Shown here: piece after piece, positions 1-64,000 of the stretch
Layout of the letters: each line of letters starts with the position of its first letter
Numbering within the stretch: position 1 is the first letter of the stretch
Assembly (NCBI RefSeq): GCF_009923995.1
Contig: NZ_RFSK01000017.1
Location: 1 to 64,000, forward strand
From: Janthinobacterium sp.
GTDB lineage: Bacteria > Pseudomonadota > Gammaproteobacteria > Burkholderiales > Burkholderiaceae_D
Length of the DNA stretch: 64,000 bases
Direction of reading: 5' to 3'
The notes under the pieces: generated by a model
Database searches by the model: none
What the model saw: only the letters and a program-made list of their open reading frames with translations
Told to the model about the DNA's origin: nothing
Made by a program: the position numbers and the translations under genes

Positions 1-2
1 TG

Positions 3-437
3 CAGCCCGTCTCGTCCGGCGTAGGCCTGGACAAGCCGGCCCCGGCTGCCGCGCCATGGGGCGTACCAGGCGACTTCGACAAGGAAGCCTTCCTGCGCCA
101 CGCGAAAAGCAATTTCATTCGCCTGCAAGCGGCCTGGGACAAGGCGGACGTCAACGACATCCGCGAATTCACGTCGCCGGAAGTGTATGCGGAACTGCGC
201 ATGCAGATCCAGGAACGGGGCGCGCAGCCGGACTTTACGGACGTCGTCACCATCGATGCCGAACTGTTGGGCATCGAGACGAGCGTCAACGATTACCTGG
301 CCAGCGTGAAGTTTACGGGCATGATCCGCTCGGCGCCTGGCGCGGCAGCGGAACCGTTCGCCGAAGTGTGGAATATGTCGAAACCCGTCAGCGGCAATAG
401 CGGCTGGGTCTTGGCAGGCATTCAACAGTTGGGTTAA
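3..437 (+). CDS. Tim44-like domain protein, C-terminal part
   Basis: The reading frame is open from the left edge, so the start lies outside the window; about 144 residues remain. The visible part begins with a Pro/Ala-rich linker and continues into a Tim44-like domain: DFDKEAFLRHAKSNFIRLQ, then a run of alternating charged and hydrophobic residues with WDKADVNDIREF and a C-terminal strand ending GWVLAGIQQLG. Bacterial Tim44-like proteins are usually membrane-anchored with a Gly-rich N-terminus; that part is missing here. The function in bacteria is poorly defined. It lies just before ubiJ-ubiB on the same strand but is separated from them by a terminator, so it probably belongs to an upstream transcription unit. 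I am confident of the domain and not of the role. Confidence 0.85.
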   Translation, partial: QPVSSGVGLDKPAPAAAPWGVPGDFDKEAFLRHAKSNFIRLQAAWDKADVNDIREFTSPEVYAELRMQIQERGAQPDFTDVVTIDAELLGIETSVNDYLASVKFTGMIRSAPGAAAEPFAEVWNMSKPVSGNSGWVLAGIQQLG

Positions 438-522
438 TGATAATTATTTCCTGAATAGCAGCTTAAGCCCACGATCTATCTGTGGTGCTTGAGGGAGTTT
501 TCCTGCTGAACTGGTAAGATCG

Positions 523-556
523 AAACCGCCCACCTTGTTTGATGGGCGGTTTTTTC
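523..556 (+). terminator. Rho-independent terminator after the Tim44-like gene
   Basis: A perfect 10-bp stem, AAACCGCCCA (523-532) with TGGGCGGTTT (543-552), has a 10-base loop and runs into a T-rich tract. It separates the Tim44-like gene from ubiJ. Confidence 0.8.
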
Positions 557-589
557 TTTTTGGGGGCGCGCGCGGCGCGCAGTATATAG

Positions 590-1240
590 ATGGCACCATT
601 TTCCGATCTCACCCTGATGACGCCCGTCATCGCGACCATCAACCATCTGCTGGCGCAGGAGCCGTGGGCGCGCCAGCAGTTGGCCGTGCACGCGGGCAAG
701 CTGGCCTGCATCGACACGGGGGCCGTCGCCCTGCGCCTGCGCGTCGACAGCGCCGGCATGCTGGAGGGGGCTCCCGGTACGGCGCCGGCGGACGTGCCGG
801 CCAACGTCACCATCCGCGTGAAATTGTCCGACCTGCCGCTGATCCTGCAAAACCGCGAGCGGGCGTTTTCCTACGTCAAGATCGAAGGCGATGCGGAATT
901 TGCCAATGCGATTTCGCAACTGAGCAAGGGCCTGCGCTGGGAAGCGGAACACGACCTGGAAAAGCTACTCGGCCCCATCCTCGCCACGCGCCTCGTCGCC
1001 GGTGCGAAGGATGCCGTCGCCTTCGTGCGCACGGGCCAGCAAAAGCTGGCGGAAAACGTGGCCGAGTATTTCCTGGACGAACAGCCCATGCTGATCCGTC
1101 CCACCACCTTGCAAGAGTATTCCACCGGCGTGACGCGCGTGCGCGATGACGTCGAACGCCTGGCCAAGCGCCTCGCCAGACTGGAAAAGGCGGCCGCCGC
1201 CCTCCAGCCGCAGTCCTCCTTACCGGATTTGTCTACATGA
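590..1240 (+). CDS. ubiJ: Ubiquinone biosynthesis accessory factor UbiJ (SCP2 domain)
   Basis: 216 residues. The N-terminal half is an SCP2/sterol-carrier-like lipid-binding domain (about residues 10-110, containing [14 protein letters not shown] and [18 protein letters not shown]). The C-terminus is a helical, charged tail ([23 protein letters not shown]) that probably coils. UbiJ is known as a soluble scaffold/lipid-binding factor for the late ubiquinone hydroxylation and methylation steps, acting with UbiK. The assignment is supported by the next gene, ubiB, whose ATG overlaps the ubiJ stop (ATGA), which implies translational coupling. The length fits the family. Confidence 0.9.
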
Positions 1241-2808
1241 TATTGAAATTCCTGCGCCTGTTTAAAATCATCCGTGTTTCCATCAAGTACGGTCTGGATG
1301 AAATAGCGATTTCTGGTCTGCAAGTTCCCCGCACCGCCAAGCTGATCGACACCCTGATTTTCTGGCGCGACCTGTCGTCGCCACGGGGCCTGCGCCTGCG
1401 CTTGGCGCTGGAAGAGCTGGGACCGATCTTCGTCAAGTTCGGCCAGGTGCTGTCCACGCGGCGCGACCTGATGCCGCCCGACATCGCCGAAGAATTGGCG
1501 CGCCTGCAAGACCGCGTGCCGCCCTTCGATTCCGACCTGGCCATCGCGCAAATCACCAAGTCCCTGGGCGCGCACCCGGACCAGCTGTTTGCCCGCTTCG
1601 AGCGCGAGCCGGTGGCGTCCGCCTCGATTGCCCAGGTGCACTTCGCCACCCTGAAAGACGGCCGCGAAGTGGCCGTGAAGGTCTTGCGTCCAGGCATGAA
1701 AAAGCTGATCGACGAAGACGTGGCCCTGATGCATATCGCGGCCGGCTGGATCAGCCGCCTGTGGGCCGACAGCAAGCGGCTGAAGCCGAAAGAGGTGGTG
1801 GGCGAGTTCGACAAATACCTGCACGACGAGCTGGACCTGATGCGCGAGGCGGCCAACGCCAGCCAGCTGCGCCGCAACTTCGCCAACTCGGACCTGCTGC
1901 TGGTGCCCGAGATGCACTGGGATTACTGCTCCAGCAGCGTCATCGTGATGGAACGCATGTACGGCATCCCCGTGTCGCAGACGGATCGCCTGGTGGCGGC
2001 TGGCGTGGACTTGCGCAAGCTGTCCAGCGATGGCGTGGAAATTTTCTTCACGCAAGTGTTCCGTGACGGCTTTTTTCATGCCGATATGCACCCGGGTAAT
2101 ATTCTCGTGTCCATCGCGCCCGAATCGTTCGGCCGCTACATCGCGCTCGATTTCGGCATCGTCGGTACTTTGAACGACTACGACAAGGATTACCTGTCGC
2201 AGAACTTCCTCGCCTTCTTCCGCCGCGACTACAAGCGCGTGGCCGAGGCGCACATCGAGTCGGGCTGGGCGCCGAAGGATACGCGCGTCGACGAACTGGA
2301 AGCGGCCGTGCGCGCCTGCTGCGAACCCATCTTCGACCGCCCGCTGAAGGATATTTCTTTTGGACAAGTCCTGCTGCGGCTGTTCCAGACGTCGCGCCGC
2401 TTCAACGTGGAAGTGCAGCCGCAACTGGTGCTGCTGCAAAAGACCCTGCTCAATATCGAGGGCCTGGGCCGCCAGCTGGACCCGGAACTGGACCTGTGGC
2501 AGACGGCCAAGCCCTACCTGGAAAAATGGATGAGCAATCAGGTGGGCCCGCAAGGCTTCATGGAGCGCCTGCGCGCCGAGGCGCCCCGTTATGCGCACAT
2601 CTTCCCGCAACTGCCGCGCTTGCTGCATCAGGCCTTGACGGTGCACGGCGAACCGCGCGAAAACGACGTGGAACTGATGAAAGTATTGCTCGCCGAGCAA
2701 CGTCAGACCAACCGTTTGCTGAGCTTTATCGTGTACTTCGTGGGCGCCTTCGCGCTCGGCGCGCTGGGCTTGCAAGTGTTCATGCGCTGGCACCAATTGC
2801 CGTTTTAA
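1237..2808 (+). CDS. ubiB: Ubiquinone biosynthesis protein UbiB (ABC1/ADCK-type atypical kinase)
   Basis: 523 residues, the usual size. The family KxGQ motif is at K67-F-G-Q70 in [16 protein letters not shown]. It is followed by the Ala-rich nucleotide loop ([10 protein letters not shown]), the VAVKVLRPG lysine, the catalytic loop [14 protein letters not shown] and the metal-binding ALDFGIVG. Two hydrophobic segments close the C-terminus ([22 protein letters not shown]), which fits an inner-membrane anchor. UbiB is an ATPase needed for ubiquinone synthesis, thought to help extract lipid intermediates from the membrane. It overlaps ubiJ by four bases and is followed after 19 bp by a methyltransferase gene. 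Confidence 0.95.
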
Positions 2809-2827
2809 CTCGCTGAGGACGTAAGTG

Positions 2828-3430
2828 ATGGCTGACTTCCAGACCCGCGATCCGCTCTCGCCCGCCTTCTGGGACGAGCGATTCGAGAAGCAATTCACGC
2901 CCTGGGACCACGGCGGCGTGCCGTCGCGCCTGCGCAGCTTTGTGGCCGGCAGCCCGGCGCCGCTGCGCTGCCTGATTCCCGGCTGCGGCTCCGCCCATGA
3001 GCTGGCCTTCATGCTGGACCACGGCTGGGATGCCACGGCCATCGATTTTTCGCCGGCCGCCGTGGCCGCCGCACGCGGGCAGCTGGGCGAGCGGGCAGGC
3101 CAGGTGGTGGAAGCGGATTTCTTTGCCTGGCAGCCCGCCGCGCCGCTGGACCTGATCTATGAACGGGCTTTCCTGTGCGCCATGCCGCGCACCATGTGGC
3201 CGCAGGTGGCGGCCCGCTGGGCCCAGTTGCTGGCGCCGGGCGCCATGCTGGCCGGCTACTTTTTCTTTGACGACAATGCCAAGGGGCCGCCGTTTGGCAT
3301 TTCGCGCGAGACACTGCAGGAATTGCTGGCGCCGCATTTCGACTGCCTGGCCGACGAGGCCGTCAGTGATTCCATTGCCGTCTTCGCGGGCAAGGAGCGC
3401 TGGATGAGCTGGCGCCGCAGGGCGGACTGA
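2828..3430 (+). CDS. SAM-dependent methyltransferase, TPMT-like
   Basis: 200 residues. The glycine-rich SAM loop is LIPGCGSAHELAFM (about residues 43-56). The preceding FWDERFEKQFTPWDHGGVPSRL is typical of the thiopurine S-methyltransferase-like class I family, where FWxxR and TPWD-G are conserved. Further motifs are DFSPAAVAAAR (acidic residue binding the ribose) and DLIYERAFLCAMP. A GTG lies directly before this ATG; the ATG is preferred because GAGGA stands about 8 bases upstream. The substrate cannot be read from sequence: family members methylate thiols, selenium or tellurium compounds, or halides. It follows ubiB closely and may be cotranscribed with it. I see no direct link to quinone synthesis. 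Confidence 0.85.
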   Translation: MADFQTRDPLSPAFWDERFEKQFTPWDHGGVPSRLRSFVAGSPAPLRCLIPGCGSAHELAFMLDHGWDATAIDFSPAAVAAARGQLGERAGQVVEADFFAWQPAAPLDLIYERAFLCAMPRTMWPQVAARWAQLLAPGAMLAGYFFFDDNAKGPPFGISRETLQELLAPHFDCLADEAVSDSIAVFAGKERWMSWRRRAD

Positions 3431-3521
3431 GCCTGGCAGGCCCGGCGAGCGGGCAATTTCCGTAAAGGATGATGGAAAAGCTTTATAATTCAGGGTTTTT
3501 GATGATTTTCTCGGAGTAGAG

Positions 3522-3833
3522 ATGCCGATTTACGCTTACCGTTGTGACGAGTGTGGTTTTGCCAAGGATGTCTTGCAAAAGATCTCCGATCCAGTACTGA
3601 CGGTGTGCCTGTCGTGCGGCAAGCCCAGTTTCAAGAAACAATTGACGGCAGCCGGTTTCCAATTGAAGGGCACGGGCTGGTACGCGACCGATTTCCGCGG
3701 CGGCACGGCGCCCACCACGGCCATTCCGACGGGCCCGGCCGATAGCGCCAAGCCTGCAGCCCCGGCCGACAGCGCACCGGCCGCCGCGGCACCGGCGCCC
3801 GCGCCTGCCGCCGCTGCGCCGAAAGCGGACTGA
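3522..3833 (+). CDS. FmdB-family zinc-ribbon protein
   Basis: 103 residues. The first 55 form the FmdB/CxxC_CXXC_SSSS zinc ribbon, with cysteine pairs C8/C11 (RCDECG) and C29/C32 (CLSCGK), followed by KKQLTAAGFQLKGTGWYATDF, which is diagnostic for the family. The remainder is a low-complexity Ala/Pro tail (PAAAAPAPAPAAAAPKAD), probably disordered. FmdB proteins are named after a regulator next to formamidase genes, but most are uncharacterised small ribbon proteins. In betaproteobacteria this gene commonly sits, as here, before a DUF502 gene and aspS. Family assignment is secure and function is unknown. Confidence 0.9.
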   Translation: MPIYAYRCDECGFAKDVLQKISDPVLTVCLSCGKPSFKKQLTAAGFQLKGTGWYATDFRGGTAPTTAIPTGPADSAKPAAPADSAPAAAAPAPAPAAAAPKAD

Positions 3834-3873
3834 AACGCGCTGTGCGCCGACCCATTCCATTATCGAGAAACCG

Positions 3874-4509
3874 ATGCGTAAATACTTTATTACCGGATTA
3901 CTGATTTTAGTACCGCTGGCCATTACCGTCTGGGTACTCAATCTGGTGATCGGCACCCTGGACCAGTCGCTGCTGCTGGTACCGGCACGTTTCCGCCCGA
4001 ACTCGCTGTTCGGCTTTGACATTCCCGGCCTGGGGACGATACTGACGATAGTCATCGTGTTCCTGACGGGCCTGTTGACGAATAACCTCGTCGGCAATTA
4101 TGTGGTGAAACTGTGGGAAAATTTGCTGCAGCGCATACCCATCGTCAATTCCCTGTATTCGAGCGTCAAGCAAGTGTCGGATACCTTGTTTTCCTCGTCG
4201 GGCAATGCTTTCCGCAAGGCTGTGCTGGTGCCGTATCCGCATCAGAACTCCTGGACCATCGCCTTCCTCACCGGCGTGCCGGGCGGCGATGCGGCGAACC
4301 ACCTGGTGGGCGATTACGTCAGCGTGTACGTGCCGACGACGCCCAACCCGACATCAGGCTTTTTCCTGATGATGAAGCGCAGCGATGTGGTCGAACTCGA
4401 CATGAGCGTCGATGCGGCGCTCAAGTACATCGTCTCGATGGGCGTGGTGGCGCCTGCGGAAGTTGTCGCTGTAACGGCCCCGGTCCCGGTACCGGCAGCC
4501 AAAGAATAA
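3874..4509 (+). CDS. DUF502 family membrane protein
   Basis: 211 residues. Two transmembrane helices lie near the N-terminus (about 4-27, YFITGLLILVPLAITVWVLN; and about 52-76, IPGLGTILTIVIVFLTGLL). They are followed by a soluble DUF502 domain with the family motifs IPIVNSLYSSVKQVSDT, TGFLTG-like AFLTGVP and VPTTPNPTSGFFLM. The N-terminal MRKYFITGLLILVPLAIT is characteristic. The family is widespread and uncharacterised; its conserved place before aspS is context only. It starts 41 bp after the FmdB gene and is probably cotranscribed with it. A short GC-rich hairpin (CGTCCC/GGGACG, near 4518-4532) follows without a T-tract. Confidence 0.9.
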   Translation: MRKYFITGLLILVPLAITVWVLNLVIGTLDQSLLLVPARFRPNSLFGFDIPGLGTILTIVIVFLTGLLTNNLVGNYVVKLWENLLQRIPIVNSLYSSVKQVSDTLFSSSGNAFRKAVLVPYPHQNSWTIAFLTGVPGGDAANHLVGDYVSVYVPTTPNPTSGFFLMMKRSDVVELDMSVDAALKYIVSMGVVAPAEVVAVTAPVPVPAAKE

Positions 4510-4571
4510 AGGCAGGCGTCCCGCGGGGACGTGGCCGGATTGAACACTCACTAACCTGAACTGAGAATTTT

Positions 4572-6377
4572 ATGTCTATGCGTACTCAATATTGCGGCCT
4601 CGTCACTGAAGCCATGCTGGGCCAAACCGTCAGCCTGTGCGGCTGGGTACATCGCCGCCGCGACCACGGCAGCCTGATTTTCATCGACTTGCGCGACCGT
4701 GAAGGCCTGGTGCAAATCGTCTGCAACCCGGAACAGGCGGAGATGTTCAAGGTCGCCGAAGCCGTGCGCAACGAATTCTGTCTGCGCGTGACGGGCGTCG
4801 TGACCGCGCGCACGGAAGGCACCATCAACACCAACTTGAATTCGGGCAAGATCGAAGTCGTTTGCGCCGAGATGGAAGTGCTGAACGCCTCCGTGCCCGT
4901 GCCGTTCCAGCTGGACGACGACAACCTGTCGGAAACGACGCGTCTGACGCACCGCGTGCTGGACCTGCGCCGCCCGCAAATGCAGAACAACCTGCGCCTG
5001 CGCTACAAGGTGACGATGGAAGTGCGCAAGTACCTCGACGCGCTGGGCTTCATCGACATCGAAACGCCGATGCTCACCAAGTCCACGCCAGAAGGCGCGC
5101 GCGATTACCTCGTGCCATCGCGTGTGAACGCCGGCAATTTCTTCGCCTTGCCACAATCGCCACAGTTGTTCAAGCAACTGTTGATGGTCGCCAACTTCGA
5201 CCGTTACTACCAGATCACCAAGTGCTTCCGCGACGAAGACTTGCGCGCTGACCGCCAGCCGGAATTCACGCAGATCGACTGCGAAACCTCGTTCCTGACG
5301 GAACAGGAAATCCGCGACCTGTTCGAGGACATGATACGCGTCGTCTTCAAGAACACCCTGAACATCGACCTGCCGAACCCGTTCCCGGTGATGGATTTCG
5401 CCACGGCCATGGGCTTGTACGGTTCCGACAAGCCGGACATGCGCGTCAAGCTGGCTTTCACGGACTTGACCGATGTCATGAAAGACGTGGATTTCAAGGT
5501 CTTCTCGGGCGCGGCCAACATGCCGAACGGCCGCGTCGTCGGCTTGCTGGTACCTGGCGGCGGCGCCATGCCACGCTCGGAAATCGATGCCTACACGCAA
5601 TTTGTCGCCATTTACGGCGCCAAGGGCCTGGCATACATCAAGGTCAATGAAAAAGCCAAGGGCCGCGACGGCCTGCAATCGCCGATCGTGAAGAACCTGC
5701 ACGATGCGGCATTGGCACAGATCGTGGAACTGACCAACGCGCAAGACGGCGACCTGATCTTCTTCGGCGCCGACAAGGCCAAGGTGGTCAACGACGCCAT
5801 CGGCGCGCTGCGCGTGAAGATCGGCCACAGCGATTTCGGCAAGAAATCGGGCCTGTTCGAAGACGTGTGGAAGCCATTGTGGGTGGTCGACTTCCCGATG
5901 TTCGAGCATGACGAGGAAGCGGACCGCTGGACGGCAACCCACCATCCGTTCACGGCGCCGAAAGACGGCCATGAAGACATGCTGGAAAGCAATCCGGGCG
6001 CCTGCATCGCCAAGGCCTACGACATGGTCCTGAACGGCTGGGAACTGGGTGGCGGTTCCATCCGTATCCACCGTGAAGAAGTGCAAAGCAAGGTCTTCCG
6101 TGCACTGAAGATCGACGCGGAAGAAGCGCAGCTGAAGTTCGGCTTCCTGCTCGACGCCCTGCAATACGGCGCGCCGCCGCATGGCGGCCTGGCATTCGGC
6201 CTGGACCGTATCGTGACCATGATGACGGGTTCCGATTCCATCCGCGACGTGATCGCCTTCCCGAAAACCCAGCGCGCCCAGTGCCTGCTGACCCAGGCGC
6301 CGTCGGAAGTGGACGAGAAGCAACTGCGCGAACTGCACATCCGTTTGCGCGGCGCCGAGCCAAAAGTAGCAGGCTAA
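4572..6377 (+). CDS. aspS: Aspartyl-tRNA synthetase
   Basis: 601 residues, the normal size for bacterial AspRS. The N-terminal OB-fold anticodon-binding domain includes [22 protein letters not shown]. Class II motif 2 is [18 protein letters not shown], the bacterial GAD insertion domain lies in the middle, and motif 3 is [14 protein letters not shown] near the C-terminus. It charges tRNA-Asp with aspartate in the cytosol. The ATG at 4578 (MRTQYCG) is an equally possible start, because the family often begins MRT. An excellent terminator follows 57 bp downstream, after an inserted palindromic repeat. Confidence 0.97.
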
Positions 6378-6391
6378 GCATTAACCGAGGC

Positions 6392-6434
6392 TGGGGTCAG
6401 ACGGGGACGCCGAGTCCCGCCGGGTCTGACCCCA
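6392..6434. repeat. Palindromic GGGGTCAGAC-type repeat element
   Basis: Outer arms TGGGGTCAGAC (6392-6402) and GTCTGACCCCA (6424-6434) are perfect inverted repeats. They enclose a second short hairpin, GGGAC (6404-6408) with GTCCC (6414-6418). The element lies between the aspS stop and its terminator. A related outer arm bounds the element at 45095-45160, so this looks like a small dispersed repeat, not part of aspS. Confidence 0.6.
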
Positions 6435-6459
6435 AAAGGCGCTGACGAGGCGCCTTTTT
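6435..6459 (+). terminator. Rho-independent terminator of aspS
   Basis: Stem AAAGGCGC (6435-6442) pairs perfectly with GCGCCTTT (6450-6457) around a 7-base loop, followed by T residues. Confidence 0.8.
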
Positions 6460-6469
6460 CATTGTTGAT

Positions 6470-6934
6470 ATGACCCATAAAATTCCCGTTTCCGTGCTGG
6501 TCGTCATTCATACGGCCGAACTCGACGTCCTGCTGATCGAGCGCGCGGGCCAGCCCGGCTTCTGGCAATCGGTGACCGGTTCCGTCGACGCCGTCGACGA
6601 GCCGCTGCTGCAGACGGCCGCGCGCGAGCTGTGCGAGGAGACCGGCATCGTCGCCGATGGCGAACGCATCGTGCTGCGCGACTGGCACCTGGCGAACGAG
6701 TACGAGATCTACCCCATCTGGCGCCACCGCTACGCGCCGGGCGTGACGCGCAACACGGAGCACGTCTTCAGCGTGCAGGTGCCGCGCGACGTCGTCATCA
6801 CCCTGAGTCCGCGCGAGCACCTGCAGTACGCCTGGCTGCCGTACCTGGCGGCGGCCGACCGGTGTTTTTCCTCTTCCAATGCGGAAGCCATTTTGCTGCT
6901 GCCGGCCATGACGGGCCTGGCACGGCCTGCCTGA
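6470..6934 (+). CDS. nudB: Dihydroneopterin triphosphate diphosphatase (Nudix hydrolase)
   Basis: 154 residues. The Nudix box is at about residues 38-61: GSVDAVDE, seven residues, then RELCEETGI, with six residues rather than five between the leading Gly and the first Glu. The start (HKIPVSVLVVIHT), the WQSVTGS motif and WRHRYAPGVTRNTEHVF match the NudB group, which removes pyrophosphate from dihydroneopterin triphosphate in folate synthesis. In many beta- and gammaproteobacteria nudB follows aspS, as here, and this supports the assignment. It is followed after 19 bp by two small membrane-protein genes on the same strand. Confidence 0.9.
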   Translation: MTHKIPVSVLVVIHTAELDVLLIERAGQPGFWQSVTGSVDAVDEPLLQTAARELCEETGIVADGERIVLRDWHLANEYEIYPIWRHRYAPGVTRNTEHVFSVQVPRDVVITLSPREHLQYAWLPYLAAADRCFSSSNAEAILLLPAMTGLARPA

Positions 6935-6953
6935 CCCACCGAGAAAGTCTTTC

Positions 6954-7247
6954 ATGTTGAACTGGATTCATTTGACGACGCAGCAGAAACTGCTGGGTAC
7001 CGTGGGCATCGTTTTCTGCCTGTGTTTTATTTTCCTGCTGTTTAGCTCCACCCTGCCTGGCCGCACGCCGCCCATCGGCATGCCCCTGATGGCCATCGGC
7101 TGGCTGCTGCACCCGGGCGCATTTGCCCCGGGCAAGCGCACGGTGGCCTGGCGCGGCGCCCCATTGCTGGTGAAGATCGTCTGGGCGGCCGGCATCACGG
7201 CGCTGATCGTCAGCGTGACGGCGGGCGTGGGCCGCATGCTGGCCTGA
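6954..7247 (+). CDS. Small two-helix membrane protein, tandem copy 1
   Basis: 97 residues, function unknown. Two hydrophobic helices are clear (about 14-31, GTVGIVFCLCFIFLLFSS, and about 74-95, IVWAAGITALIVSVTAGVG). They flank a short central loop with a conserved LLHPGAFAPGKR segment. The next gene encodes a protein with the same opening (MLNW, then QQKLLG), the same LLHP-FA-G loop and the same LVK at the start of the second helix. The two are therefore tandem paralogues. The ATG is preceded by GAGAAAG. It is probably cotranscribed with nudB, but the tight spacing is the only hint about role. Confidence 0.7.
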   Translation: MLNWIHLTTQQKLLGTVGIVFCLCFIFLLFSSTLPGRTPPIGMPLMAIGWLLHPGAFAPGKRTVAWRGAPLLVKIVWAAGITALIVSVTAGVGRMLA

Positions 7248-7317
7248 GGCTCTATAAACTATTGTCATATGGTATTATTGCTTTAATGGTAATTTTACTT
7301 CATGACGAAAGGTTTGC

Positions 7318-7620
7318 ATGCTGAACTGGTCTCAACTTTCTTTTCAGCAGCGCCTCTTGGGCGCCATCTTCCTGTCCTGGATTTTTGGCGCCTTGTACGC
7401 CGTGTGTTTTCCCGATCAGCCCCAGGTCCGCTTGCCACAGGCCGGTTTGCCCTTGCTGATGCTGGGATTTCTCCTGCACCCCCGCTGCTTTGCCGGCGGG
7501 CGGGGCGCCTTCAGCTGGAGCAGCGCCCCCAGGCTGGTGAAAGGCTTGTGGGTGATCGGCATGGTGGTGGGCAGCATCAGCGCCATCGATAGTTTGCTGC
7601 TGGCGATGGTCGGCAGATAA
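7318..7620 (+). CDS. Small two-helix membrane protein, tandem copy 2
   Basis: 100 residues, paralogous to the preceding gene. It begins MLNWSQLSFQQRLLG, shares the LLHPRCFAGG loop and ends with a second hydrophobic helix (GLWVIGMVVGSISAIDSLLLAMVG). A 70-bp AT-richer gap separates the copies, so this one may have its own promoter. GAAAGG lies about 7 bases before the ATG. No domain is recognised. Plausible roles for such proteins (membrane-complex subunit, small stress protein) are speculation. Confidence 0.7.
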   Translation: MLNWSQLSFQQRLLGAIFLSWIFGALYAVCFPDQPQVRLPQAGLPLLMLGFLLHPRCFAGGRGAFSWSSAPRLVKGLWVIGMVVGSISAIDSLLLAMVGR

Positions 7621-7691
7621 AGTGGGACTTGGGTGCGCACGCGCACCTACGCCGGCGCCGCGCGGGGCTTGTCTGGGAGTAGAATCAATGC

Positions 7692-8513
7692 ATGAAAATC
7701 CGCGTAGCAACTTATAATATACACAAGGGCGTCTCGTCCGTACGGGGCTTGCCCCGCGTGCATGCTTTAAAGCAGGCGATTGCCCTGTTCAATGCCGATG
7801 TTGTTTTTTTGCAAGAGGTGCAGGGCAAGCACGACCGCAATGCGGCCCGCTATGGTGCCGAGAAAAACGGCCACAAGCATTGGCCGGAAGCGTCGCAGCA
7901 TGAATTCTTTGCCGGCGCCGAACACCATTCCGCCTACGGCATGAATGCCGTGTATGACCATGGCCACCATGGCAATGCTCTGCTGAGCAAGTTTCCCATC
8001 GCCTCGCAAACCAACCACGACGTCTCCGACCACGCCTACGAACAGCGCGGCATCCTGCATTGCGTACTCAGGACGCCGCAGGCCGACGTGCACTGCTACG
8101 TGGTGCACCTGGGTTTGTTCGAATCGGGACGGGGGCGCCAAACGCAGGCTCTCATCGATGCCGTCATGGAATCGGCGCCGAATGGCGAACCCGTCATCAT
8201 CGCGGGCGACTTCAACGACTGGCGCAACACGCTCAGCGACAAGCTGCGCAATGCACTGGGCGTGGTGGAAGTGTTCGACCAGCGTGCGTCGAACTCGGCC
8301 TTGGGCGACCTCGTGCGCACCCTGGCGCGGCGCCAGACGAAAACCCCCGTGCCCGTGCCGGCACGTACCTTTCCCGCCGCCTTGCCGTGGTTCCGCCTGG
8401 ACCGCATCTATGTGCGCGGTTTCCACGTGGAAGGCGCGCAAGTGATGCACGGCACCCTGTGGGCAAAACTGTCGGACCACGCGCCGATAGTTGCTGCTTT
8501 GAAACTCGCGTAG
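7692..8513 (+). CDS. Endonuclease/exonuclease/phosphatase-family protein
   Basis: 273 residues, the size of a stand-alone EEP domain. Family motifs run in order: RVATYNIHKG (Asn metal/phosphate ligand), FLQEVQG (catalytic Glu), GNALLSKFPI, VHLGLFESGR, IAGDFNDWRNTL (catalytic Asp/Asn) and the C-terminal LSDHAPIVA (Asp-His pair). Members hydrolyse phosphodiesters in DNA, RNA or lipid head groups. The next gene, 9 bp downstream, encodes a phospholipase-D-type cardiolipin synthase, and EEP proteins are often found beside clsB. A role in lipid or phosphodiester metabolism is plausible but not shown. Confidence 0.85.
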   Translation: MKIRVATYNIHKGVSSVRGLPRVHALKQAIALFNADVVFLQEVQGKHDRNAARYGAEKNGHKHWPEASQHEFFAGAEHHSAYGMNAVYDHGHHGNALLSKFPIASQTNHDVSDHAYEQRGILHCVLRTPQADVHCYVVHLGLFESGRGRQTQALIDAVMESAPNGEPVIIAGDFNDWRNTLSDKLRNALGVVEVFDQRASNSALGDLVRTLARRQTKTPVPVPARTFPAALPWFRLDRIYVRGFHVEGAQVMHGTLWAKLSDHAPIVAALKLA

Positions 8514-8522
8514 ACTGCCGGC

Positions 8523-9686
8523 ATGCGCACAGTCAATTTCATCGCCCACAACGACATCAAGCTGCTGTATTGCGGCACCGATTACTTTCCCGCCTTGATC
8601 GCCGCCATTGATGGCGCGCGCGCGGAAGTCTATTTTGAAACGTATATCTTTGCCGACGATGCGACGGGCACCCTGGTGCTCGATGCCCTGAAGCGTGCCG
8701 CCGCGCGCGGCGTGCTGGTGTGCATGATCACGGACTGGTTCGGCACGGGCAACCGCCGGGTCAATGTCATGCATGCGCAGCTGGAAGCGGCCGGCGTGCA
8801 CCACCGCATCTTCAACCCGTGGTTCCGGCGCGGCATCACGCGCACGCACCGCAAGATCTGCGTGGCCGATGGCGAGATCGCTCTCGTGGGCGGCATCAAC
8901 ATCAACGACGACATGTTTTGCGACTACGACCACAATATCAGCCTGGAAGCGCCCCGCTGGGACTTCGCCGTGCAGGTGAAGGGGCCGCTGGTGGACGCCA
9001 TCCATGAAGAGGTGCAGGCGCAGTGGGCGCGGCTGGGCAAGATGAACCTGGTGCGGCGTATCAAGCTGTACCGCAAGATGCGCGTCGTCAGCAAGGAGCT
9101 GGCGAAGAACCCCGTCGTGGCCGGATTCGTCGTGCGCGACAACCTGCGCAACCGCCGCACCATCCAGCGCGCCTACCTGCAGGCGCTGGGCCAGGCGAGG
9201 AAAAGCGTGATGCTGGCCAACCCGTATTTCGCGCCCGGCCACAAGCTGCGCCGCGCCCTGGCCCAGGCGGCCCAGCGGGGCGTCGACGTGGTGCTGCTGA
9301 TCGGCGTGGGCGAATTCCGCATGCAGGATGCCGTGGCGCACTCGTTCTATCCGAAGCTGCTGGCCGCCGGCGTGAAGATCGTCGAATACCGCAAGACGCA
9401 GCTGCACGCCAAGGTGGCCGTCGTCGACGATGACTGGGCGACGGTCGGTTCCAGCAACATCGATGCGCTGAGCCTGTTCCTGAACCAGGAAGCGAACGTG
9501 GTCATCAAGGACGTTGCGTTTGCGCAAAGCCTGCGCCAGCACATCGAGCAGGGCGTAGCGGACGGCATCGTCATCCACCAGGATGATTTCAAGCACATCG
9601 GCCGGTTCCGCCGCATCGGCTATGAAGCGGCGTTTCTTGTGTACCGGCTGGTGATGCGCATTTTTTCAGTAGGCAAGTACGCATGA
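8523..9686 (+). CDS. clsB: Cardiolipin synthase B-like phospholipase D family protein
   Basis: 387 residues. Two HKD motifs are present: THRKICVADGEIALVGG (about residues 117-133) and LHAKVAVVDDDWATVGSSNID (about 294-314). These make the paired active site of the PLD superfamily. The length and absence of N-terminal membrane helices fit ClsB rather than ClsA. ClsB makes cardiolipin from phosphatidylglycerol, and E. coli ClsB can also make phosphatidylglycerol. It follows the EEP gene at 9 bp and overlaps the next gene by four bases (ATGA), so the three form an operon. Confidence 0.88.
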   Translation: MRTVNFIAHNDIKLLYCGTDYFPALIAAIDGARAEVYFETYIFADDATGTLVLDALKRAAARGVLVCMITDWFGTGNRRVNVMHAQLEAAGVHHRIFNPWFRRGITRTHRKICVADGEIALVGGININDDMFCDYDHNISLEAPRWDFAVQVKGPLVDAIHEEVQAQWARLGKMNLVRRIKLYRKMRVVSKELAKNPVVAGFVVRDNLRNRRTIQRAYLQALGQARKSVMLANPYFAPGHKLRRALAQAAQRGVDVVLLIGVGEFRMQDAVAHSFYPKLLAAGVKIVEYRKTQLHAKVAVVDDDWATVGSSNIDALSLFLNQEANVVIKDVAFAQSLRQHIEQGVADGIVIHQDDFKHIGRFRRIGYEAAFLVYRLVMRIFSVGKYA

Positions 9687-10072
9687 GCGAGTTGACAACG
9701 GTAAGGCTGGACAAATGGCTGTGGGCGGCGCGCTTCTTCAAGACGCGTTCGCTGGCCAGCGAGGCCGTCGACACGGGCAAGGTGAAAGTGGGCGGCGAAA
9801 AGGTCAAGCCGGCGCGCAGCGTGCGCGTGGGTGACGAGCTGGCCATCGACAATGGCGCGGAGACGTGGGAAGTGGCCGTGCTGGGGCTGTCCGACAAGCG
9901 CGGCGCGGCGCCCGTGGCGCGCTTGCTGTATGGGGAAACACCGGCCAGCATCGCCCGCCGCGAACAGCTGGCGGAAGAACGCAAGCTGTTCCGCGAGCCG
10001 GGCAGTACCATCAAGGGGCGGCCGACCAAGCGCGACCGCCGTCAACTGAACAAGGCTGGCGGCCTCGACTGA
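9683..10072 (+). CDS. hslR: S4-domain RNA-binding protein, Hsp15-like
   Basis: 129 residues. An S4 domain fills the first 60 residues: VRLDKWLWAARFFKTRSLA, then GKVKVGGEKVKPARSVRVGD. It is followed by a basic tail (LAEERKLFREPGSTIKGRPTKRDRRQLNK) typical of Hsp15. Hsp15 binds stalled 50S subunits that still carry peptidyl-tRNA and helps recycle them after heat stress. Its start overlaps the clsB stop. A strongly structured GC-rich region lies just downstream. Confidence 0.88.
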   Translation: MSELTTVRLDKWLWAARFFKTRSLASEAVDTGKVKVGGEKVKPARSVRVGDELAIDNGAETWEVAVLGLSDKRGAAPVARLLYGETPASIARREQLAEERKLFREPGSTIKGRPTKRDRRQLNKAGGLD

Positions 10073-10097
10073 GGTACGCCGCCAGCGGCGCTGGCTG

Positions 10098-10137
10098 GGC
10101 AAACCCGGGGCAATCCCGGGCGAAACCCGTGTTTGCC
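10098..10137. other. Nested inverted repeat after hslR
   Basis: The outer arms are GGCAAAC (10098-10104) and GTTTGCC (10131-10137). The inner arms are CCCGGG (10104-10109) and CCCGGG (10115-10120). There is no T-tract, so this is at most a transcript 3'-end structure or processing signal. Confidence 0.4.
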
Positions 10138-10214
10138 GCCCCGAAAGTAGCACCAATCACGCGGCCGAAGAATGCTGCGCTGCACCAATAGAACGCCGGC
10201 TCTAAAGTTCCCGT

Positions 10215-10255
10215 TTGACTTTTATGTTGTAGTGGATAATAGTACGAGCGTTCGG
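10215..10255 (+). promoter_or_regulatory. Possible promoter and operator upstream of the TetR/fad cluster
   Basis: TTGACT (10215-10220) and GATAAT (10235-10240) resemble -35 and -10 boxes, but with a short 14-bp spacer. The imperfect palindrome ACGAGCGTTCGG (10244-10255) directly follows and is placed where an autorepressor of the TetR type would bind. The rest of the 10,138-10,351 gap shows nothing else I can support. Confidence 0.35.
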
Positions 10256-10351
10256 ATTTTTTCGGAGCGTGCTTTTTTTGCCCGCGCTCCCATCCGCCAG
10301 ATCGGCAACATCACTTTGAGAACGGACCTCTTGAATACTTCAGTCAAATTC

Positions 10352-10978
10352 ATGCGCAAGGGCGAACTGACCCGGGCAGCCATTCTCGACGTGGCGCTGG
10401 ACCTGTCCAGCCGCGACGGCCTGGAAGGCCTGACCATCGGCTTGCTTGCGGACAAAATGAACATGAGCAAGTCGGGCGTGTTTGCCCACTTTGGCTCGCG
10501 CGAAGACTTGCAGATGGAAGTGCTCAAGCTCTACCACTATCGTTTCGAGCAGGAAGTTTTTTTCCCCAGCATGAAAGAGCCGCGCGGCATCGCCCGCCTG
10601 CAATCGATGTTTGCGCGCTGGGTCAAGCGGGTCAGCGTGGAAATCGCTTCCGGCTGCATCTATATCAGCGGCGCCGTCGAGTATGACGACCGTCCCGGCC
10701 CCATCCGCGAAGCCCTGGTGGCCATGGTGCGGGCCTGGCAGGGCGCGCTGCTGCGCTGTGTCGAGCAATCGATCGCCACGGGCGACCTGAAAGCGGACAC
10801 GGACGCCCAGCAGCTGGTGTACGAGATGTATGGCCTGATCCTGGCCCTGCATCACGATGCGCGCTTCCTGCGCGTGCCGGGCAGCATCGAACGGGCGCAA
10901 GCGGGCTTTGTCCGCCTGCTGGCGTCGTACCAGAATCCCGCAGCAGCCAGTCAAGAAGCAGCCGTCAGAAATCAGTAG
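10352..10978 (+). CDS. TetR/AcrR-family transcriptional regulator of the beta-oxidation cluster
   Basis: 208 residues from the ATG at 10352. An upstream in-frame ATG at 10172 would add 60 residues with no regulator-like features that overlap the likely promoter, so the later start is preferred, although no strong ribosome site is seen. The helix-turn-helix lies in residues 5-50: TRAAILDVALDLSSRDG, then LADKMNMSKSGVFAHFGSREDLQ. The C-terminal half is a helical ligand-binding domain with the SGCIYISGAVEYDDRPGP motif found in a TetR_C family. The position just before acyl-CoA dehydrogenase, hydroxyacyl-CoA dehydrogenase and thiolase genes suggests a repressor that senses acyl-CoA. The exact effector is inferred. 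Confidence 0.8.
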   Translation: MRKGELTRAAILDVALDLSSRDGLEGLTIGLLADKMNMSKSGVFAHFGSREDLQMEVLKLYHYRFEQEVFFPSMKEPRGIARLQSMFARWVKRVSVEIASGCIYISGAVEYDDRPGPIREALVAMVRAWQGALLRCVEQSIATGDLKADTDAQQLVYEMYGLILALHHDARFLRVPGSIERAQAGFVRLLASYQNPAAASQEAAVRNQ

Positions 10979-11044
10979 TTTTCGCAGCAACGAACACGCA
11001 ATTTACCAGTACACACTTTAGCCAAACGCCTTCAGGAGAAAATT

Positions 11045-12835
11045 ATGGGTCAATACGTCGCGCCAATCCGGGATATGCAATTCGTCCTGCATGAGTTCCT
11101 GCAAGTGGAAGAAGAACTGAAGCAGATGCCGCATTACGCCGAAGTCGACGCCGACATCATCAACCAGGTGCTGGAAGAGGGCGGCAAATTCACTTCCGAA
11201 GTATTGTTCCCGCTGAACCACTCGGGCGACCGCGAAGGCTGCCACCATGACCCCGTCACGAAAAGCGTGACCACGCCGAAAGGCTTCAAGGAAGCCTACA
11301 AGCAGTACGTCGAAGGCGGCTGGGCGGCACTGGCCTGCGATCCGGAATACGGCGGCCAGGGCTTGCCCGTCGTCTTGAACAATTCGTTCTATGAAATGCT
11401 GAACTCGTCGAACCAGGCCTGGTCCATGTACCCTGGCCTGTCGCATGGTGCCTACGAGTGCCTGAAGGAACACGGCACGGACCACCAGAAGGAAGTCTAC
11501 CTGCCGAAGCTGGTGTCGGGCGAATGGACGGGCACCATGTGCCTGACCGAACCGCACTGCGGCACCGACCTGGGCCTGCTGCGCTCGAAAGCGCTGCCTG
11601 AGGCGGACGGTTCCTGGACCATCACCGGTAACAAGATCTTCATCTCGGCCGGCGAGCACGACATGTCGGAAAACATCCTGCACCTGGTGCTGGCCCGCGT
11701 GCCGGACGCACCGGAAGGCTCGAAAGGCATCTCGCTGTTCCTGGTGCCGAAGTTCCTGCCGAACGCGGACGGTTCCGTCGGCGAACGCAATCCGATCACC
11801 TGCGGCGCCATCGAAGAAAAAATGGGCATCCACGGCAATTCGACCTGCCAGATGAACCTGGACGGCGCGAAAGGCTGGATCATCGGCCAGCCGAACAAGG
11901 GCTTGAATGCCATGTTCGTCTTCATGAACGCGGCCCGCCTGGGCGTGGGCATGCAGTCGCTGGGCCTGACGGAAATCGCCTACCAGAACGCGCTGATCTA
12001 CGCCAAGGACCGCACGCAAATGCGTTCGCTGTCCGGCATCAAGAACCCGGAACTGCCGGCCGACCGCATCATCGTGCACCCGGACGTGCGCCGTATGCTG
12101 TTGACGGGCAAAGCCTACGCCGAAGGCGCGCGCGCCTTCACCTCCTACGTGGCGCTGCAGATCGACCGTGAACTGCACCACCCGGACGCCGACGTGCGCA
12201 AGGAAGCGGCCGACGAAGTGGCCCTGCTGACGCCCGTCATCAAGGCCTTCATCACCGACAATGCCTGGATCGCCACCTCGGACGCCATGCAGGTGTTCGG
12301 CGGCCACGGCTACATTGCGGAATGGGGCATGGAGCAGTATGTGCGCGATGCGCGCATCAACATGATCTACGAAGGCACCAACACGATCCAGTCGCTGGAC
12401 CTGCTGGGCCGCAAGATCCTGGGCGACAACGGCGCCAAGCTGCGCAAGTTCGGCGAGAAGATCAAGGCTTTCGTCGAAGACAATGGCACCGATGAAGCGA
12501 TGAGCGAATTCGTCACGCCACTGGGCGACCTGGGCGACAAGGTCACCAAGCTGACCATGGAAATCGGCATGAAGGCATTCCAGAATCCGGACGAAGTGGG
12601 CGCGGCATGCGTGCCTTACCTGCGCGTCGTCGGCCACATGATCTACAGCTACCTGTTCGCGCAGATGGCCAAGATCGCCCTCGAAAAAGAGTCCAGCGGC
12701 GACACCTTCTACACCGCCAAACTGGCTACCGCACGTTTCTACTTCGCCCGCTTGCAGCCTGAAACGGCAACCCTGATCCGTCAGGCGCGTTCCGGTTCGG
12801 CCAACCTGATGGCACTCGACGCAGACCTGTTCTAA
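11045..12835 (+). CDS. Acyl-CoA dehydrogenase
   Basis: 596 residues, of the long acyl-CoA dehydrogenase type that carries an extra C-terminal domain. Visible motifs are the FAD-binding TMCLTEPHCGTDLGLL and ITGNKIFISAGEHDM, the IEEKMGIHGNSTCQMNLDGAKG segment, QVFGGHGYIAEWGMEQYVRDARI and MIYEGTNTIQSLDLLGRK, which includes the region of the catalytic Glu. It catalyses the first step of beta-oxidation, making trans-2-enoyl-CoA and passing electrons to an electron-transfer flavoprotein. Chain-length preference cannot be read from sequence. A strong AGGAG precedes the ATG. The gene heads an operon with the hydroxyacyl-CoA dehydrogenase gene 14 bp downstream. Confidence 0.92.
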   Translation: MGQYVAPIRDMQFVLHEFLQVEEELKQMPHYAEVDADIINQVLEEGGKFTSEVLFPLNHSGDREGCHHDPVTKSVTTPKGFKEAYKQYVEGGWAALACDPEYGGQGLPVVLNNSFYEMLNSSNQAWSMYPGLSHGAYECLKEHGTDHQKEVYLPKLVSGEWTGTMCLTEPHCGTDLGLLRSKALPEADGSWTITGNKIFISAGEHDMSENILHLVLARVPDAPEGSKGISLFLVPKFLPNADGSVGERNPITCGAIEEKMGIHGNSTCQMNLDGAKGWIIGQPNKGLNAMFVFMNAARLGVGMQSLGLTEIAYQNALIYAKDRTQMRSLSGIKNPELPADRIIVHPDVRRMLLTGKAYAEGARAFTSYVALQIDRELHHPDADVRKEAADEVALLTPVIKAFITDNAWIATSDAMQVFGGHGYIAEWGMEQYVRDARINMIYEGTNTIQSLDLLGRKILGDNGAKLRKFGEKIKAFVEDNGTDEAMSEFVTPLGDLGDKVTKLTMEIGMKAFQNPDEVGAACVPYLRVVGHMIYSYLFAQMAKIALEKESSGDTFYTAKLATARFYFARLQPETATLIRQARSGSANLMALDADLF

Positions 12836-12849
12836 GACTTGAGGAAAAT

Positions 12850-15249
12850 ATGACCAATTTCATCGTTAAAAAAGTAGCCGTCCTCGGCGCCGGCGTGATG
12901 GGTGCGCAGATCGCCGCCCACTGCATCAACGCGAAAGTGCCGGTCGTGCTGTTCGACCTGCCGGCCAAGGAAGGTCCGAAGAATGGCATCGTGCTGCGCG
13001 CCATCGAGAACCTGAAAAAGCTGTCGCCTGCGCCGCTGGGCAACAAGGATGACGCCGCGCTGATCCAGGTGGCCAACTACGAAGACAACCTGGACCTGCT
13101 GGCCGGTTGCGACCTGATCATCGAAGCCATCGCCGAGCGCATGGACTGGAAACATGACCTGTATCAAAAGGTTGCGCCGCATATCGCGCCGAACGCGATC
13201 TTCGCCTCCAACACTTCCGGCCTGTCGATCAACAAGCTGGCCGACGGCTTCGACGAAACCCTGAAAGCGCACTTCTGCGGCGTGCACTTCTTCAATCCGC
13301 CACGCTATATGCACCTGGTGGAACTGATCCCGACGACGTCGACGAAGCCGGAAATCCTCGACCAGCTCGAAGCCTTCCTGACGACCACCCTGGGCAAGGG
13401 CGTCGTGCGCGCCAAGGATACGCCGAACTTCATCGCCAACCGCGTCGGCATCTTCGGCATGCTGGCGACGATGCATGAAGCGGAAAAATTCGGCCTGTCC
13501 GTGGATGTCGTCGATGACCTGACCGGCGCCAAGCTGGGCCGCGCCAAGTCGGGCACCTTCCGCACGGCGGACGTGGTCGGCCTGGACACCATGGGCCATG
13601 TGATCAAGACCATGCAGGACAACCTGGCGGACGACCCGTTCTTCAGCGTGTACAAGACACCGGCCGTGCTGGCGTCGCTGGTCGAAAAAGGCACCCTGGG
13701 CCAGAAGAGCGGCGCGGGCTTCTACAAGAAGGTCGGCAAGGAGATCCAGCGCCTGGACTTCGCCACCGGCGACTACGTGACCGGCGGCGGCAAGGCTGCC
13801 GACATCATCGCCCGCATCCTGAAGGAAAAGGACCCGGTCAAGAAGATGAAGGCGCTGCGCGAATCGACCAACCCGCAAGGCCAGTTCCTGTGGGCGATCT
13901 TCCGCGACGCTTTCCACTACATCGCCATCCACCTGGACACCGTGGCCGACAACGCGCGCGACATCGACTTCGCCATGCGCTGGGGCTTCGGCTGGAATGT
14001 CGGCCCGTTTGAAACGTGGCAGGCATCGAACTGGCTGCAAGTGGCGAACTGGGTCAAGGAAGACATCGACGCCGGCAATGCGCTGTGCAACGCGCCGTTG
14101 CCAGCGTGGGTCTTCGAAGGTCCGGTCGCTGAAAAAGGCGGCGTGCATACGCCGGAAGGCTCGTACTCCGCCGTCTCGAACAGCTTCGTGCCCCGTTCGA
14201 CCCTGTCCGTGTACGACCGCCAGCCATTCCGCGCGCCAGTGCTGGGCAGCGGCGCCATCGACGGCAAGACGGCCGGCACCACCGTCTTCGAAGACGAATC
14301 CGTGCGCGTCTGGCATACGGGCGACGATGTATTGATCATCTCGTTCAAGACCAAGATGCACGTGATCGGCGAAGGCGTGATCAACGGCCTGAAACTGGCC
14401 CTGGCCGAAGCCGAGAAGAACTTCAAGGGCCTGGTGATCTGGCACGCCGACGCAGCCGAAGGCGGTGCCTTCTCGGCCGGCGCTGACCTGCAATCGGCCC
14501 TGCCTGCATTCATGCAGGGCGGCGTGAAAGCCGTCGATCCGATCATCGCCGAACTGCAGAAGACCTTCATGTCGCTGAAATACGCGAACGTGCCGGTGAT
14601 TGCCGCGGTGGCGGGCCTGGCGCTGGGCGGCGGTTGCGAACTGGCGCTGCACTCCTCGAAGCGCGTGGCTTCGATCGAGTCCTACATCGGCCTGGTGGAA
14701 GTGGGCGTGGGCCTGATTCCTGCCGGCGGCGGTCTGAAGGAAGCGGCGCAGCGCGCCTACAAGGAAGCCAAGGGCAACGACATCCTGCAATTCCTGAAAA
14801 CGGGCTTCACCAATGCAGCCACCGCCAACGTGTCGAAATCGGCGCTGGAAGCGAAGAAAATGGGCTACCTGAAGGAAGACGACGTGATCGTGTTCAACGC
14901 CTATGAGCTGTTGCACGTGGCCAAGGTCGAAGCGCGCGCCATGTTCGACGCGGGCTTCCGTCCGCAACTGCCGTCGCTGATCCAGGTGACGGGCCGTTAC
15001 GGCTGGGGCACCATCAAGGCGCAGCTGGTCAACATGCGCGACGGCGGCTTCATTTCGGCGCACGATTTCAAGCTGGGCGAGATGATCGCCGAGATCGTAT
15101 CGGGCGGCGACGTGGACCAGGGCAGCTTCGTCAGCGAACAGTGGCTGCTGGATATGGAACGCAAGGCATTCCTGGAGCTGTTGAACCATCCGAAAACCCA
15201 GGAACGGATCATGGGCATGATGCAGACCGGTAAGCCGGTACGCAACTAA
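12850..15249 (+). CDS. 3-hydroxyacyl-CoA dehydrogenase / enoyl-CoA hydratase fusion
   Basis: 799 residues. The NAD-binding dehydrogenase domain comes first (VAVLGAGVMGAQIAAHC, GAGVMG at residues 13-18; SNTSGLSINKLADGF; HFFNPPRYMHLVELIP; DTPNFIANRVG). An enoyl-CoA hydratase/isomerase domain follows from about residue 490 (EGGAFSAGADLQSALPAF; GLALGGGCELALHSSKR; IGLVEVGVGLIPAGGG). This order is that of the FadN-type fusion, the reverse of E. coli FadB. It carries out hydration and NAD-dependent oxidation in beta-oxidation. The partner thiolase is encoded at 15819, so the two gene products probably form the trifunctional activity together. Confidence 0.92.
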   Translation: MTNFIVKKVAVLGAGVMGAQIAAHCINAKVPVVLFDLPAKEGPKNGIVLRAIENLKKLSPAPLGNKDDAALIQVANYEDNLDLLAGCDLIIEAIAERMDWKHDLYQKVAPHIAPNAIFASNTSGLSINKLADGFDETLKAHFCGVHFFNPPRYMHLVELIPTTSTKPEILDQLEAFLTTTLGKGVVRAKDTPNFIANRVGIFGMLATMHEAEKFGLSVDVVDDLTGAKLGRAKSGTFRTADVVGLDTMGHVIKTMQDNLADDPFFSVYKTPAVLASLVEKGTLGQKSGAGFYKKVGKEIQRLDFATGDYVTGGGKAADIIARILKEKDPVKKMKALRESTNPQGQFLWAIFRDAFHYIAIHLDTVADNARDIDFAMRWGFGWNVGPFETWQASNWLQVANWVKEDIDAGNALCNAPLPAWVFEGPVAEKGGVHTPEGSYSAVSNSFVPRSTLSVYDRQPFRAPVLGSGAIDGKTAGTTVFEDESVRVWHTGDDVLIISFKTKMHVIGEGVINGLKLALAEAEKNFKGLVIWHADAAEGGAFSAGADLQSALPAFMQGGVKAVDPIIAELQKTFMSLKYANVPVIAAVAGLALGGGCELALHSSKRVASIESYIGLVEVGVGLIPAGGGLKEAAQRAYKEAKGNDILQFLKTGFTNAATANVSKSALEAKKMGYLKEDDVIVFNAYELLHVAKVEARAMFDAGFRPQLPSLIQVTGRYGWGTIKAQLVNMRDGGFISAHDFKLGEMIAEIVSGGDVDQGSFVSEQWLLDMERKAFLELLNHPKTQERIMGMMQTGKPVRN

Positions 15250-15311
15250 GCACAGCGTCGATGACGATCCTGTCCCTCGTATTTACAGTATTACTGCGCG
15301 TGAGGCCAAGC

Positions 15312-15758
15312 ATGGTGTATGACCGTATCAAACAACAGATGATGGACACCTTGCCCTTCGTGCGGCTGCTGGGGATCAGCATCGACGAGATCGGCGCCGG
15401 CACCTCGAAGGTGTCGATGCCGGAAGATCCGAAACTGAATAATCACCTGGGCACGCAGCATGCGGGCGCCTTGTTTACCCTGGCCGAAACGGCTTCCGGC
15501 GCGGCCATGGCGGGCGGCTTCGCCGAGCTGATACTGGGCTTGCGCCCGGTGGCCAAGGAGTCGCGCATCCAGTACCAGAAGGTGGCCAAAGGCGCGACGC
15601 GCGCCGAAGGCCGGGTACCGGGCGACCTGGCTGCGCTGAAGGCGCAGCTGGCGCAGGATGGCAAGGTGGCGTTTCCCGTGGAAGTCGATATCTTCGACTC
15701 TGAAGGCACGCTGGCGGCACAGGTGACGGTGGACTGGTATCTGTCGCAGAAGCGATAA
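15312..15758 (+). CDS. Hotdog-fold thioesterase-like protein (DUF4442/PaaI type)
   Basis: 148 residues from the ATG at 15312, which has GAGG about 7 bases upstream; an in-frame ATG at 15261 is less likely because its extra segment is a short hydrophobic stretch without a ribosome site. The segment NNHLGTQHAGALFTLAETASGAAM is the hotdog helix region, with the Asn/His-Ala-Gly signature of PaaI/DUF4442 acyl-CoA thioesterases. A second half with QVTVDWYLSQKR closes the fold. Being embedded between hydroxyacyl-CoA dehydrogenase and thiolase genes, it probably hydrolyses stalled acyl-CoA esters and frees CoA. The substrate is inferred. Confidence 0.8.
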   Translation: MVYDRIKQQMMDTLPFVRLLGISIDEIGAGTSKVSMPEDPKLNNHLGTQHAGALFTLAETASGAAMAGGFAELILGLRPVAKESRIQYQKVAKGATRAEGRVPGDLAALKAQLAQDGKVAFPVEVDIFDSEGTLAAQVTVDWYLSQKR

Positions 15759-15818
15759 GCCTCCACCCCGGACATTCGACAGAACACGAACTTCGTTCAA
15801 CATCTTTGAAAGAACAAA

Positions 15819-17015
15819 ATGAGCAAACAACTTCAAGACGCGTACATCGTCTCTGCAACCCGCACCCCGATCGGCAAGGCGCCGCGCGGCATGTTCAAGA
15901 ACACCCGCCCGGACGACCTGCTGGTGCGCGTGTTGCAATCAGCACTGGCGCAAGCCCCTGGCCTGGACCCGGCATTGATCACCGACGCCATCATTGGCTG
16001 CTCATTCCCGGAAGCGGAGCAGGGCTTCAACATTGCGCGTAACTCGGTGCTGCTGGCCGGCTTGCCGAAAACCGTGGGCGGCGTCACCGTCAACCGCTAC
16101 TGCGCTTCGGGCATCACGGCCATTGCCATGGCGGCCGACCGCATCCGCGTGGGCGAAGCCGACGTGATGATCGCCGGCGGTATCGAATCGATGTCGATGG
16201 TACCGATGATGGGTCACCACCCATCGATGAACCTGGACATGTTCAGCGACGAAAACATCGGCATGGCTTACGGCATGGGCCTGACGGCAGAAAAAGTGGC
16301 GCAGCAATGGAAAGTGTCGCGCGAACAGCAGGACGCGTTCTCCGTCGAATCGCACCGCCGCGCCATCGCCGCGCAGCAAGCCGGTTTCTTCAAGGCGGAA
16401 ACGACGCCAGTGGAAATCATCACGCGCACGCCGAACCTGGCTACCGGCCAGGTCGATGTCACGCGCCGCACGGTCGACACGGACGAAGGCGCGCGCGCCG
16501 ATTCGTCGATGGAGTCGCTGGCCAAGCTCAAGCCCGTCTTCGCCGCCAAGGGTTCCGTCACGGCCGCCAACAGCTCGCAGATGTCCGACGGCGCCGGTGC
16601 GCTGCTGATCGTCAGCGAGAAGATTTTGCGCGAGCACAACCTGACCCCGCTGGCGAAATTCTCCTCGTTCGCCGTGCGCGGCGTGCCGCCGGAAATCATG
16701 GGCATCGGTCCGAAATTCGCCATTCCCGCAGCGTGCGCCGCCGCCGGCATCACGCAGGACCAGCTGGACTGGATCGAGCTGAATGAAGCGTTTGCCGCGC
16801 AAGCCTTGGCCGTCATCGGCGACCTGGGCCTGGACCCGGCCAAAGTGAACCCGATGGGCGGCGCGATCGCCCTGGGCCACCCGCTGGGCGCCACCGGCGC
16901 CATCCGCGCCGCCACCGTGATCCACGCGCTGCAGCGCACCAAGCAGAAGTACGGCATGGTCACGATGTGCGTGGGCGCCGGCATGGGCGCGGCCGGCATC
17001 TTCGAGCGCGTCTGA
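15819..17015 (+). CDS. fadA: Acetyl-CoA C-acyltransferase (3-ketoacyl-CoA thiolase)
   Basis: 398 residues, the normal thiolase length. All catalytic motifs are present: the acyl-accepting cysteine in VNRYCASGITAIAMAADRI (about residue 90), the ELNEAFAAQALAVI motif, the histidine in GGAIALGHPLGATGA and the second cysteine in TMCVGAGMGAAGIFER. It cleaves 3-ketoacyl-CoA with CoA to release acetyl-CoA, the last step of the cycle. It follows the thioesterase gene after 60 bp. The symbol is given by function and neighbourhood; a biosynthetic thiolase (PhaA-like) is the main alternative, less likely in this operon. Confidence 0.88.
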   Translation: MSKQLQDAYIVSATRTPIGKAPRGMFKNTRPDDLLVRVLQSALAQAPGLDPALITDAIIGCSFPEAEQGFNIARNSVLLAGLPKTVGGVTVNRYCASGITAIAMAADRIRVGEADVMIAGGIESMSMVPMMGHHPSMNLDMFSDENIGMAYGMGLTAEKVAQQWKVSREQQDAFSVESHRRAIAAQQAGFFKAETTPVEIITRTPNLATGQVDVTRRTVDTDEGARADSSMESLAKLKPVFAAKGSVTAANSSQMSDGAGALLIVSEKILREHNLTPLAKFSSFAVRGVPPEIMGIGPKFAIPAACAAAGITQDQLDWIELNEAFAAQALAVIGDLGLDPAKVNPMGGAIALGHPLGATGAIRAATVIHALQRTKQKYGMVTMCVGAGMGAAGIFERV

Positions 17016-17065
17016 TGACACAGGCGTCGTGACGCAAGAGGTCAGATTGGATTAGTCAAAACTTG

Positions 17066-17100
17066 GGCGCTGGGGATTACCCTGGCGCCCTTTATCTTTT
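17066..17100 (+). terminator. Terminator-like hairpin between thiolase and enoyl-CoA hydratase genes
   Basis: GGGCGC (17065-17070) pairs with GCGCCC (17085-17090); an inner GGG/CCC extends the stem, followed by TTTATCTTTT. It ends 10 bp before the next ATG, so it can terminate the fadA transcript or weaken read-through into the hydratase gene. Confidence 0.65.
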
Positions 17101-17110
17101 TGGAGACGAC

Positions 17111-17890
17111 ATGGATATTTTGTGCAGCACGAGCGAGGGCATCCTGACCCTGGAATTCAACCGCCTGGAACGCAAGAATGCGATCACGGGCGCCATGTAC
17201 CAGACCCTGGCCGATGCGCTGGTGGCGGCGGAGAGCGACGACGCCGTGCGCGCCATCCTGATCTGCGGCAAGCGCGAGATTTTTACGGCCGGTAACGACC
17301 TCGACGACTTCATGAAGACGGCGCGGCCAAGCGACGGCTCGCTCGACCATGACCGTCCCGTGTTCCAGTTCATGCGCGCCCTGTACGGCAGCAGCAAGCC
17401 CGTGGTGGCGGCCGTTTCCGGCCCCGCCATCGGCATTGGCACGACGCTGTTGATGCACTGCGACCTGGTGTATGCGGCCGACAACGCCAGCTTCTCGATG
17501 CCGTTCACGCAGCTGGGCCTGTGCCCGGAATTCGGCTCCAGCCTGCTGCTCACGCAATTGGCCGGCTACCCGCGCGCGGCGGAAAAACTGATGCTGGGCG
17601 AGTCCTTCCCCGCGCAGGAAGCGCTGGAAATGGGCCTCGTGTCGAAAGTCGTGCCCCTGTACGACCTGATGACGTTCGCCCAAGGCCAGGCCGCCAAGTT
17701 GGTGGCCCTGCCAGCGGCCTCCATCCGCGCCACCAAGCGCCTGATGAAGCAAAGCCGCATGGAGCCGATGAAGGCCGCCATCGCGGACGAAAACAAACTG
17801 TTCAGCGCCATGCTGGGCGGCGCCGAGGCGAAGGAAGCGTTTACGGCCTTCTTCCAGAAGCGCAAGCCGGATTTCAAGCAGTTCAATTAA
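17111..17890 (+). CDS. Enoyl-CoA hydratase/isomerase family protein
   Basis: 259 residues from the ATG at 17111, preceded by GGAGA. It has a single crotonase domain with the oxyanion-hole segments REIFTAGNDLDDFM and KPVVAAVSGPAIGIGTTLLMHCDLVYA, then FSMPFTQLGLCPEFGSS. The Gly-Asn at the first oxyanion hole (AGNDL) and the sequence around the catalytic region resemble delta-isomerase/hydratase proteins of the PaaG/ECI side of the family, so double-bond isomerisation is as plausible as hydration. It follows the beta-oxidation operon but sits behind a terminator-like hairpin. It converges with the TetR gene on the other strand; the two stops overlap. Confidence 0.85.
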   Translation: MDILCSTSEGILTLEFNRLERKNAITGAMYQTLADALVAAESDDAVRAILICGKREIFTAGNDLDDFMKTARPSDGSLDHDRPVFQFMRALYGSSKPVVAAVSGPAIGIGTTLLMHCDLVYAADNASFSMPFTQLGLCPEFGSSLLLTQLAGYPRAAEKLMLGESFPAQEALEMGLVSKVVPLYDLMTFAQGQAAKLVALPAASIRATKRLMKQSRMEPMKAAIADENKLFSAMLGGAEAKEAFTAFFQKRKPDFKQFN

Positions 17891-18492
17891 GCGCTTGCTT
17901 CAATACTGGCCTGCATGCCGGCCAGGATCAGGGAAACCGAGGCGTGCCAGTGCGTCTCGCCCACCGGCCTGCCGGCCAGCGCATAGCCATGCAGGAAATC
18001 GACGAGCGCATCGCGCCCGCGCAAGCGGGTTTTTTTGTCCAGCGCCAGGTCATCGACGGCCAGCTCGAACAGCGCCGTAAACCGGTCGGCCACGTCGGCT
18101 TGCGTGACCAGCCCGCGCGCCATCAGGCGCACGAAATAGGGCGTCGTGCTGACCAGCTCCAGGTACAGCGCGCACAGCGCCAGTACACGCCGCCGGGGCG
18201 CCTGGCGCCGCGTAAACGGCGGCTGGCGCGGATCGAGCGCGGCGAAGCGTTCGACCATCAGGGCCAGCAGTAACTCTTCTTTCCCTGCGTAATAGTGATA
18301 CAGCGCCATGGCATCGACGCCCAGGCGCTGCGCCAGCGCGCGCATGGAAAACGCTTCGCCTTGCTCTTCCAGCAGGGACAGGGCCGCCTGCAGGATGCTG
18401 GCGCTGTCCAGCGCGGGTGCGGCGCGGCGCGGACGCCCGGCGCGGCGCACGGGATTTTTTGAGGCTTGAGTTTTTGGCATTTGCATGGGCAT
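17887..18492 (-). CDS. TetR/AcrR-family regulator with C-terminal TetR_C domain
   Basis: 201 residues if started at 18492; ATGs at 18486 and 18480 (MPKTQ) are alternatives. The first start lies inside the operator palindrome, so a later start or a leaderless transcript is likely. A basic linker (NPVRRAGRPRRAAPA) precedes the helix-turn-helix (ILQAALSLLEEQGEAFSMRALAQRLGVDAMALYHYYAGKEEL). The remainder is helical. It is transcribed away from a RibD-like reductase gene, and the operator between them suggests it represses both. Its stop overlaps that of the enoyl-CoA hydratase gene by 4 bp. Confidence 0.88.
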   Translation of the reverse strand: MPMQMPKTQASKNPVRRAGRPRRAAPALDSASILQAALSLLEEQGEAFSMRALAQRLGVDAMALYHYYAGKEELLLALMVERFAALDPRQPPFTRRQAPRRRVLALCALYLELVSTTPYFVRLMARGLVTQADVADRFTALFELAVDDLALDKKTRLRGRDALVDFLHGYALAGRPVGETHWHASVSLILAGMQASIEASA

Positions 18493-18512
18493 AATTCTAC
18501 ACTGTAGAATTA
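18492..18512. promoter_or_regulatory. Operator palindrome between tetR and the RibD-like gene
   Basis: TAATTCTACA (18492-18501), one central base, TGTAGAATTA (18503-18512): perfect 10-bp arms. It overlaps the 5' end of the tetR gene and lies 16 bp before the divergent reductase gene, the classic place for a TetR-family operator. Confidence 0.8.
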
Positions 18513-18527
18513 ATTGGAGGGCACATC

Positions 18528-19082
18528 ATGCAACAACCTTTCGTCAGCGTCTTTCTCGGCATCAGTCTTGATGGCTGCATCGCGGGAGAAGACGGCGACC
18601 TGTCCTGGCTGGCCGAACTGGCGCCAGACTCGCCCGAGGCCACCGGTTATACGGCCCTGATGGCGCAGGTCGATACCTTGCTGATCGGGCGCACCACGTA
18701 TGACGCCGTGCTGGGCTTCGAGCCGTGGCCGTATGCGGGCAAGCGCGTGCTGGTGCTCAGCCACCGCGACTTCGCGCCGCGCCATGGCGAAGAGCGCCGC
18801 GAAGACAGCGTGGCAGCGGTGCTGGCGCAGCTGGCGGCCGAAGGCTGCCGCCACGTCTACCTCGATGGCGGTGCCGTCATCCGCGCCGGCTTGCGCGAAG
18901 GCGTCATCGACAGCCTCACCTTGTCCGTGCTGCCCGTGGTGCTGGGCAGGGGCGTGCGCCTGTTCGAGGATGGCTTGCCGCGCAGCGACTGGCGCCTGGA
19001 GGGCACGCGCCAGCTGCCCAGCGGCGTGGTGCAGCTGCGTTACGGAAAACGTCAAGCCACGGTGGCCAGCTCGACGATGTAG
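18528..19082 (+). CDS. Dihydrofolate reductase-like (RibD C-terminal) protein
   Basis: 184 residues. The RibD C-terminal/DHFR-like fold shows in FVSVFLGISLDGCIAGEDGDLSWL (N-terminal strand and nucleotide/substrate loop), DTLLIGRTTYDAVLGF, VLVLSHRD, CRHVYLDGGAVIRAGLREGVIDSLTLSVLPVVLGRGVRLF, with the GG-x-I and LPV-LGRG motifs that bind NADPH. Stand-alone members are NAD(P)H-dependent reductases of mostly unknown substrate, often under TetR control. A strong GGAGG precedes the ATG. Its 3' end overlaps the convergent metallophosphoesterase gene by 31 bp. Confidence 0.88.
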   Translation: MQQPFVSVFLGISLDGCIAGEDGDLSWLAELAPDSPEATGYTALMAQVDTLLIGRTTYDAVLGFEPWPYAGKRVLVLSHRDFAPRHGEERREDSVAAVLAQLAAEGCRHVYLDGGAVIRAGLREGVIDSLTLSVLPVVLGRGVRLFEDGLPRSDWRLEGTRQLPSGVVQLRYGKRQATVASSTM

Positions 19083-19855
19083 CCCGGGTCGTAACGTTCA
19101 TTCTCCGGCATGCCATCGGGCCGCCTGTAGCCGCACGGGTTGCAGACGACGCGGCATGCCTCGATGCGATAGTCGAGCGAGGCGTGCATGTGGCCATGCA
19201 CCCACAGGTCGGCCTGCGCCACCAGCGCATCGAGCTGCGAGGCAAACGCGGGCGAGCCCAGGTTGCTCGCGTACCGCTCTTCCACCGACAGCATCGACGG
19301 CGCCATGTGCGTGATGACCACCGTCCTGCCGTCGAAGGGCTGCGCCAGTTGCCGCTCCAGCCAGGCCTTGTGCCGCGCGTGCAGCTGCGCCGTGTCGGCC
19401 GCGCACAGGAGGCGCGGCGCATCGCCGCCCGTGCTGATGCGCTTGTAGTCGGGCATATAGGCTTGCGCCGCATTCTGGGCTTCTTCCTGGCGCTCGGCGC
19501 CGAACAGCAGGAAGTCCGTCCACAGCGTCGCGCCGAGAAAGCGCACGCCGTCGAGCACCACGGCGTCGCCATCGAGCAGGCGGATGTTGGCCCCATGCGC
19601 ATTCGCGCTGGTACAGGCGTCGCGCACGGCGTCCTGCATGTGTTCGAGCTGATGCCCATATCCCTCGTGGTTGCCATGTACGTACAGCACGGGCAGGGCG
19701 CCGAAGGTGCGCGCGGCCCAGGCGATGGCGTTGCTGCCCGTGTCGATGTCGCCGGCCAGGATCACCGCGTCGGGGCGGCTGGCGGCAAGGTCGATGGCGG
19801 GAGTGTCGTCACCCCAGACTTCCAGGTGCAGGTCGGACAGGATCAGCAAACGCAT
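19052..19855 (-). CDS. Metallophosphoesterase, paralogue 1
   Basis: 267 residues. The calcineurin-like metal-binding motifs run in order: LSDLHLEVW (D-x-H), ILAGDIDTG (GD), YVHGNHEGYGH (GNH-E), VITHMAPS (H) and WVHGHMHASLDYRI (GH-H). These form a dinuclear metal centre for hydrolysis of phosphomonoesters or diesters. A protein of the same length and very similar sequence is encoded at 22621-23424 in the same orientation, so the two are recent or maintained duplicates. The substrate is unknown. There is no clear operon partner; the gene is convergent with the RibD-like gene and overlaps it. Confidence 0.88.
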   Translation of the reverse strand: MRLLILSDLHLEVWGDDTPAIDLAASRPDAVILAGDIDTGSNAIAWAARTFGALPVLYVHGNHEGYGHQLEHMQDAVRDACTSANAHGANIRLLDGDAVVLDGVRFLGATLWTDFLLFGAERQEEAQNAAQAYMPDYKRISTGGDAPRLLCAADTAQLHARHKAWLERQLAQPFDGRTVVITHMAPSMLSVEERYASNLGSPAFASQLDALVAQADLWVHGHMHASLDYRIEACRVVCNPCGYRRPDGMPENERYDPGYIVELATVA

Positions 19856-19992
19856 GGCAATAGGGCGGCTGGGCGCGCGGCAGTGGATGGACCTCTATCG
19901 TAGCGCATGTCGCCGCACAGGCCTGCTTGACCGCGCACGGCTGGCGACGTTACCCTGTGGCATCGTTTACCGCCATTCACCTCTGGAGCCGC

Positions 19993-20949
19993 ATGTCGCC
20001 ATTCTTCCTTTCCAAGACCTTGTTGGGTATCGCCCTGGCCACCGTGTCGCTGCCATCCATTGCACAGGCGGCCACGCCGGCCCTTGATCCCCTGACGCAG
20101 CCGATCGCTTCGCCGTATGCGGCGCAATGGAACCGCCCGCAGCAGCCGGCGCGCATCCATGGCGACACCTATTACGTGGGTGTGGGCGGCTTGAGCGTGG
20201 CGCTGATCCACACGCGCGACGGCCTGATCCTGATCGACGGCGCGCTGCCGCAATCGGTGGCCGCCATCGAGGAGCATATCCTCGAACTGGGCTTTCGCCT
20301 GCAGGACATCAAGTTCATCCTGAATACGGAAGCGCACTTCGACCATTCGGGCGGCATCGCCGCGCTGGCGCGCGACAGCGGCGCGCAAGTCATCGCCAGT
20401 CCGCTGGGGGCGCAGGCGCTGCGCGCGGGCAGGGTGCTCGACACGGACCCGCAGGCGGGCGAAATCGATGCCATGCCGGCCGTGGCCAACGTGCGCGAGA
20501 TCGCCGACGGCGAAACCCTGCGGCTGGGCGGCGTGGCGGTGACGGCGCGCTACACGCCGGGCCATACGCCGGGCAGCACCAGCTGGACCTGGGTGTCGTG
20601 CGAAGACGCGGAAGGGCGCGAGTGCCTGAACGTGGTGTTCGGCGCCAGCCTTACGCCGGTGGCCGCCGGGCATTTCCACTTCAGCGGCGGTGCGGGACAC
20701 GGCGACATGACGCCGGCCTTCCGCCGCACCATGCAGGACTTCGCCAGGCTGCCGTGCGACATCCTCATTTCCGCCCACCCCGACCATTCCGGCGCCGATG
20801 ACAAACTCAAGCGCCTGCTGGAAGGCGCCGCGCCGAATCCCTTCATCGATACGCAGGCGTGCCGCGACTATGCGGCCAAAAATGAAGCCAAGCTCGATGC
20901 GCGCATTGCCAAGGAAAAAGCTGCGGCGGGCGAGGCTGCGGCAAAATGA
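19993..20949 (+). CDS. Subclass B3 metallo-beta-lactamase-like protein with altered zinc ligand (B3-E type)
   Basis: 318 residues from the ATG at 19993 (CTGGAG just upstream). A signal peptide (MSPFFLSKTLLGIALATVSLPSIAQA) is followed by a B3-type MBL fold: YYVGVGGLSVALIHTRDGLILIDGALPQS, then NTEAHFDHSGG, then TPGHTPGSTSW and ISAHPDHSGAD. Zinc site 2 is intact (D117, H118, H262). Zinc site 1 keeps H115 and H191, but the first histidine is a glutamate (E113, codon 20329-20331). This is the EHH variant known from a minority of active B3 enzymes. Two cysteines (C203, C211) could form a disulfide. The protein is presumably periplasmic. Activity on beta-lactams is inferred from family only. Confidence 0.85.
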   Translation: MSPFFLSKTLLGIALATVSLPSIAQAATPALDPLTQPIASPYAAQWNRPQQPARIHGDTYYVGVGGLSVALIHTRDGLILIDGALPQSVAAIEEHILELGFRLQDIKFILNTEAHFDHSGGIAALARDSGAQVIASPLGAQALRAGRVLDTDPQAGEIDAMPAVANVREIADGETLRLGGVAVTARYTPGHTPGSTSWTWVSCEDAEGRECLNVVFGASLTPVAAGHFHFSGGAGHGDMTPAFRRTMQDFARLPCDILISAHPDHSGADDKLKRLLEGAAPNPFIDTQACRDYAAKNEAKLDARIAKEKAAAGEAAAK

Positions 20950-20979
20950 CAACATTGGCGCATGCACCATGAAAAGCGG

Positions 20980-21008
20980 TTGACGCACCGCAGCATACGG
21001 TGCAGAAT
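20980..21008 (+). promoter_or_regulatory. Candidate promoter of the rtcB leader
   Basis: TTGACG (20980-20985) and CAGAAT (21003-21008) are separated by 17 bp. An inverted repeat, GCACCG (20985-20990) with CGGTGC (20998-21003), spans the spacer and could hold a regulator. Confidence 0.45.
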
Positions 21009-21052
21009 CGGCATCCGCAGTGCAGATTAACCAGACAAAAGAAAGGATACCC

Positions 21053-21091
21053 ATGTTCGAGCAGGCTGGCAGCAAATTGATCTACCACTAG
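21053..21091 (+). CDS. 12-codon leader peptide upstream of rtcB
   Basis: A short frame, MFEQAGSKLIYH, is preceded by a very strong ribosome site (AAAGAAAGGA, 21038-21047) at good spacing. Its TAG stop (21089-21091) coincides with the 5' base of the first leader hairpin. This layout, strong ribosome site plus tiny frame plus alternative hairpins plus terminator, is that of a translation-controlled attenuator. No stretch of a single regulatory amino acid codon is seen. I do not know a homologue. Translation is inferred. Confidence 0.5.
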   Translation: MFEQAGSKLIYH

Positions 21092-21184
21092 CCCCGTGCA
21101 TGACGCTCGGGGCCATCGGCAGCATTGCCGATCCCGAGCCGGTGTCCTTCAAAACCCCGGTGAGGAAACTCGCCGGGGTTTTTT
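21091..21184 (+). promoter_or_regulatory. Structured rtcB leader with mutually exclusive stems
   Basis: Stem A: GCCCCG (21091-21096) with CGGGGC (21108-21113). Stem B: GCTCGGG (21105-21111) with CCCGAGC (21133-21139), stacked on ATCGGCA (21115-21121) with TGCCGAT (21126-21132) and a 4-base loop. A and B share bases and cannot coexist. A strong terminator follows. The 20,950-21,230 gap thus holds a promoter, a leader peptide and this element, either as an attenuator of rtcB or as an independent small RNA. Confidence 0.6.
21151..21184 (+). terminator. Strong Rho-independent terminator in the rtcB leader
   Basis: AAAACCCCGGTGAG (21151-21164) pairs with CTCGCCGGGGTTTT (21169-21182) around a GAAA tetraloop, followed by further T residues. 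It lies 46 bp before the rtcB ATG. Confidence 0.85.
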
Positions 21185-21230
21185 GGTTTACCAGGACCCC
21201 GGCATAACGACAATACCAAGGAATACCGTT

Positions 21231-22439
21231 ATGCCCATTCATCAGACATTGCGCGGCGCCCATGTGCCCGTGCATATTTTTACCGACGATATCGACGCGC
21301 AGGCGCTGCGCCAGCTGCAGCATATCGCCAGCCTGCCCATCGTTTATCCGCACGTGGCGGCCATGCCCGACGTGCATGCCGGCATCGGCGCCACCGTCGG
21401 CAGCGTGATTCCCACGCGCGGCGCCATCATCCCGGCTGCCGTGGGTGTCGACATCGGCTGCGGCATGAATGCCGTGCGCACGACCTTGACGGCCAGCGAG
21501 CTGCCCGACAACCTGGCGCGCCTGCGCAGCGCCATCGAAGCGGAGATTCCTGTCGGCTTCGAGCAGCACGACTGGAGCCGCGTGCAGGGCTCGCGCCATG
21601 CGCGTGCCGCGCGGCCCCTTGCCGGGCGCCTGGAGCACATCGTCGAGCGCCACCGCGGCATCGCCAAGATGCTGCGCCAGTTCGAGCGCACGTGGATCTG
21701 CCAGGCGGGTACCCTCGGCGGCGGCAACCACTTCATTGAAATCTGCCTCGACGAGGAGCAGCGCGTATGGGTCATGCTGCATTCGGGTTCGCGCGGCATC
21801 GGCAACGCCATCGGCCGCTATTTCATCGCCGCCGCGCAGAAGGACATGCGGCGCCACCAGCTGCAGCTGCCGGATGCGGACCTGGCTTACCTGAGCGAAG
21901 GCTCCACCGTGTTTGACGACTACGTGGAGGCGGTGGACTGGGCGCAGGATTACGCGCTGCTCAACCGCGGCGAGATGATGCGTCGCGTGCTCGACGTGCT
22001 GGCGAAGTTCGCACCGCCGTTCCAGCTGGACGGGGAAGCCATCAACTGCCATCACAACTACATCGCGCGCGAAACGCACGGCAACGAGGATTTGTATGTG
22101 ACGCGCAAGGGCGCCATCTCGGCGCGGCAGGGGGAGCTGGGCATCATCCCCGGCAGCATGGGCGCGCGCAGCTTCATCGTGCGCGGCAAGGGCAACCCGG
22201 AATCGTTCTGTTCCTGCTCGCACGGGGCGGGGCGCAGCATGAGCCGCAGCGAGGCGAAGCGCCGTTTCAACCATTTCGACCTGGCCGAGCAGACGGCCGG
22301 CATCGAATGCCGCAAGGATGGCGGCGTGGTCGACGAGATCCCGGCTGCCTATAAGAATATCGACGCCGTCATGGCGCACCAGAGCGACTTGGTGGAAGTG
22401 GTGCATACCCTGCGCCAGGTAGTCTGCATCAAGGGCTGA
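21231..22439 (+). CDS. rtcB: RNA-splicing ligase RtcB
   Basis: 402 residues from the ATG at 21231 (AAGGA upstream). Family motifs: MPDVHAGIGATVGSVIP, GVDIGCGMNAVRT (Mn-binding Asp-Cys), GGGNHFIEI, HSGSRGIGNAIGRY, NCHHNYIARE, IPGSMGARSFIVRGKGNPESFCSCSHGAGR (guanylylated-His motif SHGAGR) and the C-terminal VDEIPAAYKNIDAVM. RtcB joins RNA 3'-phosphate or 2',3'-cyclic phosphate ends to 5'-OH ends using GTP and manganese. No RtcA cyclase or RtcR regulator gene is adjacent. Expression is probably controlled by the structured leader upstream. A small basic protein gene follows 11 bp downstream. Confidence 0.95.
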   Translation: MPIHQTLRGAHVPVHIFTDDIDAQALRQLQHIASLPIVYPHVAAMPDVHAGIGATVGSVIPTRGAIIPAAVGVDIGCGMNAVRTTLTASELPDNLARLRSAIEAEIPVGFEQHDWSRVQGSRHARAARPLAGRLEHIVERHRGIAKMLRQFERTWICQAGTLGGGNHFIEICLDEEQRVWVMLHSGSRGIGNAIGRYFIAAAQKDMRRHQLQLPDADLAYLSEGSTVFDDYVEAVDWAQDYALLNRGEMMRRVLDVLAKFAPPFQLDGEAINCHHNYIARETHGNEDLYVTRKGAISARQGELGIIPGSMGARSFIVRGKGNPESFCSCSHGAGRSMSRSEAKRRFNHFDLAEQTAGIECRKDGGVVDEIPAAYKNIDAVMAHQSDLVEVVHTLRQVVCIKG

Positions 22440-22450
22440 CAGGAGAGGAT

Positions 22451-22624
22451 ATGAAAATCAAAGTGAAAGCCTCGCCCAAGCCGCGCAACCCGCTGGTGGC
22501 GGCCGCCCGATTGCGCGGCGGCGCCGGCGCGCACCAGTCGGAAGCGTCGCCGCGCGCGGCGCGCCGGGCCGGCAAGCACCGCCTGCAGCAATGGCTGGCG
22601 GGACGGCTCAAGCCTGACGATTAG
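22451..22624 (+). CDS. Small basic protein encoded after rtcB
   Basis: 57 residues, very basic: MKIKVKASPKPRNPLVAAA, then R/A/G-rich and ending RLQQWLAGRLKPDD. A textbook ribosome site (AGGAGAG) stands 5 bases before the ATG, and only 11 bp separate it from the rtcB stop, so cotranscription is likely. The composition (Arg/Lys/Ala, no acidic core) suggests nucleic-acid or ribosome binding. The segment PRNPLVAAARLRGGAGAH recalls small conserved basic proteins seen in betaproteobacteria. I cannot name the family. Its last four bases overlap the stop of the convergent phosphoesterase gene. Confidence 0.7.
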   Translation: MKIKVKASPKPRNPLVAAARLRGGAGAHQSEASPRAARRAGKHRLQQWLAGRLKPDD

Positions 22625-23424
22625 CGGGGCGGCAGCTCGACGATGAAGTCCGGATCAAAGTCGGGATTTTGCGGCGCGCCGCTGCGCGTCCTGTAGCCGC
22701 ACGGGTTGCTGACCACGCGGCAGGGGCCGATGCGGTAGTCGCGCGAGGCGTGGATGTGGCCGTGCACCCACAGGTCCGCCTGCGCGGCCAGGTCGTCCAG
22801 GCGCGAAGCGTAGGCGGGCGCGCATCCTTCGCTGCCGTAGGCATCGTCGACCGATTGCAGCGACGGTGCCATGTGGCTGATGACGACTGTATGGCCATCG
22901 AAGGGCTGCGCCAGTTCGCGCGCCAGCCAGGCCTTTTGCTGCGCGTGGAACATGGCCGTGTCGGCCGCGCGCAGCTTGCGAAAGCCCATGCCGGCCAGGC
23001 GGATGCGCTTGTAGTCGTTCATGACGGCTTCCGCGTCGCGCATGGCCGCCTGCCGCGTATCGTCGCCCAGCAGGCGGAAATCCGTCCACAGCGTGGCGCC
23101 CAGGAAGCGCACCTGCTTGCCCGCCGGGTCTTTTAGGACGTGGGCATTCGCATCGAGAAAATGCACGTTCGGCGTGGCGGCGCAGGCCGCGCGCAGCTCC
23201 TGGCGCACCTTGTCCAGGTGGTGGCCGTAACCCTCGTGGTTGCCGTGCACGTACAGCACGGGCAGTCCCGCAAAGGCGGTGGCAGCCCAGGCGACGGCAC
23301 GGCTGCCCGTGTCGATGTCGCCGGCCAGGATCACGGCGTCGGGACAGCTGAGCGCAAGGTCGCCTTGCGGCGCCTCGTCGCGCCATAACTCGTGATGCAG
23401 GTCCGACAGGATCAATAAACGCAT
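22621..23424 (-). CDS. Metallophosphoesterase, paralogue 2
   Basis: 267 residues, the same length as the protein encoded at 19052-19855 and co-linear with it throughout (LSDLHHELW, ILAGDIDTGS, LPVLYVHGNHEGYGH, RFLGATLWTDF, VISHMAPSLQSV, ADLWVHGHIHASRDYRI, NPCGYR). All calcineurin-type metal ligands are kept. It is convergent with the rtcB / small protein unit and overlaps it by 4 bp. A phosphoesterase beside an RNA ligase that acts on phosphate ends is suggestive, but the convergent orientation argues against a shared operon. Confidence 0.88.
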   Translation of the reverse strand: MRLLILSDLHHELWRDEAPQGDLALSCPDAVILAGDIDTGSRAVAWAATAFAGLPVLYVHGNHEGYGHHLDKVRQELRAACAATPNVHFLDANAHVLKDPAGKQVRFLGATLWTDFRLLGDDTRQAAMRDAEAVMNDYKRIRLAGMGFRKLRAADTAMFHAQQKAWLARELAQPFDGHTVVISHMAPSLQSVDDAYGSEGCAPAYASRLDDLAAQADLWVHGHIHASRDYRIGPCRVVSNPCGYRTRSGAPQNPDFDPDFIVELPPR

Positions 23425-23471
23425 GCGGTTGTCCAGACGCAGGGAGAGACCGTCATCCTACCCGAAATGGC

Positions 23472-24377
23472 TCACTCTTCCTGCAGCGCGGCGAAGCCCT
23501 GCGCCAGGTGGTCGATCAGCAGGCGCACGGCCGGCAGCAGGCCGCGCCGCGAGGGGAAGACGGCGTGGATGATTTCGCGCTGTGGCCGCCATTGCTCCAT
23601 CAGCGGCAGCAGGCTGCCGTTGGCCACCTGCTCGACGATCAGCATGGTCGGCAGCTGCACCACGCCCACGCCGGCCACGGCCGCGTCGCGCAGGGTCAGC
23701 ATGTCGCCCGTGACGAAGCGCGGCGCATGGCGCAGCTGGGCGCGCGCGCCATCGGGGCCGTGCAAGTCCCACTGGTAGTGCTGCTGCGGCGCGCCCAGGG
23801 CCAGGCTGGGCCAGTCGGCCAGGTCGGCTGGCGCCTTCGGCACGGGCGCGCCGGCGAACAGCAGGGGGCTGCCCACCATGCACTGGCTGCGCTCGGCCAG
23901 CACGCGCAGCACCAGGTCGCTGTCGGGCAGCGGCGGCGGGCGCACGCGGATGGCCACGTCGATGCCTTCGGCCACCAGGTCGACGCGGCGGTTGGTCGCT
24001 TCCAGCAGCACCGTCACCTGGGGATGGTCGCGCATGAAGCTGGCCAGCATGGGCGCCACCAGGGAGTGCAGCAGGGCGATGGGGCAGGACAGGCGCACCG
24101 TGCCGCGTGGCGCCGCGCGCGTCAGCTCGATGGCTTCCTGTGCCGCCTCCGCTTCCACCAGCATGGCCTTGCAATGCTCATAAAACGACTGTCCCACGTC
24201 GGTGACGGAGAAGTGCCGCGTCGTGCGCTGCAGCAGGCGCACGCCCAGGCGCTCTTCCAGCAGGGCGATGCGCCGGCTCAGCCTGGATTTCGGCATGCCC
24301 AGCGCGCGCCCGGCCGGCGCGAAGCCGCCATGGTCCACCACCTGCACAAAGTAATACAAGTCATTCAGGTCCTGCAT
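23472..24377 (-). CDS. LysR-family transcriptional regulator
   Basis: 301 residues. The N-terminal winged helix-turn-helix reads LYYFVQVVDHGGFAPAGRALGMPKSRLSRRIALLEERLGVRLLQRTTR, followed by the periplasmic-binding-like effector domain. It belongs to the large LysR subgroup with the TDVGQSFYEHCKAML linker and PSRRGLLPAVRLLIDHL near the C-terminus. It is divergent from the pirin gene, with a 119-bp gap that contains an inverted repeat suited to a LysR regulator. It therefore probably activates the pirin/isochorismatase genes. The effector is unknown. Confidence 0.9.
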   Translation of the reverse strand: MQDLNDLYYFVQVVDHGGFAPAGRALGMPKSRLSRRIALLEERLGVRLLQRTTRHFSVTDVGQSFYEHCKAMLVEAEAAQEAIELTRAAPRGTVRLSCPIALLHSLVAPMLASFMRDHPQVTVLLEATNRRVDLVAEGIDVAIRVRPPPLPDSDLVLRVLAERSQCMVGSPLLFAGAPVPKAPADLADWPSLALGAPQQHYQWDLHGPDGARAQLRHAPRFVTGDMLTLRDAAVAGVGVVQLPTMLIVEQVANGSLLPLMEQWRPQREIIHAVFPSRRGLLPAVRLLIDHLAQGFAALQEE

Positions 24378-24391
24378 GTCGCCTCCTTGAT

Positions 24392-24409
24392 CGTTCTATT
24401 TTTGGAACG
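24392..24409. promoter_or_regulatory. LysR-type operator between lysR and pirin genes
   Basis: CGTTC (24392-24396) and GAACG (24405-24409) are perfect inverted arms 8 bases apart, starting 15 bp from the lysR ATG. The form fits a LysR autoregulation/activation site. Confidence 0.5.
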
Positions 24410-24496
24410 CTGATGGCAAATTTTACCGTCTACCGCCTTCATCGTTGCAAGCGTATTCTGTCTCCATCGTAATGCACACCCCAACAGGAGATCGAG

Positions 24497-25363
24497 ATGA
24501 ACAAAATTACCGGTATCTACAGCGCACCCCGCCAGCATTGGGTTGGCGACGGTTTTCCCGTGCGCTCGATGTTTTCGTACAACGGCCATGGCAGGCAGCT
24601 GAGCCCCTTCCTGCTGCTCGACTATGCCGGCCCCGCCGAGTTTGCGCCCGGCACGCGCCCACCCGGCGTCGGTTCGCATCCGCACCGGGGCTTTGAAACG
24701 GTGACCATCGTCTACAAGGGCGAAGTGGCGCACCGCGATTCGACGGGCCAGGGTGGCGTGATCGGCCCCGGCGACGTGCAGTGGATGACGGCCGGTGCCG
24801 GCATCCTGCATGAAGAGTTCCACTCGCCTGCCTTCACGCAGTCGGGCGGCACCCTGGAAATGGTGCAGCTGTGGGTGAACCTGCCGGCAAAAGACAAGAT
24901 GACGGCGCCGGGCTACCAGGCCATCACCAACGACACCATTCCCACGGTGGCGCTGCCGGACGGCGCCGGTTCCGTGCGCGTCATCGCCGGCGAATTGGGC
25001 GGCCAGCATGGCCCGGCCCGCACCTTCTCGCCGATGCAGGTGTGGGACATGCGTCTGGCCCAGGGCAAGGTGACGGAGCTGCCCGTGACCAGGGGCTGGA
25101 GCACGGCGCTGGTCGTCCTGCACGGCACGGTGCTGGTGAACGGCGAGAGCGTGGTGCGCGAAGCGCAGATGGCGCTGTTCGAGCGCGATGGCGACAGCAT
25201 CACCATCGAGGCGAACAACGACGCCGTGGTACTGCTGCTGAGCGGCGAGCCGATCGAGGAACCCATCGTCGGCCATGGTCCCTTCGTCATGAATACCGAA
25301 GCGGAAATCGTGCAGGCGTTCGAGGATTTCAACAGCGGCCGCTTCGCCCGTATCGAGCAGTAA
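24497..25363 (+). CDS. Pirin family protein
   Basis: 288 residues, two cupin halves. The N-terminal cupin carries the pirin metal motif: [13 protein letters not shown], then [54 protein letters not shown], with the His-His/His-Glu metal ligands intact. The C-terminal half ends in a pirin_C domain ([22 protein letters not shown]). Bacterial pirins bind iron; some show quercetin dioxygenase activity and others act as regulators or redox sensors. A good ribosome site (AGGAGAT) precedes the ATG. It is divergent from a LysR gene and followed by an isochorismatase-like gene. Confidence 0.92.
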
Positions 25364-25460
25364 GCAGCAAGCACCGAGCAGCAAGCGATACCCCATGCCG
25401 CATCCCGCGGCATGGGCATACCTACGGCGCCGCCGGAAGGCGCCATTTCAGGAGACCACC

Positions 25461-26162
25461 ATGAGCACCCCCGCCAATTTCAACGGTTTGCCCCCGATGA
25501 TCGATGCCGACGACGCCGTCATGCTGCTGATCGACCACCAGAGCGGCCTGTTCCAGCTGGTGCGCGACATCGAGCAGCACGTGCTGCGCGGCCATGTCAC
25601 GGCACTGGCCAAGCTGTCGCGCCTGGCTAATATGCCGACGTTTACCACCGCGTCCGTGCCCGATGGCCCGAACGGTCCATTGATCCCGGAAATCCACCAT
25701 TTCAACCCGGACGCCGTCTACATCCCGCGCACGGGCCAGATCAATGCCTGGGACAATCCGGCCTGGGTCGAGGCCATCGAAAAGACGGGCCGCAAGACGC
25801 TGCTCATCGCCGGCACCCTCACCAGCGTGTGCATGGCCTTCCCCACCATCAGCGCGCTGGCGGCCGGCTACAAGGTGTTTGCCATCATCGATGCGTCCGG
25901 CAACTGGTCGAAGATGGCCACCGACATCACCATGGCGCGCGTGGCGCAGGCCGGCGCCGTGCCGATTGATACGTATGCCGTGCTGGCCGAGGTGATGAGC
26001 ACCTGGAACCGCGCCGACGCGATGGAGTTCGCCGCCATCATGACGGACCATATCGTGCCGCCATACCGCGCGCTGATCGAAAGCTACGACAAGGCGCAAG
26101 GCGTGCAGCAGCATGGCCGCGAGACGAAGCTGGAAATCCTCGAGGCGGCCGGCAAGGGCTGA
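25461..26162 (+). CDS. Isochorismatase-family cysteine hydrolase (YcaC-like)
   Basis: 233 residues from the ATG at 25461 (AGGAGA upstream). The catalytic Asp is in [11 protein letters not shown] (D25) and the nucleophilic cysteine in [14 protein letters not shown] (C124). The segments [17 protein letters not shown] and DMAxxR-like [21 protein letters not shown] match the YcaC group of this superfamily. Such enzymes hydrolyse amides or related C-N bonds; the substrate of YcaC itself is unknown. It follows pirin after 97 bp and is likely part of the same LysR-controlled unit. Confidence 0.88.
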
Positions 26163-26166
26163 AGCG

Positions 26167-26937
26167 TCAAGGCGCGTCGTAGCGGGCGCGTATTGCCGCC
26201 AGCGCGCCGTGCTGTTCCAGGCGGGTGATGGCGGCGTTCAGGCGCGCCAGGTCGGCGGCGCTGGTGCTGCGCGCATTGAGCATCAGGTGCACGGGCGCAC
26301 GCAGGACGAAAAAGGGCAGGGCGGTCAGGGCGACGCCCTGCAAGCGCGCTTCGTGGCGCACGGCCAGCACGTCGCCCATCAGCAGGTCGGCGCGGCCCGC
26401 GTCGAGCATGCGCACGCCCTGCTGGAAGCTGCCGAAGGCATTCAGGCGGCCGGCCTGTTCCAGCATCGGCCGCGCCGCCGCGTACTGCGCGCCATACCAG
26501 CCCACTTTCGGCGCCAGCAGGGTCGCCTTGCCGCGCGCCAGCTGCGCGAAGCTGGCGGCGGGGCGCTGGCCGGCGGCATTGCCCGGTTTGCTGAACAAGC
26601 CCACGGCCTCGTCGCGGTAGGCGACGGAAAAGCGGGCATACGATAGCCGTTCGGGCGTCTCGGAGGCGGCCAGCATCAGGTCCAGCTTTCCTTGCTGGAA
26701 CAGCAGTTCGCGCCGCGCCGTGGGCAATTCCGGCAAGGTGACCAGGATACAGCGCGCTTCCTTGAAGATGGCTTGCAGCAATTCCAGGTCCAGGCCCGTA
26801 TAGCGGTCCTGTGCATCGCGGTACACATACGGCGGCCACTGCTCGAGCGCCATCGTCATGCGGCAGGCGGCGGCGGGCAGGGCAGCTACGCCGAGCATTG
26901 CCGCAAACAGGAGATCGCGCATGCGCATACGGTGCAT
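26167..26937 (-). CDS. Periplasmic substrate-binding protein (SBP_bac_3 type)
   Basis: 256 residues. A signal peptide (MRDLLFAAMLGVAALPAAA after a short basic start; in-frame ATGs allow three possible starts) is followed by the solute-binding fold: MALEQWPPYVYRDAQDRYTGLDLELLQAIFKEA, then LDLMLAASETPERL, then LNARSTSAADLARLNAAITRLEQHGAL. The family binds amino acids or related small molecules for ABC transport, but no permease or ATPase gene is nearby. It may act with a distant transporter or be a sensor-type orphan. Its stop lies 5 bp from the convergent hydrolase stop. Confidence 0.85.
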   Translation of the reverse strand: MHRMRMRDLLFAAMLGVAALPAAACRMTMALEQWPPYVYRDAQDRYTGLDLELLQAIFKEARCILVTLPELPTARRELLFQQGKLDLMLAASETPERLSYARFSVAYRDEAVGLFSKPGNAAGQRPAASFAQLARGKATLLAPKVGWYGAQYAAARPMLEQAGRLNAFGSFQQGVRMLDAGRADLLMGDVLAVRHEARLQGVALTALPFFVLRAPVHLMLNARSTSAADLARLNAAITRLEQHGALAAIRARYDAP

Positions 26938-27170
26938 CCTAGAGTTTCAACTTGATATTCAATTTGCCAGAACCGCCACGGAAGTCAAGCACGGCATCCA
27001 CTTTTCCCCATGCCGTGCCTTGCCGTGGACTGACCCCGGTGGCCGTGCGCAGGACGCATCGGCAGTGCACGATGGCATTTTCTCCATAAAAATATACATT
27101 TGATAATATTAAAAAACAGTGGTTTAATTGTTTAGTTGCTAATTTTGGCAACTTCCACTTTGAGGAATAT
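26938..27170 (+). promoter_or_regulatory. AT-rich upstream region of the PEP-CTERM gene
   Basis: The second half (about 27080-27160) is markedly AT-rich against its surroundings, with several TTGATAATATT-like stretches, and ends in a GAGGAA ribosome site. The promoter must lie here, but I cannot assign the boxes with certainty. The 26939-27060 part shows no gene I can support. Confidence 0.35.
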
Positions 27171-27932
27171 ATGGCCCATCAATTGTCCGCCCTGGCTGCC
27201 GTCCTGGTTTTTTCCCTCTCATCAAGCGCATTTGCCGGCACCACGATAGCAACGCAAGGTTTTACGATTGGAGATGAATGGGGCGGGAGCCTCAAGTTGA
27301 TCTCCGATAGCAACAATGTCGCCAAGTTCGACCTGACGAATATCGCCGGACTCAACTATTCCTTAACGGAGACGTATTCCTCGTCGGTTGGAGACGGGAA
27401 ACTGGATTTTTTTGATGTCAGCGCGCGCGATGGCTATCGCGTGATCAGTGTCGAGTATAGCGGCGTGATCAGCGGCGCATTGATACCGGCACCGGATTAC
27501 CCCGACAGTTGGCCTTATTCGTATTGGGGGGGCAGCGCCACAAACAATTCGCAGGCATATTTTGGTACCTACGGGGAAAACACGGATCCGTCGAATAATG
27601 CGCAAAAAAAGATCTTTTTCAACGATCTGAATGGCACTGTGCCGTTTTCCCTGAAAAACAGTACGGAGCTGCTGCCGCAAACGTTTAAGGTCTGGCTTGA
27701 GGTCTATGCTTGGGCTTCGGTGACGCCAGGTGGCGGGCAATGGTTTCCTGGACAAGGCGATGATGGTTATTATTCCTGGACGACACCATCGACTGCCAAT
27801 CTGGGCATTATCAAACCCGTCCTGACGCTGACCTATGCCCCGCTCTCGGCCGTACCGGAACCATCCACGTATGCGATGCTGCTTGCGGGCCTGGGCCTGT
27901 GTGGCATCGCGCGCCGTCGCCGGGCAGGCTGA
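27171..27932 (+). CDS. PEP-CTERM sorting-domain exported protein
   Basis: 253 residues. An N-terminal signal peptide (LSALAAVLVFSLSSSAFAG) is followed by a Ser/Thr/Tyr/Asn-rich, Cys-free body with short beta-type stretches, then the PEP-CTERM sorting signal: VPEPSTYAMLLAGLGLCGIARRRRAG (V-P-E-P, one transmembrane helix, Arg cluster). Such proteins are processed by EpsH-type exosortase and are associated with exopolysaccharide and biofilm matrices. No exosortase gene is in the window. The body matches no family I recognise. Base composition is lower in GC than its neighbours, which is common for this class but also fits transfer. Confidence 0.88.
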   Translation: MAHQLSALAAVLVFSLSSSAFAGTTIATQGFTIGDEWGGSLKLISDSNNVAKFDLTNIAGLNYSLTETYSSSVGDGKLDFFDVSARDGYRVISVEYSGVISGALIPAPDYPDSWPYSYWGGSATNNSQAYFGTYGENTDPSNNAQKKIFFNDLNGTVPFSLKNSTELLPQTFKVWLEVYAWASVTPGGGQWFPGQGDDGYYSWTTPSTANLGIIKPVLTLTYAPLSAVPEPSTYAMLLAGLGLCGIARRRRAG

Positions 27933-28012
27933 TACGGCGCGTGTGATGCGGGGGAGCAAATCGGCTATAGTGGCGCGGTGCATCCATCCACCGCCCCGCA
28001 AAGGACCACCGC

Positions 28013-28615
28013 TTGACTCCCCCGCTCGAGATCGCCGCCAACGTGCTGATGACTGTGTCCATCATCCTGGCCGGCCGCAACAATATTCATTCCTGGTGGA
28101 TCGGCATCGTCGGCTGCGTGCTGTTCGCCGTGCTGTTTTATCAGGTCAACCTGTACGCCGACGTGCTGCTGCAGCTGTTTTTCATCGTCACCTGCGTCAT
28201 CGGCTGGCTGCAATGGCGGCGCGGCGCGGGCGGCCAGCCCTTGCCGATCACGCGCACGGGCTGGCGCAGCCTGGCGTGGGTGGTGCCGGCCGGTATTGTC
28301 GCCGTCGTCATCTACGGCCTGCTGCTGCACCGCTGGACGAACGCGTACGCGCCCTTCATCGATTCGGCAGTGTTGGTATTTAGCATCATCGCGCAATTCC
28401 TGCTGATGAGCCGGCGCATCGAAACCTGGGCATTCTGGCTGCTGGTCAATACCGTGGCCGTGCCCTTGTACTACAGCCGCGGCCTGCACCTGACGGCCGT
28501 GCTGTATGCCGCCTACTGGTTCAATGCGCTGCTGTCGTGGTACTGGTGGCGCGTGCAGGCGCGCCGCGCCGTGGCCGAGTCCGTAACTCCGGGCGCGGCA
28601 GTCGCCGACGCGTGA
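28013..28615 (+). CDS. pnuC: PnuC-like nicotinamide riboside transporter
   Basis: 200 residues, starting at TTG with AAAGGA 8 bases upstream. About seven hydrophobic segments and the family motifs NNIHSWWIGIVGCVLFAVLFYQVNLYADVLLQLFFIVTCVIGWLQWRRG (W-x-x-G, NLYADVLLQ) are visible. There is a late RIETWAFWLLVNTVAVPLYYSRGLHLTAVLYAAYW. PnuC proteins move nicotinamide riboside (or, in related families, thiamin or riboflavin) by facilitated diffusion, trapped by intracellular phosphorylation. No kinase (NadR type) gene is in the window. The next gene on the same strand is a TonB-dependent receptor, which may bring the vitamin across the outer membrane. Confidence 0.85.
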   Translation: MTPPLEIAANVLMTVSIILAGRNNIHSWWIGIVGCVLFAVLFYQVNLYADVLLQLFFIVTCVIGWLQWRRGAGGQPLPITRTGWRSLAWVVPAGIVAVVIYGLLLHRWTNAYAPFIDSAVLVFSIIAQFLLMSRRIETWAFWLLVNTVAVPLYYSRGLHLTAVLYAAYWFNALLSWYWWRVQARRAVAESVTPGAAVADA

Positions 28616-28945
28616 TGTTGCTAAGTATCAAGTCCTTAGATCCAAATCGTATATACAATCAATTTTAAATTCGTTCACGCCATAAAGACGCCGAGATATA
28701 GTGGCCTTTCCCCGCTTACCGGTGTCTTTTATGTTGCGCTTTATCCCTTCTGCCAGTTTTTACGCCACCCGGCACCAGCTGACCATGCAATCCATGGCGC
28801 AGTGGATGCCGATGCGTGGCCGTCCACGCATCCCGTAATTCGCTCATAAGCCTGTCTGTTGTTTGTCCGCTGGCCTGCCCGGTCCGCGTGCCCCCGCTCG
28901 GCCTTTTTATCGGAAAAAGGCCCCCAATCCCAATAAGAGGAAACC
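28616..28945 (+). promoter_or_regulatory. 330-bp gap before the TonB receptor gene, with a hairpin at its end
   Basis: The AT-rich first part (28,620-28,690) is a likely promoter area. Near the end, GGCCTTTTT (28900-28908) and AAAAAGGCC (28914-28922) form a perfect 9-bp hairpin with a 5-base loop, only about 10 bp before the ribosome site of the receptor gene. I see no known riboswitch signature. A 35-codon frame at 28731-28838 lacks a ribosome site. Confidence 0.5.
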
Positions 28946-31504
28946 ATGTTCAAACCACTCGCCATCAGTCTTGCCATCGCCGCCGCCTTTCCATCCTTCG
29001 CTCATGCCGAGGAGGAAATGCTGCGCGTCAACGTCACCGGCTCGAATATCCGCGTCAGCGAAAAGGAGGGCGCCAGCGCCGTGCAGGTCATTACCGCCAA
29101 GGAATTGAAAGCCAGCGGCAAGACCAGCGTGGCCGACGTGCTGCGCGCCATCTCCGCCAACAGCGGCAACAGCTACAACGAACAATATACGGGCAGCTTC
29201 TCGGCCGGCACCTCGGGCCTGTCGCTGCGCGGCATCGGCCAGAAAAATACCTTGATCCTCGTCAATGGCAAGCGCGTGGCCAGCTATGCGACGGCGCAAA
29301 ACCTGCAGGAAACTTTCGTCGACCTGAACAGCCTGCCGATGGCGGCCGTGCAGCGCATCGAGGTGCTCAAGGATGGCGCCTCGTCCGTCTACGGTTCCGA
29401 CGCCGTGGCCGGCGTGGTCAACATCATCCTGTACAAGGAATTCACGGGCACGGACGTCACGGCGCAGTGGGGCGGCTCGACCGAGGGCACGGGCCAGCAT
29501 GAAAAGAGCGCGGCGCTGCAGACGGGCTTTGGCAAGCTGGAGGAAGACGGCTACAGCCTCGTCTTCTCGATCGACGCGCAGCAGCGCGACAAGCTGCAGC
29601 AGAGCGACGTGGCGTGGATGCGCGATGCGGATTTTCGCAACCAGCAGCGGGGCAGCCTGGGCTGGGCCATCACCAATTACGCGGGCACGGACCCGACCCG
29701 CACCCTGGGCGGCGTGCGCGGACCATTGCAACTGGTCAACTATGGCGACATCACCCCCGGCAAGACGGGGCAGGTGCTGGCGTACAACCCCTCGCCCTAC
29801 AAAACCTTGATTCCCGGCATCCAGCGCGTGCATACGGCCGCGCGCGCCACCTTCAAGCTCAATGCGGATACGGAAGCGTACGTCGACTTGCTGCACAGCT
29901 ATTCGCGCGCCGACCAGACCTTCAGCGCGCCGCTGACGGTGAACAACGCCACGCGCGTGTGGAACAACGCCACCCAGGCGCTCGATACCATCCCCGTCGT
30001 GCTGCCCGTGGGCCATCCGAACAATCCCGGCACGACGCCCCTGCCGTTCACGGCCACCCTGTTCGACCTGGGTCCGCGCCTGAAGCAGGACAAGGTCACG
30101 TTCTACCGCGCCCTGGCGGGGCTGAAAGGCACGCTGGCGGGCTGGGACTGGGATGCGGCCGTGGGGCACTCGAGCAGCAAGCTGGAAGAAACCGTGCAGA
30201 ACTTCGTCAACCGTTACGAATTCCAGAAGGTGCTGGCCGACGGCAGCTATAACTTCTTTGATCCATCGCAAAACAGCGAAGCCGTACGCAACCGCCTGCG
30301 CCTGTCGACCCTGCGTCCGGCCGAGTCGACGCTGGACACCGTCGATTTTTCCGCCGCGAAAGATCTGTGGCAGCTGCCGGCCGGTCCGCTGGGCTTTGCC
30401 GCCGGCGCGCAATGGCGCCGCGAAAAGATGGATTCGCAAACCTCGACGGCCGTGTTGTCGGGCACGGAGCTGCGCCCGGCCATCAACATCATCAACGGCT
30501 CGCGCGACGTGTCGGCCCTGTTTGCCGAATTCAATGTCCCCGTCGTGAAAGACCTGTCCGTCAACCTGGCGGGCCGCGCCGACCATTACAGCGATTTCGG
30601 CAATGCGTTTTCGCCGAAAGCCAGCGCCCGCTACCAGGCGGCACCGTGGCTGCTCCTGCGCGGCACCGTCTCGCGGGGCTTCCGCGCGCCATCCTTGCCG
30701 GAAATCACGCAAAGCACGGCCGTCAGCTACGTCAGCGTGCTCGATCCGCGCGATCCGGTCACGCCCACGCAGACGCGCGGCGTGACGGCCATCACCATCG
30801 CCAACACGGCGCTGCGTCCCGAGCGTTCGAACAACCTGAACCTGGGCGTGGTGGTCTCGCCCAGCAGCAGCTCAAGCATCGGCCTCGATTACTACCGCAT
30901 CAGGCAGGATGGCGTGATCGGCACGGAAAGCGCCACCACCACCATCGCCAATGAAGCGTCGGCGCTGCAAAAGATCACGCGCGATGCCGATGGCCGCATC
31001 ACCACCCTGTACCGCCAGTACCGCAACCAGGGCCAGCGCGAAGTGTCGGGCATCGACCTGGACCTGCGCCAGCGCTTCGCCGACAAGGACTGGGGCAAGC
31101 TGACCCTGGCCGGCCAGCTGAGCCGCGTGCTGCGCTTTGCGGAGCCGCTGTCCGACGGCGCGCCGCTGACGGACGGTGCCGGCACGAATTATTTCGGCTC
31201 CATCCCGAAATGGCGCGGCGTCACCTCGGCCACGTGGGAACAGGGCAAATGGTCGTCGACGCTGACGTGGAACTACGTGGGCAGCTACGCGCAAAGCACG
31301 CACCTGGATGAATCGGTGGCCGCCTTCAGCACCTTCGACGTCACCACCAGCTGGCAAGTCACGCCGGCGGCCAACGTCACCTTCATCGTGCAGAACCTGG
31401 CCAACAAGCGCGCGCCGTGGGATTACTCGGCGTCGGGCTTCGACTATACCCAGGCCGACCCGCGCGGCCGCTTCGCCTCGCTCAAGCTGAACTACAAGTT
31501 CTAA
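28946..31504 (+). CDS. TonB-dependent outer-membrane receptor
   Basis: 852 residues. Order: signal peptide (ending FPSFAHA); a TonB-box-like EEMLRVNVTGSNI; a plug domain (about 30-160: VQVITAKELKASGKTSVADVLRA, LSLRGIGQKNTLILVNGKRVASY, IEVLKDGASSVYGSDAVAGVVNI); then a 22-strand barrel ending in LKLNYKF, with the terminal Phe used by the BAM machinery. It imports large or scarce nutrients across the outer membrane using TonB energy. The ligand is not predictable from sequence. The upstream pnuC gene makes a vitamin or nucleoside-type ligand a reasonable guess. The ribosome site AAGAGGAAA is strong. Confidence 0.92.
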   Translation: MFKPLAISLAIAAAFPSFAHAEEEMLRVNVTGSNIRVSEKEGASAVQVITAKELKASGKTSVADVLRAISANSGNSYNEQYTGSFSAGTSGLSLRGIGQKNTLILVNGKRVASYATAQNLQETFVDLNSLPMAAVQRIEVLKDGASSVYGSDAVAGVVNIILYKEFTGTDVTAQWGGSTEGTGQHEKSAALQTGFGKLEEDGYSLVFSIDAQQRDKLQQSDVAWMRDADFRNQQRGSLGWAITNYAGTDPTRTLGGVRGPLQLVNYGDITPGKTGQVLAYNPSPYKTLIPGIQRVHTAARATFKLNADTEAYVDLLHSYSRADQTFSAPLTVNNATRVWNNATQALDTIPVVLPVGHPNNPGTTPLPFTATLFDLGPRLKQDKVTFYRALAGLKGTLAGWDWDAAVGHSSSKLEETVQNFVNRYEFQKVLADGSYNFFDPSQNSEAVRNRLRLSTLRPAESTLDTVDFSAAKDLWQLPAGPLGFAAGAQWRREKMDSQTSTAVLSGTELRPAINIINGSRDVSALFAEFNVPVVKDLSVNLAGRADHYSDFGNAFSPKASARYQAAPWLLLRGTVSRGFRAPSLPEITQSTAVSYVSVLDPRDPVTPTQTRGVTAITIANTALRPERSNNLNLGVVVSPSSSSSIGLDYYRIRQDGVIGTESATTTIANEASALQKITRDADGRITTLYRQYRNQGQREVSGIDLDLRQRFADKDWGKLTLAGQLSRVLRFAEPLSDGAPLTDGAGTNYFGSIPKWRGVTSATWEQGKWSSTLTWNYVGSYAQSTHLDESVAAFSTFDVTTSWQVTPAANVTFIVQNLANKRAPWDYSASGFDYTQADPRGRFASLKLNYKF

Positions 31505-31528
31505 GGGCAGGGCGGACCTGGGTACGCC

Positions 31529-32335
31529 TCAGTGCCCGCCTGCCGCTTGCCGCTGTCCCGTCTGCTCATGCAGGCGCTGGCGGTAGGCGCTGGGCGTGAC
31601 GCCCATGCGTTCGCGGAAGGCGGTGGCGAAATTGCCCGCGTTGTGGAAGCCGATCAGCAGGGCGATGTCCTGCACGTCGATTTCCGTCTGCTGCAGCAAT
31701 TCCACGCCGCGGGCGATGCGCGCTTCGCGGATGAAGGCGAAGACCGTCATGCCCGTCTGTTCGCGGAACATCAGGGTCAGTTTTTCACGGTAGGTGCCCA
31801 CGCTGCGGGCGATTTCGGACAGGTTGGGCAGGCTGCCCAGGTTGTCGAGGATGAGCTGCTTGACGGCGTTGACGAAGACCAGGTCCGGATGCTTCTGCGG
31901 CTCGCTCACCTCAGCCACGACGGGCAGCGTACTGTTGCTTCTACGCATCAATCCCAGATGAATATGGATGCGCGCGGCCAGTTCTTCCGGTGTAAACGGT
32001 TTCGAAATGTAGTCCACGCCGCCCACCTGCAAGCCCATGATGCGCTCCTTGGCCGCATCGGCGCCGCTGAGAAAGATCACGGGAATCTGTTCCGTCTCGG
32101 GATTGGCCTTGAGCAAACGGCACGCCGTATAGCCATCCATCTCGGGCATGCGCACGTCGAGCAGGATCAGGTCGGGATGCGTGGCCAGGGCCAGCTGGTA
32201 GCCCTGGTAGCCGTTGAAGGCGATGCTGAAACGGTAGGGCTGCTCGCTGAGCAACTCCATCAGCATGCGCTGCTCGAACGCGGAATCGTCCACGATCAAG
32301 ATGTTTTTTCTGATGGGTTCGCTGGTCAATGGCAT
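31529..32335 (-). CDS. Response regulator with REC and AraC-type DNA-binding domains
   Basis: 268 residues. An N-terminal receiver domain has ILIVDDS (acidic pair), phosphorylation site D60 in LILLDVRMPEMDG, FLSGAD and the conserved Lys in YISKPFTPEEL. After a linker (about 130-155) comes a C-terminal AraC helix-turn-helix pair (LPNLSEIARSVGTYREKLTLMFREQTGMTVFAFIREARI; IDVQDIALLIGFHNAGNFATAFRERMGVTPSAYR). No histidine kinase gene is adjacent. It is divergent from the pilus operon, whose promoter region begins immediately upstream, so it may control pilus expression. The REC-AraC arrangement is uncommon but established. Confidence 0.92.
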   Translation of the reverse strand: MPLTSEPIRKNILIVDDSAFEQRMLMELLSEQPYRFSIAFNGYQGYQLALATHPDLILLDVRMPEMDGYTACRLLKANPETEQIPVIFLSGADAAKERIMGLQVGGVDYISKPFTPEELAARIHIHLGLMRRSNSTLPVVAEVSEPQKHPDLVFVNAVKQLILDNLGSLPNLSEIARSVGTYREKLTLMFREQTGMTVFAFIREARIARGVELLQQTEIDVQDIALLIGFHNAGNFATAFRERMGVTPSAYRQRLHEQTGQRQAAGGH

Positions 32336-32682
32336 GGCATGGATGACTTAACCAAAAAGCAAGTTGTGGCTTATTATGCCTCGGTTTTTATTTTTTTTCT
32401 GCTTTTCTCGTGTTTCAAAAGAGCTTTCTCCGCAAGAAGAAGCGGCAATTTCCCAGATCGCTAATAATCCACTCATGCATTGATTTAAAGCAATGTCGCT
32501 TGTTAAAAAATCTGTTTTGCAAATGCGGCAAAAATGATGAAGTCCCAAGCTGTTGGTCTTCAGTCTTGTTTAGTTGTCCTGGTTTGCGTGCCCTAAAAAA
32601 CGCCGGCAATTCCGTGACTATCCTCAGTGCCCTTACCGTATCGGAAGGGCCCGTTCATGATGTTTCGTCATCCGGAGGTTTT
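32336..32682. promoter_or_regulatory. AT-rich intergenic region between the REC-AraC gene and the pilus operon
   Basis: This 347-bp gap is much lower in GC than its surroundings. TTGAT (32480-32484), TTAA, AGCAA (32489-32493) resembles an FNR/Anr box with one mismatch. A strong GGAGG (32673-32677) serves the first pilin gene. No gene is supported here. Confidence 0.4.
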
Positions 32683-33210
32683 ATGTTACGCGTTAAATTT
32701 TCCCCTGTAGTCGTCGCCGCTGGCCTTGCCCTTGGTGCCGCTTCCATGTCTGCTTCCGCCGACGCCGCCACGTATCTGAATGGCAGCGCCACTTCCAACT
32801 TCGACGTCACGTTGACCATCGTGGCCAACTGCGTGATTGCGGCGGCCCCCTTGAACTTCGGTTCGATTCAGGGCGTACTGAGTACTGCCGTGAACGTCAA
32901 TACCACGGTCAACGTGACCTGCACCAATACCACGCCCTATAACGTGGGCCTGAGCGCAGGCACGGGCACTGGCTCGACCGGCACGACGCGCTACATGAGC
33001 GGTACCGGCTCGAATACGGGCACGGTGCAGTTCAACCTGTTCCAGGCGGCCGGCACCACGGTGTGGGGCAATACGCAGGGCACCAACACGCTCGGCGGTA
33101 CCGGTTCCGGCGTGGTCCAGCCGCTGACCGTGTACGGACAGGTGCCCGCCCAGGCGACCCCGGCGCCTGATGCCTACAAGTCGACAATTACCGCCACCGT
33201 GTATTTCTAG
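32683..33210 (+). CDS. Spore coat U-domain pilin-like protein (major subunit)
   Basis: 175 residues. A signal peptide (VVVAAGLALGAASMSASADAA) is followed by one SCPU domain: FDVTLTIVANCVIAAAPLNFGSI, VNVTCTNTTPYNVGLSAGTGTG, RYMSGTGSNTGTVQFNLFQ, TVYGQVPAQATPAPDAYKSTITATVYF. Two cysteines (in ANC and VTC) are placed for the conserved disulfide, and the C-terminal TATVYF strand is typical. SCPU proteins are the pilins of archaic (Csu-like) chaperone-usher pili and take part in surface attachment and biofilm. As first gene and closest to a strong ribosome site, it is probably the main shaft subunit. Confidence 0.88.
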   Translation: MLRVKFSPVVVAAGLALGAASMSASADAATYLNGSATSNFDVTLTIVANCVIAAAPLNFGSIQGVLSTAVNVNTTVNVTCTNTTPYNVGLSAGTGTGSTGTTRYMSGTGSNTGTVQFNLFQAAGTTVWGNTQGTNTLGGTGSGVVQPLTVYGQVPAQATPAPDAYKSTITATVYF

Positions 33211-33221
33211 ACAGGGCGCAT

Positions 33222-33959
33222 ATGACGGTACGCCGCTCATTTCCTGTCTGGCTGTGGCCGGCGCCGATGCTGTATCTGGTCGGCGCCGCTTCCGTGGCCG
33301 CGGCCAATCTGCAGATTTCCCCCGTCACCATCAATTTGCGGGCGGAGCAGAACGCCGCCGGCATCACCCTGCAAAACCTCGGCGACAAGCCCCTGTATGG
33401 GCAGGTGCGCGTATTTTCCTGGGACCAGGCGAATGGCGAGGAAGTGCTGCTGCCGACGCAGGAACTGGTGGCCAGTCCGCCCATCGTGGAAGTGGCGTCG
33501 AACGGGCGCCAGACGATCCGCCTGGTGCGGCGCAGCGCCGGTCCCCTGGCGCAGGAGCGCACCTACCGCGTGTTGATCGACGAGGTGGCGCGCGAAGCGG
33601 AGTCCGAGAGCAATGGCGTGGATATCCGCCTGCGCTACTCCGTGCCCGTGTTTGTGTTGCCCAGCGGCATGCCTGGCAAGGAAGTGTTGGCGTGGCAGGT
33701 GTTTCGCAAGGATGGCGCGTGGATGTTGCGTATCAACAATAGCGGCAATTTCCATGCGCAGATCGGCGCCACGTCGTTTGTGAATCCGGCCGGCAAGGAT
33801 TTTGGCATCAGCAAGGGATTGTTTGGCTACGTGCTGGCGGGGCGCATGCGCGAATGGCGCCTGCCCGTCGCCAGCGATGCCGCGCTCGACGGCGTGCTGA
33901 CGATTTCGTCCAACGTGAATGCAAAGGCGATCATTGCCAGGACATCGACGCCACCTTGA
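33222..33959 (+). CDS. Periplasmic pilus-assembly chaperone (PapD/CsuC-like)
   Basis: 245 residues. A signal peptide (ending AASVAAAN) is followed by two Ig-like domains. The first has LQISPVTINLRAEQNAAGITLQNLGDKPLYGQVRVFSW and TIRLVRRSAGPLAQERTYRVLIDEVA, the latter being the conserved G1 strand that donates to pilins and the YR-motif. The second has VLPSGMPGKEVLAWQV and ISSNVNAKAI. It matches the archaic chaperone type (CsuC). It folds and carries subunits in the periplasm to the usher by donor-strand complementation. It is in an operon 11 bp after the pilin gene and 18 bp before the usher gene. Confidence 0.9.
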   Translation: MTVRRSFPVWLWPAPMLYLVGAASVAAANLQISPVTINLRAEQNAAGITLQNLGDKPLYGQVRVFSWDQANGEEVLLPTQELVASPPIVEVASNGRQTIRLVRRSAGPLAQERTYRVLIDEVAREAESESNGVDIRLRYSVPVFVLPSGMPGKEVLAWQVFRKDGAWMLRINNSGNFHAQIGATSFVNPAGKDFGISKGLFGYVLAGRMREWRLPVASDAALDGVLTISSNVNAKAIIARTSTPP

Positions 33960-33977
33960 TCAACGCCGCCATGGCGC

Positions 33978-36362
33978 ATGCTTGCTCAACCGGGTTACAC
34001 CATGATGTGGTCACTGACATGGCAGGCCTGCTGGACGGTAGTCATGATGGCGGCTGCCTGCGGCGCCAGGGCGGACGGCGTGGAGCGCGCCCCCGCCTCG
34101 GACGATGATGCCGGCCAGGCCAGCACGGACGTGGATCTGGCGGCACCGAGAGAACTCTATCTGGAGGTTAGTGTGAATGGCGAAGCAAGCGGACTGATCT
34201 TGCGTTTTACCCAACAGGGTAAGCGCTTGCGCAGCAGCGTGGATAACTTGCAGCAACTGGGGCTGGACCCGGCGCGCCTCGGCGTGTCGGGCCAGCTCGA
34301 TGTCGCGCTCGATGCCATTCCCGGCCTTGCCTATGACTATGATGCGACGCGCCAGAGCGTGTCGCTGCGCATCAGCGACAGCCTGCGCGTGCCCTACAGC
34401 ATCAATGCGCATACGGCCGAGCGCGCGCCGAAGTCCAGCGTGACGCCTGGCGCCGTGCTCAACTACGAAGCTTACACGGAGCTGGGGCAGACGCGCCGCG
34501 CGGCCCTGTTCAACGATTTCCGCTACTTCAATGACAGCGGCGTCTTCAGCAGCACGGGCACCCTGAACGTCATGGCGGGGCAGCGCCAGTACCTGCGCTT
34601 CGATACCTTCTGGAACCATTCCGATGTCGATACCCTGCAATCGTGGCAGGTGGGCGACCTGATTTCCTCCTCCCTGAGCTGGAGCCGCGCCGTGCGCATG
34701 GGCGGCTTCCAGTGGCGCAAGAATTTCCAGCTGCGCCCCGACCTGCTGACCTTTCCCGTCACGGCGGTAAATGGCACGGCGCTCGTGCCGTCCTCGCTCA
34801 GCCTGTACGTGAACGGCGTGCAGCAGTATGCGGCGAGCGTGCCCAGCGGTCCTTTCGTGCTGAACCAGGTGGCCGGCATCAACGGCGCGGGGCAGGCCAC
34901 CGTCATCACCCGCGACGCGCTGGGCCGCAGCGTGGCGACGACCTTGCCCCTGTATGTGGACACGCGCATGCTGGCCAGCGGCCTGAGCGACTATTCGGTC
35001 GAGGCGGGCGTGCTGCGGCGCGACTACGGCCGCAGTTCCTTCGGCTACCAGAAGCGGCCCGTCGCCAGCGTCACGGGGCGCTATGGACTCAGCGACACCT
35101 TGACGGTCGAGGGCCACGCCGAAGCGGGGGCCGGCGTGCTGAATGCGGGCGGCGGCGGCCTGCTGCGGCTGGGCCAGGCAGGCGTGATCAACGGCGCCAT
35201 CGCGGCCAGCAGCGGGCATGGCCAGGGTATCCAGGCCAGCCTGGGCTACCAGTACCTGGGTCCGCGCTACAGCATCGATGCGCAAAGCACGCGCGCCAGC
35301 GCCCGCTACGGCGACCTGGCGTCGGGCGACGGCAGCCCCGTCGTGCGCGCGGCCGACCGCGTGTCGCTGACGCGGGCACTGGCGGCAGGGCAAAGCATGA
35401 ATCTCAGCTACATCGGCTACCGCACGGAGGGGGAACCCACCTCGCGCATCGTCACCCTCGGCTATTCCGCCTCGCTGTTCCGCGGCGTCTTCCTCAGTAC
35501 CAGCGCCTTCCAGGACTTGAGCCAGCACCGCAACCGGGGCTTTTATATCGGCCTGAGCATGGTGCTGGACGGCAATATTGCCACCAGTGCCAATACCAGC
35601 CGACAAAATGGCGTCAGCAGCCATAATGTGGGCGCGCAGCGCACGGCCGATTTTGGCGGCGGCTTCGGCTGGGGCGTGCAGAGCGGCATGTCCGGCAGTT
35701 CCAGCTATCGCCAGGCGCAGGTGGAATACCTGGGCAACTATGGCCGCGTGACGGCGCGCGCGCAAAGCGATGCCATGAGCAATGCGGCGTCGCTGGGCGC
35801 TTCCGGCGCGCTGGTGCTGATGGATGGCCACATGGAGGCGGCGCGCCAGGTGGGCAGCGGCTTCGCGCTGGTATCGACGGGCGGCGTGGCCAATATTCCC
35901 GTGTTGCATGAAAACCGCCAGATCGGCGTGACGGGCGGCAGCGGCTACCTGCTGGTGCCTAATCTGAATGCCTATGGCGACAACCAGATCAGCATAGGCA
36001 CGGATGCCCTCGACGTCGATGCGCGGGTGCCCGTGACGAATCTCAGCGTGGTGCCGCGCAGCCTGTCCGGCGTGCTGGCGTCGTTTCCTGTGGAGCGCTA
36101 CAGCGCGGCCACCGTCATCGTGCAGGGCGCGGACGGCAAGCCGCTGGCCACCGGCTTGCCGGTGCTGCACGTGCAAAGCGGCAAGCGCACCGTGGTGGGC
36201 TTCGACGGCATCGCCTTCGTCGACGACCTGGCCGCCCAAAACCAGTTGCGCATCGGCGAAGGCGACAGCCTGTGCACGGTCAATTTCCCGTATGTGCGCC
36301 CGGCAACAGGCGGCCTGCCCGTCATCGGCCCGCTGCGCTGCGTCGCCGGAGGGAGCCGCTGA
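33978..36362 (+). CDS. Fimbrial outer-membrane usher protein (CsuD/FimD-like)
   Basis: 794 residues from the ATG at 33978; ATGs at 34002 and 34005 (MMWSLTW) give a cleaner signal peptide and may be the true start. Order: signal peptide; N-terminal domain (LYLEVSVNGEASGLILRFTQQGKRLRSSVDNLQQLGLDP); a 24-strand barrel with the family PAPC_N/usher motifs (GFQWRKNFQLRPDLLTFPVTAVNGTALVPSSLSLYVNGVQQY, plug FVLNQVAGINGAGQATVITRDALGRS); C-terminal domains with LSVVPRSLSGVLASFPVERYSAATVIVQGADGKPL. It forms the pore that assembles the pilus. It belongs to the archaic SCPU-linked type and is 1 bp overlapped by the next gene. Confidence 0.92.
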   Translation: MLAQPGYTMMWSLTWQACWTVVMMAAACGARADGVERAPASDDDAGQASTDVDLAAPRELYLEVSVNGEASGLILRFTQQGKRLRSSVDNLQQLGLDPARLGVSGQLDVALDAIPGLAYDYDATRQSVSLRISDSLRVPYSINAHTAERAPKSSVTPGAVLNYEAYTELGQTRRAALFNDFRYFNDSGVFSSTGTLNVMAGQRQYLRFDTFWNHSDVDTLQSWQVGDLISSSLSWSRAVRMGGFQWRKNFQLRPDLLTFPVTAVNGTALVPSSLSLYVNGVQQYAASVPSGPFVLNQVAGINGAGQATVITRDALGRSVATTLPLYVDTRMLASGLSDYSVEAGVLRRDYGRSSFGYQKRPVASVTGRYGLSDTLTVEGHAEAGAGVLNAGGGGLLRLGQAGVINGAIAASSGHGQGIQASLGYQYLGPRYSIDAQSTRASARYGDLASGDGSPVVRAADRVSLTRALAAGQSMNLSYIGYRTEGEPTSRIVTLGYSASLFRGVFLSTSAFQDLSQHRNRGFYIGLSMVLDGNIATSANTSRQNGVSSHNVGAQRTADFGGGFGWGVQSGMSGSSSYRQAQVEYLGNYGRVTARAQSDAMSNAASLGASGALVLMDGHMEAARQVGSGFALVSTGGVANIPVLHENRQIGVTGGSGYLLVPNLNAYGDNQISIGTDALDVDARVPVTNLSVVPRSLSGVLASFPVERYSAATVIVQGADGKPLATGLPVLHVQSGKRTVVGFDGIAFVDDLAAQNQLRIGEGDSLCTVNFPYVRPATGGLPVIGPLRCVAGGSR

Positions 36363-37369
36363 TGCGCCGCCTGCTGACCTTGCTTGCCATTGTGCTGGGC
36401 TGCCTGCTGGCCACGGCGGCGCGCGCCGATGTCTGCTCCGTCAGCGTCAACGACGTCGACTTCGGCCAGGTGACGCCGATTTCCGGCGGCGACTACACGG
36501 TCACGGGGTCCGGTACCCTCAGCTGTACCTTTTCCACCTTGAGCCTGGGGGTGCTGCTGACGCCGAATGCGCGCGCCTGCCTGAACCTGGGCATCGGCAG
36601 CAATTCCCTGGCGGCCGTGCCGCGCACCCTGGGCAACGGCGCGGCCCGCATGCAGTACAACCTGTATGTCGACGCGACCTATTCGCCGGCGACGATCTGG
36701 GGCGGGCCGGGCGTGACGGGCGCCACCACCTCATATCCGCTGCAGCTGTCGGCCGGCCTGCTGACCCTGGGCGGCACCTACACGAAGAATTTCAATTTCT
36801 ACGGCAAGATTCCCGCCGGGGCCGCGCTGGCGGGCGTGCCGACGGTCAGCAACAGCAATACCGTCTACACCTCCAGCTTCAGCGGCGCCGGCACCATGAC
36901 CTACGCCATGTATGGCTTGCTCAACGATCCCGGCACCTGCCTGGGCAACAGCGCCAGCTTCAGCTTCACCGTGAATGCCACGGCGATCAATAACTGCACT
37001 ATCACGGCCGCGCCGATGGCATTCACCACCGCGACGGTGCTGAACGGGCCCGTGCGCAGCACCAGCACCCTGTCGGTGCGCTGCGTGAATAACAACGCCT
37101 ACCAGATCGCCCTGAACGGCGGCACGGTGGCGTCCAGCGTGGCGGCGCGAAAAATGAAGAATACGACGGGGCCGGCCACGATCGGCTATGAATTATCGGG
37201 CAGCCTGGATGGCCCCATCTGGGGCGATGGCACGGCCGGCACCAGCATGGTCAGCGGTACCGGCACGGGCAGCAGCCAGCCCGTGACCATTTATGGCCGG
37301 GTGCCAGCGCAACTGACGCCCGTTCCCGGTGACTACAAGGATACGGTGATGGCGACGATTTATTTCTAG
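36362..37369 (+). CDS. Two-domain spore coat U protein, probable pilus tip adhesin (CsuE-like)
   Basis: 335 residues from the ATG at 36362, which shares a base with the usher stop. Signal peptide MRRLLTLLAIVLGCLLATAARA, then two SCPU domains: residues about 22-195 (CSVSVNDVDFGQVTPISGGDYTVTGSGTLSC) and 205-335 (NNCTITAAPMAFTTATVLNGPVRSTSTLSVRCVNNNAYQIALNGG, ending GDYKDTVMATIYF). Each has the paired cysteines. Two-domain SCPU proteins at the end of archaic pilus operons (CsuE in Acinetobacter) are tip adhesins. Its stop codon shares the palindrome TTCTAGAA with the stop of a convergent small gene. Confidence 0.88.
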   Translation: MRRLLTLLAIVLGCLLATAARADVCSVSVNDVDFGQVTPISGGDYTVTGSGTLSCTFSTLSLGVLLTPNARACLNLGIGSNSLAAVPRTLGNGAARMQYNLYVDATYSPATIWGGPGVTGATTSYPLQLSAGLLTLGGTYTKNFNFYGKIPAGAALAGVPTVSNSNTVYTSSFSGAGTMTYAMYGLLNDPGTCLGNSASFSFTVNATAINNCTITAAPMAFTTATVLNGPVRSTSTLSVRCVNNNAYQIALNGGTVASSVAARKMKNTTGPATIGYELSGSLDGPIWGDGTAGTSMVSGTGTGSSQPVTIYGRVPAQLTPVPGDYKDTVMATIYF

Positions 37370-37602
37370 AACGTGACGGTGACGAGGCCGCCGCCCGATG
37401 GCGTGGCGTGCTGATGCAAGAGATAGGGCGTGTTGTGACGGCATTGCACCTGCATCGGCGCGTGCAGCGTGCTGACGCTGCAGACGTCGTGGACGACGAG
37501 GCTGGCCTGGAACGATGCGGAAGCGGTGGTGCCGGCGGTGGTGGTCTGGCAGAGGGTGAGGGCAAGCAGGGCTGGCAGGACGGCAAGCTTCAAAGGAGTC
37601 AT
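37366..37602 (-). CDS. Minimal exported SCPU-like protein
   Basis: 78 residues from the ATG at 37602; the frame is open further upstream (to 37746) without a signal peptide there. A signal peptide (MTPLKLAVLPALLALTLCQTTTA) is followed by about 55 residues that keep the SCPU skeleton: ASFQASLVVHDVCSVSTL, then VQCRHNTPYLL, then GGLVTVTF. That is a conserved Cys near the first strand, Cys-x-x-x-TPY, and the terminal V-T-V-T-F strand; the central strands are missing. It therefore looks like a pilin domain reduced to its ends. No strong ribosome site is seen. It could be a degenerate remnant, or a small pilus-length terminator or inhibitor. Confidence 0.6.
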   Translation of the reverse strand: MTPLKLAVLPALLALTLCQTTTAGTTASASFQASLVVHDVCSVSTLHAPMQVQCRHNTPYLLHQHATPSGGGLVTVTF

Positions 37603-37782
37603 CGTGTATGCATCTGGCAAAAAACGGGCGTGGTCAGCAAGGCCGCATGGCATGGCTGACACCGTCTTCTGCACCGGGATTAGGGGAACTGAACGAGCCA
37701 TGATTGTACTTGAACAAGAAAAGTGTGAGTTTGTGCGTATTTTCAAGCCGTCATCATGGGGCCGGCGACGCTTTCGATTTGA

Positions 37783-37813
37783 TAGTAACTGATGTTTCTG
37801 TAGTGCAACTGAT
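37783..37813 (+). promoter_or_regulatory. Direct repeats upstream of the HxlR gene
   Basis: TAGTAACTGAT (37783-37793) and TAGTGCAACTGAT (37801-37813) share AACTGAT exactly 20 bp apart, on the same face of the helix. They lie about 45 bp before the HxlR-type regulator gene, as expected for autoregulation. Confidence 0.45.
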
Positions 37814-37855
37814 ATTTTTTTGATTGTTGTGTTGGATCAACGTGAGGAGATGGTC

Positions 37856-38413
37856 ATGAAACATACCAACTTTAATAATTTGCCCTGCCCGATCGCCCGC
37901 AGTCTGGGCAAGGTGGGCGAATGGTGGAGCATCCTCATCCTGCGCGAAGCGTTTTACGGCAAGACGCGCTTCGATGAATTTGAAAAAAGCCTCAAGATCG
38001 CACCCACCATCCTGACGCGCCGCCTGGCCGACCTGGTGGAAGGCGGCTTGATGACGCGCCGCCTGTATTGCGCCAAGCCGCCGCGCTACGACTACGTGCT
38101 GACCAAGTCCGGGCGCGCCTTCAAGCCCGTCCTGCTGGCGTTTATCGCCTGGGGCAACGAGAACTTCGCGCCCGAAGGCGCCAGCCTGGTGATCGCCAGC
38201 CGCGACACGGGCCTGGCCGCCGATCCCGTGCTGGTCGATGCCATGACGGGCTTGCCCATCAATGACGAGTACTACGCCTTCGCGCCAGGGCCGGCTGCCA
38301 GCGACAGCATGCGCAGCATCATCCTCGACGCGGAAAAAAGCAGCGGCATCGCGCCCAAGCCGAAGGCGCCAGCCGCCAACCGCGGCTGGGTGGCGGAAGG
38401 CCATCTGGCCTGA
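37856..38413 (+). CDS. HxlR-family winged-helix regulator
   Basis: 185 residues from the ATG at 37856, with GAGGAG 7 bases upstream. The HxlR domain occupies the first 100 residues: CPIARSLGKVGEWWSILILREAFYGKTRFDEFEKSLKIAPTILTRRLADLVEGGLMTRRLY, and YVLTKSGRAFKPVLLAFIAWGN. The Cys in NLPCPIARSL occupies the place of the redox- or electrophile-sensing cysteine of several family members (HypR, QorR). The C-terminal 80 residues are a less common extension ending in a disordered Ala/Pro stretch. No obvious target gene is adjacent, except the divergent small SCPU gene. Confidence 0.88.
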   Translation: MKHTNFNNLPCPIARSLGKVGEWWSILILREAFYGKTRFDEFEKSLKIAPTILTRRLADLVEGGLMTRRLYCAKPPRYDYVLTKSGRAFKPVLLAFIAWGNENFAPEGASLVIASRDTGLAADPVLVDAMTGLPINDEYYAFAPGPAASDSMRSIILDAEKSSGIAPKPKAPAANRGWVAEGHLA

Positions 38414-38495
38414 GGCACCGGCCGGCGTGGCATCAGTTTGGCGTAAAGCAAAACGGGCGACGCAGCATGGCGTTATTCTTGCACCCAGAGCCTGT

Positions 38496-38521
38496 CCCGG
38501 TGGCGTGATTCCGCCACCGGG
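38496..38521. other. 10-bp inverted repeat upstream of the CHRD gene
   Basis: CCCGGTGGCG (38496-38505) and CGCCACCGGG (38512-38521) are perfect arms around a 6-base loop, without a T-tract. They lie in the 236-bp gap after the HxlR gene. This may be a weak terminator or a 5'-leader hairpin. Confidence 0.45.
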
Positions 38522-38649
38522 GCCGGTTCCGGCTACCGTCCCGCCATGCATGGCCAGGACGGGCGCCAGGCAGCACAAGTGCGGCGCGGACCCGGCTGAG
38601 CGGGGCAGGGCGCCATCCGTGACCCGATGTCCGTTGAAGGAGTATGGCG

Positions 38650-39084
38650 ATGAAAGTATTGCAACGACACGGCGGCGCCGCCGTGCTGGCGCTGGCGGCC
38701 CTGCTGGGCGCCTGTTCCCATGGGCCGCACCATCCCGGCGAGCATGACGTCACCCTGACGGGGGCGCAGGAGGTGCCGGCCAACACCAGCACGGCCAGCG
38801 GCAGCAGCAATATCCGCGTGGCGCCAGGGGGCGGCGTGTCGGGCGGCGTGCGCTACACGGGCCTGGTCGCCACCGTGGCACATATCCATGAGGCACCCGT
38901 CGGCGCCAATGGACCCGTCATCGTGCCGCTGCTCAAAACCGGCGAGGGCATGTTTGCCGTGCCGGCCAACACCGTGCTCACGCCGGCCCAGTATGCGAGC
39001 TACCAGGCCGGCAACCTGTACGTCAACGTGCACAGCGCCACCTATCCGGCCGGCGAGATCCGCGCCCAGCTCAAGGCGAAGTAG
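38650..39084 (+). CDS. CHRD-domain lipoprotein
   Basis: 144 residues from the ATG at 38650 (AAGGAG 7 bases upstream; the ATG at 38644 is too close to it). A lipoprotein signal peptide ends in LLGACS (lipobox Cys22). The CHRD domain follows: HDVTLTGAQEVPANTSTASGSSNIRV, VATVAHIHEAPVGANGPVIVPL, YASYQAGNLYVNVHSATYPAGEIRAQL, with the typical GAQEVP opening and NVHSATYPAGEIRAQL close. CHRD domains occur in chordin and in many bacterial exported proteins; the function in bacteria is unknown. A clear terminator follows, so it is transcribed alone or with little downstream. Confidence 0.9.
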   Translation: MKVLQRHGGAAVLALAALLGACSHGPHHPGEHDVTLTGAQEVPANTSTASGSSNIRVAPGGGVSGGVRYTGLVATVAHIHEAPVGANGPVIVPLLKTGEGMFAVPANTVLTPAQYASYQAGNLYVNVHSATYPAGEIRAQLKAK

Positions 39085-39114
39085 GACGCCAGCGTTTTCT
39101 TCGAAACCTCCTTG

Positions 39115-39137
39115 GGCCGCGCAAGCGGCCTTTTTTT
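39115..39137 (+). terminator. Rho-independent terminator of the CHRD gene
   Basis: GGCCGC (39115-39120), loop GCAA, GCGGCC (39125-39130), then seven T residues. Confidence 0.85.
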
Positions 39138-39180
39138 GCGCCGGCGGGACGGCGCGCGGGGCACGCTACAATGGCGCTCC

Positions 39181-40134
39181 ATGCTGACCATCCTTGCCAT
39201 CACCTTTCCCTTCTTCGCCCTGGTGCTGTGCGGCTACCTGGCCGTGCGCCGCGCCTTGCTGCCGCTGGCCGCCATCGGCGGCTTGAACAGTTTTGTCCTG
39301 TACTTCGCGCTTCCCTGCATGCTGTACCGCTTCGGCGCCGCCACGCCCATCGCGCAGCTGCTCGACGGCAGCGTCTTCGGCGTCTACCTGCTGTGCGCCC
39401 TGATCATGGTGGGCGTCACCATGGCCATGACCCTGAGCCACCGCATCGACTGGAACAACGCGGCCTTCGGCGCGCTGGTGGCGGCCTTTCCGAACACGGG
39501 CTTCATGGGCGTGCCCCTGCTATTGACCCTGCTGGGTCCCCGTTCCTCCGGCCCCGTCATCGTCAGCATCGTCGTCGACATGCTCATTACCAGCTCGCTG
39601 TGCATCGCCCTGTCGCGCATCGGCAGCGGCGGCGCGCAGGGCGGCCGCGCGGCCGTGGTCAACGCCCTCAAAGGCATGGCGGGCAACCCGATGCCGTGGG
39701 CCATCGTGCTGGGCGCCTTGTCCTCGTGGCTGGAGCTGGCCTTGCCCAGGCCCCTGATGCAGACGGTGGGCCTGCTGGCCGATGCCGCCTCGCCGGTGGC
39801 CCTGTTTACCATCGGCGCCGTGCTGGCCCGCTCGCAGATGAGCACTGCCGATCCCGCGCCGCTGGGCGAATATGTGCCGGTGGCGCTGAAAAAACTGCTG
39901 CTGCACCCGCTGCTCGTGTGGGGCATGGGCCATGCGGCCATCGCCCTGGGCGCACCGCTCGACCCGTTTGCCCTGACCTGCATGGTGCTGGTGGCCTGCC
40001 TGCCCAGCGCCAGCAACGTCACCTTGCTGTCGGAGCGCTTCGGTGCGAACACGGCGCGCATCGCCCGCATCATTCTGGTGTCGACGGCGCTGTCGTTCCT
40101 GACGTTTTCGGCGGCCGTCAGCTGGCTGGCGTGA
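39181..40134 (+). CDS. AEC-family transporter
   Basis: 317 residues from the ATG at 39181. About ten transmembrane helices with family motifs: LAITFPFFALVLCGYLAVRRALLP, LNSFVLYFALPCMLYRFGA, AAFPNTGFMGVPLLLTLLG (a conserved N-T-G-F-G-P/V-like motif), VLGALSSWLELALPRPLMQTVGLLADAASPVALFTIGAVLA, and VLVACLPSASNVTLLSERFGANTARIARIILVSTALSF. Bacterial AEC proteins are inner-membrane carriers of organic acids such as malate or malonate; the substrate is not evident here. It converges with, and overlaps by 17 bp, the PaiB-type gene. Confidence 0.9.
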   Translation: MLTILAITFPFFALVLCGYLAVRRALLPLAAIGGLNSFVLYFALPCMLYRFGAATPIAQLLDGSVFGVYLLCALIMVGVTMAMTLSHRIDWNNAAFGALVAAFPNTGFMGVPLLLTLLGPRSSGPVIVSIVVDMLITSSLCIALSRIGSGGAQGGRAAVVNALKGMAGNPMPWAIVLGALSSWLELALPRPLMQTVGLLADAASPVALFTIGAVLARSQMSTADPAPLGEYVPVALKKLLLHPLLVWGMGHAAIALGAPLDPFALTCMVLVACLPSASNVTLLSERFGANTARIARIILVSTALSFLTFSAAVSWLA

Positions 40135-40765
40135 TGTTGGCGGCGATCAGCGCGCCCAGGGCTTGCGCCGCACCGGGTTGATGGTCCAGCGCCAGGCCGT
40201 GCGCCATGCTGGCCTGGTCCTGCATGCTGCGGTTCTGGCCCAGCTTCCATTTGCCTTCCAGGCGCGCGAGGGGAATCTCGATGCCGACGATGGCCTTCAA
40301 CATCTTGCCGATGTAGTCGGCCGGCGCATCGCTCACCCGCCACGGCGCGGCTTGATCTGCCTCATGGCGCGCCGTCAGCCGCTCCACCAGTGCCAGCAGC
40401 CACGCCGCATCGTCGATGGCGCGCAAGGGGCCGTGGGCATGCACGACCGCGTAGTTATAGGTGGGGACTTCCTTGCCGCTGCGCTGCTTTTCCTCGTACC
40501 AGGCGGGCGTGATGTAGGCCTGCGGTCCCTGGAAGATCACCAGCGTCCCGGCCCCGTCGGCGCGCCACACGGGATTGGCGCGCGCCACGTGGGCGCGCAG
40601 GATGCCGAAGGGCGCTTCAGGCGTGGGCGGGGCGATCTCGAACGGCAGATGGTCGGCGCACAGGCCATCGGCGCCGTGGCGCACGAGTGCTCCCAGCGGA
40701 TGCGCCCGGATCAGGCCATGCAGCACGTCGAGGCGTTCTTCGCGGAAGGTCGATGGCGTGTACAT
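40118..40765 (-). CDS. FMN-binding regulator, PaiB family
   Basis: 215 residues. PaiB/FMN_bind_2 features: MYTPSTFREERLDVLHGLIRAHPLGALVRHGADGLCADHLPFEI, HVARANPVWRADGAGTLVIFQGPQAYITPAWYEEKQRSGKEVPTYNYAVVHAHGPLRAI and IVGIEIPLARLEGKWKLGQNR. These form a split-barrel flavin-binding fold. Originally described as a negative regulator of sporulation and protease genes in Bacillus, most members are uncharacterised flavin-binding proteins. It begins one base after the stop of osmC and shares its direction, so the two are an operon driven from the osmC/mocR intergenic region. Confidence 0.88.
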   Translation of the reverse strand: MYTPSTFREERLDVLHGLIRAHPLGALVRHGADGLCADHLPFEIAPPTPEAPFGILRAHVARANPVWRADGAGTLVIFQGPQAYITPAWYEEKQRSGKEVPTYNYAVVHAHGPLRAIDDAAWLLALVERLTARHEADQAAPWRVSDAPADYIGKMLKAIVGIEIPLARLEGKWKLGQNRSMQDQASMAHGLALDHQPGAAQALGALIAANITPAS

Positions 40766-41227
40766 CTAGGCAGCTCTTTCCACGACCACCTCGGCCGTCA
40801 GCGAATTGGCGATATAGCAGCGTTCATGGGCGTCGTGGTGCAGGGCGGCCAGGGCCTCGGGCGAGGGCTGCGTTCCCGCGAAGGCGATGCGCGGGCGCAG
40901 CACGATGCGCGTCATGGCCAGGCGTCCGGCGCCATTCTTGCCCAGTTCGCCGACGGCCTCGTCGCGGTAGTCGTCCACGATAAAGCCGCGCTGCGCCGCC
41001 AGCGACAGGAAGAACAGCATGTGGCAGCTGGACGTGGCGGCCACCAGCGCTTCTTCCGGGTCGACATTGGCGGCCACCGACATGGGCAGCGGCACGGACA
41101 GGGGCGAGGACGAGGCGGGCACCGTCAGGCCGCCGTCGAACTGCCAGGCGTGGCCGCGGCTGTAGCGCTGGCCGGCGAAATCCTGGCCGTCACGCTGCCA
41201 GGCCACGGTGGCGAAAAACTGCTGCAT
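40766..41227 (-). CDS. OsmC-family peroxiredoxin-like protein
   Basis: 153 residues. The two reactive cysteines are in AATSSCHMLFFLSLAAQRG and DAHERCYIANSL, spaced as in OsmC/Ohr proteins that reduce organic hydroperoxides. Other family marks are SVAANVDPEEALVAATSSCHM and VVDDYRDEAVGEL. The protein is a dimer in known members. It lies directly before a PaiB gene and is divergent from a MocR-type regulator gene. The inverted repeat in the shared region suggests that this regulator controls it. A GGAGG ribosome site precedes the ATG. Confidence 0.9.
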   Translation of the reverse strand: MQQFFATVAWQRDGQDFAGQRYSRGHAWQFDGGLTVPASSSPLSVPLPMSVAANVDPEEALVAATSSCHMLFFLSLAAQRGFIVDDYRDEAVGELGKNGAGRLAMTRIVLRPRIAFAGTQPSPEALAALHHDAHERCYIANSLTAEVVVERAA

Positions 41228-41274
41228 GGAGGCTCCATGTTGTAGGGGATAGTATCGTCATCTTAGCGCCAGTC

Positions 41275-41295
41275 TTGGCTATTTAAAACAGCCAA
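41275..41295. promoter_or_regulatory. Inverted repeat between osmC and mocR
   Basis: TTGGCT (41275-41280) and AGCCAA (41290-41295) are perfect arms, 9 bases apart. They lie in the 95-bp divergent region and are a good candidate for the MocR operator. Confidence 0.5.
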
Positions 41296-41322
41296 TAAGT
41301 GCTATCTTGAAGCTACCAATTC

Positions 41323-42828
41323 ATGATTGCCGCCATGCCGACTTCCCATGTGAACTCCCTCATCGCCGCCCTGCCGCTCGACCGGGGCGCCGCCGAGCCG
41401 CTCTTTCGCCAGCTGTATGGCGCCATCAAGGCCGCCATCCTCGACGGGCGCATGGGCCCCGGCATGCAGCTGCCGCCCACGCGCGCGTTCTGCCGCCTGC
41501 TGGCCGTGTCGCGCCAGACGGTGCTCAATGCGTATGCGCTGCTGGCGGCCGAAGGCTACCTCGATGGCACCGTGGGGCGCGGCACCTTCATCAGCCCTGA
41601 TGTGCCGTTGTCCGTGCCCCCGTCCGCCGCGCCGGCGCCCGGCACGCCCGGCCTGCTGCGGCCCCTGTCGGCGCGCGGGCAGGGCGTGGTGACGGCCATG
41701 CGCCAGGTGGCGATACACCGTGGCCCGCTGCGCGCCTTCCGCGTCGGCATGCCGCGCATCGACCACTTTCCCTTCGACGTGTGGACCCGGCTGGAAGCGC
41801 GGCGCTGGCGCCGCCCCGACCACCAGTTCGGCTACAGCGACCCGGCCGGCTTCCTGCCGCTGCGCGAGCTGCTGTGCGTGTACCTGAAGGCCTCGCGCGG
41901 CGTCCGCTGCACGCCGCAGCAGATCGTGATCACCTCGGGCTCGCAGCAGGCGCTGTTCCTGCTGTCGACCATCCTGCTGGCGCCGGGCGACGCCGCCTGG
42001 ATGGAGTCGCCCGGCTACCGGGGCGCCAGCGGCCCCCTGCGCGCGGCCGGCGCGCGCGTCTTTCCCGTGCCCGTCGATGCGCAGGGGCTGGACGTGGCGT
42101 ACGGCGTGGCGCACTGTCCGCAGGCGAAGCTGGCCTATGTGACGCCGTCGCACCAGATGCCGCTGGGCGTGAGCATGAGTCTGCCCCGCCGCCTGGCCCT
42201 GCTGGCCTGGGCCGCGCAGCACAAGGCGTGGCTGGTGGAAGACGACTACGACAGCGAATACCGCTACACGGGCGCGCCGCTGGCGTCCCTGCAAAGCCTG
42301 GACCGGGCCGGCTGCGTGGTGTACGTGGGCACCCTGTCGAAAGTGCTGTTTCCGGGACTGCGCCTGGGCTACATGGTGGCGCCGCCCGCGCTGGCCGAGG
42401 CGCTGGCGCAGGCCAAGGCCGTGATGGACCGTCATACGGCCATCGTGCCGCAGATGGCGCTGGCCGACTTCATCGCCGAGGGACACTTCGGCCGGCATAT
42501 CCGCCGCACGCGCGACAGCAACGCGGAACGGCGCGACCTGCTGTTGCGCGGCATCGCGCGCGAACTCGACGACCAGCTCGCGTGCGGCCCGGCCGACAGC
42601 GGCCTGGAACTGTGCGCGTATTTCCGCGGCGCTCACGAGGAAGAGGCGGTCGCGCGGGCCGGGCTGGAACGGGGCATCGAACTGCGCCCGCTGGGTCACT
42701 ATGCCGACCCGCAGGCTGGCGCCGCCTGTGCCACGCCGGCCGGGTTGCTGCTGGGCTTTGCCGCCATTCCCCCGGCCGAGCTGGCGCACGGCGTGCAGGA
42801 ACTGGGGCGCATCCTGCGCGGCCGATAA
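41323..42828 (+). CDS. MocR/PdxR-type regulator (GntR HTH fused to aminotransferase fold)
   Basis: 501 residues; ATG at 41335 is an alternative start. An N-terminal GntR winged helix (PLFRQLYGAIKAAILDGRMGPGMQLPPTRAFCRLLAVSRQTVLNAYALLAAEGYLDGTVGRGTFI) is joined by a linker to a fold-type I aminotransferase domain: IVITSGSQQALFLLSTILL, VTPSHQMPLGVSM, WLVEDDYDSEYRY, and the PLP lysine in VYVGTLSKVLFPGLRLGYMV. MocR proteins use PLP or its adducts as ligands and typically control divergent neighbours. Here the neighbours are osmC and paiB, not vitamin B6 genes. The tag gene follows on the same strand. Confidence 0.92.
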   Translation: MIAAMPTSHVNSLIAALPLDRGAAEPLFRQLYGAIKAAILDGRMGPGMQLPPTRAFCRLLAVSRQTVLNAYALLAAEGYLDGTVGRGTFISPDVPLSVPPSAAPAPGTPGLLRPLSARGQGVVTAMRQVAIHRGPLRAFRVGMPRIDHFPFDVWTRLEARRWRRPDHQFGYSDPAGFLPLRELLCVYLKASRGVRCTPQQIVITSGSQQALFLLSTILLAPGDAAWMESPGYRGASGPLRAAGARVFPVPVDAQGLDVAYGVAHCPQAKLAYVTPSHQMPLGVSMSLPRRLALLAWAAQHKAWLVEDDYDSEYRYTGAPLASLQSLDRAGCVVYVGTLSKVLFPGLRLGYMVAPPALAEALAQAKAVMDRHTAIVPQMALADFIAEGHFGRHIRRTRDSNAERRDLLLRGIARELDDQLACGPADSGLELCAYFRGAHEEEAVARAGLERGIELRPLGHYADPQAGAACATPAGLLLGFAAIPPAELAHGVQELGRILRGR

Positions 42829-42866
42829 TCTATACTGGCAGCTGCCCGCACACGAAGACCACGACC

Positions 42867-43442
42867 ATGACGAAGACCGCGACCATTACACGCTGCTCCT
42901 GGGCCAATCCGGCCAATCCCCGCTATCTCGATTACCACGATACGGAGTGGGGCGTACCCTGCCACGACGAGCGCCGCCTGTTCGAAATGCTGAACCTGGA
43001 AGGCGCGCAGGCGGGACTGAGCTGGGAAACCATCCTCAACAAGCGCGACACCTACCGCGCCGCCTTTGATGGCTGGGATGCGGAGAAGATCGCCGCCTAC
43101 GGTCCCGAGAAGGTGGCGCAGCTGCTGGCGGACCCCGGCATCGTGCGCAACCGCCTGAAGGTGGCGGCCGCCATCACGAATGCGCAAGCCTACCTGCGCC
43201 TGCGCGCGGAAGGCCTGACGCTCGACGGCTTCCTGTGGGCCTACGTCGACGGCCTGCCCATCGTCAACAGCTGGCAAGCGGGCGAGTTTCCCGCGAAGAC
43301 CCCCTTGTCCGACCAGTTGTCGAAAGACCTGCTCAAGCGGGGCTTCAAGTTCGTCGGCTCGACCATCATCTACGCCTACATGCAGGGCATCGGCATGGTC
43401 AACGACCACGCGCCCGCCTGCTTTTGCCGCGCGGGGCGCTGA
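42867..43442 (+). CDS. tag: DNA-3-methyladenine glycosylase I
   Basis: 191 residues. Tag signatures: RCSWANPANPRYLDYHDTEWGVPCHDERRLFEMLNLEGAQAGLSWETILNKR, LADPGIVRNRLKVAAAITNAQAYL, and the C-terminal FVGSTIIYAYMQGIGMVNDHAPACFC. The N-terminal Cys, the early His and the terminal His/Cys supply the structural zinc site. It removes 3-methyladenine from alkylated DNA in base excision repair. The ATG at 42867 gives the standard length. Its stop overlaps the start of the MnmC-like gene by one base (TGATG), so the two are coupled. Confidence 0.94.
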   Translation: MTKTATITRCSWANPANPRYLDYHDTEWGVPCHDERRLFEMLNLEGAQAGLSWETILNKRDTYRAAFDGWDAEKIAAYGPEKVAQLLADPGIVRNRLKVAAAITNAQAYLRLRAEGLTLDGFLWAYVDGLPIVNSWQAGEFPAKTPLSDQLSKDLLKRGFKFVGSTIIYAYMQGIGMVNDHAPACFCRAGR

Positions 43443-45073
43443 TGCGCCGCGCGCTGGTCCTGCTCGACACGGATTTCGACGGCGCCCGCTTGCATGCCGC
43501 CTGTGCCGCGCATGGCGGGCGGCGCCTGCACTACATCGCGCTGGCGCCGCGTCCCGTCGATGCCAGCCATCTGCCGGAGGAATGGCGCAGGCAATGGCCG
43601 CCCTGCGTGCCGGGCCAGCATCGCATGGTCTCGCGCGACGGCCTGGTGACGCTCGATGTGCTGGCCGGCGATCCCGAGGCCTGCCTGGCGCAGCTGGCGG
43701 CGCGCATCGATGCCGTGCACCTGGCGTGGGTGCCAGCAGCGGTGGCGGTGCTGGCGCGGCTGATGACGGACGGCGGCCAGCTGCAGGCCGTGCATCTTGA
43801 CGAGGCGCAGCGCGCGGCGCTGCAGGGAAACGGCTTTGTCTTCGACGAGAGCCGCCTGCGCGCCACGTTCTATGCGCGGCGGGGAGAGCACGTGGCCGTG
43901 GCGGCGCCCGAGCGGCGCGCCATCGTCATCGGCGCGGGCGTGGCCGGCGCGGCCGCCTGCGAACGGCTGGCCGCGCGCGGCTGGAAGGTGACCCTGATCG
44001 AACGCCACGCGCAAGCGGCCAGCGAGGCGTCCGGCAACCTGGCCGGCATCTTCATGCCGCAGCTGTCGAAGGACGACAATATCGCCACGCGCCTGGTGCG
44101 CGCCGCGTATCTGTATTCGCTGCGTTACTGGACGGACCTGGGCGGCATCGGCGCCGCCTTCGAGGGCGCGCAGTGCGGCGTGCTGCAGCTGGCGCGCGAT
44201 GGCGCGCATGCGCAGGTGCAGCGGCAGATCGCCGCCAGCGGCATGTATCCCCCTGAATTCGCCCGCTGGCTGGAAGCGCCAGAGGCGGCCGCCATGCTGG
44301 GCGCGCCGGCACCCGACGGCGCCTGGTGGTTCGGGCAGGGCGGCTGGGCGCGTCCGTCCTCCGTCTGCGCGGCCATGCTGGACGCCTGCGGCGCCCTGCT
44401 GACGCGGTGCTTTTCCAGCAGTGCGCTGGGCCTCGAACGTGTGGCGGACGAATGGCGGGTGCGCGATGCGCAAGGCAGCCTGATTGCGGCCGCGCCCACG
44501 GTGATTCTGGCCGCCGGCACGGGCGCCGTGCAGTTCGGGCAGGCGGCCGGCCTGCCGCTCGACGCCGTACGGGGACAGGTCACGCACCTGGCCGAAGGCA
44601 GCCTGCCATCGCTGCCCTTCGTCGTCTGCCGCGAAGCCTACATGACGCCGGCGCACGGGGGCATCGTCTGCGTGGGCGCCAGCTATGATGCGGACGCGGA
44701 TGCCAGCGTGCGCGCAGCGAGCCAGCACGACAACATCGGCAAGGTCGCCGCCATCCTCGGCGTGGCCCCGTTCGAGGCGCCGCTGGCCGGGCGCACGGGC
44801 TTTCGCTGTGTGGCACCGGACCGCCTGCCGCTGGCGGGCGCCTTGCCCGACCCCGGCGTGCCGGGGCGCTGCGAGCGCCTGCGCGACGTGCCCCGCTGGC
44901 CCGGCCTGCATGGCTTGCTCGGCTACGCCTCGCGCGGCCTGATCTGGGCGCCGTTGGCGGCCGAGCTGCTGGCCTGCCAGCTGGAGGGCGAGCCGCTGCC
45001 GCTGGAACGCCAGCTGGCCGAGGCGCTCGATCCTGCCCGTTTTTTGTTGCGCGAGCGCCGTAGGGCTTCCTGA
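43442..45073 (+). CDS. mnmC: MnmC-like FAD oxidoreductase with shortened methyltransferase half
   Basis: 543 residues; canonical MnmC has about 660. The C-terminal FAD domain starts near residue 158 (RRAIVIGAGVAGAAACERLAARGWKVTLIERH, the GxGxxG dinucleotide fold) and carries the MnmC marks SEASGNLAGIFMPQLSKDDN, RQAAGLPL-like FGQAAGLPLDAVRGQVTHL, GRTGFRCVAPDRLPLAGALPD and LLGYASRGLIWAPLAAELLA. The first 155 residues resemble only the last part of the methyltransferase domain; I do not see the SAM-binding loop or the D-G-F-P-NP-W motif. It may thus do only the oxidative removal of the carboxymethyl group in tRNA wobble-uridine modification. The start is fixed by overlap with tag. Confidence 0.8.
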   Translation: MRRALVLLDTDFDGARLHAACAAHGGRRLHYIALAPRPVDASHLPEEWRRQWPPCVPGQHRMVSRDGLVTLDVLAGDPEACLAQLAARIDAVHLAWVPAAVAVLARLMTDGGQLQAVHLDEAQRAALQGNGFVFDESRLRATFYARRGEHVAVAAPERRAIVIGAGVAGAAACERLAARGWKVTLIERHAQAASEASGNLAGIFMPQLSKDDNIATRLVRAAYLYSLRYWTDLGGIGAAFEGAQCGVLQLARDGAHAQVQRQIAASGMYPPEFARWLEAPEAAAMLGAPAPDGAWWFGQGGWARPSSVCAAMLDACGALLTRCFSSSALGLERVADEWRVRDAQGSLIAAAPTVILAAGTGAVQFGQAAGLPLDAVRGQVTHLAEGSLPSLPFVVCREAYMTPAHGGIVCVGASYDADADASVRAASQHDNIGKVAAILGVAPFEAPLAGRTGFRCVAPDRLPLAGALPDPGVPGRCERLRDVPRWPGLHGLLGYASRGLIWAPLAAELLACQLEGEPLPLERQLAEALDPARFLLRERRRAS

Positions 45074-45094
45074 TTGCACCCAGAAGCGAGCTCC

Positions 45095-45160
45095 GGGGTC
45101 GGACCCTGTGGGGGAATATGCCGCAATGGGGCATATTCCGATTCCGAAGGAACTGACCCC
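45095..45160. repeat. Palindromic GGGGTCGGACCC-type repeat element
   Basis: The element opens GGGGTCGGACCC (45095-45106) and closes AACTGACCCC (45151-45160). Inside is a perfect hairpin, GGAATATGCC (45113-45122) with GGCATATTCC (45130-45139). Its first 29 bases match the element at 55534, and its outer arms match that at 6392. Confidence 0.6.
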
Positions 45161-45193
45161 ATATACGTTTTTCAGCTTTCCAAACTCTTTTTA

Positions 45194-45205
45194 ATTTGTT
45201 TTCCG
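45194..45205 (+). promoter_or_regulatory. Shared 12-bp motif upstream of the rhodanese gene
   Basis: ATTTGTTTTCCG, in an AT-rich patch, lies 65 bp before the rhodanese ATG. The identical 12-mer occurs at 47062-47073 before the encapsulin gene. The following bases are also similar (AACAACATAA against GATAAGCATA). It is a promoter or regulator site common to both units. Confidence 0.5.
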
Positions 45206-45270
45206 AACAACATAAGTTCGCTACAGTGGACGCGTGCTTGTCTTTGATGACGGAATAAAGAGGTGGAACG

Positions 45271-45768
45271 ATGGCTGCTGCAGAACTGATTTTCGATCCC
45301 CGCGCCGCGCACGGCGAGGCGGCGTTTGACGAAGTGCTCAATCTCGCGCGCACCCAGGCGCAGGCGCAGGGCTTGCCGTATGCGGGCATCGTCAGCGCGC
45401 AGGATGCGTGGCAGCTGGTGCAGGCCGGCAAAGCCGTGCTGGTCGACGTGCGCACCAATGAAGAACGCACTTTCGTCGGCTACGTGCCCGCCTCGCTGCA
45501 TGTGGCGTGGGCGACTGGCACGGCCATGAACCGCAATCCGCGCTTCACGCGCGAGCTGGAAGCGAAGGCGGGCGGCAAGGAGGCCGTGGTGCTGCTGCTG
45601 TGCCGCAGCGGCAAGCGTTCGGCGCTGGCGGCCGAAGCGGCGGCCAAGGCAGGTTTTTCCAGCGTCTTCAATATCGCACAAGGCTTCGAGGGCGACCTTG
45701 ACGCACATCAGCAGCGCGGCCACAGCGGTGGCTGGCGCTGGCATGCGCTGCCCTGGCTGCAAGACTAA
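45271..45768 (+). CDS. Rhodanese-like sulfurtransferase of the encapsulin locus
   Basis: 165 residues. One rhodanese domain follows a 40-residue N-terminal helix region. The active-site cysteine is C111 in VVLLLCRSGKRSALAAEAAAKAG, with the phosphate/sulfur-binding loop CRSGKRS. The CH2A motif (VLVDVRTNEERTFVGYVPASLHVAW) and FNIAQGFEGDLD are also present. It can carry a persulfide between donors and acceptors. It is 19 bp before a serine acetyltransferase gene and in the same cluster as an encapsulin and its cysteine desulfurase cargo. Rhodanese genes are known companions of family 2A encapsulins, so it probably handles sulfur released by the cargo. Confidence 0.9.
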   Translation: MAAAELIFDPRAAHGEAAFDEVLNLARTQAQAQGLPYAGIVSAQDAWQLVQAGKAVLVDVRTNEERTFVGYVPASLHVAWATGTAMNRNPRFTRELEAKAGGKEAVVLLLCRSGKRSALAAEAAAKAGFSSVFNIAQGFEGDLDAHQQRGHSGGWRWHALPWLQD

Positions 45769-45787
45769 TCCACCCCTCAGGACCACC

Positions 45788-46774
45788 ATGAACCAGCGTG
45801 CCTTGCCTCCCGCCTCCCTCGCCGCGCAGCCGCAATGGGAGCTGCGCCAGATCGTCGATGAATTGCGCGCCGTGCGCGAACGCTGGCGCGACGGCTTATT
45901 GCGCCACCAGGAGTGCGGTGCGCGCGAATTCCCCTCGCGCCAGCACCTGCGCGACATCGTCACCGCCCTGTGCGCGGCGCTGTTTCCCATGCGTCTGGGG
46001 CCGCTCGACCTGCAGCAGGAGAGCGAGGATTTCTTTGTCGGCCACACGCTCGACACGACCTTGACGGGCTTGCACGAACAGGTGCGGCGCGAACTCAGTT
46101 ACCACGCGCGCCAGCATGGCTTGCAGCAGACGGTGTCCATCGAACAGCAGGCGCTGGCCATCGTGCAGCGCTTTGCCCGCGCGCTGCCGCGCATCCGCGC
46201 CCAGCTCGACACGGACGTGGCGGCCGCCTTCCATGGCGACCCGGCCGCGCACAGTGTCGATGAGGTGCTGCTGTGCTATCCGGGCATCCTGGCCATCATC
46301 CATTACCGCCTGGCGCACACCCTGTATGCGCTGGGTGCGCCGCTGGTGGCGCGCATCATCGCCGAAGTGGCCCATTCGCAGACGGGCATCGACATCCACC
46401 CGGGCGCCGTCATCGGCAGCAGTTTCTTCATCGACCACGGCACGGGCGTGGTGATCGGCGAGACGGCCATCATCGGCGAACGGGTGCGCATCTACCAGGC
46501 CGTCACCCTGGGCGCCAAGCGCTTTCCCGCCGGCGAGGACGGCGTACTGAAAAAGGGACTGGCACGCCACCCCATCGTGCAGGACGACGTGGTCATCTAC
46601 GCGGGCGCCACGATACTGGGCAGGGTGACCATCGGCCAGGGCTCCGTCATCGGCGGCAATGTCTGGCTGACCCGTAACGTGGCCCCCGGCAGCAACATCA
46701 CGCAAGCCCACAACCAGCAGGAGGCGCCAGAATTGCAGCCGCCCTTGCATCCCGCTTTTGCCCACCACCCATGA
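45788..46774 (+). CDS. Serine O-acetyltransferase (CysE/EpsC type)
   Basis: 328 residues from the ATG at 45788. A helical N-terminal domain is followed by the left-handed beta-helix of hexapeptide transferases: GIDIHPGAVIGSSFFIDHGTGVVIGETAIIGERVRIYQAVTLGAKRFP, then RHPIVQDDVVIYAGATILGRVTIGQGSVIGGNVWLTRNVAPGSNI. The catalytic DHGTG His-Asp environment is intact. It makes O-acetylserine, the carbon acceptor for sulfide in cysteine synthesis. The longer N-terminus puts it in the EpsC group. In this locus it can supply the substrate that rebuilds cysteine after the desulfurase has removed its sulfur. It lies 7 bp before the XRE gene. Confidence 0.92.
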   Translation: MNQRALPPASLAAQPQWELRQIVDELRAVRERWRDGLLRHQECGAREFPSRQHLRDIVTALCAALFPMRLGPLDLQQESEDFFVGHTLDTTLTGLHEQVRRELSYHARQHGLQQTVSIEQQALAIVQRFARALPRIRAQLDTDVAAAFHGDPAAHSVDEVLLCYPGILAIIHYRLAHTLYALGAPLVARIIAEVAHSQTGIDIHPGAVIGSSFFIDHGTGVVIGETAIIGERVRIYQAVTLGAKRFPAGEDGVLKKGLARHPIVQDDVVIYAGATILGRVTIGQGSVIGGNVWLTRNVAPGSNITQAHNQQEAPELQPPLHPAFAHHP

Positions 46775-46781
46775 GGACAGC

Positions 46782-47006
46782 ATGTTGATCAAACAGTTTG
46801 GACTGGCCGTGCGCCAGTTGCGCGAAGGGCATGGCTGGTCGCAGGAGCGGCTGGCCGAAGCGGCCGACCTGAACCGCTCCTTCATCGGCGAAATCGAACG
46901 GGGCGCCGCCACGCCGTCGCTGCTGACGGTGGAAAAGCTGGCCGGCGCGCTGGGCATCGGCCTGGCGGGCCTGATGGCCCGCTGCGAACCGGAACTGGTG
47001 GATTAA
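46782..47006 (+). CDS. Small XRE-family helix-turn-helix protein
   Basis: 74 residues, almost wholly one HTH_3 domain: FGLAVRQLREGHGWSQERLAEAADLNRSFIGEIERGAATPSLLTVEKLAGALGIGLAGLM. No effector domain is present. The ribosome site GAGGA precedes the ATG and the gene follows the acetyltransferase at 7 bp, so it is cotranscribed with the sulfur genes. A 103-bp gap with the shared ATTTGTTTTCCG motif separates it from the encapsulin gene. A role as the local regulator of the shell and cargo genes is plausible and untested. Confidence 0.88.
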   Translation: MLIKQFGLAVRQLREGHGWSQERLAEAADLNRSFIGEIERGAATPSLLTVEKLAGALGIGLAGLMARCEPELVD

Positions 47007-47061
47007 TGCGGGCCTGGTGGCGATAGCATGTTGAGCAAATGAGAGGGGCGCCCGATACTTT

Positions 47062-47073
47062 ATTTGTTTTCCG
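47062..47073 (+). promoter_or_regulatory. Shared 12-bp motif upstream of the encapsulin gene
   Basis: ATTTGTTTTCCG, identical to 45194-45205, lies 36 bp before the shell-gene ATG. An inverted repeat, AATGAGA (47038-47044) with TCTCATT (47092-47098), brackets it. Confidence 0.5.
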
Positions 47074-47109
47074 GATAAGCATATTCACTTTTCTCATTAG
47101 GAGTCGTCG

Positions 47110-48042
47110 ATGGCCGAAGCAACCCCCGATAGCCAGTTTGCGCTGGGCGATAACGCCGCGCGCCAGCTGGCCAATGCCAGCAAGAGCGTTCCCCAGCTGT
47201 CCACCATCACGCCGCGCTGGCTGGTGCACCTGCTGCAATGGCTGCCCGTGGAAGCGGGTATCTACCGCCTCAACCGCGTAAAAAATCCCAAGGACGTGCG
47301 CGTGGCCTGCTCGCAGCGCGACGAATCGGAACTGCCGCAAACCTTCGTCGACTACGACGAGCAGCCGCGCGAGTATTTTCTCAATGCCGTCAGCACGGTG
47401 CTCGACGTGCACACGCGCGTGTCGGACCTGTACAGCAGCCCGCACGACCAGATCAAGGAGCAGCTGCGCCTGACCATCGAGACGATCAAGGAGCGCCAGG
47501 AAAGCGAATTGATCAACAATCCCGATTACGGCCTGCTGGCCAGCGTGCACGACGACCAGCGCATCTTCACCCTGACGGGCGCGCCCACGCCGGACGACCT
47601 CGACGAACTGCTGACGAAGGTATGGAAGGAGCCGGGCTTCTTCCTCGCCCACCCGCTGGCCATCGCCGCCTTTGGCCGCGAATGCACGCGCCGCGGCGTG
47701 CCGCCGCCCACCGTCAGCCTGTTCGGTTCCCAGTTCCTCACGTGGCGCGGCGTGCCGCTGGTGCCATCCGATAAGCTGCCCATCGAGGACGGCAAGACGA
47801 AGATCATTTTGCTGCGCGCGGGCGAACAGCGCCAGGGCGTGATCGGCCTGTTCCAGCCCGGCCTGGCGGGCGAGCAAAGCCCGGGCCTGTCCGTGCGCTT
47901 CATGGGCATCAACCGCCACGCGATTTCGTCCTACCTGATTTCGCTGTATTGCTCGCTGGCCGTGCTGACCGACGATGCGCTGGCCGTACTGGAAGACGTG
48001 GAGATCGGTAAATACCATGACTACCCAGACACCTACAAGTGA
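47110..48042 (+). CDS. Family 2A encapsulin shell protein (SrpI-like)
   Basis: 310 residues. The sequence matches the family 2A encapsulins: an N-terminal arm (FALGDNAARQLANASKSVPQLSTITPRWLVHLLQWLPVEAGIYRLNRV), an HK97-type core with FVDYDEQPREYFLNAVSTVLDVHTRVSDLYSSPHDQIKEQLRLTIETIKERQESELINNPDYGLLASV, DDLDELLTKVWKEPGFFLAHPLAIAAFGRECTRRGVPPPTVSLFGSQFLTWRGVPLVPSDKLPI, and the RFMGINRHAISSYLISLYCSLAV end. These proteins assemble into icosahedral compartments that enclose a cysteine desulfurase and, in studied cases, store elemental sulfur. The next gene, the cargo, starts 26 bp before this one stops, which couples their synthesis. Confidence 0.93.
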   Translation: MAEATPDSQFALGDNAARQLANASKSVPQLSTITPRWLVHLLQWLPVEAGIYRLNRVKNPKDVRVACSQRDESELPQTFVDYDEQPREYFLNAVSTVLDVHTRVSDLYSSPHDQIKEQLRLTIETIKERQESELINNPDYGLLASVHDDQRIFTLTGAPTPDDLDELLTKVWKEPGFFLAHPLAIAAFGRECTRRGVPPPTVSLFGSQFLTWRGVPLVPSDKLPIEDGKTKIILLRAGEQRQGVIGLFQPGLAGEQSPGLSVRFMGINRHAISSYLISLYCSLAVLTDDALAVLEDVEIGKYHDYPDTYK

Positions 48043-49816
48043 TGGCGCGGCGGCCTTGCCCGCCGTCCCGTTTTTGCCCGATGAAGCGACCCTGAACCGC
48101 CTGGCGGGCGAATTCTTTGCCCGTTTTCCGGGCTTGGACAAGTCGCCCAGTCTTGGCGGCTCGGGCAGCGTGCTCGATGCGGCGCCCCGCTATGCGAACC
48201 GCCCGCCGCCGCAGCCAGGTCCTGCGTTCGCCGCCATCGCTCCCGGCGTGGCGACGGCGCAGGTGCCGCCCGTGACGGCGCCGCTGGAAGCGCCGGTTGC
48301 GCCGGCGCCCGCGTTCGTGCCGACGCCGCGCTTGTCGGCGATCAATGCACCCGCAGCGCCATCGCCGTATTATTTTCTGGGTGGCGCGCATGGTTATCCC
48401 GCGTCGGGCAATGGCCTTGATGGTCTGGCGCGGCAGGGGCTGGGGCAGGCCGCGCCCGATGATCTGCGGGGCCTGTTTGCCACGCCGCGGCAGGCGCCCG
48501 CGCGCCAGCTGCCCGTGGCGCCATCCGGCGGCCCGCCCGCGTTCTATTTCCAGACCGAGCTGCCGGCGCAGCAGCAAGGGCATGGGCAGGCGCCGGCGCC
48601 ATTCGACGTGCATGCCGTGCGGCGCGATTTTCCCGTGCTGGCCGAACGGGTCAACGGCAAGCCGCTGGCCTGGTTCGACAATGCGGCCACCACGCACAAG
48701 CCGCAGTCGGTGATCGACCGGGTGTCGTATTTCTACGCGCACGAGAATTCGAACATCCACCGCGCCGCGCATGCGCTGGCGGCGCGCGCCAGCGATGCGT
48801 ACGAGGCTGCGCGCGCCAAGGTGGCGCATTTTCTGGGCGCCGCCTCGGCCAATGAAATCATTTTCGTGCGCGGCGCCACGGAAGGCATCAATCTGATCGC
48901 CAATACCTTCGGGCGCAAATACATAGGCAGCGGCGACGAAATCATCGTCTCGCAGCTGGAGCACCACGCCAATATCGTGCCGTGGCAGCAACTGGCGGCG
49001 GAGAAGGGCGCGACACTGCGCGTCATCCCCGTCGACGACAGCGGGCAGATACTGCTCGATGAATTCCGCAAGCTGCTCAACGGGCGCACGAAACTGGTGT
49101 CCGTGACGCAGGTGTCGAATGCACTGGGCACGGTGACGCCCGTGGCGCAGATCATCGCGCTGGCGCATGCGGCCGGCGTGCGCGTGCTGGTCGACGGCGC
49201 GCAGGCCGTGTCGCACCTGCGCGTGGACGTGCAGGCGCTGGGCGCCGATTTCTACGTGTTTTCGGGGCATAAAGTGTTCGGCCCGACGGGCATCGGCGCC
49301 GTGTACGGCAAGGCGGACTTGCTGGAGCAGCTGCCGCCCTGGCAGGGCGGCGGCAACATGATCGCCGACGTGACGTTCGAGCGCACCGTCTACCAGGGCG
49401 TGCCGAACCGCTTCGAGGCGGGCACGGGCAATATCGCGGACGCCGTGGGCCTGGGCGCAGCCATCGATTACGTGCAACGCATCGGCCTGGACAACATCGC
49501 CGCCTACGAGCACGCGCTGCTGGACTACGCCACGCATCACTTGCAGGCCATTCCCGGCGTGCGCCTGATCGGCACGGCGCCGGACAAGGCCAGCGTGGCC
49601 TCGTTCGTGCTGGCCGGCTACGCGCCGGCGGAAGTGGGGCAGGCCCTGAACGAAGAGGGTATCGCCGTGCGCTCCGGCCACCACTGCGCCCAGCCTATCC
49701 TGCGCCGCTTCGGCGTGGAAGCGACCGTGCGGCCCTCGTTCGCCTTCTACAACACCTACGAGGAGATCGACCGCATGATCGCCGTGGTGCGCCGCCTGGC
49801 GGCTGCCCGTCGCTGA
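48017..49816 (+). CDS. Cysteine desulfurase, encapsulin cargo
   Basis: 599 residues against about 410 for ordinary SufS; the extra 195 at the N-terminus are Pro/Ala-rich and disordered-looking. This extension has FLPDEATLNRLAGEFFARFPG (residues 19-39), PYYFLGG (117-123) and AFYFQ (175-179), which may be shell-binding motifs. The SufS-like enzyme follows: WFDNAATTHKP, FVRGATEGINLIAN, LEHHANIVPW, the PLP lysine K419 in SGHKVFGPTGIG, and the persulfide cysteine C557 in AVRSGHHCAQPILRRFG. It takes sulfur from cysteine, giving alanine and an enzyme persulfide. The overlap with the shell gene and the long N-terminal extension identify it as cargo. Confidence 0.93.
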   Translation: MTTQTPTSDGAAALPAVPFLPDEATLNRLAGEFFARFPGLDKSPSLGGSGSVLDAAPRYANRPPPQPGPAFAAIAPGVATAQVPPVTAPLEAPVAPAPAFVPTPRLSAINAPAAPSPYYFLGGAHGYPASGNGLDGLARQGLGQAAPDDLRGLFATPRQAPARQLPVAPSGGPPAFYFQTELPAQQQGHGQAPAPFDVHAVRRDFPVLAERVNGKPLAWFDNAATTHKPQSVIDRVSYFYAHENSNIHRAAHALAARASDAYEAARAKVAHFLGAASANEIIFVRGATEGINLIANTFGRKYIGSGDEIIVSQLEHHANIVPWQQLAAEKGATLRVIPVDDSGQILLDEFRKLLNGRTKLVSVTQVSNALGTVTPVAQIIALAHAAGVRVLVDGAQAVSHLRVDVQALGADFYVFSGHKVFGPTGIGAVYGKADLLEQLPPWQGGGNMIADVTFERTVYQGVPNRFEAGTGNIADAVGLGAAIDYVQRIGLDNIAAYEHALLDYATHHLQAIPGVRLIGTAPDKASVASFVLAGYAPAEVGQALNEEGIAVRSGHHCAQPILRRFGVEATVRPSFAFYNTYEEIDRMIAVVRRLAAARR

Positions 49817-49922
49817 CGCTGTTGCTTCACCGTCCGATGCCGTCCCTGCGCCAGCGGGGGCGGCATTGTTGCGTCATGTCACGGACTTTGCGCGCGGCTG
49901 GCTGGCGCCCGCGGGCGGGCGG

Positions 49923-49928
49923 TATAAT
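49923..49928 (+). promoter_or_regulatory. Consensus -10 box upstream of the kinase/regulator pair
   Basis: A perfect TATAAT stands out in very GC-rich DNA, 60 bp before the kinase start. No good -35 box lies at standard spacing, so an activator may be needed. Confidence 0.5.
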
Positions 49929-49987
49929 TTATCCTTGGCAATATTTGAGCCGCGGCGCCGTGCCGCCGGCGCCCGAGGAGATATCCG

Positions 49988-50707
49988 GTGGAAGATCAAC
50001 ACAGCTCGCCCGAGCTTTTCCTGTTCCTGGCGTCGACCGTGCACGACATGAAAAATTCGATCAGCGTTGTCAGCGGCACGCTGGAGTCGCTGCTGGCGGC
50101 CGAGCAGGCGAAAGCGTCCCCGCAGGCGGACCCCGCCTACCTGCAGATGGCGCAGATGCTGTACCAGACCAAGCGCCTCAACGATAACCTGATCCAGCTG
50201 CTGGCCCTGTACAAGGAAGTGGGCAAGCCCGGCTACCCCTTCGACGTGCAGCCGCAGCTGGTGGGCCAGGTGATCGACCAGGTGGTGGACCAGGAAAAGA
50301 TCCTGCTGGCGTCGAAAGGCATCCGCCTGGAGACGGCCTGCCCGCCGGACCTGATCTGGACCCTGGACGAAGACCTTGTCATCGGCGTGCTGGCGCATGC
50401 CATCAACAACGCCATCCGCTACACGCGCGACACGATCCGCCTGTCCGTGCGCGAGGCCGGCGGCCTGCTGGAGCTGCGCGTGGAAGACAATGGCGAAGGC
50501 TATACGCAAGCCTTGCTCGACGCGGGCAGCGCGGCCATGGACGGCATGGCCGCCGGCGTGAACTTTTCCACCAACAGCACGGGCCTGGGCCTGTATTTTT
50601 CCAGCGAAGTGGCGAAGATGCACAAGCACCGGGGGCAGGGCGGCAGCATCGCCCTGGAAAACGGCGGCGCCCTGGGCGGCGGCTGCTTCATCCTGCGCCT
50701 GCCCTGA
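49988..50707 (+). CDS. Soluble sensor histidine kinase
   Basis: 239 residues, starting at GTG with GAGGAG about 8 bases upstream. There is no transmembrane segment and no recognisable sensor domain. The dimerisation/phosphotransfer helix begins at once, with the phospho-accepting His19 in STVHDMKNSISVVSGTLESLL. The HATPase domain follows, with the N-box (ALAHAINNAIRYTRD), DNGEGY (G1) and STGLGLYFSSEVAKMH (G2). It is thus a cytoplasmic kinase that must take its signal from a partner. The REC-TPR gene 11 bp downstream is its obvious partner. Confidence 0.85.
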   Translation: MEDQHSSPELFLFLASTVHDMKNSISVVSGTLESLLAAEQAKASPQADPAYLQMAQMLYQTKRLNDNLIQLLALYKEVGKPGYPFDVQPQLVGQVIDQVVDQEKILLASKGIRLETACPPDLIWTLDEDLVIGVLAHAINNAIRYTRDTIRLSVREAGGLLELRVEDNGEGYTQALLDAGSAAMDGMAAGVNFSTNSTGLGLYFSSEVAKMHKHRGQGGSIALENGGALGGGCFILRLP

Positions 50708-50718
50708 ACGAGGACACC

Positions 50719-52449
50719 ATGGCAACCGACAGCCACGCCACCGCCGCCGAAGCGGGCAGCACCGATTGGGCCGACAAGCATTACCTGCTGGTCGACGACT
50801 TCATCGGCATCCGCATCCTGCTGCGCGAATCGCTGCGCAACCTGGGTGCGCGCCATATCGACCAGGCGGCCAGCGGCGGCGAAGCCATGAAGCTGCTGGC
50901 CAAGACGCGCTACGACGTGGTGCTGTGCGATTACAACCTGGGTGAAGGCAAGAACGGCCAGCAGGTGCTGGAAGAGACGCGCGTGCGCAACCTGACGGCG
51001 CCGTCCAGCGTATGGCTGATGGTGTCGGCCGAGAAAAGCGTGGAATCCGTGATGGGCGCCGCCGAGCACCAGCCGGACGCCTACCTGATCAAGCCCATCA
51101 CGGAAGGCGTGCTGCTCACGCGCCTGAACCGCGTGTGGCACAAGAAGCAGGTGTTCCGCGAAATCGACCAGGCCTGCATGGAAAAGGATTATCTGCGCGC
51201 GGCCAAGCTGTGCGACGCGCAGATCGAGGTCAACAAGCTGCACGAGCTGGAACTGCTGCGCATGAAGGCCAGTTTGCTGCTGAAGAGCGGCGAGCCGGAA
51301 AAGGCCCGCGCCGTGTACGAAAAGGTGCTGGCCGAGCGCGACTACAGCTGGGCCAGGGCGGGGCTGGGCAAGATCCGCATGAACAATGGCGAGCACGAGG
51401 CGGCGCGGCAGATCTTCCAGGGCGTGATCGTGGAAAACAAGTACTACATCGATGCCTACGACCAGATGGCCGTCGCCTACCAGCTCATGGGCCAGCACGA
51501 GGAAGCGTGCGGCGTGCTGGAAAAGGCGGCGCGCCTGTCGCCCAATTCCGTGCCGCGCCAGCGCAACCTGGGCCAGGCTGCCTTAAAAATAGGCAATGTC
51601 AGCATGGCGGAAAAGGCTTTCCGCAAATGCATCTCCATCGGCGAATTTTCCGTCATGAAGACGCCGGACGCCTACCTGGGCCTGGCGCGCGTGTGCGGCC
51701 TGAAAAAGGATGCCAAGGAAGCGCTGCAGTGGCTGCTGCTGGCGCAACGCGAATTCTCGCCCGAGCAGATCGGCTTGCGGGCGAAGATCACGGAAGGCAT
51801 GGTGCACCACGAAACGGGCGATTACCGGCGCGCGCGCAAGTGCGGCGACGAACTGGAAGCCATGCTGGCCGAAGACCCGGCGCGGCCCGAGAAAAGCATC
51901 TGCATGGAGCTGGCGACCCTGCTGTTCGCCGTCGGCGTGAAGGATGCGCCGGCCGGCCTGCTGTGCTACGTGGTGAAGAACAACCACGACAACCAGGTGG
52001 TGCAGGACGAGGTGCAGAAGATCTTCGACAAGGCGAAGATGGGCGACGAGGGCACGAGCCTGATCATCGCTTCGCGCAAGGAAGCGTCGGACCTGATGAA
52101 CAAGGGCGTGCTGCTGTGGAAGACGGACAAGCTCAACGAAGCGGTTGCCTGGATGCGCGCGGCGCGCGAAAAGCTGCCCAACAACCTGCGCATCCTGTTC
52201 AATTCCGCGCAAATCATCGTGTCGTTCCTGCAGCAACGGGGCTACCAGGCGGACTTGGCGGCGGAAGCCATGGAAGTGTTGTTGTATGTAGACAAAATTG
52301 CACCAGGGCAGCAGCGCTTCGCCCAATTGATGGAGCAGCTGGTGCACCTGACGCCTCCGCCCGAGATGCAGGAGGTGGCCGTGGTACTGGAAAAAGCCCC
52401 GCCGGGGCCGGAAAAAGGGGGAAAAGTCGTGCGCCAGCGTCCCGGATGA
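50719..52449 (+). CDS. Response regulator with C-terminal TPR repeats
   Basis: 576 residues. An N-terminal receiver domain (about 20-140) has LLVDDFIG, the phospho-acceptor D71 in VVLCDYNLGEGKNG and the conserved Lys in AYLIKPITEG. After it come about 400 residues of TPR-like helical repeats (CMEKDYLRAAKLCDAQIEVNKL; KSGEPEKARAVYEKVLAERDYSWARAGLGKI; AYDQMAVAYQLMGQHEEACGVLEKAARLSPNSVPRQRNLGQAAL). No DNA-binding or enzymatic output domain is present, so output is probably by protein-protein contact. Cotranscription with the kinase is clear from the 11-bp gap. Confidence 0.88.
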   Translation: MATDSHATAAEAGSTDWADKHYLLVDDFIGIRILLRESLRNLGARHIDQAASGGEAMKLLAKTRYDVVLCDYNLGEGKNGQQVLEETRVRNLTAPSSVWLMVSAEKSVESVMGAAEHQPDAYLIKPITEGVLLTRLNRVWHKKQVFREIDQACMEKDYLRAAKLCDAQIEVNKLHELELLRMKASLLLKSGEPEKARAVYEKVLAERDYSWARAGLGKIRMNNGEHEAARQIFQGVIVENKYYIDAYDQMAVAYQLMGQHEEACGVLEKAARLSPNSVPRQRNLGQAALKIGNVSMAEKAFRKCISIGEFSVMKTPDAYLGLARVCGLKKDAKEALQWLLLAQREFSPEQIGLRAKITEGMVHHETGDYRRARKCGDELEAMLAEDPARPEKSICMELATLLFAVGVKDAPAGLLCYVVKNNHDNQVVQDEVQKIFDKAKMGDEGTSLIIASRKEASDLMNKGVLLWKTDKLNEAVAWMRAAREKLPNNLRILFNSAQIIVSFLQQRGYQADLAAEAMEVLLYVDKIAPGQQRFAQLMEQLVHLTPPPEMQEVAVVLEKAPPGPEKGGKVVRQRPG

Positions 52450-52513
52450 TAAACTAGGGGCCAGCGTGGGTTCGCCTGCGCTTGAGTTGCTTTACAACAA
52501 TAAGGAAGAAACT

Positions 52514-52729
52514 ATGCGTGATGTGGTCAATGAAGTATACAAAAAGATGAAAGTCGGCGCCGTTGCCTGGGTACGCCCGGTGGCCGCCAAGGGAGACACG
52601 CTGGAAACATTCCAGTCTTCGTACGAGCACGCCAAGGCGCTGGCCGACGAAGGCCTGATCACGATCGGTGACGTAAAACGCCAGGCCGACAACCTGATCG
52701 AGGCGATCCGCATTCATCGTATCGCCTGA
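52514..52729 (+). CDS. Small conserved-looking protein of unknown function
   Basis: 71 residues from the ATG at 52514, with AAGGAAG 7 bases upstream. It begins MRDVVNEVYKKMKVGAVAWVRPVAAKGDTLETF and continues into an amphipathic helix region with a charged heptad pattern (YEHAKALADEGLITIGDVKRQADNLIEAIRIHRIA). No signal peptide or membrane segment is present. It is 64 bp after the REC-TPR gene and may be in the same unit. I do not recognise a family. The clear ribosome site and codon use like its neighbours argue that it is real. Confidence 0.7.
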   Translation: MRDVVNEVYKKMKVGAVAWVRPVAAKGDTLETFQSSYEHAKALADEGLITIGDVKRQADNLIEAIRIHRIA

Positions 52730-52750
52730 TCATATCGTTGACTTGAAGGG

Positions 52751-53467
52751 CTAGGCCTTGCCTGGCGCCTTAGCCTTGGGCGCCGCGCGCTTTGCCGGCG
52801 CCTTGCGCAGCGGGGCCTTGGCCTTGGCTGCCGTGGCGGCTTCCGCCGGCTTGGCGGATTTGCCTGCCGCTGGCCTGGCCTGGCTGCCGGCGCCGAAGCT
52901 GGCCGCCGCCGCACTGGCCGCGTCGGGCGACATCGCCGTCGACACGGCCTGCTTGAACTGATCTTGTAACAAATTCCACCAGGCACTTGGATTGGCCAGC
53001 TGGGCTGCCGCATGGCTGCCGGCGTCGTTGGGCGCCGCCGCGGCCGGTTCCGGCGCGGGTGCAGGCGCGGGAGCAGGCTTGGCTTCCGGCGCGGGCGCTG
53101 CCGGCTGCTGGAAAAACGCGGAAGCATAGGGCACGGATTCAAACAGGGATTTCTCGCTGGCACCGGGCTGGGTGATGGCGGCCGCCAGCGATGCGCCCAT
53201 CGATTTCAGGGTGGCAATCGTGCCGCGCTGCACTTCCAGCGCCTGGATACTGCCGCGCAGCATGCTGGTATTGAGGTTCAGCCAGGCTTCGACGGCCTTC
53301 AGGTCATTGATTTTCTTGTCCAGCTCTTCCACCGACATGGTGGGCGCCGTGATGCCGGGCACGCCCATGCCGGGCACGCTCATGCTGCCCCACAGGTTCT
53401 TGACGAAGTCGAGGGTGTCGGTCACAACTGCTGCGCCCGGCATCTGGGGCATTTGCGGGTTTGCCAT
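52751..53467 (-). CDS. phaM: PhaM-type polyhydroxyalkanoate granule regulatory protein
   Basis: 238 residues. The N-terminal half has the PhaM signature DTLDFVKNLWGSM and MSVEELDKKINDLKAVEAWLNLNTSMLRGSIQALEVQRGTIATL, a helical region. The middle is Ala/Pro-rich and disordered. The C-terminus is a histone-H1-like basic tail (AKAKAPLRKAPAKRAAPKAKAPGKA). In Ralstonia eutropha PhaM activates PHA synthase and ties granules to the nucleoid through such a tail. It implies that the organism stores polyhydroxyalkanoate; no PHA synthase is in the window. The gene is convergent with the preceding small gene. Confidence 0.85.
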   Translation of the reverse strand: MANPQMPQMPGAAVVTDTLDFVKNLWGSMSVPGMGVPGITAPTMSVEELDKKINDLKAVEAWLNLNTSMLRGSIQALEVQRGTIATLKSMGASLAAAITQPGASEKSLFESVPYASAFFQQPAAPAPEAKPAPAPAPAPEPAAAAPNDAGSHAAAQLANPSAWWNLLQDQFKQAVSTAMSPDAASAAAASFGAGSQARPAAGKSAKPAEAATAAKAKAPLRKAPAKRAAPKAKAPGKA

Positions 53468-53616
53468 GCGAAATCTCCTGGTAGGTGGATGTGCCTAGCG
53501 TAGCAGATATCAGCTTGCAACTGACGCAAAGTGGCCAACATTTTCTTACATAAAACCTCAAGAGTTGAGCACGGGCAAGAAGCAGGAATGCGGGTGAAAG
53601 CGTTACACTAGCGCTC

Positions 53617-54719
53617 ATGATGCCCGCTTCCTTTTTCTCGCCACCGCGCCGCCGAACCGTTGTCTTTGTCGCGGTCATCGGGGTGCTGCATTACGTGGCG
53701 CTGGAATGGCTGACTTCGCATGCGGGCATGGTGCCGCTGCGGCCGGATAATACGCAGGTCGTCAGCATGGCGCTGCTTGCCGAGGCGCCCAAGCCGCTGC
53801 CGGTGGTCCCGCCGCCACCGCCGCCGCCCGTGCCCGAGCCCCGGCTGCCGCCACCGCCGCCGCCGACGGCATTGCCGTCGAGCGACACGCCCGTGCTGAC
53901 GGCGCCGGCCAGCGATGTGCCGGCAGGCCCGGCCACGCCGGCACCGCCCGCGCGACCGCCGTCACGGCGCCGGCACCCGCCGAAGTGGCGCCGCCCGCGC
54001 CGCCACCGCCACCGCCGCCCGTCGTGGAGCAGGCGCGGCATTACAAGACGAACGCGCCCGCGTCGGCCCGCTTCGACCTGCACGTGGACCGGCGCGATGC
54101 GGACGGCACCAAGTGGCAGGGCGTGGCCGCCATGGCGTGGGACAACAAGGGCGATAGCTACCAGCTGAAACTGGAAGTGGGCTTGAGCATGCTGATCACG
54201 CGCATCAACCTGCTGGTGCTGACCAGCGAAGGCGTGATCGATGCGAGCGGCATCGTGCCCGTCACGGCCACGGAAAAGCGCAAGGGCCGGGCGCAAACGG
54301 CCACGCATTTCAACCGCGACGGCAAGGTCATCACCTTTTCCGCCACGACGGCCACCGTGCCATGGCAGGAAGGGGCGCAGGACAAGGCCAGCGTGCCGTT
54401 CCAGCTGGCCGCCATCGGCCGCGCGGACGTCAACCAGCTGGCCGGCAATATCGATATCCTCGTCGGCGAGGAAAGGGAAGCGACCGTGTTCCGCTTCCAG
54501 CTCGTGGGCGAGGAAGAACTGGACACGCAGATGGGCCGGCTGGTGACGTGGCATCTGCGCCGGCCGCCCAAGCCGGGCACGTATTCGTCGCAGCTCGATA
54601 TCTGGCTGGCGCCGTCCATGCAGTGGTATCCGGTACAAATACGCAATACCGAGGCGAGCGGGGCTTTGACCACGCAAACCGTCACCAAGATCTCCGTCAA
54701 TGACGCTACAGGAAAATAA
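53617..54719 (+). pseudogene. DUF3108 protein gene interrupted by a frameshift
   Basis: Two overlapping frames together encode one protein. From 53617 (frame 1): an N-terminal transmembrane segment (RTVVFVAVIGVLHYVALEWL), then a Pro-rich linker; after about 53950 this frame becomes Arg-rich nonsense. In frame 3 the Pro/Ala linker continues (VTAPAPAEVAPPAPPPPPPP) and leads into a complete DUF3108 domain, ending at 54719 (FDLHVDRRDADGTKWQGVAAMAW to LDIWLAPSMQWYPVQIRN). One base appears lost in the GC-only stretch around 53943-53957. This is a sequencing error, a real mutation or, less likely, programmed slippage. The intact paralogue is the next gene. Translation from GTG 53985 could still give a soluble form. 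Confidence 0.75.
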
Positions 54720-55484
54720 ATGATGACTCTGACTAATTTGAAACACTTGCTGGCCGCCGGCGTACTGGCTGCCACCCTGACTCCCGCCATGGCCGACGCG
54801 CCCGTGGAGCACCCCGCCATCAAGCGCCCGTACAAGCTCGTGCCGTCGGCTGACCTCGTCTATTCCATCAAGGCCAGGCAGCGCGGCATCGGCCTGTCCG
54901 GCGAATCCGTCAGCAACTGGCGCGTGGGCGACGGCAAGTATTCGCTGCTGGCCGAAACGAAGGCGGCCCTGTTCGGCAAGATCCTCGAGCAGCGCAGCGA
55001 AGGCACGGTCGACGATTACGGCCTGGCCCCGGCGCAATTCGTGGAAAAGCGCTTCCGCAAGGATGCCGTCACGACCACCTTCAAGCGCGACAGCAAGACC
55101 ATCGTGTTTGGCGAAGGCGATGAAACGTATCCGCTGAAGGGCGGCGAGCAGGACCGTAACAGTGCCGTCTGGCAACTGGCCAGCGTGGCGCGCGCCGCGC
55201 CCGAGAAATTCGTCCCCGGCTCGGAATGGGCCTTTTTTGTCGCCGGCGCGCATGATGCCGAGCCGTGGGTCTTCAAGGTCGTCAAGGAAGAGAGCGTGAC
55301 GACGGGCATGGGCGACGTGGCCGCCATCCACCTGGTCAAGGCGCCGCCGCCGGACAAGAAGGGCCAGCAAGTGGACCTGTGGCTGGCGCCGTCGCTGGAA
55401 TGGTATCCCGTGAAAGTGACGTTCGCCGACGCGGACGGCGGCGATTATGTGGAGCAAACCTTGCAGAAGATCGTCAAGAAGTAA
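54720..55484 (+). CDS. DUF3108 domain exported protein
   Basis: 254 residues; start at 54720 directly follows the previous stop (or 54723). A signal peptide (LKHLLAAGVLAATLTPAMA) is followed by a single DUF3108 domain: VYSIKARQRGIGLSGESVSNWRVGDGKYSLLAETKA, VDDYGLAPAQFVEKRFR, KTIVFGEGDETYPLKGGEQDRNSAVWQLASVARAAP, and the closing QVDLWLAPSLEWYPVKVTFADADGGDYVEQTLQKI. The same W-LAPS-WYPV motif ends the preceding gene's domain, so they are tandem paralogues. The family is a periplasmic beta-barrel-like fold of unknown function in Gram-negative bacteria. Confidence 0.85.
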   Translation: MMTLTNLKHLLAAGVLAATLTPAMADAPVEHPAIKRPYKLVPSADLVYSIKARQRGIGLSGESVSNWRVGDGKYSLLAETKAALFGKILEQRSEGTVDDYGLAPAQFVEKRFRKDAVTTTFKRDSKTIVFGEGDETYPLKGGEQDRNSAVWQLASVARAAPEKFVPGSEWAFFVAGAHDAEPWVFKVVKEESVTTGMGDVAAIHLVKAPPPDKKGQQVDLWLAPSLEWYPVKVTFADADGGDYVEQTLQKIVKK

Positions 55485-55533
55485 GCGCTTGCCACTCGTT
55501 TTTGCATCACATTAGCCAGCCAGATGCAGAAAC

Positions 55534-55595
55534 GGGGGGCGGACCCCGAGAGGGAATGCGCCCGCCGGGGACATCCCGGTTCCGCCGGAACCGGG
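55534..55595. repeat. Palindromic GGGGGCGGACCCC-type repeat element
   Basis: The opening GGGGGCGGACCC and the following GGGAATGCGCC match the element at 45095. A perfect hairpin, CCCGGTTCC (55575-55583) with GGAACCGGG (55587-55595), closes it. The rest of the 55,485-55,763 gap shows no gene; a promoter for the SMC operon must lie in its last 100 bp. Confidence 0.55.
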
Positions 55596-55763
55596 CCTCT
55601 TCGCCGTTGGGGTTTCCGTCAATACAACACTCAAGGACCCGGCAGCCCACACGGGCCCCTCCCACGCGCTAAATTGCATGTCAGAACTGATATACTGACG
55701 CCCCCGCCTCGCAGCGCCGCTTTCGCCCGCTGCGCCGCCCGCTGAACACTCATCCGGAATAGA

Positions 55764-57146
55764 ATGATTGACATAATGGCAAGTGCAGCCGTGGCTGCGG
55801 ATGCAAATCAAACAGAGCAAGAGCATCACGATTCCTTGCAGGCGCATTTCCAGCCGAATATTTCGGCCGACGAGATCGAGCAGGTGTTTCACTTGAAGCG
55901 GGCGCAGCCTTTGCTGCAAGTGTTTACGGCCCTGTTCCACGGCGGCTTCGATGGCGTGCTGGTGCGCCTGCTGGTGCTGCGCGAACTGGCGTCCGATGCA
56001 GCGACCTCTGCCTACACGCGCGCCGATATCAACACCAAGCTGGCGTATCTGTTGCCGGAAAGCCTGGAAACGGTCTTGCTGCGCCTGCGCTCGAACCAGC
56101 TGCTGGCCTGGGATACGCAGCAGGGCGTGTACCGCGTCACGCCCATGGCACGCAACGTGCTGTCCGCCATCGACAGCCTGCTGGGCCTGGGCCAGACGGA
56201 AGACGAGGCGGAAATGGGCTTTTTGCTGTCGCAGGTGGCGGGGGCGCAAGCCGTCGGCGGCGTGTCGGTCGAGCAATTGCAACATCTGCTGGGGCGCCTG
56301 GTGGACTTGACGGAAGAGTTTTCCGACGCCATCGCCTCCGGTTCCGAATTCCGTCTGCGCACGGCGCAGGCGAAGTGGAATATGGCGTGCGACTGGGTGG
56401 AAAAGGGTTCCGAAATCCTCGTGGCGATCACGTCCGATGAAAACGCGGACAGCGCCACGCACAAGGCGGCGCAGGCCATCGGCCGGGCGCAGAGCAAATT
56501 GTTGAACATGCAAGGCATGTTTTCGCGGGCCCTGAACCAGATCGAGCGCCAGCGGGTCCACCTGGGCCAGTCCGGCCTGTCGACGACGGACATCAAGCGC
56601 TGGCTCCTGCAGCATGACGACCTGGCCAGCCTGGCCGAGGGCGCCATCGACCAGCCCGTCGTCCCCCTGTTCTCCACGCCGGCCGAGATGATCGACGTGG
56701 CCGAGACGGAACTGCTGTCCGAACGGGCGGCGGGCGTCACCAACACGGGCCTGCCCAGCGGCGAGGACGCGCCCACCACCATCAGCGACGGACCCGCCAT
56801 GCAGCTCGAACTCGATGACCTCCTGGCCCGCCTGTCGAATTTCGCCAGCCTGGGCAATTTCCCCAGCATCGGCGAAGAGGGGCCGAAGAGCGTACCGGTG
56901 CAGGATTCGCTGCTGCCGGCCAGCTTTGCCGTGGCCTCCTACCGCGCGTCCATGCTGCCGCTGCTGGGCGACGTGTCCGAAGCGAGCCTGCAAGGCTCGA
57001 CGGCCGAACTGGCCCGTCTGCCGATTACCTTTACACCGACCGACGAGATGGTCCAGTTGACCGACCCCCACGTGGCGGCCATGTCGATCGCCTCGCTTTC
57101 ACTGAATGTTTCACTTGATTTAGATAGCGGCACCGCCGATGAATGA
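55764..57146 (+). CDS. Kleisin-like subunit of an SMC complex (MukF/MksF/JetA-like)
   Basis: 460 residues (ATG at 55776 is an alternative). The N-terminal 130 residues look like winged-helix DNA/SMC-contact regions (FQPNISADEIEQVFHLKRAQPLLQVFTALFHGGFDGVLVRLLVLRELA; LESLETVLLRLRSNQLLAWDTQQGVYRVTPMARNVLSAIDSLLG). A long helical middle (EDEAEMGFLLSQVAGAQAV, LVDLTEEFSDAIASGSEFRLR) and an acidic, Ser/Thr-rich C-terminus follow. The pattern, the size and the operon with a smaller winged-helix protein and an SMC ATPase support a kleisin role. Its 3' end overlaps the next gene by 8 bp. It is not close enough to any named member for me to give a symbol. Confidence 0.75.
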   Translation: MIDIMASAAVAADANQTEQEHHDSLQAHFQPNISADEIEQVFHLKRAQPLLQVFTALFHGGFDGVLVRLLVLRELASDAATSAYTRADINTKLAYLLPESLETVLLRLRSNQLLAWDTQQGVYRVTPMARNVLSAIDSLLGLGQTEDEAEMGFLLSQVAGAQAVGGVSVEQLQHLLGRLVDLTEEFSDAIASGSEFRLRTAQAKWNMACDWVEKGSEILVAITSDENADSATHKAAQAIGRAQSKLLNMQGMFSRALNQIERQRVHLGQSGLSTTDIKRWLLQHDDLASLAEGAIDQPVVPLFSTPAEMIDVAETELLSERAAGVTNTGLPSGEDAPTTISDGPAMQLELDDLLARLSNFASLGNFPSIGEEGPKSVPVQDSLLPASFAVASYRASMLPLLGDVSEASLQGSTAELARLPITFTPTDEMVQLTDPHVAAMSIASLSLNVSLDLDSGTADE

Positions 57147-57876
57147 CGATTCCCAAATCCTGATTGCGCGCCTGCTCACGCATCAAACCCTGCGCCGCGA
57201 CGACAAGCTCGTCAAGCGCGTGCTGTCCGACGAGCTGTTCCGCGCCGAGATCGATGCGCGCCTGCTGGCCTGCGGCCTGAAACTGCTCGACAACGTGTAC
57301 GCCGACCATGTCACCCTGGCCCTGACGCGCACCATCGAGCCGAAGATCTTCGGCGCGCGCGATGTGTGGCAAAACAATAACTTCGGCCTGGCCCGCGATG
57401 GCGTGGCCCTGCTGGTGGTGCTGTGGGCGCAGATCATCCTGCCCAAGCGGGAACGCCAGGAAACCCACCAGCACGCGGACGATGACCAGAACGACATGTT
57501 CGGCACGGAAAAACCGCTGCCGCGCGCGGAAGACGCGTCCATGGGCATTTCCTACAAGGCGCTGCTGTCCGATTTCGGCGACAAGCTGGGCAAGAAGACG
57601 CGCATGGACATGAACCTGGGCACCCTGGCCAAGCTGGGCTTCATCGAGCGGCGCGGCGACGTGCTGCTGGAAGGCCCGCTGCTGGACCTGATGATGGATA
57701 CGGACGTGCTCAAGGAGCGTATCATCAACGGCGCCCTGGCCGACGTCTTCAAGCGCGCGCCGGCGCGCCTGGTCGTCGTCGGCGGCGACCCGCTGCTCGA
57801 CGCGGAAGTGGAAGCCGACCTGTCCGCCGACATCCTTGATGCGGGCGACGCGCCTGCGTCCGACCTTCCTCACTGA
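57139..57876 (+). CDS. MukE/MksE/JetB-like winged-helix subunit (DUF4194-like)
   Basis: 245 residues. The start (ILIARLLTHQTLRRDDKLVKRVLSDELFRAEIDARLLACGLKLLDNVYADHVTLAL) has the DUF4194-type pattern of a first helix, R-D-D, a docked helix and the GL-L-D strand. The middle (GVALLVVLWAQIILPKRERQE) is helical, and a second winged-helix part follows (MDMNLGTLAKLGFIERRGDVLLEGPLLDLMMDTDVLKERI). Such proteins bind the kleisin and the SMC heads. It overlaps the upstream gene by 8 bp and is 8 bp before the SMC gene. The C-terminus is short and acidic. Confidence in the class comes mainly from context. Confidence 0.75.
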   Translation: MNDDSQILIARLLTHQTLRRDDKLVKRVLSDELFRAEIDARLLACGLKLLDNVYADHVTLALTRTIEPKIFGARDVWQNNNFGLARDGVALLVVLWAQIILPKRERQETHQHADDDQNDMFGTEKPLPRAEDASMGISYKALLSDFGDKLGKKTRMDMNLGTLAKLGFIERRGDVLLEGPLLDLMMDTDVLKERIINGALADVFKRAPARLVVVGGDPLLDAEVEADLSADILDAGDAPASDLPH

Positions 57877-57884
57877 AAGCGCCC

Positions 57885-60716
57885 ATGTTTCATATCAAAT
57901 CACTTGAACTGGTGCACTGGGATTACTGGCAGCGCATCAAGAACATCCCGCTCGACGCGAAGATCATCACCATCGCGGGGCAGAACGGCTCGGGCAAGAC
58001 CACCTTGCTCGACGCCTTGCGCACCCTGTTCGGCCTCGACTGCTCGATGGGGCGCACGTATAAGCACTATGCGCGCCACTCGGGCCAGCAGACGGCCTGG
58101 CTGCGCGCCGTGGTCGACAACAAGAACGTGGGCAAGCAGCTGTCGAACCGCCCGTTCCGCAGTTCCGGCTTCTTCAGCGACGATGAAGTGACCCTGTTTT
58201 GCCAGATCCAGAAGAACGGCGGCGACTGGAAGCGCCAGTATCTGATGCGCCCAGGCAATGTGCAGATCGAGGACATCACGGACGCCAACGACTGGCTGGG
58301 CGTGGAAAACTACCGCAAGCGCCTGGCCAATGCGGGCCTGTCGCCCGCCATGTCGAAAGTGCTGGCGCTGGAGCAGGGCGAGACGGACAAACTGTGCGAA
58401 TACGCGCCGCGCCAATTGCTCGACCTCGTCTTCCAGGTATTCGGCGACAAGGAAGTGCTGGACGCCTACGACGAAGCCAAGCGCCACCAGCGCGACACGG
58501 AAGTGGAGCTGAAGCGCTTCGAGACGGAACTGGAAGCGTCGAAGACCAATCTGGAAGGCTTGCGCCTGCGCGTGGCCAACTATCACCAGTGGGAAGGGCT
58601 GCATAAAGAGCGCCGCAACCTGCTGGAAGAAGTGCTGCCCAGCCTGCAATACCACGAGGCGCGCGAAAAGGCGGCCATCGCCAGCCGGCAATTGCGCGAT
58701 GCGCGCAAGCCGATGGCGCAGGCGGACCAGCAACTGACGGACAAGCGCAATGCGCTGGCGGCGCAGGCCAAGTCCCTGTCCGACGCGCAGATGAACGAGA
58801 CCTTGCTGGAGCAGGAATCGATCGGCCTGCAGAGCCGTTTGTCCCTGATCAATGCCAAGCTGAAACCGCTGGACAGCCTGCTGGAGCAGAAGGACCGCCT
58901 GCACAAGCTGGCGGCGGACTCCGGCAGCGACATCGCCGAAGTGGCTGCCCAGCTGGAACAGAAGGAAGCGGAACTGCTGCGCCAGCGCCAGCAGCGCGAC
59001 GCCCTGTCGGCGCGCATCGCGGCCGAGCAGGCAACCATTGCCGCGCTGCAAGGCAAGACGGCCATGCCGGAGCCGGAGAATGTGCGCGGCATGCGCCGCG
59101 CCCTGCGCGACGCGGGGATTTCCCACGCCATGCTGTCCGATATCGTCGAAGTGACGGACAGCCGCTGGCAAGGCGCCGTCGAAGGCGTGCTGGGCGGCTA
59201 TGCTTCGGTGGTGTTGCTGGACAAGGCCAAGGATGCGGCCGCCGCCTACCGTTTGGCGGAAAAGGAACGCTATCGCCACTTCATCGTGCCCGACCTCGTC
59301 ACGGCACCTAGCGCGAAAGATGAAAGCCTGCTGGCCGTGGTGAAATTTTCCGCGCCCGTGCCCAGCTGGCTGATCGAGCAGCTGTCGCGCATTGCCCGCG
59401 TCGATTCCGTCGAAGCGGGTTTCAAGCTGGGCAACCACGAAGAGTGGATCACGCCCGAGGCGTATCACCGCGAGCGCCGCGGCGGCCGCTCCCTGTTCGT
59501 GGAAGCGTCGCGCTACCGCTTCGGCCAGGCTGGCCGCAGCGGCCGCCTGGAAGCGCTGCTGCGCTCCCTGCCGGGCCTGGAAGGCCAGGAAGACACGCTG
59601 ACCCTGGTCATTTCGAAACTGGCGGGGGAAGTGGGCGCCCTGAAAGCGCGCATCGCCGGCGTCGACGCGGCCAAGGAACTCAGTGCGCGCCAGGAAGAAT
59701 TCGCCGAAGCGCTGCGCAATTCGAAACCGCTCAAGGAAGAGCGCCTGGAAGTGGGCGGCCGCCTGGGCGAGCTGCAGAACCTGACGAAGAACGCCACCGT
59801 GGCGCGCACTCGCGCCGATACCGTGTGGCAAAACGCGCGCCTGGCCCTGTCCGAGGCGGAAGCGGGCGCGCGCCTGGGCTACAAGAAACAGATTGAACAG
59901 CGCGCCGAGCATGCGCGCGCCCTGCTGGCCCTGCGCCACGCGTGGCGCCATTTGCCGAAGAGCTGGCGCCGGCCGGGCCGACGCGCGGCGCTTGTCGCCG
60001 AGCACCAGAACGCGCACCAGGTCGACCTGCGCGTGGCCAGCCTGCAAAACAGCCTGGCGCGCGACGACTGGGAACTGGACGCCACCGTCATCGACCAACA
60101 CCACCGCCTGTCGGACCAGCTGCACGGCCGCCAGTCGGAAACGGACGAGCGCCGCTACCAGAACAACCGCGCCATCGAAGCGACGGGCAATGCCCGCGGC
60201 GCCTACATGGAGCGCTTGCGCTACACCATCAAGACCTACAGCAAGAACATCAAGGAACTGGGCGAGCTGGCCGGCATCGAAGTGCATGCCGACCCCGTGC
60301 GCCTGGAAAACGACGACGTGCAGCTGTCGCAGGCGGGCCTGCACGTGCGCTTCAAGTTCGACGGCAAGGGCGTCATCGGCATGAACGATGGCGAAGCGTC
60401 GGGCGGCCAGCAGGTGATGAAGTCGCTGGTGCTGCTGATCGGCCTGCTGAAATCGGAAGACGGTTCCGGCGGCTTCGTCTTCATCGACGAACCGTTTGCC
60501 CACCTCGACATCCGCAACATCCAGCTGGTGGGAGAATTCCTGAAAAACACGGAAGCGCAGTACCTGATGACGACGCCGTTGACGCACAACACGGATGTCT
60601 ACGATCCATCGGAACTGACTTTGATCACGAGCAAGAAAAAGAAGGATACGCAATGGGCGCAACCGATCTTCGTGCTGCAGCGGCGCATCGAACCCGTGCC
60701 GGGCAAGGCGGCGTGA
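57885..60716 (+). CDS. SMC-like ATPase of a MukB/MksB/JetC-type complex
   Basis: 943 residues. Walker A is GQNGSGKT (32-39); the ABC signature is SGGQQ (839-843, in GEASGGQQVMKSLVLLIGLLK); Walker B is FVFIDEPFAHLD with D868-E869. Between them are two coiled-coil arms and a hinge-like centre (about 400-560) with SDIVEVTDSRWQGAVEGVLGGYASVVLLDKAKDAAAAYRLAE, a pattern resembling the hinge of Wadjet/MukB-like proteins. The arms are short compared with MukB (about 1,480 residues). Residues about 686-701 (AWRHLPKSWRRPGRR) look out of frame and may reflect two compensating indels. The next gene starts on the last base. Confidence 0.88.
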   Translation: MFHIKSLELVHWDYWQRIKNIPLDAKIITIAGQNGSGKTTLLDALRTLFGLDCSMGRTYKHYARHSGQQTAWLRAVVDNKNVGKQLSNRPFRSSGFFSDDEVTLFCQIQKNGGDWKRQYLMRPGNVQIEDITDANDWLGVENYRKRLANAGLSPAMSKVLALEQGETDKLCEYAPRQLLDLVFQVFGDKEVLDAYDEAKRHQRDTEVELKRFETELEASKTNLEGLRLRVANYHQWEGLHKERRNLLEEVLPSLQYHEAREKAAIASRQLRDARKPMAQADQQLTDKRNALAAQAKSLSDAQMNETLLEQESIGLQSRLSLINAKLKPLDSLLEQKDRLHKLAADSGSDIAEVAAQLEQKEAELLRQRQQRDALSARIAAEQATIAALQGKTAMPEPENVRGMRRALRDAGISHAMLSDIVEVTDSRWQGAVEGVLGGYASVVLLDKAKDAAAAYRLAEKERYRHFIVPDLVTAPSAKDESLLAVVKFSAPVPSWLIEQLSRIARVDSVEAGFKLGNHEEWITPEAYHRERRGGRSLFVEASRYRFGQAGRSGRLEALLRSLPGLEGQEDTLTLVISKLAGEVGALKARIAGVDAAKELSARQEEFAEALRNSKPLKEERLEVGGRLGELQNLTKNATVARTRADTVWQNARLALSEAEAGARLGYKKQIEQRAEHARALLALRHAWRHLPKSWRRPGRRAALVAEHQNAHQVDLRVASLQNSLARDDWELDATVIDQHHRLSDQLHGRQSETDERRYQNNRAIEATGNARGAYMERLRYTIKTYSKNIKELGELAGIEVHADPVRLENDDVQLSQAGLHVRFKFDGKGVIGMNDGEASGGQQVMKSLVLLIGLLKSEDGSGGFVFIDEPFAHLDIRNIQLVGEFLKNTEAQYLMTTPLTHNTDVYDPSELTLITSKKKKDTQWAQPIFVLQRRIEPVPGKAA

Positions 60717-61726
60717 TGACCGCGCGCCGTGTGCTGGCATCGGCCGCGCTGGCGCTGGCCATGGCGCATGCGGCGCCGGCTGTCGCCAACGACGGCATCG
60801 GCGCCGTGGGCGCGGGCGGCATCCTGTTCGGCAAGACGGATGCCGTGGCCATGAAAAAGGAAGTGCTCAGCGTGAGCGCGGAATTGATCAAGGTCGAGTA
60901 CGAGTTCCTCAACGAGTCGAAAACGGACGTGGAAGAGACGATCTTCTTCCCCCTGCCCGAATACGCGGCCGGCTACCATGGCTCGCCCACGTATTACGGC
61001 CAGCCGCAGCAGTTTTCCGTCGACGTGGATGGCAAGCGCAAGGCCTACCAGACGACGTTTGTCGCCAAGCTCGACGCCAAAGATGTGACGGCCCGGCTGC
61101 GCCAGCTGGGCCTGTCCGACGCGCAGATCGCATATTTCCCCTCGCACACGCCGTTCGACAAGAAGGTGGCGCCGCTGACGGCCGCGCAGCAGAAAACCAT
61201 GATCGCCGAGGGCTTGCTGGCCCAGCTCTACGACGAGGAATGGGTGCCGGCCTGGACAGTCAAAGTCCTCTACCTGTGGCAGCAGAAATTCCCCGCCGGC
61301 AAGGTCGTGCGCGTGCGCCATCAATATGCGCCATTCGTCGCGGCCGGCCCGGGCGCCTCCTACCTGGGCGACGGCAACGAGTTTGAAAAGAAATACTGCG
61401 GCGACAAGGCTTTCTACAAGACGTGGAACCGCCTGGCGGCCCGGCAGGGCGAGGGCGGCTTCGTCAATGCCGTGTGGGTGTCGTACATTTTGACGACGGG
61501 CAATACCTGGAAGAATGGCATCGAGGATTTCACCTTGAACCTGGTCAAGGGCAAACCGGACGAGCTCATCAGCCTGTGCTTCCCCGGCACCTTTACCAAG
61601 ATCAACCCCACCACCTTGCAAGTCAAGCTGCGCAACTTCCATCCCAAACAGGATCTGGACGTGTACTTCGGCAATGTCGAAGGCATGGTCGCCCACGACG
61701 GCGTGGCGCCACAGATCCAGCCATAG
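60716..61726 (+). CDS. DUF4424 domain exported protein
   Basis: 336 residues. The ATG overlaps the SMC stop by one base. A signal peptide (VLASAALALAMAHAAPAVA) is followed by the DUF4424 pattern: NDGIGAVGAGGILFGKTDAVAMKKEVLSVS, IKVEYEFLNESKTDVEETIFFPLPEY, VAPLTAAQQKTMIAEGLL, WTVKVLYLWQQKFPAGKVVRVRHQYAPFVA, WKNGIEDFTLNLVKGKPDELISLCFPG. Members are exported and of unknown function. The overlap with the SMC gene is a coupling signal, but the exported location makes a shared function with the SMC complex unlikely. Confidence 0.85.
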   Translation: MTARRVLASAALALAMAHAAPAVANDGIGAVGAGGILFGKTDAVAMKKEVLSVSAELIKVEYEFLNESKTDVEETIFFPLPEYAAGYHGSPTYYGQPQQFSVDVDGKRKAYQTTFVAKLDAKDVTARLRQLGLSDAQIAYFPSHTPFDKKVAPLTAAQQKTMIAEGLLAQLYDEEWVPAWTVKVLYLWQQKFPAGKVVRVRHQYAPFVAAGPGASYLGDGNEFEKKYCGDKAFYKTWNRLAARQGEGGFVNAVWVSYILTTGNTWKNGIEDFTLNLVKGKPDELISLCFPGTFTKINPTTLQVKLRNFHPKQDLDVYFGNVEGMVAHDGVAPQIQP

Positions 61727-61730
61727 CGGC

Positions 61731-62312
61731 ATGGACACGCAGGAGCTGCTTGCCGCGCGCTTGCGGGCCATCGCCCGCGCCACGCCATGGTGCATGCAGG
61801 CCCTGCAGGCCGTGGCGCAGCTGGGCTTGCCCCACTGCTGCATCGGCGCGGGCGCCGTGCGCCAGCTCGTGTGGGATGCCCTGCATGGTGTCGCACACCC
61901 CTCGGCGCCAGGCGACATCGACGTGGCCTATTTCGATGCGGCCGATTTGCAGCCGCAGCGCGAAGCGCAACTGCGCCAGCGCCTGGAAGCCTTGCTGCCC
62001 GGCGTGCCGTGGGAGGTGTGCAACCAGGCCCGGGTGCACCTGTGGTTTGAAGGCCATTTCGGCTATGCCGTGCCGCCCCTGCGGTCGCTGGACGAGGCCA
62101 TCGCTTCCTGGCCCGAGTTTGCCACGGCCGTCGGCATCCACCTGCAGCCCGGTGGCGGCATCGGCATCCTCGCCCCGCACGGCCTCGATGACCTGTTCAA
62201 TATGGTGATCCGGCGCAACCCGGCACGCATCAGTGCGGACGGCTATGCGCAGCGCCTGGCCAGCAAGGACTACGCGGCGCGCTGGCCGCGCGTCACCATC
62301 TTTCCTGAGTAA
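61731..62312 (+). CDS. Nucleotidyltransferase-like family protein
   Basis: 193 residues from the ATG at 61731. It resembles the YjgR/DUF925-type nucleotidyltransferase group: CCIGAGAVRQLVWDALHGVAHPSAPGDIDVAYFDAADLQPQREAQLRQRLEALLPGVPWEVCNQARVHLWFEGHFGYAVPPLRSLDEAIASWPEFATAVGI, with the G-x-G (here GAGA), the D-I-D-V acidic pair and the NQARVH motif. The catalytic DxD carboxylates are at D63 and D65 (GDIDVAYFD). The biochemical role is unknown. It follows the DUF4424 gene after 4 bp and is probably translated from the same message. Confidence 0.85.
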   Translation: MDTQELLAARLRAIARATPWCMQALQAVAQLGLPHCCIGAGAVRQLVWDALHGVAHPSAPGDIDVAYFDAADLQPQREAQLRQRLEALLPGVPWEVCNQARVHLWFEGHFGYAVPPLRSLDEAIASWPEFATAVGIHLQPGGGIGILAPHGLDDLFNMVIRRNPARISADGYAQRLASKDYAARWPRVTIFPE

Positions 62313-62402
62313 ATAATGGTGTAAAACATAATTAAATGCACTGTGGATATATTTTTCCTATAATTGCCAATTATCCAATAGTGCTCTCCGCCTCCTGATC
62401 CC

Positions 62403-63212
62403 ATGTTCTTTCCGCTTTCCCTGTCCGTGCGCCGCATCGGCCGCCTGCTCTGCCTTTCCACTGCTTTCGCCGCGCCCGCCGCCTGGGCCGACAGTTATGA
62501 CGATTTCCAGCAAGCCAGTGCGCGCCTGGAAGTGCTGCAAGCCCAGGCGACGCCGAAGGGCGGCCTGCCGCGCCTGGGCGACCCGGGCGTGGCGGCGCTG
62601 TTTGCCCATATCGCCGATGGCCCGCGCCTGTTCCAGGCGCCTGTCGCCGCGCTGCAGGACGTGAACCAGAGCGTGGCCGTGTGCGAAAAGGCCATGCGTT
62701 TGGGAAAAACATACTATGCGTTTGGCATGGAATGGCCGTTGCCGCTGTCCGGCGCCGAGCTGCAGCAGGCGCGCACGGCGCAGGTGATGCAGAACCTGGC
62801 CAATTATGGCGATGAGATGAGTACCTTGTTTGCTTTCAGCATGCATTGCCATGCGCACCTGATCGGCTTGATGGAGCAGGAATTCAGCGCCCAGCCGGCG
62901 GATGCGGTGAGCGGGACCGAGCGTCTGCGCGCGCGGGCGTTCAGCAAGAATACGGGCGTCGCTTACGCCGGTGTGGTGCAGTTCGTGCAGGTACCGTTCT
63001 GGAGCGTGGCGCAAAAGAAAGTCATGCTGGAGGCGGCGGCGCGGCACGCCACGGCGCATGCGGGCCTGATGGCGCCGCCCCAGCGCGAACGCCTGCTGGC
63101 CAGTCTTGCCGGCGCGGACCAGGATCTCGATCCTGCCCTGGCGCCGGCGCTGGCGACGATACGCGCGGCGCTGGCCGTGACGACGTGCACGGGCCTGTGC
63201 CAGTACTACTGA
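62403..63212 (+). CDS. Exported protein of unknown function
   Basis: 269 residues. A signal peptide with a basic start is visible (LSVRRIGRLLCLSTAFAAPAAWA). The mature part is helical, with no domain I recognise. Features include an N-terminal SYDDFQQASARLEVLQAQATPKGGLPRLGDPGVAALFAHIADGPRLF, a segment with two Cys/His-rich sites (SMHCHAHLIGLMEQEF) and a C-terminal pair of Cys in TTCTGLCQYY. The AT-rich stretch before the ATG (62,313-62,400) is a likely promoter. It stands alone on its strand. The three cysteines in the mature part and the HCHAH cluster could bind a metal, which is speculation. Confidence 0.75.
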   Translation: MFFPLSLSVRRIGRLLCLSTAFAAPAAWADSYDDFQQASARLEVLQAQATPKGGLPRLGDPGVAALFAHIADGPRLFQAPVAALQDVNQSVAVCEKAMRLGKTYYAFGMEWPLPLSGAELQQARTAQVMQNLANYGDEMSTLFAFSMHCHAHLIGLMEQEFSAQPADAVSGTERLRARAFSKNTGVAYAGVVQFVQVPFWSVAQKKVMLEAAARHATAHAGLMAPPQRERLLASLAGADQDLDPALAPALATIRAALAVTTCTGLCQYY

Positions 63213-63218
63213 GGTGGA

Positions 63219-63737
63219 TTACTCGGGTGCCTGCAAGGGTTTGTTGCGCTGGCGCCAGCGCAGCAGGCCCCAGGCGTACACGCTGTAGTAGCCGATGACG
63301 AGGCCGTAGGCGGCCATGGTCAGCGCGCTCTGGCCGAATGGCGGCGGCGGCACGGGTACGTCCAGGCGCGTGTTCAGGTAGATTTCCATGCCGCGGTACA
63401 GCAGCCTGGCGATGAACAGCATGGTGATGGCCAGGCCCAGGTAGCGGTGCTGGGTAAAGAAGAAATCCTTGCCGACCTGTTCGAAGCGTGTCAGCTTCAG
63501 GCCCAGCACGCCCAGCCAGCCGCCCGCCAGCGCCGCCGCGCCCAGGCTGGACAGGGGCAGCAGCTCGAATTTCGTCGTCGTCGCGAGGAACAGCAGCAGC
63601 ACGGGAAAGCCGATGGCCACCGTCCAGTGGCGCCACGGCTGCGATTTCTGGCGCGCCACCAGTTTCTTCAGGCGCGAATAGATGCGCCAGACCAGCAGCG
63701 GGACCAGGAACAGCAGGGCGAGGGTGGTGGTTTCCAT
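63219..63737 (-). CDS. DUF1453/CcdC-like inner-membrane protein
   Basis: 172 residues from the ATG at 63737; the frame is open to 63827, but that extension lacks a signal. Four hydrophobic segments alternate with basic loops: TTLALLFLVPLLVWRIYSRLKKLVARQKSQPWRHWTVAIGFPVLLLFLATTT, SSLGAAALAGGWLGVLGLKLTRFEQ, GKDFFFTQHRYLGLAITMLFIARLLYRGMEIYLN and ALTMAAYGLVIGYYSVYAWGLLRWRQ. The LGLKLTRFE segment followed by FFFTQHRYLGLAI recalls the DUF1453/CcdC-like family. The function is unknown. It converges with the preceding gene, whose stop is 6 bp away. Confidence 0.75.
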   Translation of the reverse strand: METTTLALLFLVPLLVWRIYSRLKKLVARQKSQPWRHWTVAIGFPVLLLFLATTTKFELLPLSSLGAAALAGGWLGVLGLKLTRFEQVGKDFFFTQHRYLGLAITMLFIARLLYRGMEIYLNTRLDVPVPPPPFGQSALTMAAYGLVIGYYSVYAWGLLRWRQRNKPLQAPE

Positions 63738-63924
63738 GTAGGCATTCGGGGACGGGGAAAACAGCGATTGTAAGCCAGATGGGGAGCGAGGGCGTAGGGG
63801 GCGATGGCGAAAGTTGCTTATTGACATTTACATGGCATGAAAGCACTATGCCCTGTCACAAAGTCCCGCCACGAGCGGCACGGTACGCTTCGCCACTGTC
63901 TTTCATCCACCTTTCTGGAGTGCC

Positions 63925-64000
63925 ATGTCTACACGTTTCCCCCTGTTGCCCATCACTGTCGGTCTGATGGCGTCGTCGTCCCTGGCCATGGCGCAAGATG
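63925..64000 (+). CDS. Start of an exported protein, cut by the window edge
   Basis: Only 25 residues are visible: MSTRFPLLPITVGLMASSSL, then AMAQD. This is a signal peptide with an AMA-QD cleavage site. CTGGAG stands 6 bases before the ATG. The protein cannot be identified; porins and receptors commonly start this way. The 63,738-63,924 gap upstream includes a likely promoter but no gene I can support. Confidence 0.7.
   Translation, partial: MSTRFPLLPITVGLMASSSLAMAQD

Follow-up and report, generated by a model that had tools for sequence, protein, structure and literature searches.

What is the role of an SMC complex which shares its gene order with the Wadjet defence system and has no nuclease gene beside it? 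This question is raised by three genes in the window, the whole stretch of 64,000 nucleotides analysed here, which lies in a 6.18 Mb genome. Our comparative analysis points to a Wadjet-like machine which probably lost its nuclease and may now act as an auxiliary condensin beside Smc-ScpAB, and we give this reading a probability of about 0.5. The observations at its base are a three-gene unit, intact ATPase motifs, purifying selection, the finding of no JetD and a subset of relatives which carry a JetD-like gene.

All three genes are open reading frames of the forward strand. A kleisin-like subunit of 460 aa (55764..57146) takes the MukF/JetA position and is followed by a KITE-like subunit of 245 aa (57139..57876), called kite below, in the MukE/JetB position and by an SMC ATPase of 943 aa (57885..60716) in the JetC/MksB/MukB position, which matches SMC_N (PF02463, E 1.3e-13). 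The kleisin and kite frames overlap by 8 bp and the gap between kite and SMC is also 8 bp. The lengths and the extent of 55764-60716 are as an earlier note on this DNA had given them, and its naming of the downstream genes has been confirmed with Pfam as DUF4424 (PF14415, E 3e-69) and a nucleotidyltransferase (NTP_transf_6, PF06042, E 5.8e-54). These two neighbours lie outside the SMC system; among the loci of the best 80 of 390 relatives, all Oxalobacteraceae, DUF4424 recurs in 15 and the nucleotidyltransferase in 7. Two adjacent DUF3108 genes (PF11306; window positions 53985-55484) precede the trio, as they do in 74 of the same 80 loci, and are probably just conserved neighbours.

The kleisin-kite-SMC order on one strand was found in 134 of the 135 homologous loci fetched, which comprise the 80 close Oxalobacteraceae loci and 55 diverse ones (43 of the 55 non-Oxalobacteraceae), and hence the trio is not a chance arrangement. 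The sole exception (L191) comes from a genome in 680 contigs (G486). Its kite is situated at 3777-4430 on the reverse strand of a 4.6 kb contig, the next frames being an lptE-like one (judged by eye) and others, and no SMC was found in the 3.8 kb remaining on the contig after the kite; the locus is either a true exception with a broken operon or a misassembly. Small genes have been inserted inside the operon in several lineages with the order of the three genes kept, namely GNAT-like frames (by eye) in L031, L033, L175, L176 and L182, a HAD-like frame (by eye) in L171 and other frames in L186 and L187. In L042 (G055) the SMC gene has an in-frame TAG in the first coiled-coil arm, with kleisin and kite open. 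An apparent SMC frame of 2,572 aa in L192 was rejected, as it crosses a masked stretch.

The SMC subunit has retained all the motifs of the ATPase head, which were placed on the forward strand by an alignment of 12 homologues: Walker A (GQNGSGKT, residues 32-39, 57978..58001), the ABC signature with its SGGQ core (GEASGGQQVM, residues 836-845, 60390..60419) and Walker B (FVFIDE) with the D-loop (FVFIDEPFAHLD, residues 864-875, 60474..60509). Position 2 of Walker A, either Q or P, is the one variable residue; otherwise these motifs are invariant across the 12 sequences, some of which share just 41-43% identity. The hinge region occupies about residues 404-570 (59094..59594, forward strand), its limits being inferred from PF06470, a conserved block and the match to the Smc hinge, and is flanked by two short coiled-coil arms of ~190 residues each. 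It had earlier been described as Wadjet-like; instead it resembles the hinge of canonical Smc, as indicated by PF06470 (SMC hinge; residues 414-491, E 9.7e-4, below its cut-off) and by the overlap with the Smc profile around the hinge.

The affinities of the whole SMC were explored using profiles and curated models. The SMC profile, from which the masked L192 SMC and the L042 SMC with its in-frame stop were left out, matched PF18982-type JetC at 99.3% over nearly the full length, on a reference profile of two sequences (L150 and its relative L151). Canonical Smc was matched at 99.0%, best around the hinge, and DUF3375-type JetC at 98.7% in part, whereas the match to MukB was weak (79.6%, 79 columns of the C-terminal head). 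All reference sets were small, and the group labels II (second DUF3375 subgroup) and III (PF18982 JetA) may differ from the published Wadjet type numbers. PADLOC JetC models matched the window SMC partially (best 9.9e-19), and it stayed below the cut-offs of PF04310 (MukB N-terminal; 15.2 bits against 23) and TIGR02168 (Smc; 73 bits against 567). In the ATPase-head tree, which was used to show distance alone, the trio SMC was found several changes per column away from both JetC/MukB and Smc. The branch of JetC and MukB (3.6 changes per column) joined inside the trio with 92-93% bootstrap under a long-branch warning, and the trio was intact as one clade in just 2% of the bootstrap trees. Since long branches meet in this tree, its placement of the SMC is tentative. 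The earlier note had named an SMC grouping firmly inside JetC as a finding that would speak against its reading; in the tree the window SMC falls outside the JetC groups, with the long branches making this placement unsure.

Neither the window kleisin nor the window kite gave any Pfam, NCBIfam or PADLOC match at E<=1; in particular, the Pfam models DUF3375 and PF18982 did not match the window kleisin. The aligned kleisins (window plus 38 of 45 references) also had DUF3375 and PF18982 absent among the best 25 of 31 families. PADLOC JukB was matched weakly by 11 of these 39 kleisins (best 5.4e-5), which may be due to chance. The kite had been called DUF4194-like; the window kite has no DUF4194 match at E<=1, and the likeness survives at the level of the family, where DUF4194 is reached by 12 of the 39 aligned kites (window plus 38 of 46 references) at E<=10, with 4.8e-4 as the best value. 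Up to 5 of the 39 kites weakly matched a PADLOC JetB model, and MksE (PF21980) was matched neither by the window kite nor by any of the 39.

Fold models were of interest mainly for their structural neighbours, as both were of low confidence. The kleisin model (35 sequences; 34 kept of the 80 loci after dropping near-identical ones) has a mean pLDDT of 55, with residues 62-260 mostly at 70-82 and a dip at about 140-170, and a putative winged-helix part at residues about 62-125 (55947..56138, forward strand) can be recognised from its secondary structure. PDB ranks 1-11 for this model are MukBEF, MukE-MukF, MukF and Wadjet chains with low TM-scores of 0.11-0.21, rank 1 alone being below E 0.001. 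The kite model (39 sequences; 38 kept of the 80 loci after dropping near-identical ones) has a mean pLDDT of 49, with residues 1-50 at about 80; its PDB matches at ranks 1, 2, 4 and 5 come from JetABC entries, with chain lengths fitting JetB, and those at ranks 3 and 6 are the KITE proteins MAGE/NSE1, none below E 0.001. Searches of PDB sequences with the kleisin and kite profiles gave nothing significant (best E 0.038 and 0.13, respectively). The same profiles did not match JetA, JetB, MukF, MukE or the type II partners; this null result is no evidence of unrelatedness, because the control pairs (JetA_I with JetA_III, JetB_I with JetB_III) failed too. Taken together, the fold matches and the weak DUF4194 and JetB matches suggest that the trio is most likely a KITE-type SMC complex of the MukFEB/JetABC kind. 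The earlier description of a three-subunit, nuclease-less KITE-type complex in the window is in agreement with these results, and it is named by no curated model used (Pfam, NCBIfam, PADLOC).

The absence of JetD was found to hold for the window and its genome. No JetD-type nuclease adjoins the trio, and elsewhere in the genome no match was obtained with JetD_C at E<=0.001, with the family's own JetD-like profile or with DUF2398. The term nuclease-less branch, which the earlier note had proposed, fails for the family as a whole, because 12 of the 62 genomes which carry the kite have a JetD-like gene, designated D below, immediately after the SMC gene; it was not found in the other 50, the window genome included. 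Nuclease-less is therefore one state of this family. The fourth gene has about 400 codons and follows SMC in 10 of the 55 diverse loci. Its copy in L172 matches DUF2399 (1.6e-10), with JetD_C just below the cut-off, and the copies in L156 and L162 match no Pfam JetD model. PADLOC JetD models matched all five copies scanned, with a best E per copy of 1.9e-19 to 2.4e-4; L156, L162 and L172 belong to the 12 carriers, and L207 and L208 are outside the 62. Nine D copies were aligned, and conserved among them are an E-N pair, the leading Asp of a motif of the DxDP type and an EQE at the end, which we take to be Toprim-like features. When whole genomes were searched with the D profile, every D in the 12 carriers was situated directly behind the trio. 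Both states occur within the genus g317, where D is present in four sampled genomes and absent in one. The D profile also matched two ordinary Wadjet JetD copies in G502 and one borderline fragment in G600. In G403 (L208), SMC and D are on a contig which starts inside the operon and is not counted among the 62.

In several families the nuclease-free trio is near-universal. SMC matches were found in 52 of 100 relatives, which include 38 of the genus's other 39 members, the exception being G021; the matches of G013, G026 and G034 are pieces in incomplete assemblies. JetD_C is patchy in the same genus (12 of 39 genomes), and the core-or-patchy check suggested in the earlier note thus shows the SMC as near-universal there. 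The kite profile matched 62 of 399 genomes and 32 of 159 genera in the order sample, taken to be Burkholderiales; of the 274 genomes sampled across the class, and likewise of the 140 across the phylum, the window's own was the only one matched. Loci were read for 50 of the 62 carriers, and all but L191 have the whole trio (49); the other 12 are known by kite match alone, and two of these (G385 and G653) were also found to have SMC beside the kite. By family, carriage in the order sample reaches 12/12 in f5, 5/5 in f32, 3/3 in f13, 9/10 in f21 and 10/13 in f1, the family of the window; the D-less trio is rare in f20, f24, f42 and f221 (5 carriers in 41 sampled genomes). Family totals are possibly slightly low, as 5 genomes with no ScpB match are missing from the family listing. 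Named genomes gave 390 relatives, and among the best 80 of them the SMC is closest to Janthinobacterium (Oxalobacteraceae, Burkholderiales according to NCBI); Massilia and Duganella are also included in these 80.

Presence of D was then compared with the commonness of the trio. In the families of common carriage (f1, f5, f13, f21, f27, f32), 45 of 49 carriers have no D and the four D-bearing ones are all in f27. In those of rare carriage (f14, f20, f24, f34, f42, f217, f220, f221), D is present in 7 of 12 carriers and five are D-less; f216, with one D-bearing genome, was left out. D is thus commoner where the trio is rare (Fisher p 4e-4, a value which ignores relatedness and comes from a grouping chosen after seeing the data). 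This pattern, which stands on small counts, would be anticipated were the members with D exchangeable defence systems and those lacking it household equipment; the four D-bearing carriers of f27 and the five D-less ones in families of rare carriage do not fit it.

The sites of the trio are conserved as well. Outside Oxalobacteraceae, 28 of the 43 loci have an obgE homologue upstream of the trio in the same orientation (within 1.5 kb in 24). Ahead of it come an L27 gene (24 loci) and a polyprenyl synthase gene of divergent orientation (27 loci), and one representative of each of these three neighbours has been named by Pfam. For kleisin, kite and SMC, dN/dS ranged from 0.018 to 0.19 in seven pairs, with dS >1 in two pairs; judged by these ratios, the three genes are under purifying selection.

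The trio is mostly found together with another condensin. ScpB is present in 374 of the 399 order genomes and in 60 of the 62 kite carriers, and the window genome encodes ScpB and canonical Smc at other places. The two remaining cases, G063 and G653, belong to one genus and are rated 100% complete; the trio is present and no match to ScpB, canonical Smc (judged across the order genomes at E<=1e-12) or MukB was found. That the trio is the sole SMC condensin in these two is suggestive only. Six other genomes of 99-100% completeness (G066, G387, G521, G574, G587 and G662) have no ScpB, canonical Smc, MukB or kite detected, and for this reason G063 and G653 are no proof of replacement. A general replacement of Smc-ScpAB by the trio is not claimed, since this would fit G063 and G653 alone and the other genomes lack all of these components.

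Since D is present in some members and absent in others, its gain and its loss have to be weighed. We infer a four-gene ancestor followed by the loss of D, with the sequence tree leaving the direction unfixed. When loci are compared in pairs, the identity of D changes in step with that of kleisin, kite and SMC, which indicates that D travels with the trio. The alternative starts from an ancestral condensin of three genes to which a nuclease was added in two lineages; we rate it as less likely than not. It draws on the joined-trio tree, on which D must have changed state at least 3 times (57 rows without L191 and L042, simple model, long-branch warning, unrooted), and on the D-less majority among the carriers (50 of 62). 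It is also favoured by the result that tblastn (E 0.01) found no nuclease gene remnant in 126 D-less sequences, because of which the loss of D is not caught in the act. Against recruitment, the two groups of D are homologous to each other (hhalign 100%) and always occupy the same place behind SMC in the 12 carriers, and in profile comparison with small reference sets both D (89%) and SMC (99.3%) are nearest to PF18982-type Wadjet. PADLOC labels the best D matches as JetD1, against this profile ranking and unlike the Wadjet kind nearest to the SMC; the shared affinity is hence a weak argument, and the label weakens a single four-gene origin. A further point against recruitment is an orphan JetD-like gene of G639 (L207, 6075-7295, reverse strand) directly behind obgE, at the trio site of its relatives; no trio was found within the 18 kb fetched there.

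In MukBEF and Wadjet, an SMC dimer bridged by the kleisin clamps DNA together with a KITE dimer and extrudes loops with ATP; in Wadjet, JetD makes its cut once loop extrusion has run its full course on a small circle. By analogy, the SMC dimer of the trio, bridged by its kleisin and stabilised by a pair of KITE subunits, would trap DNA and pull it into loops using ATP. If the family descends from a four-gene JetABCD-like ancestor, completion of a small circle by the motor would trigger cutting in the JetD-bearing members. In the lineage of the window the nuclease gene would have been lost and the same motor would serve the chromosome as an auxiliary condensin, the machine being limited to folding DNA when JetD is absent. 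From its presence and its sites, chromosome folding or segregation appears to be the most economical job for the trio, and silencing of foreign DNA would be the main rival.

This rival reading, in which the JetD-less complex still restricts plasmids or phages by compacting them, silencing them or recruiting a nuclease encoded elsewhere, is considered unlikely by us, even though the relatives of the trio by fold and by fourth gene are Wadjet. Two reports ascribe to C. glutamicum MksBEFG an action on plasmids and none on chromosome folding (PMC7083940, PMC10123090), which also speaks for defence. On the other hand, the trio is near-universal at conserved sites whereas the JetD of Wadjet is patchy in the same genus, and no relative was found in viral contigs or, with the kite as the only query, in phage records. 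On plasmids there were only partial SMC matches on two Variovorax records of 816 and 429 kb (NZ_LR594690.1, about 513364-514755; NZ_LR594663.1, about 180802-182193), which cover 49% of the SMC query at 45% identity. An ordinary Wadjet which lost jetD recently, or in which an assembly break hides the gene, would explain the gene order as in jetABC; we regard it as highly improbable, as trios with no D turn up repeatedly, in genomes assembled to a single contig and throughout whole families, the window kleisin and kite match no JetA or JetB models and the SMC heads are far from JetC. The trio SMC of 943 aa is moreover shorter than JetC, which has about 1,130 aa in the loci compared. The trio has not been classed as Wadjet, since the search for the nuclease gave none, in spite of the common gene order, the SMC profile, the kite model nearest to JetB entries and the JetD-like gene which a minority of family members carry.

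With MksBEF the trio shares the F-E-B gene order and the condition of a KITE-type complex beside Smc-ScpAB, and the kleisin-KITE-SMC order with no nuclease at the window is a feature of both MksBEF and MukBEF. According to PMC7485682, MksBEF comprises several families which are only distantly related, and the trio may overlap with families already reported. That it is the MksBEF family already counted in 2011, so that the nuclease polymorphism alone is new, is a reading to which we give some credence while leaning to the other side, because the Pfam MksE model is matched by 0 of 39 kites and DUF3375 is missing from the kleisins as described above. In addition, the trio kite was confined to the window's order in the order, class and phylum samples. 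The literature searched, which did not cover the 2011 MksBEF paper, contained no apparent account of a nuclease-less branch with JetD-bearing relatives. MukBEF of E. coli is similar in having no nuclease and in supplying, with MukF entries, the best PDB matches of the kleisin model, but MukB has 1,486 aa and is only weakly matched by the SMC profile, and the trio carriers mostly have ScpB. Smc-ScpAB shares the SMC head motifs and the hinge, whereas the trio SMC scores far below the Smc cut-off and the window genome encodes ScpB and canonical Smc separately.

The preferred reading, loss of the nuclease and service as an auxiliary condensin, can be extended to a defence SMC under domestication, with armed and mostly rare four-gene members and near-universal, nuclease-free condensins at conserved sites after obgE or next to other chromosomal genes, and with the trio as the sole SMC condensin in the genus of G063 and G653. 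This extended proposal is speculative and we hold it to be rather doubtful as a whole. If true, it would be an independent repeat of a route which has been speculated for MukBEF; a review (PMC10586767) speculates that MukBEF and MksBEF arose out of defence systems and regards how they are related as unresolved. The family has nuclease-bearing and nuclease-free members which can be aligned, in related bacteria and within the genus g317. As both states are found in one family, the motor can be compared with and without the nuclease, and what changed can be followed if a weapon became a household tool. Further, for Janthinobacterium, Massilia, Duganella and their relatives among the best 80 of 390, the trio represents a second SMC complex unnamed by the curated models used.

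A minor observation concerns the ordinary Wadjet locus of Janthinobacterium relatives, which has copies of a 155-aa frame on either side (about 3216-3680 and 15536-16000 in L133 and L135; 15776-16240 in L134). This frame is presumably a spurious reading frame inside 23S rRNA, and the Wadjet locus of L133-L135 may thus sit between rRNA operons.
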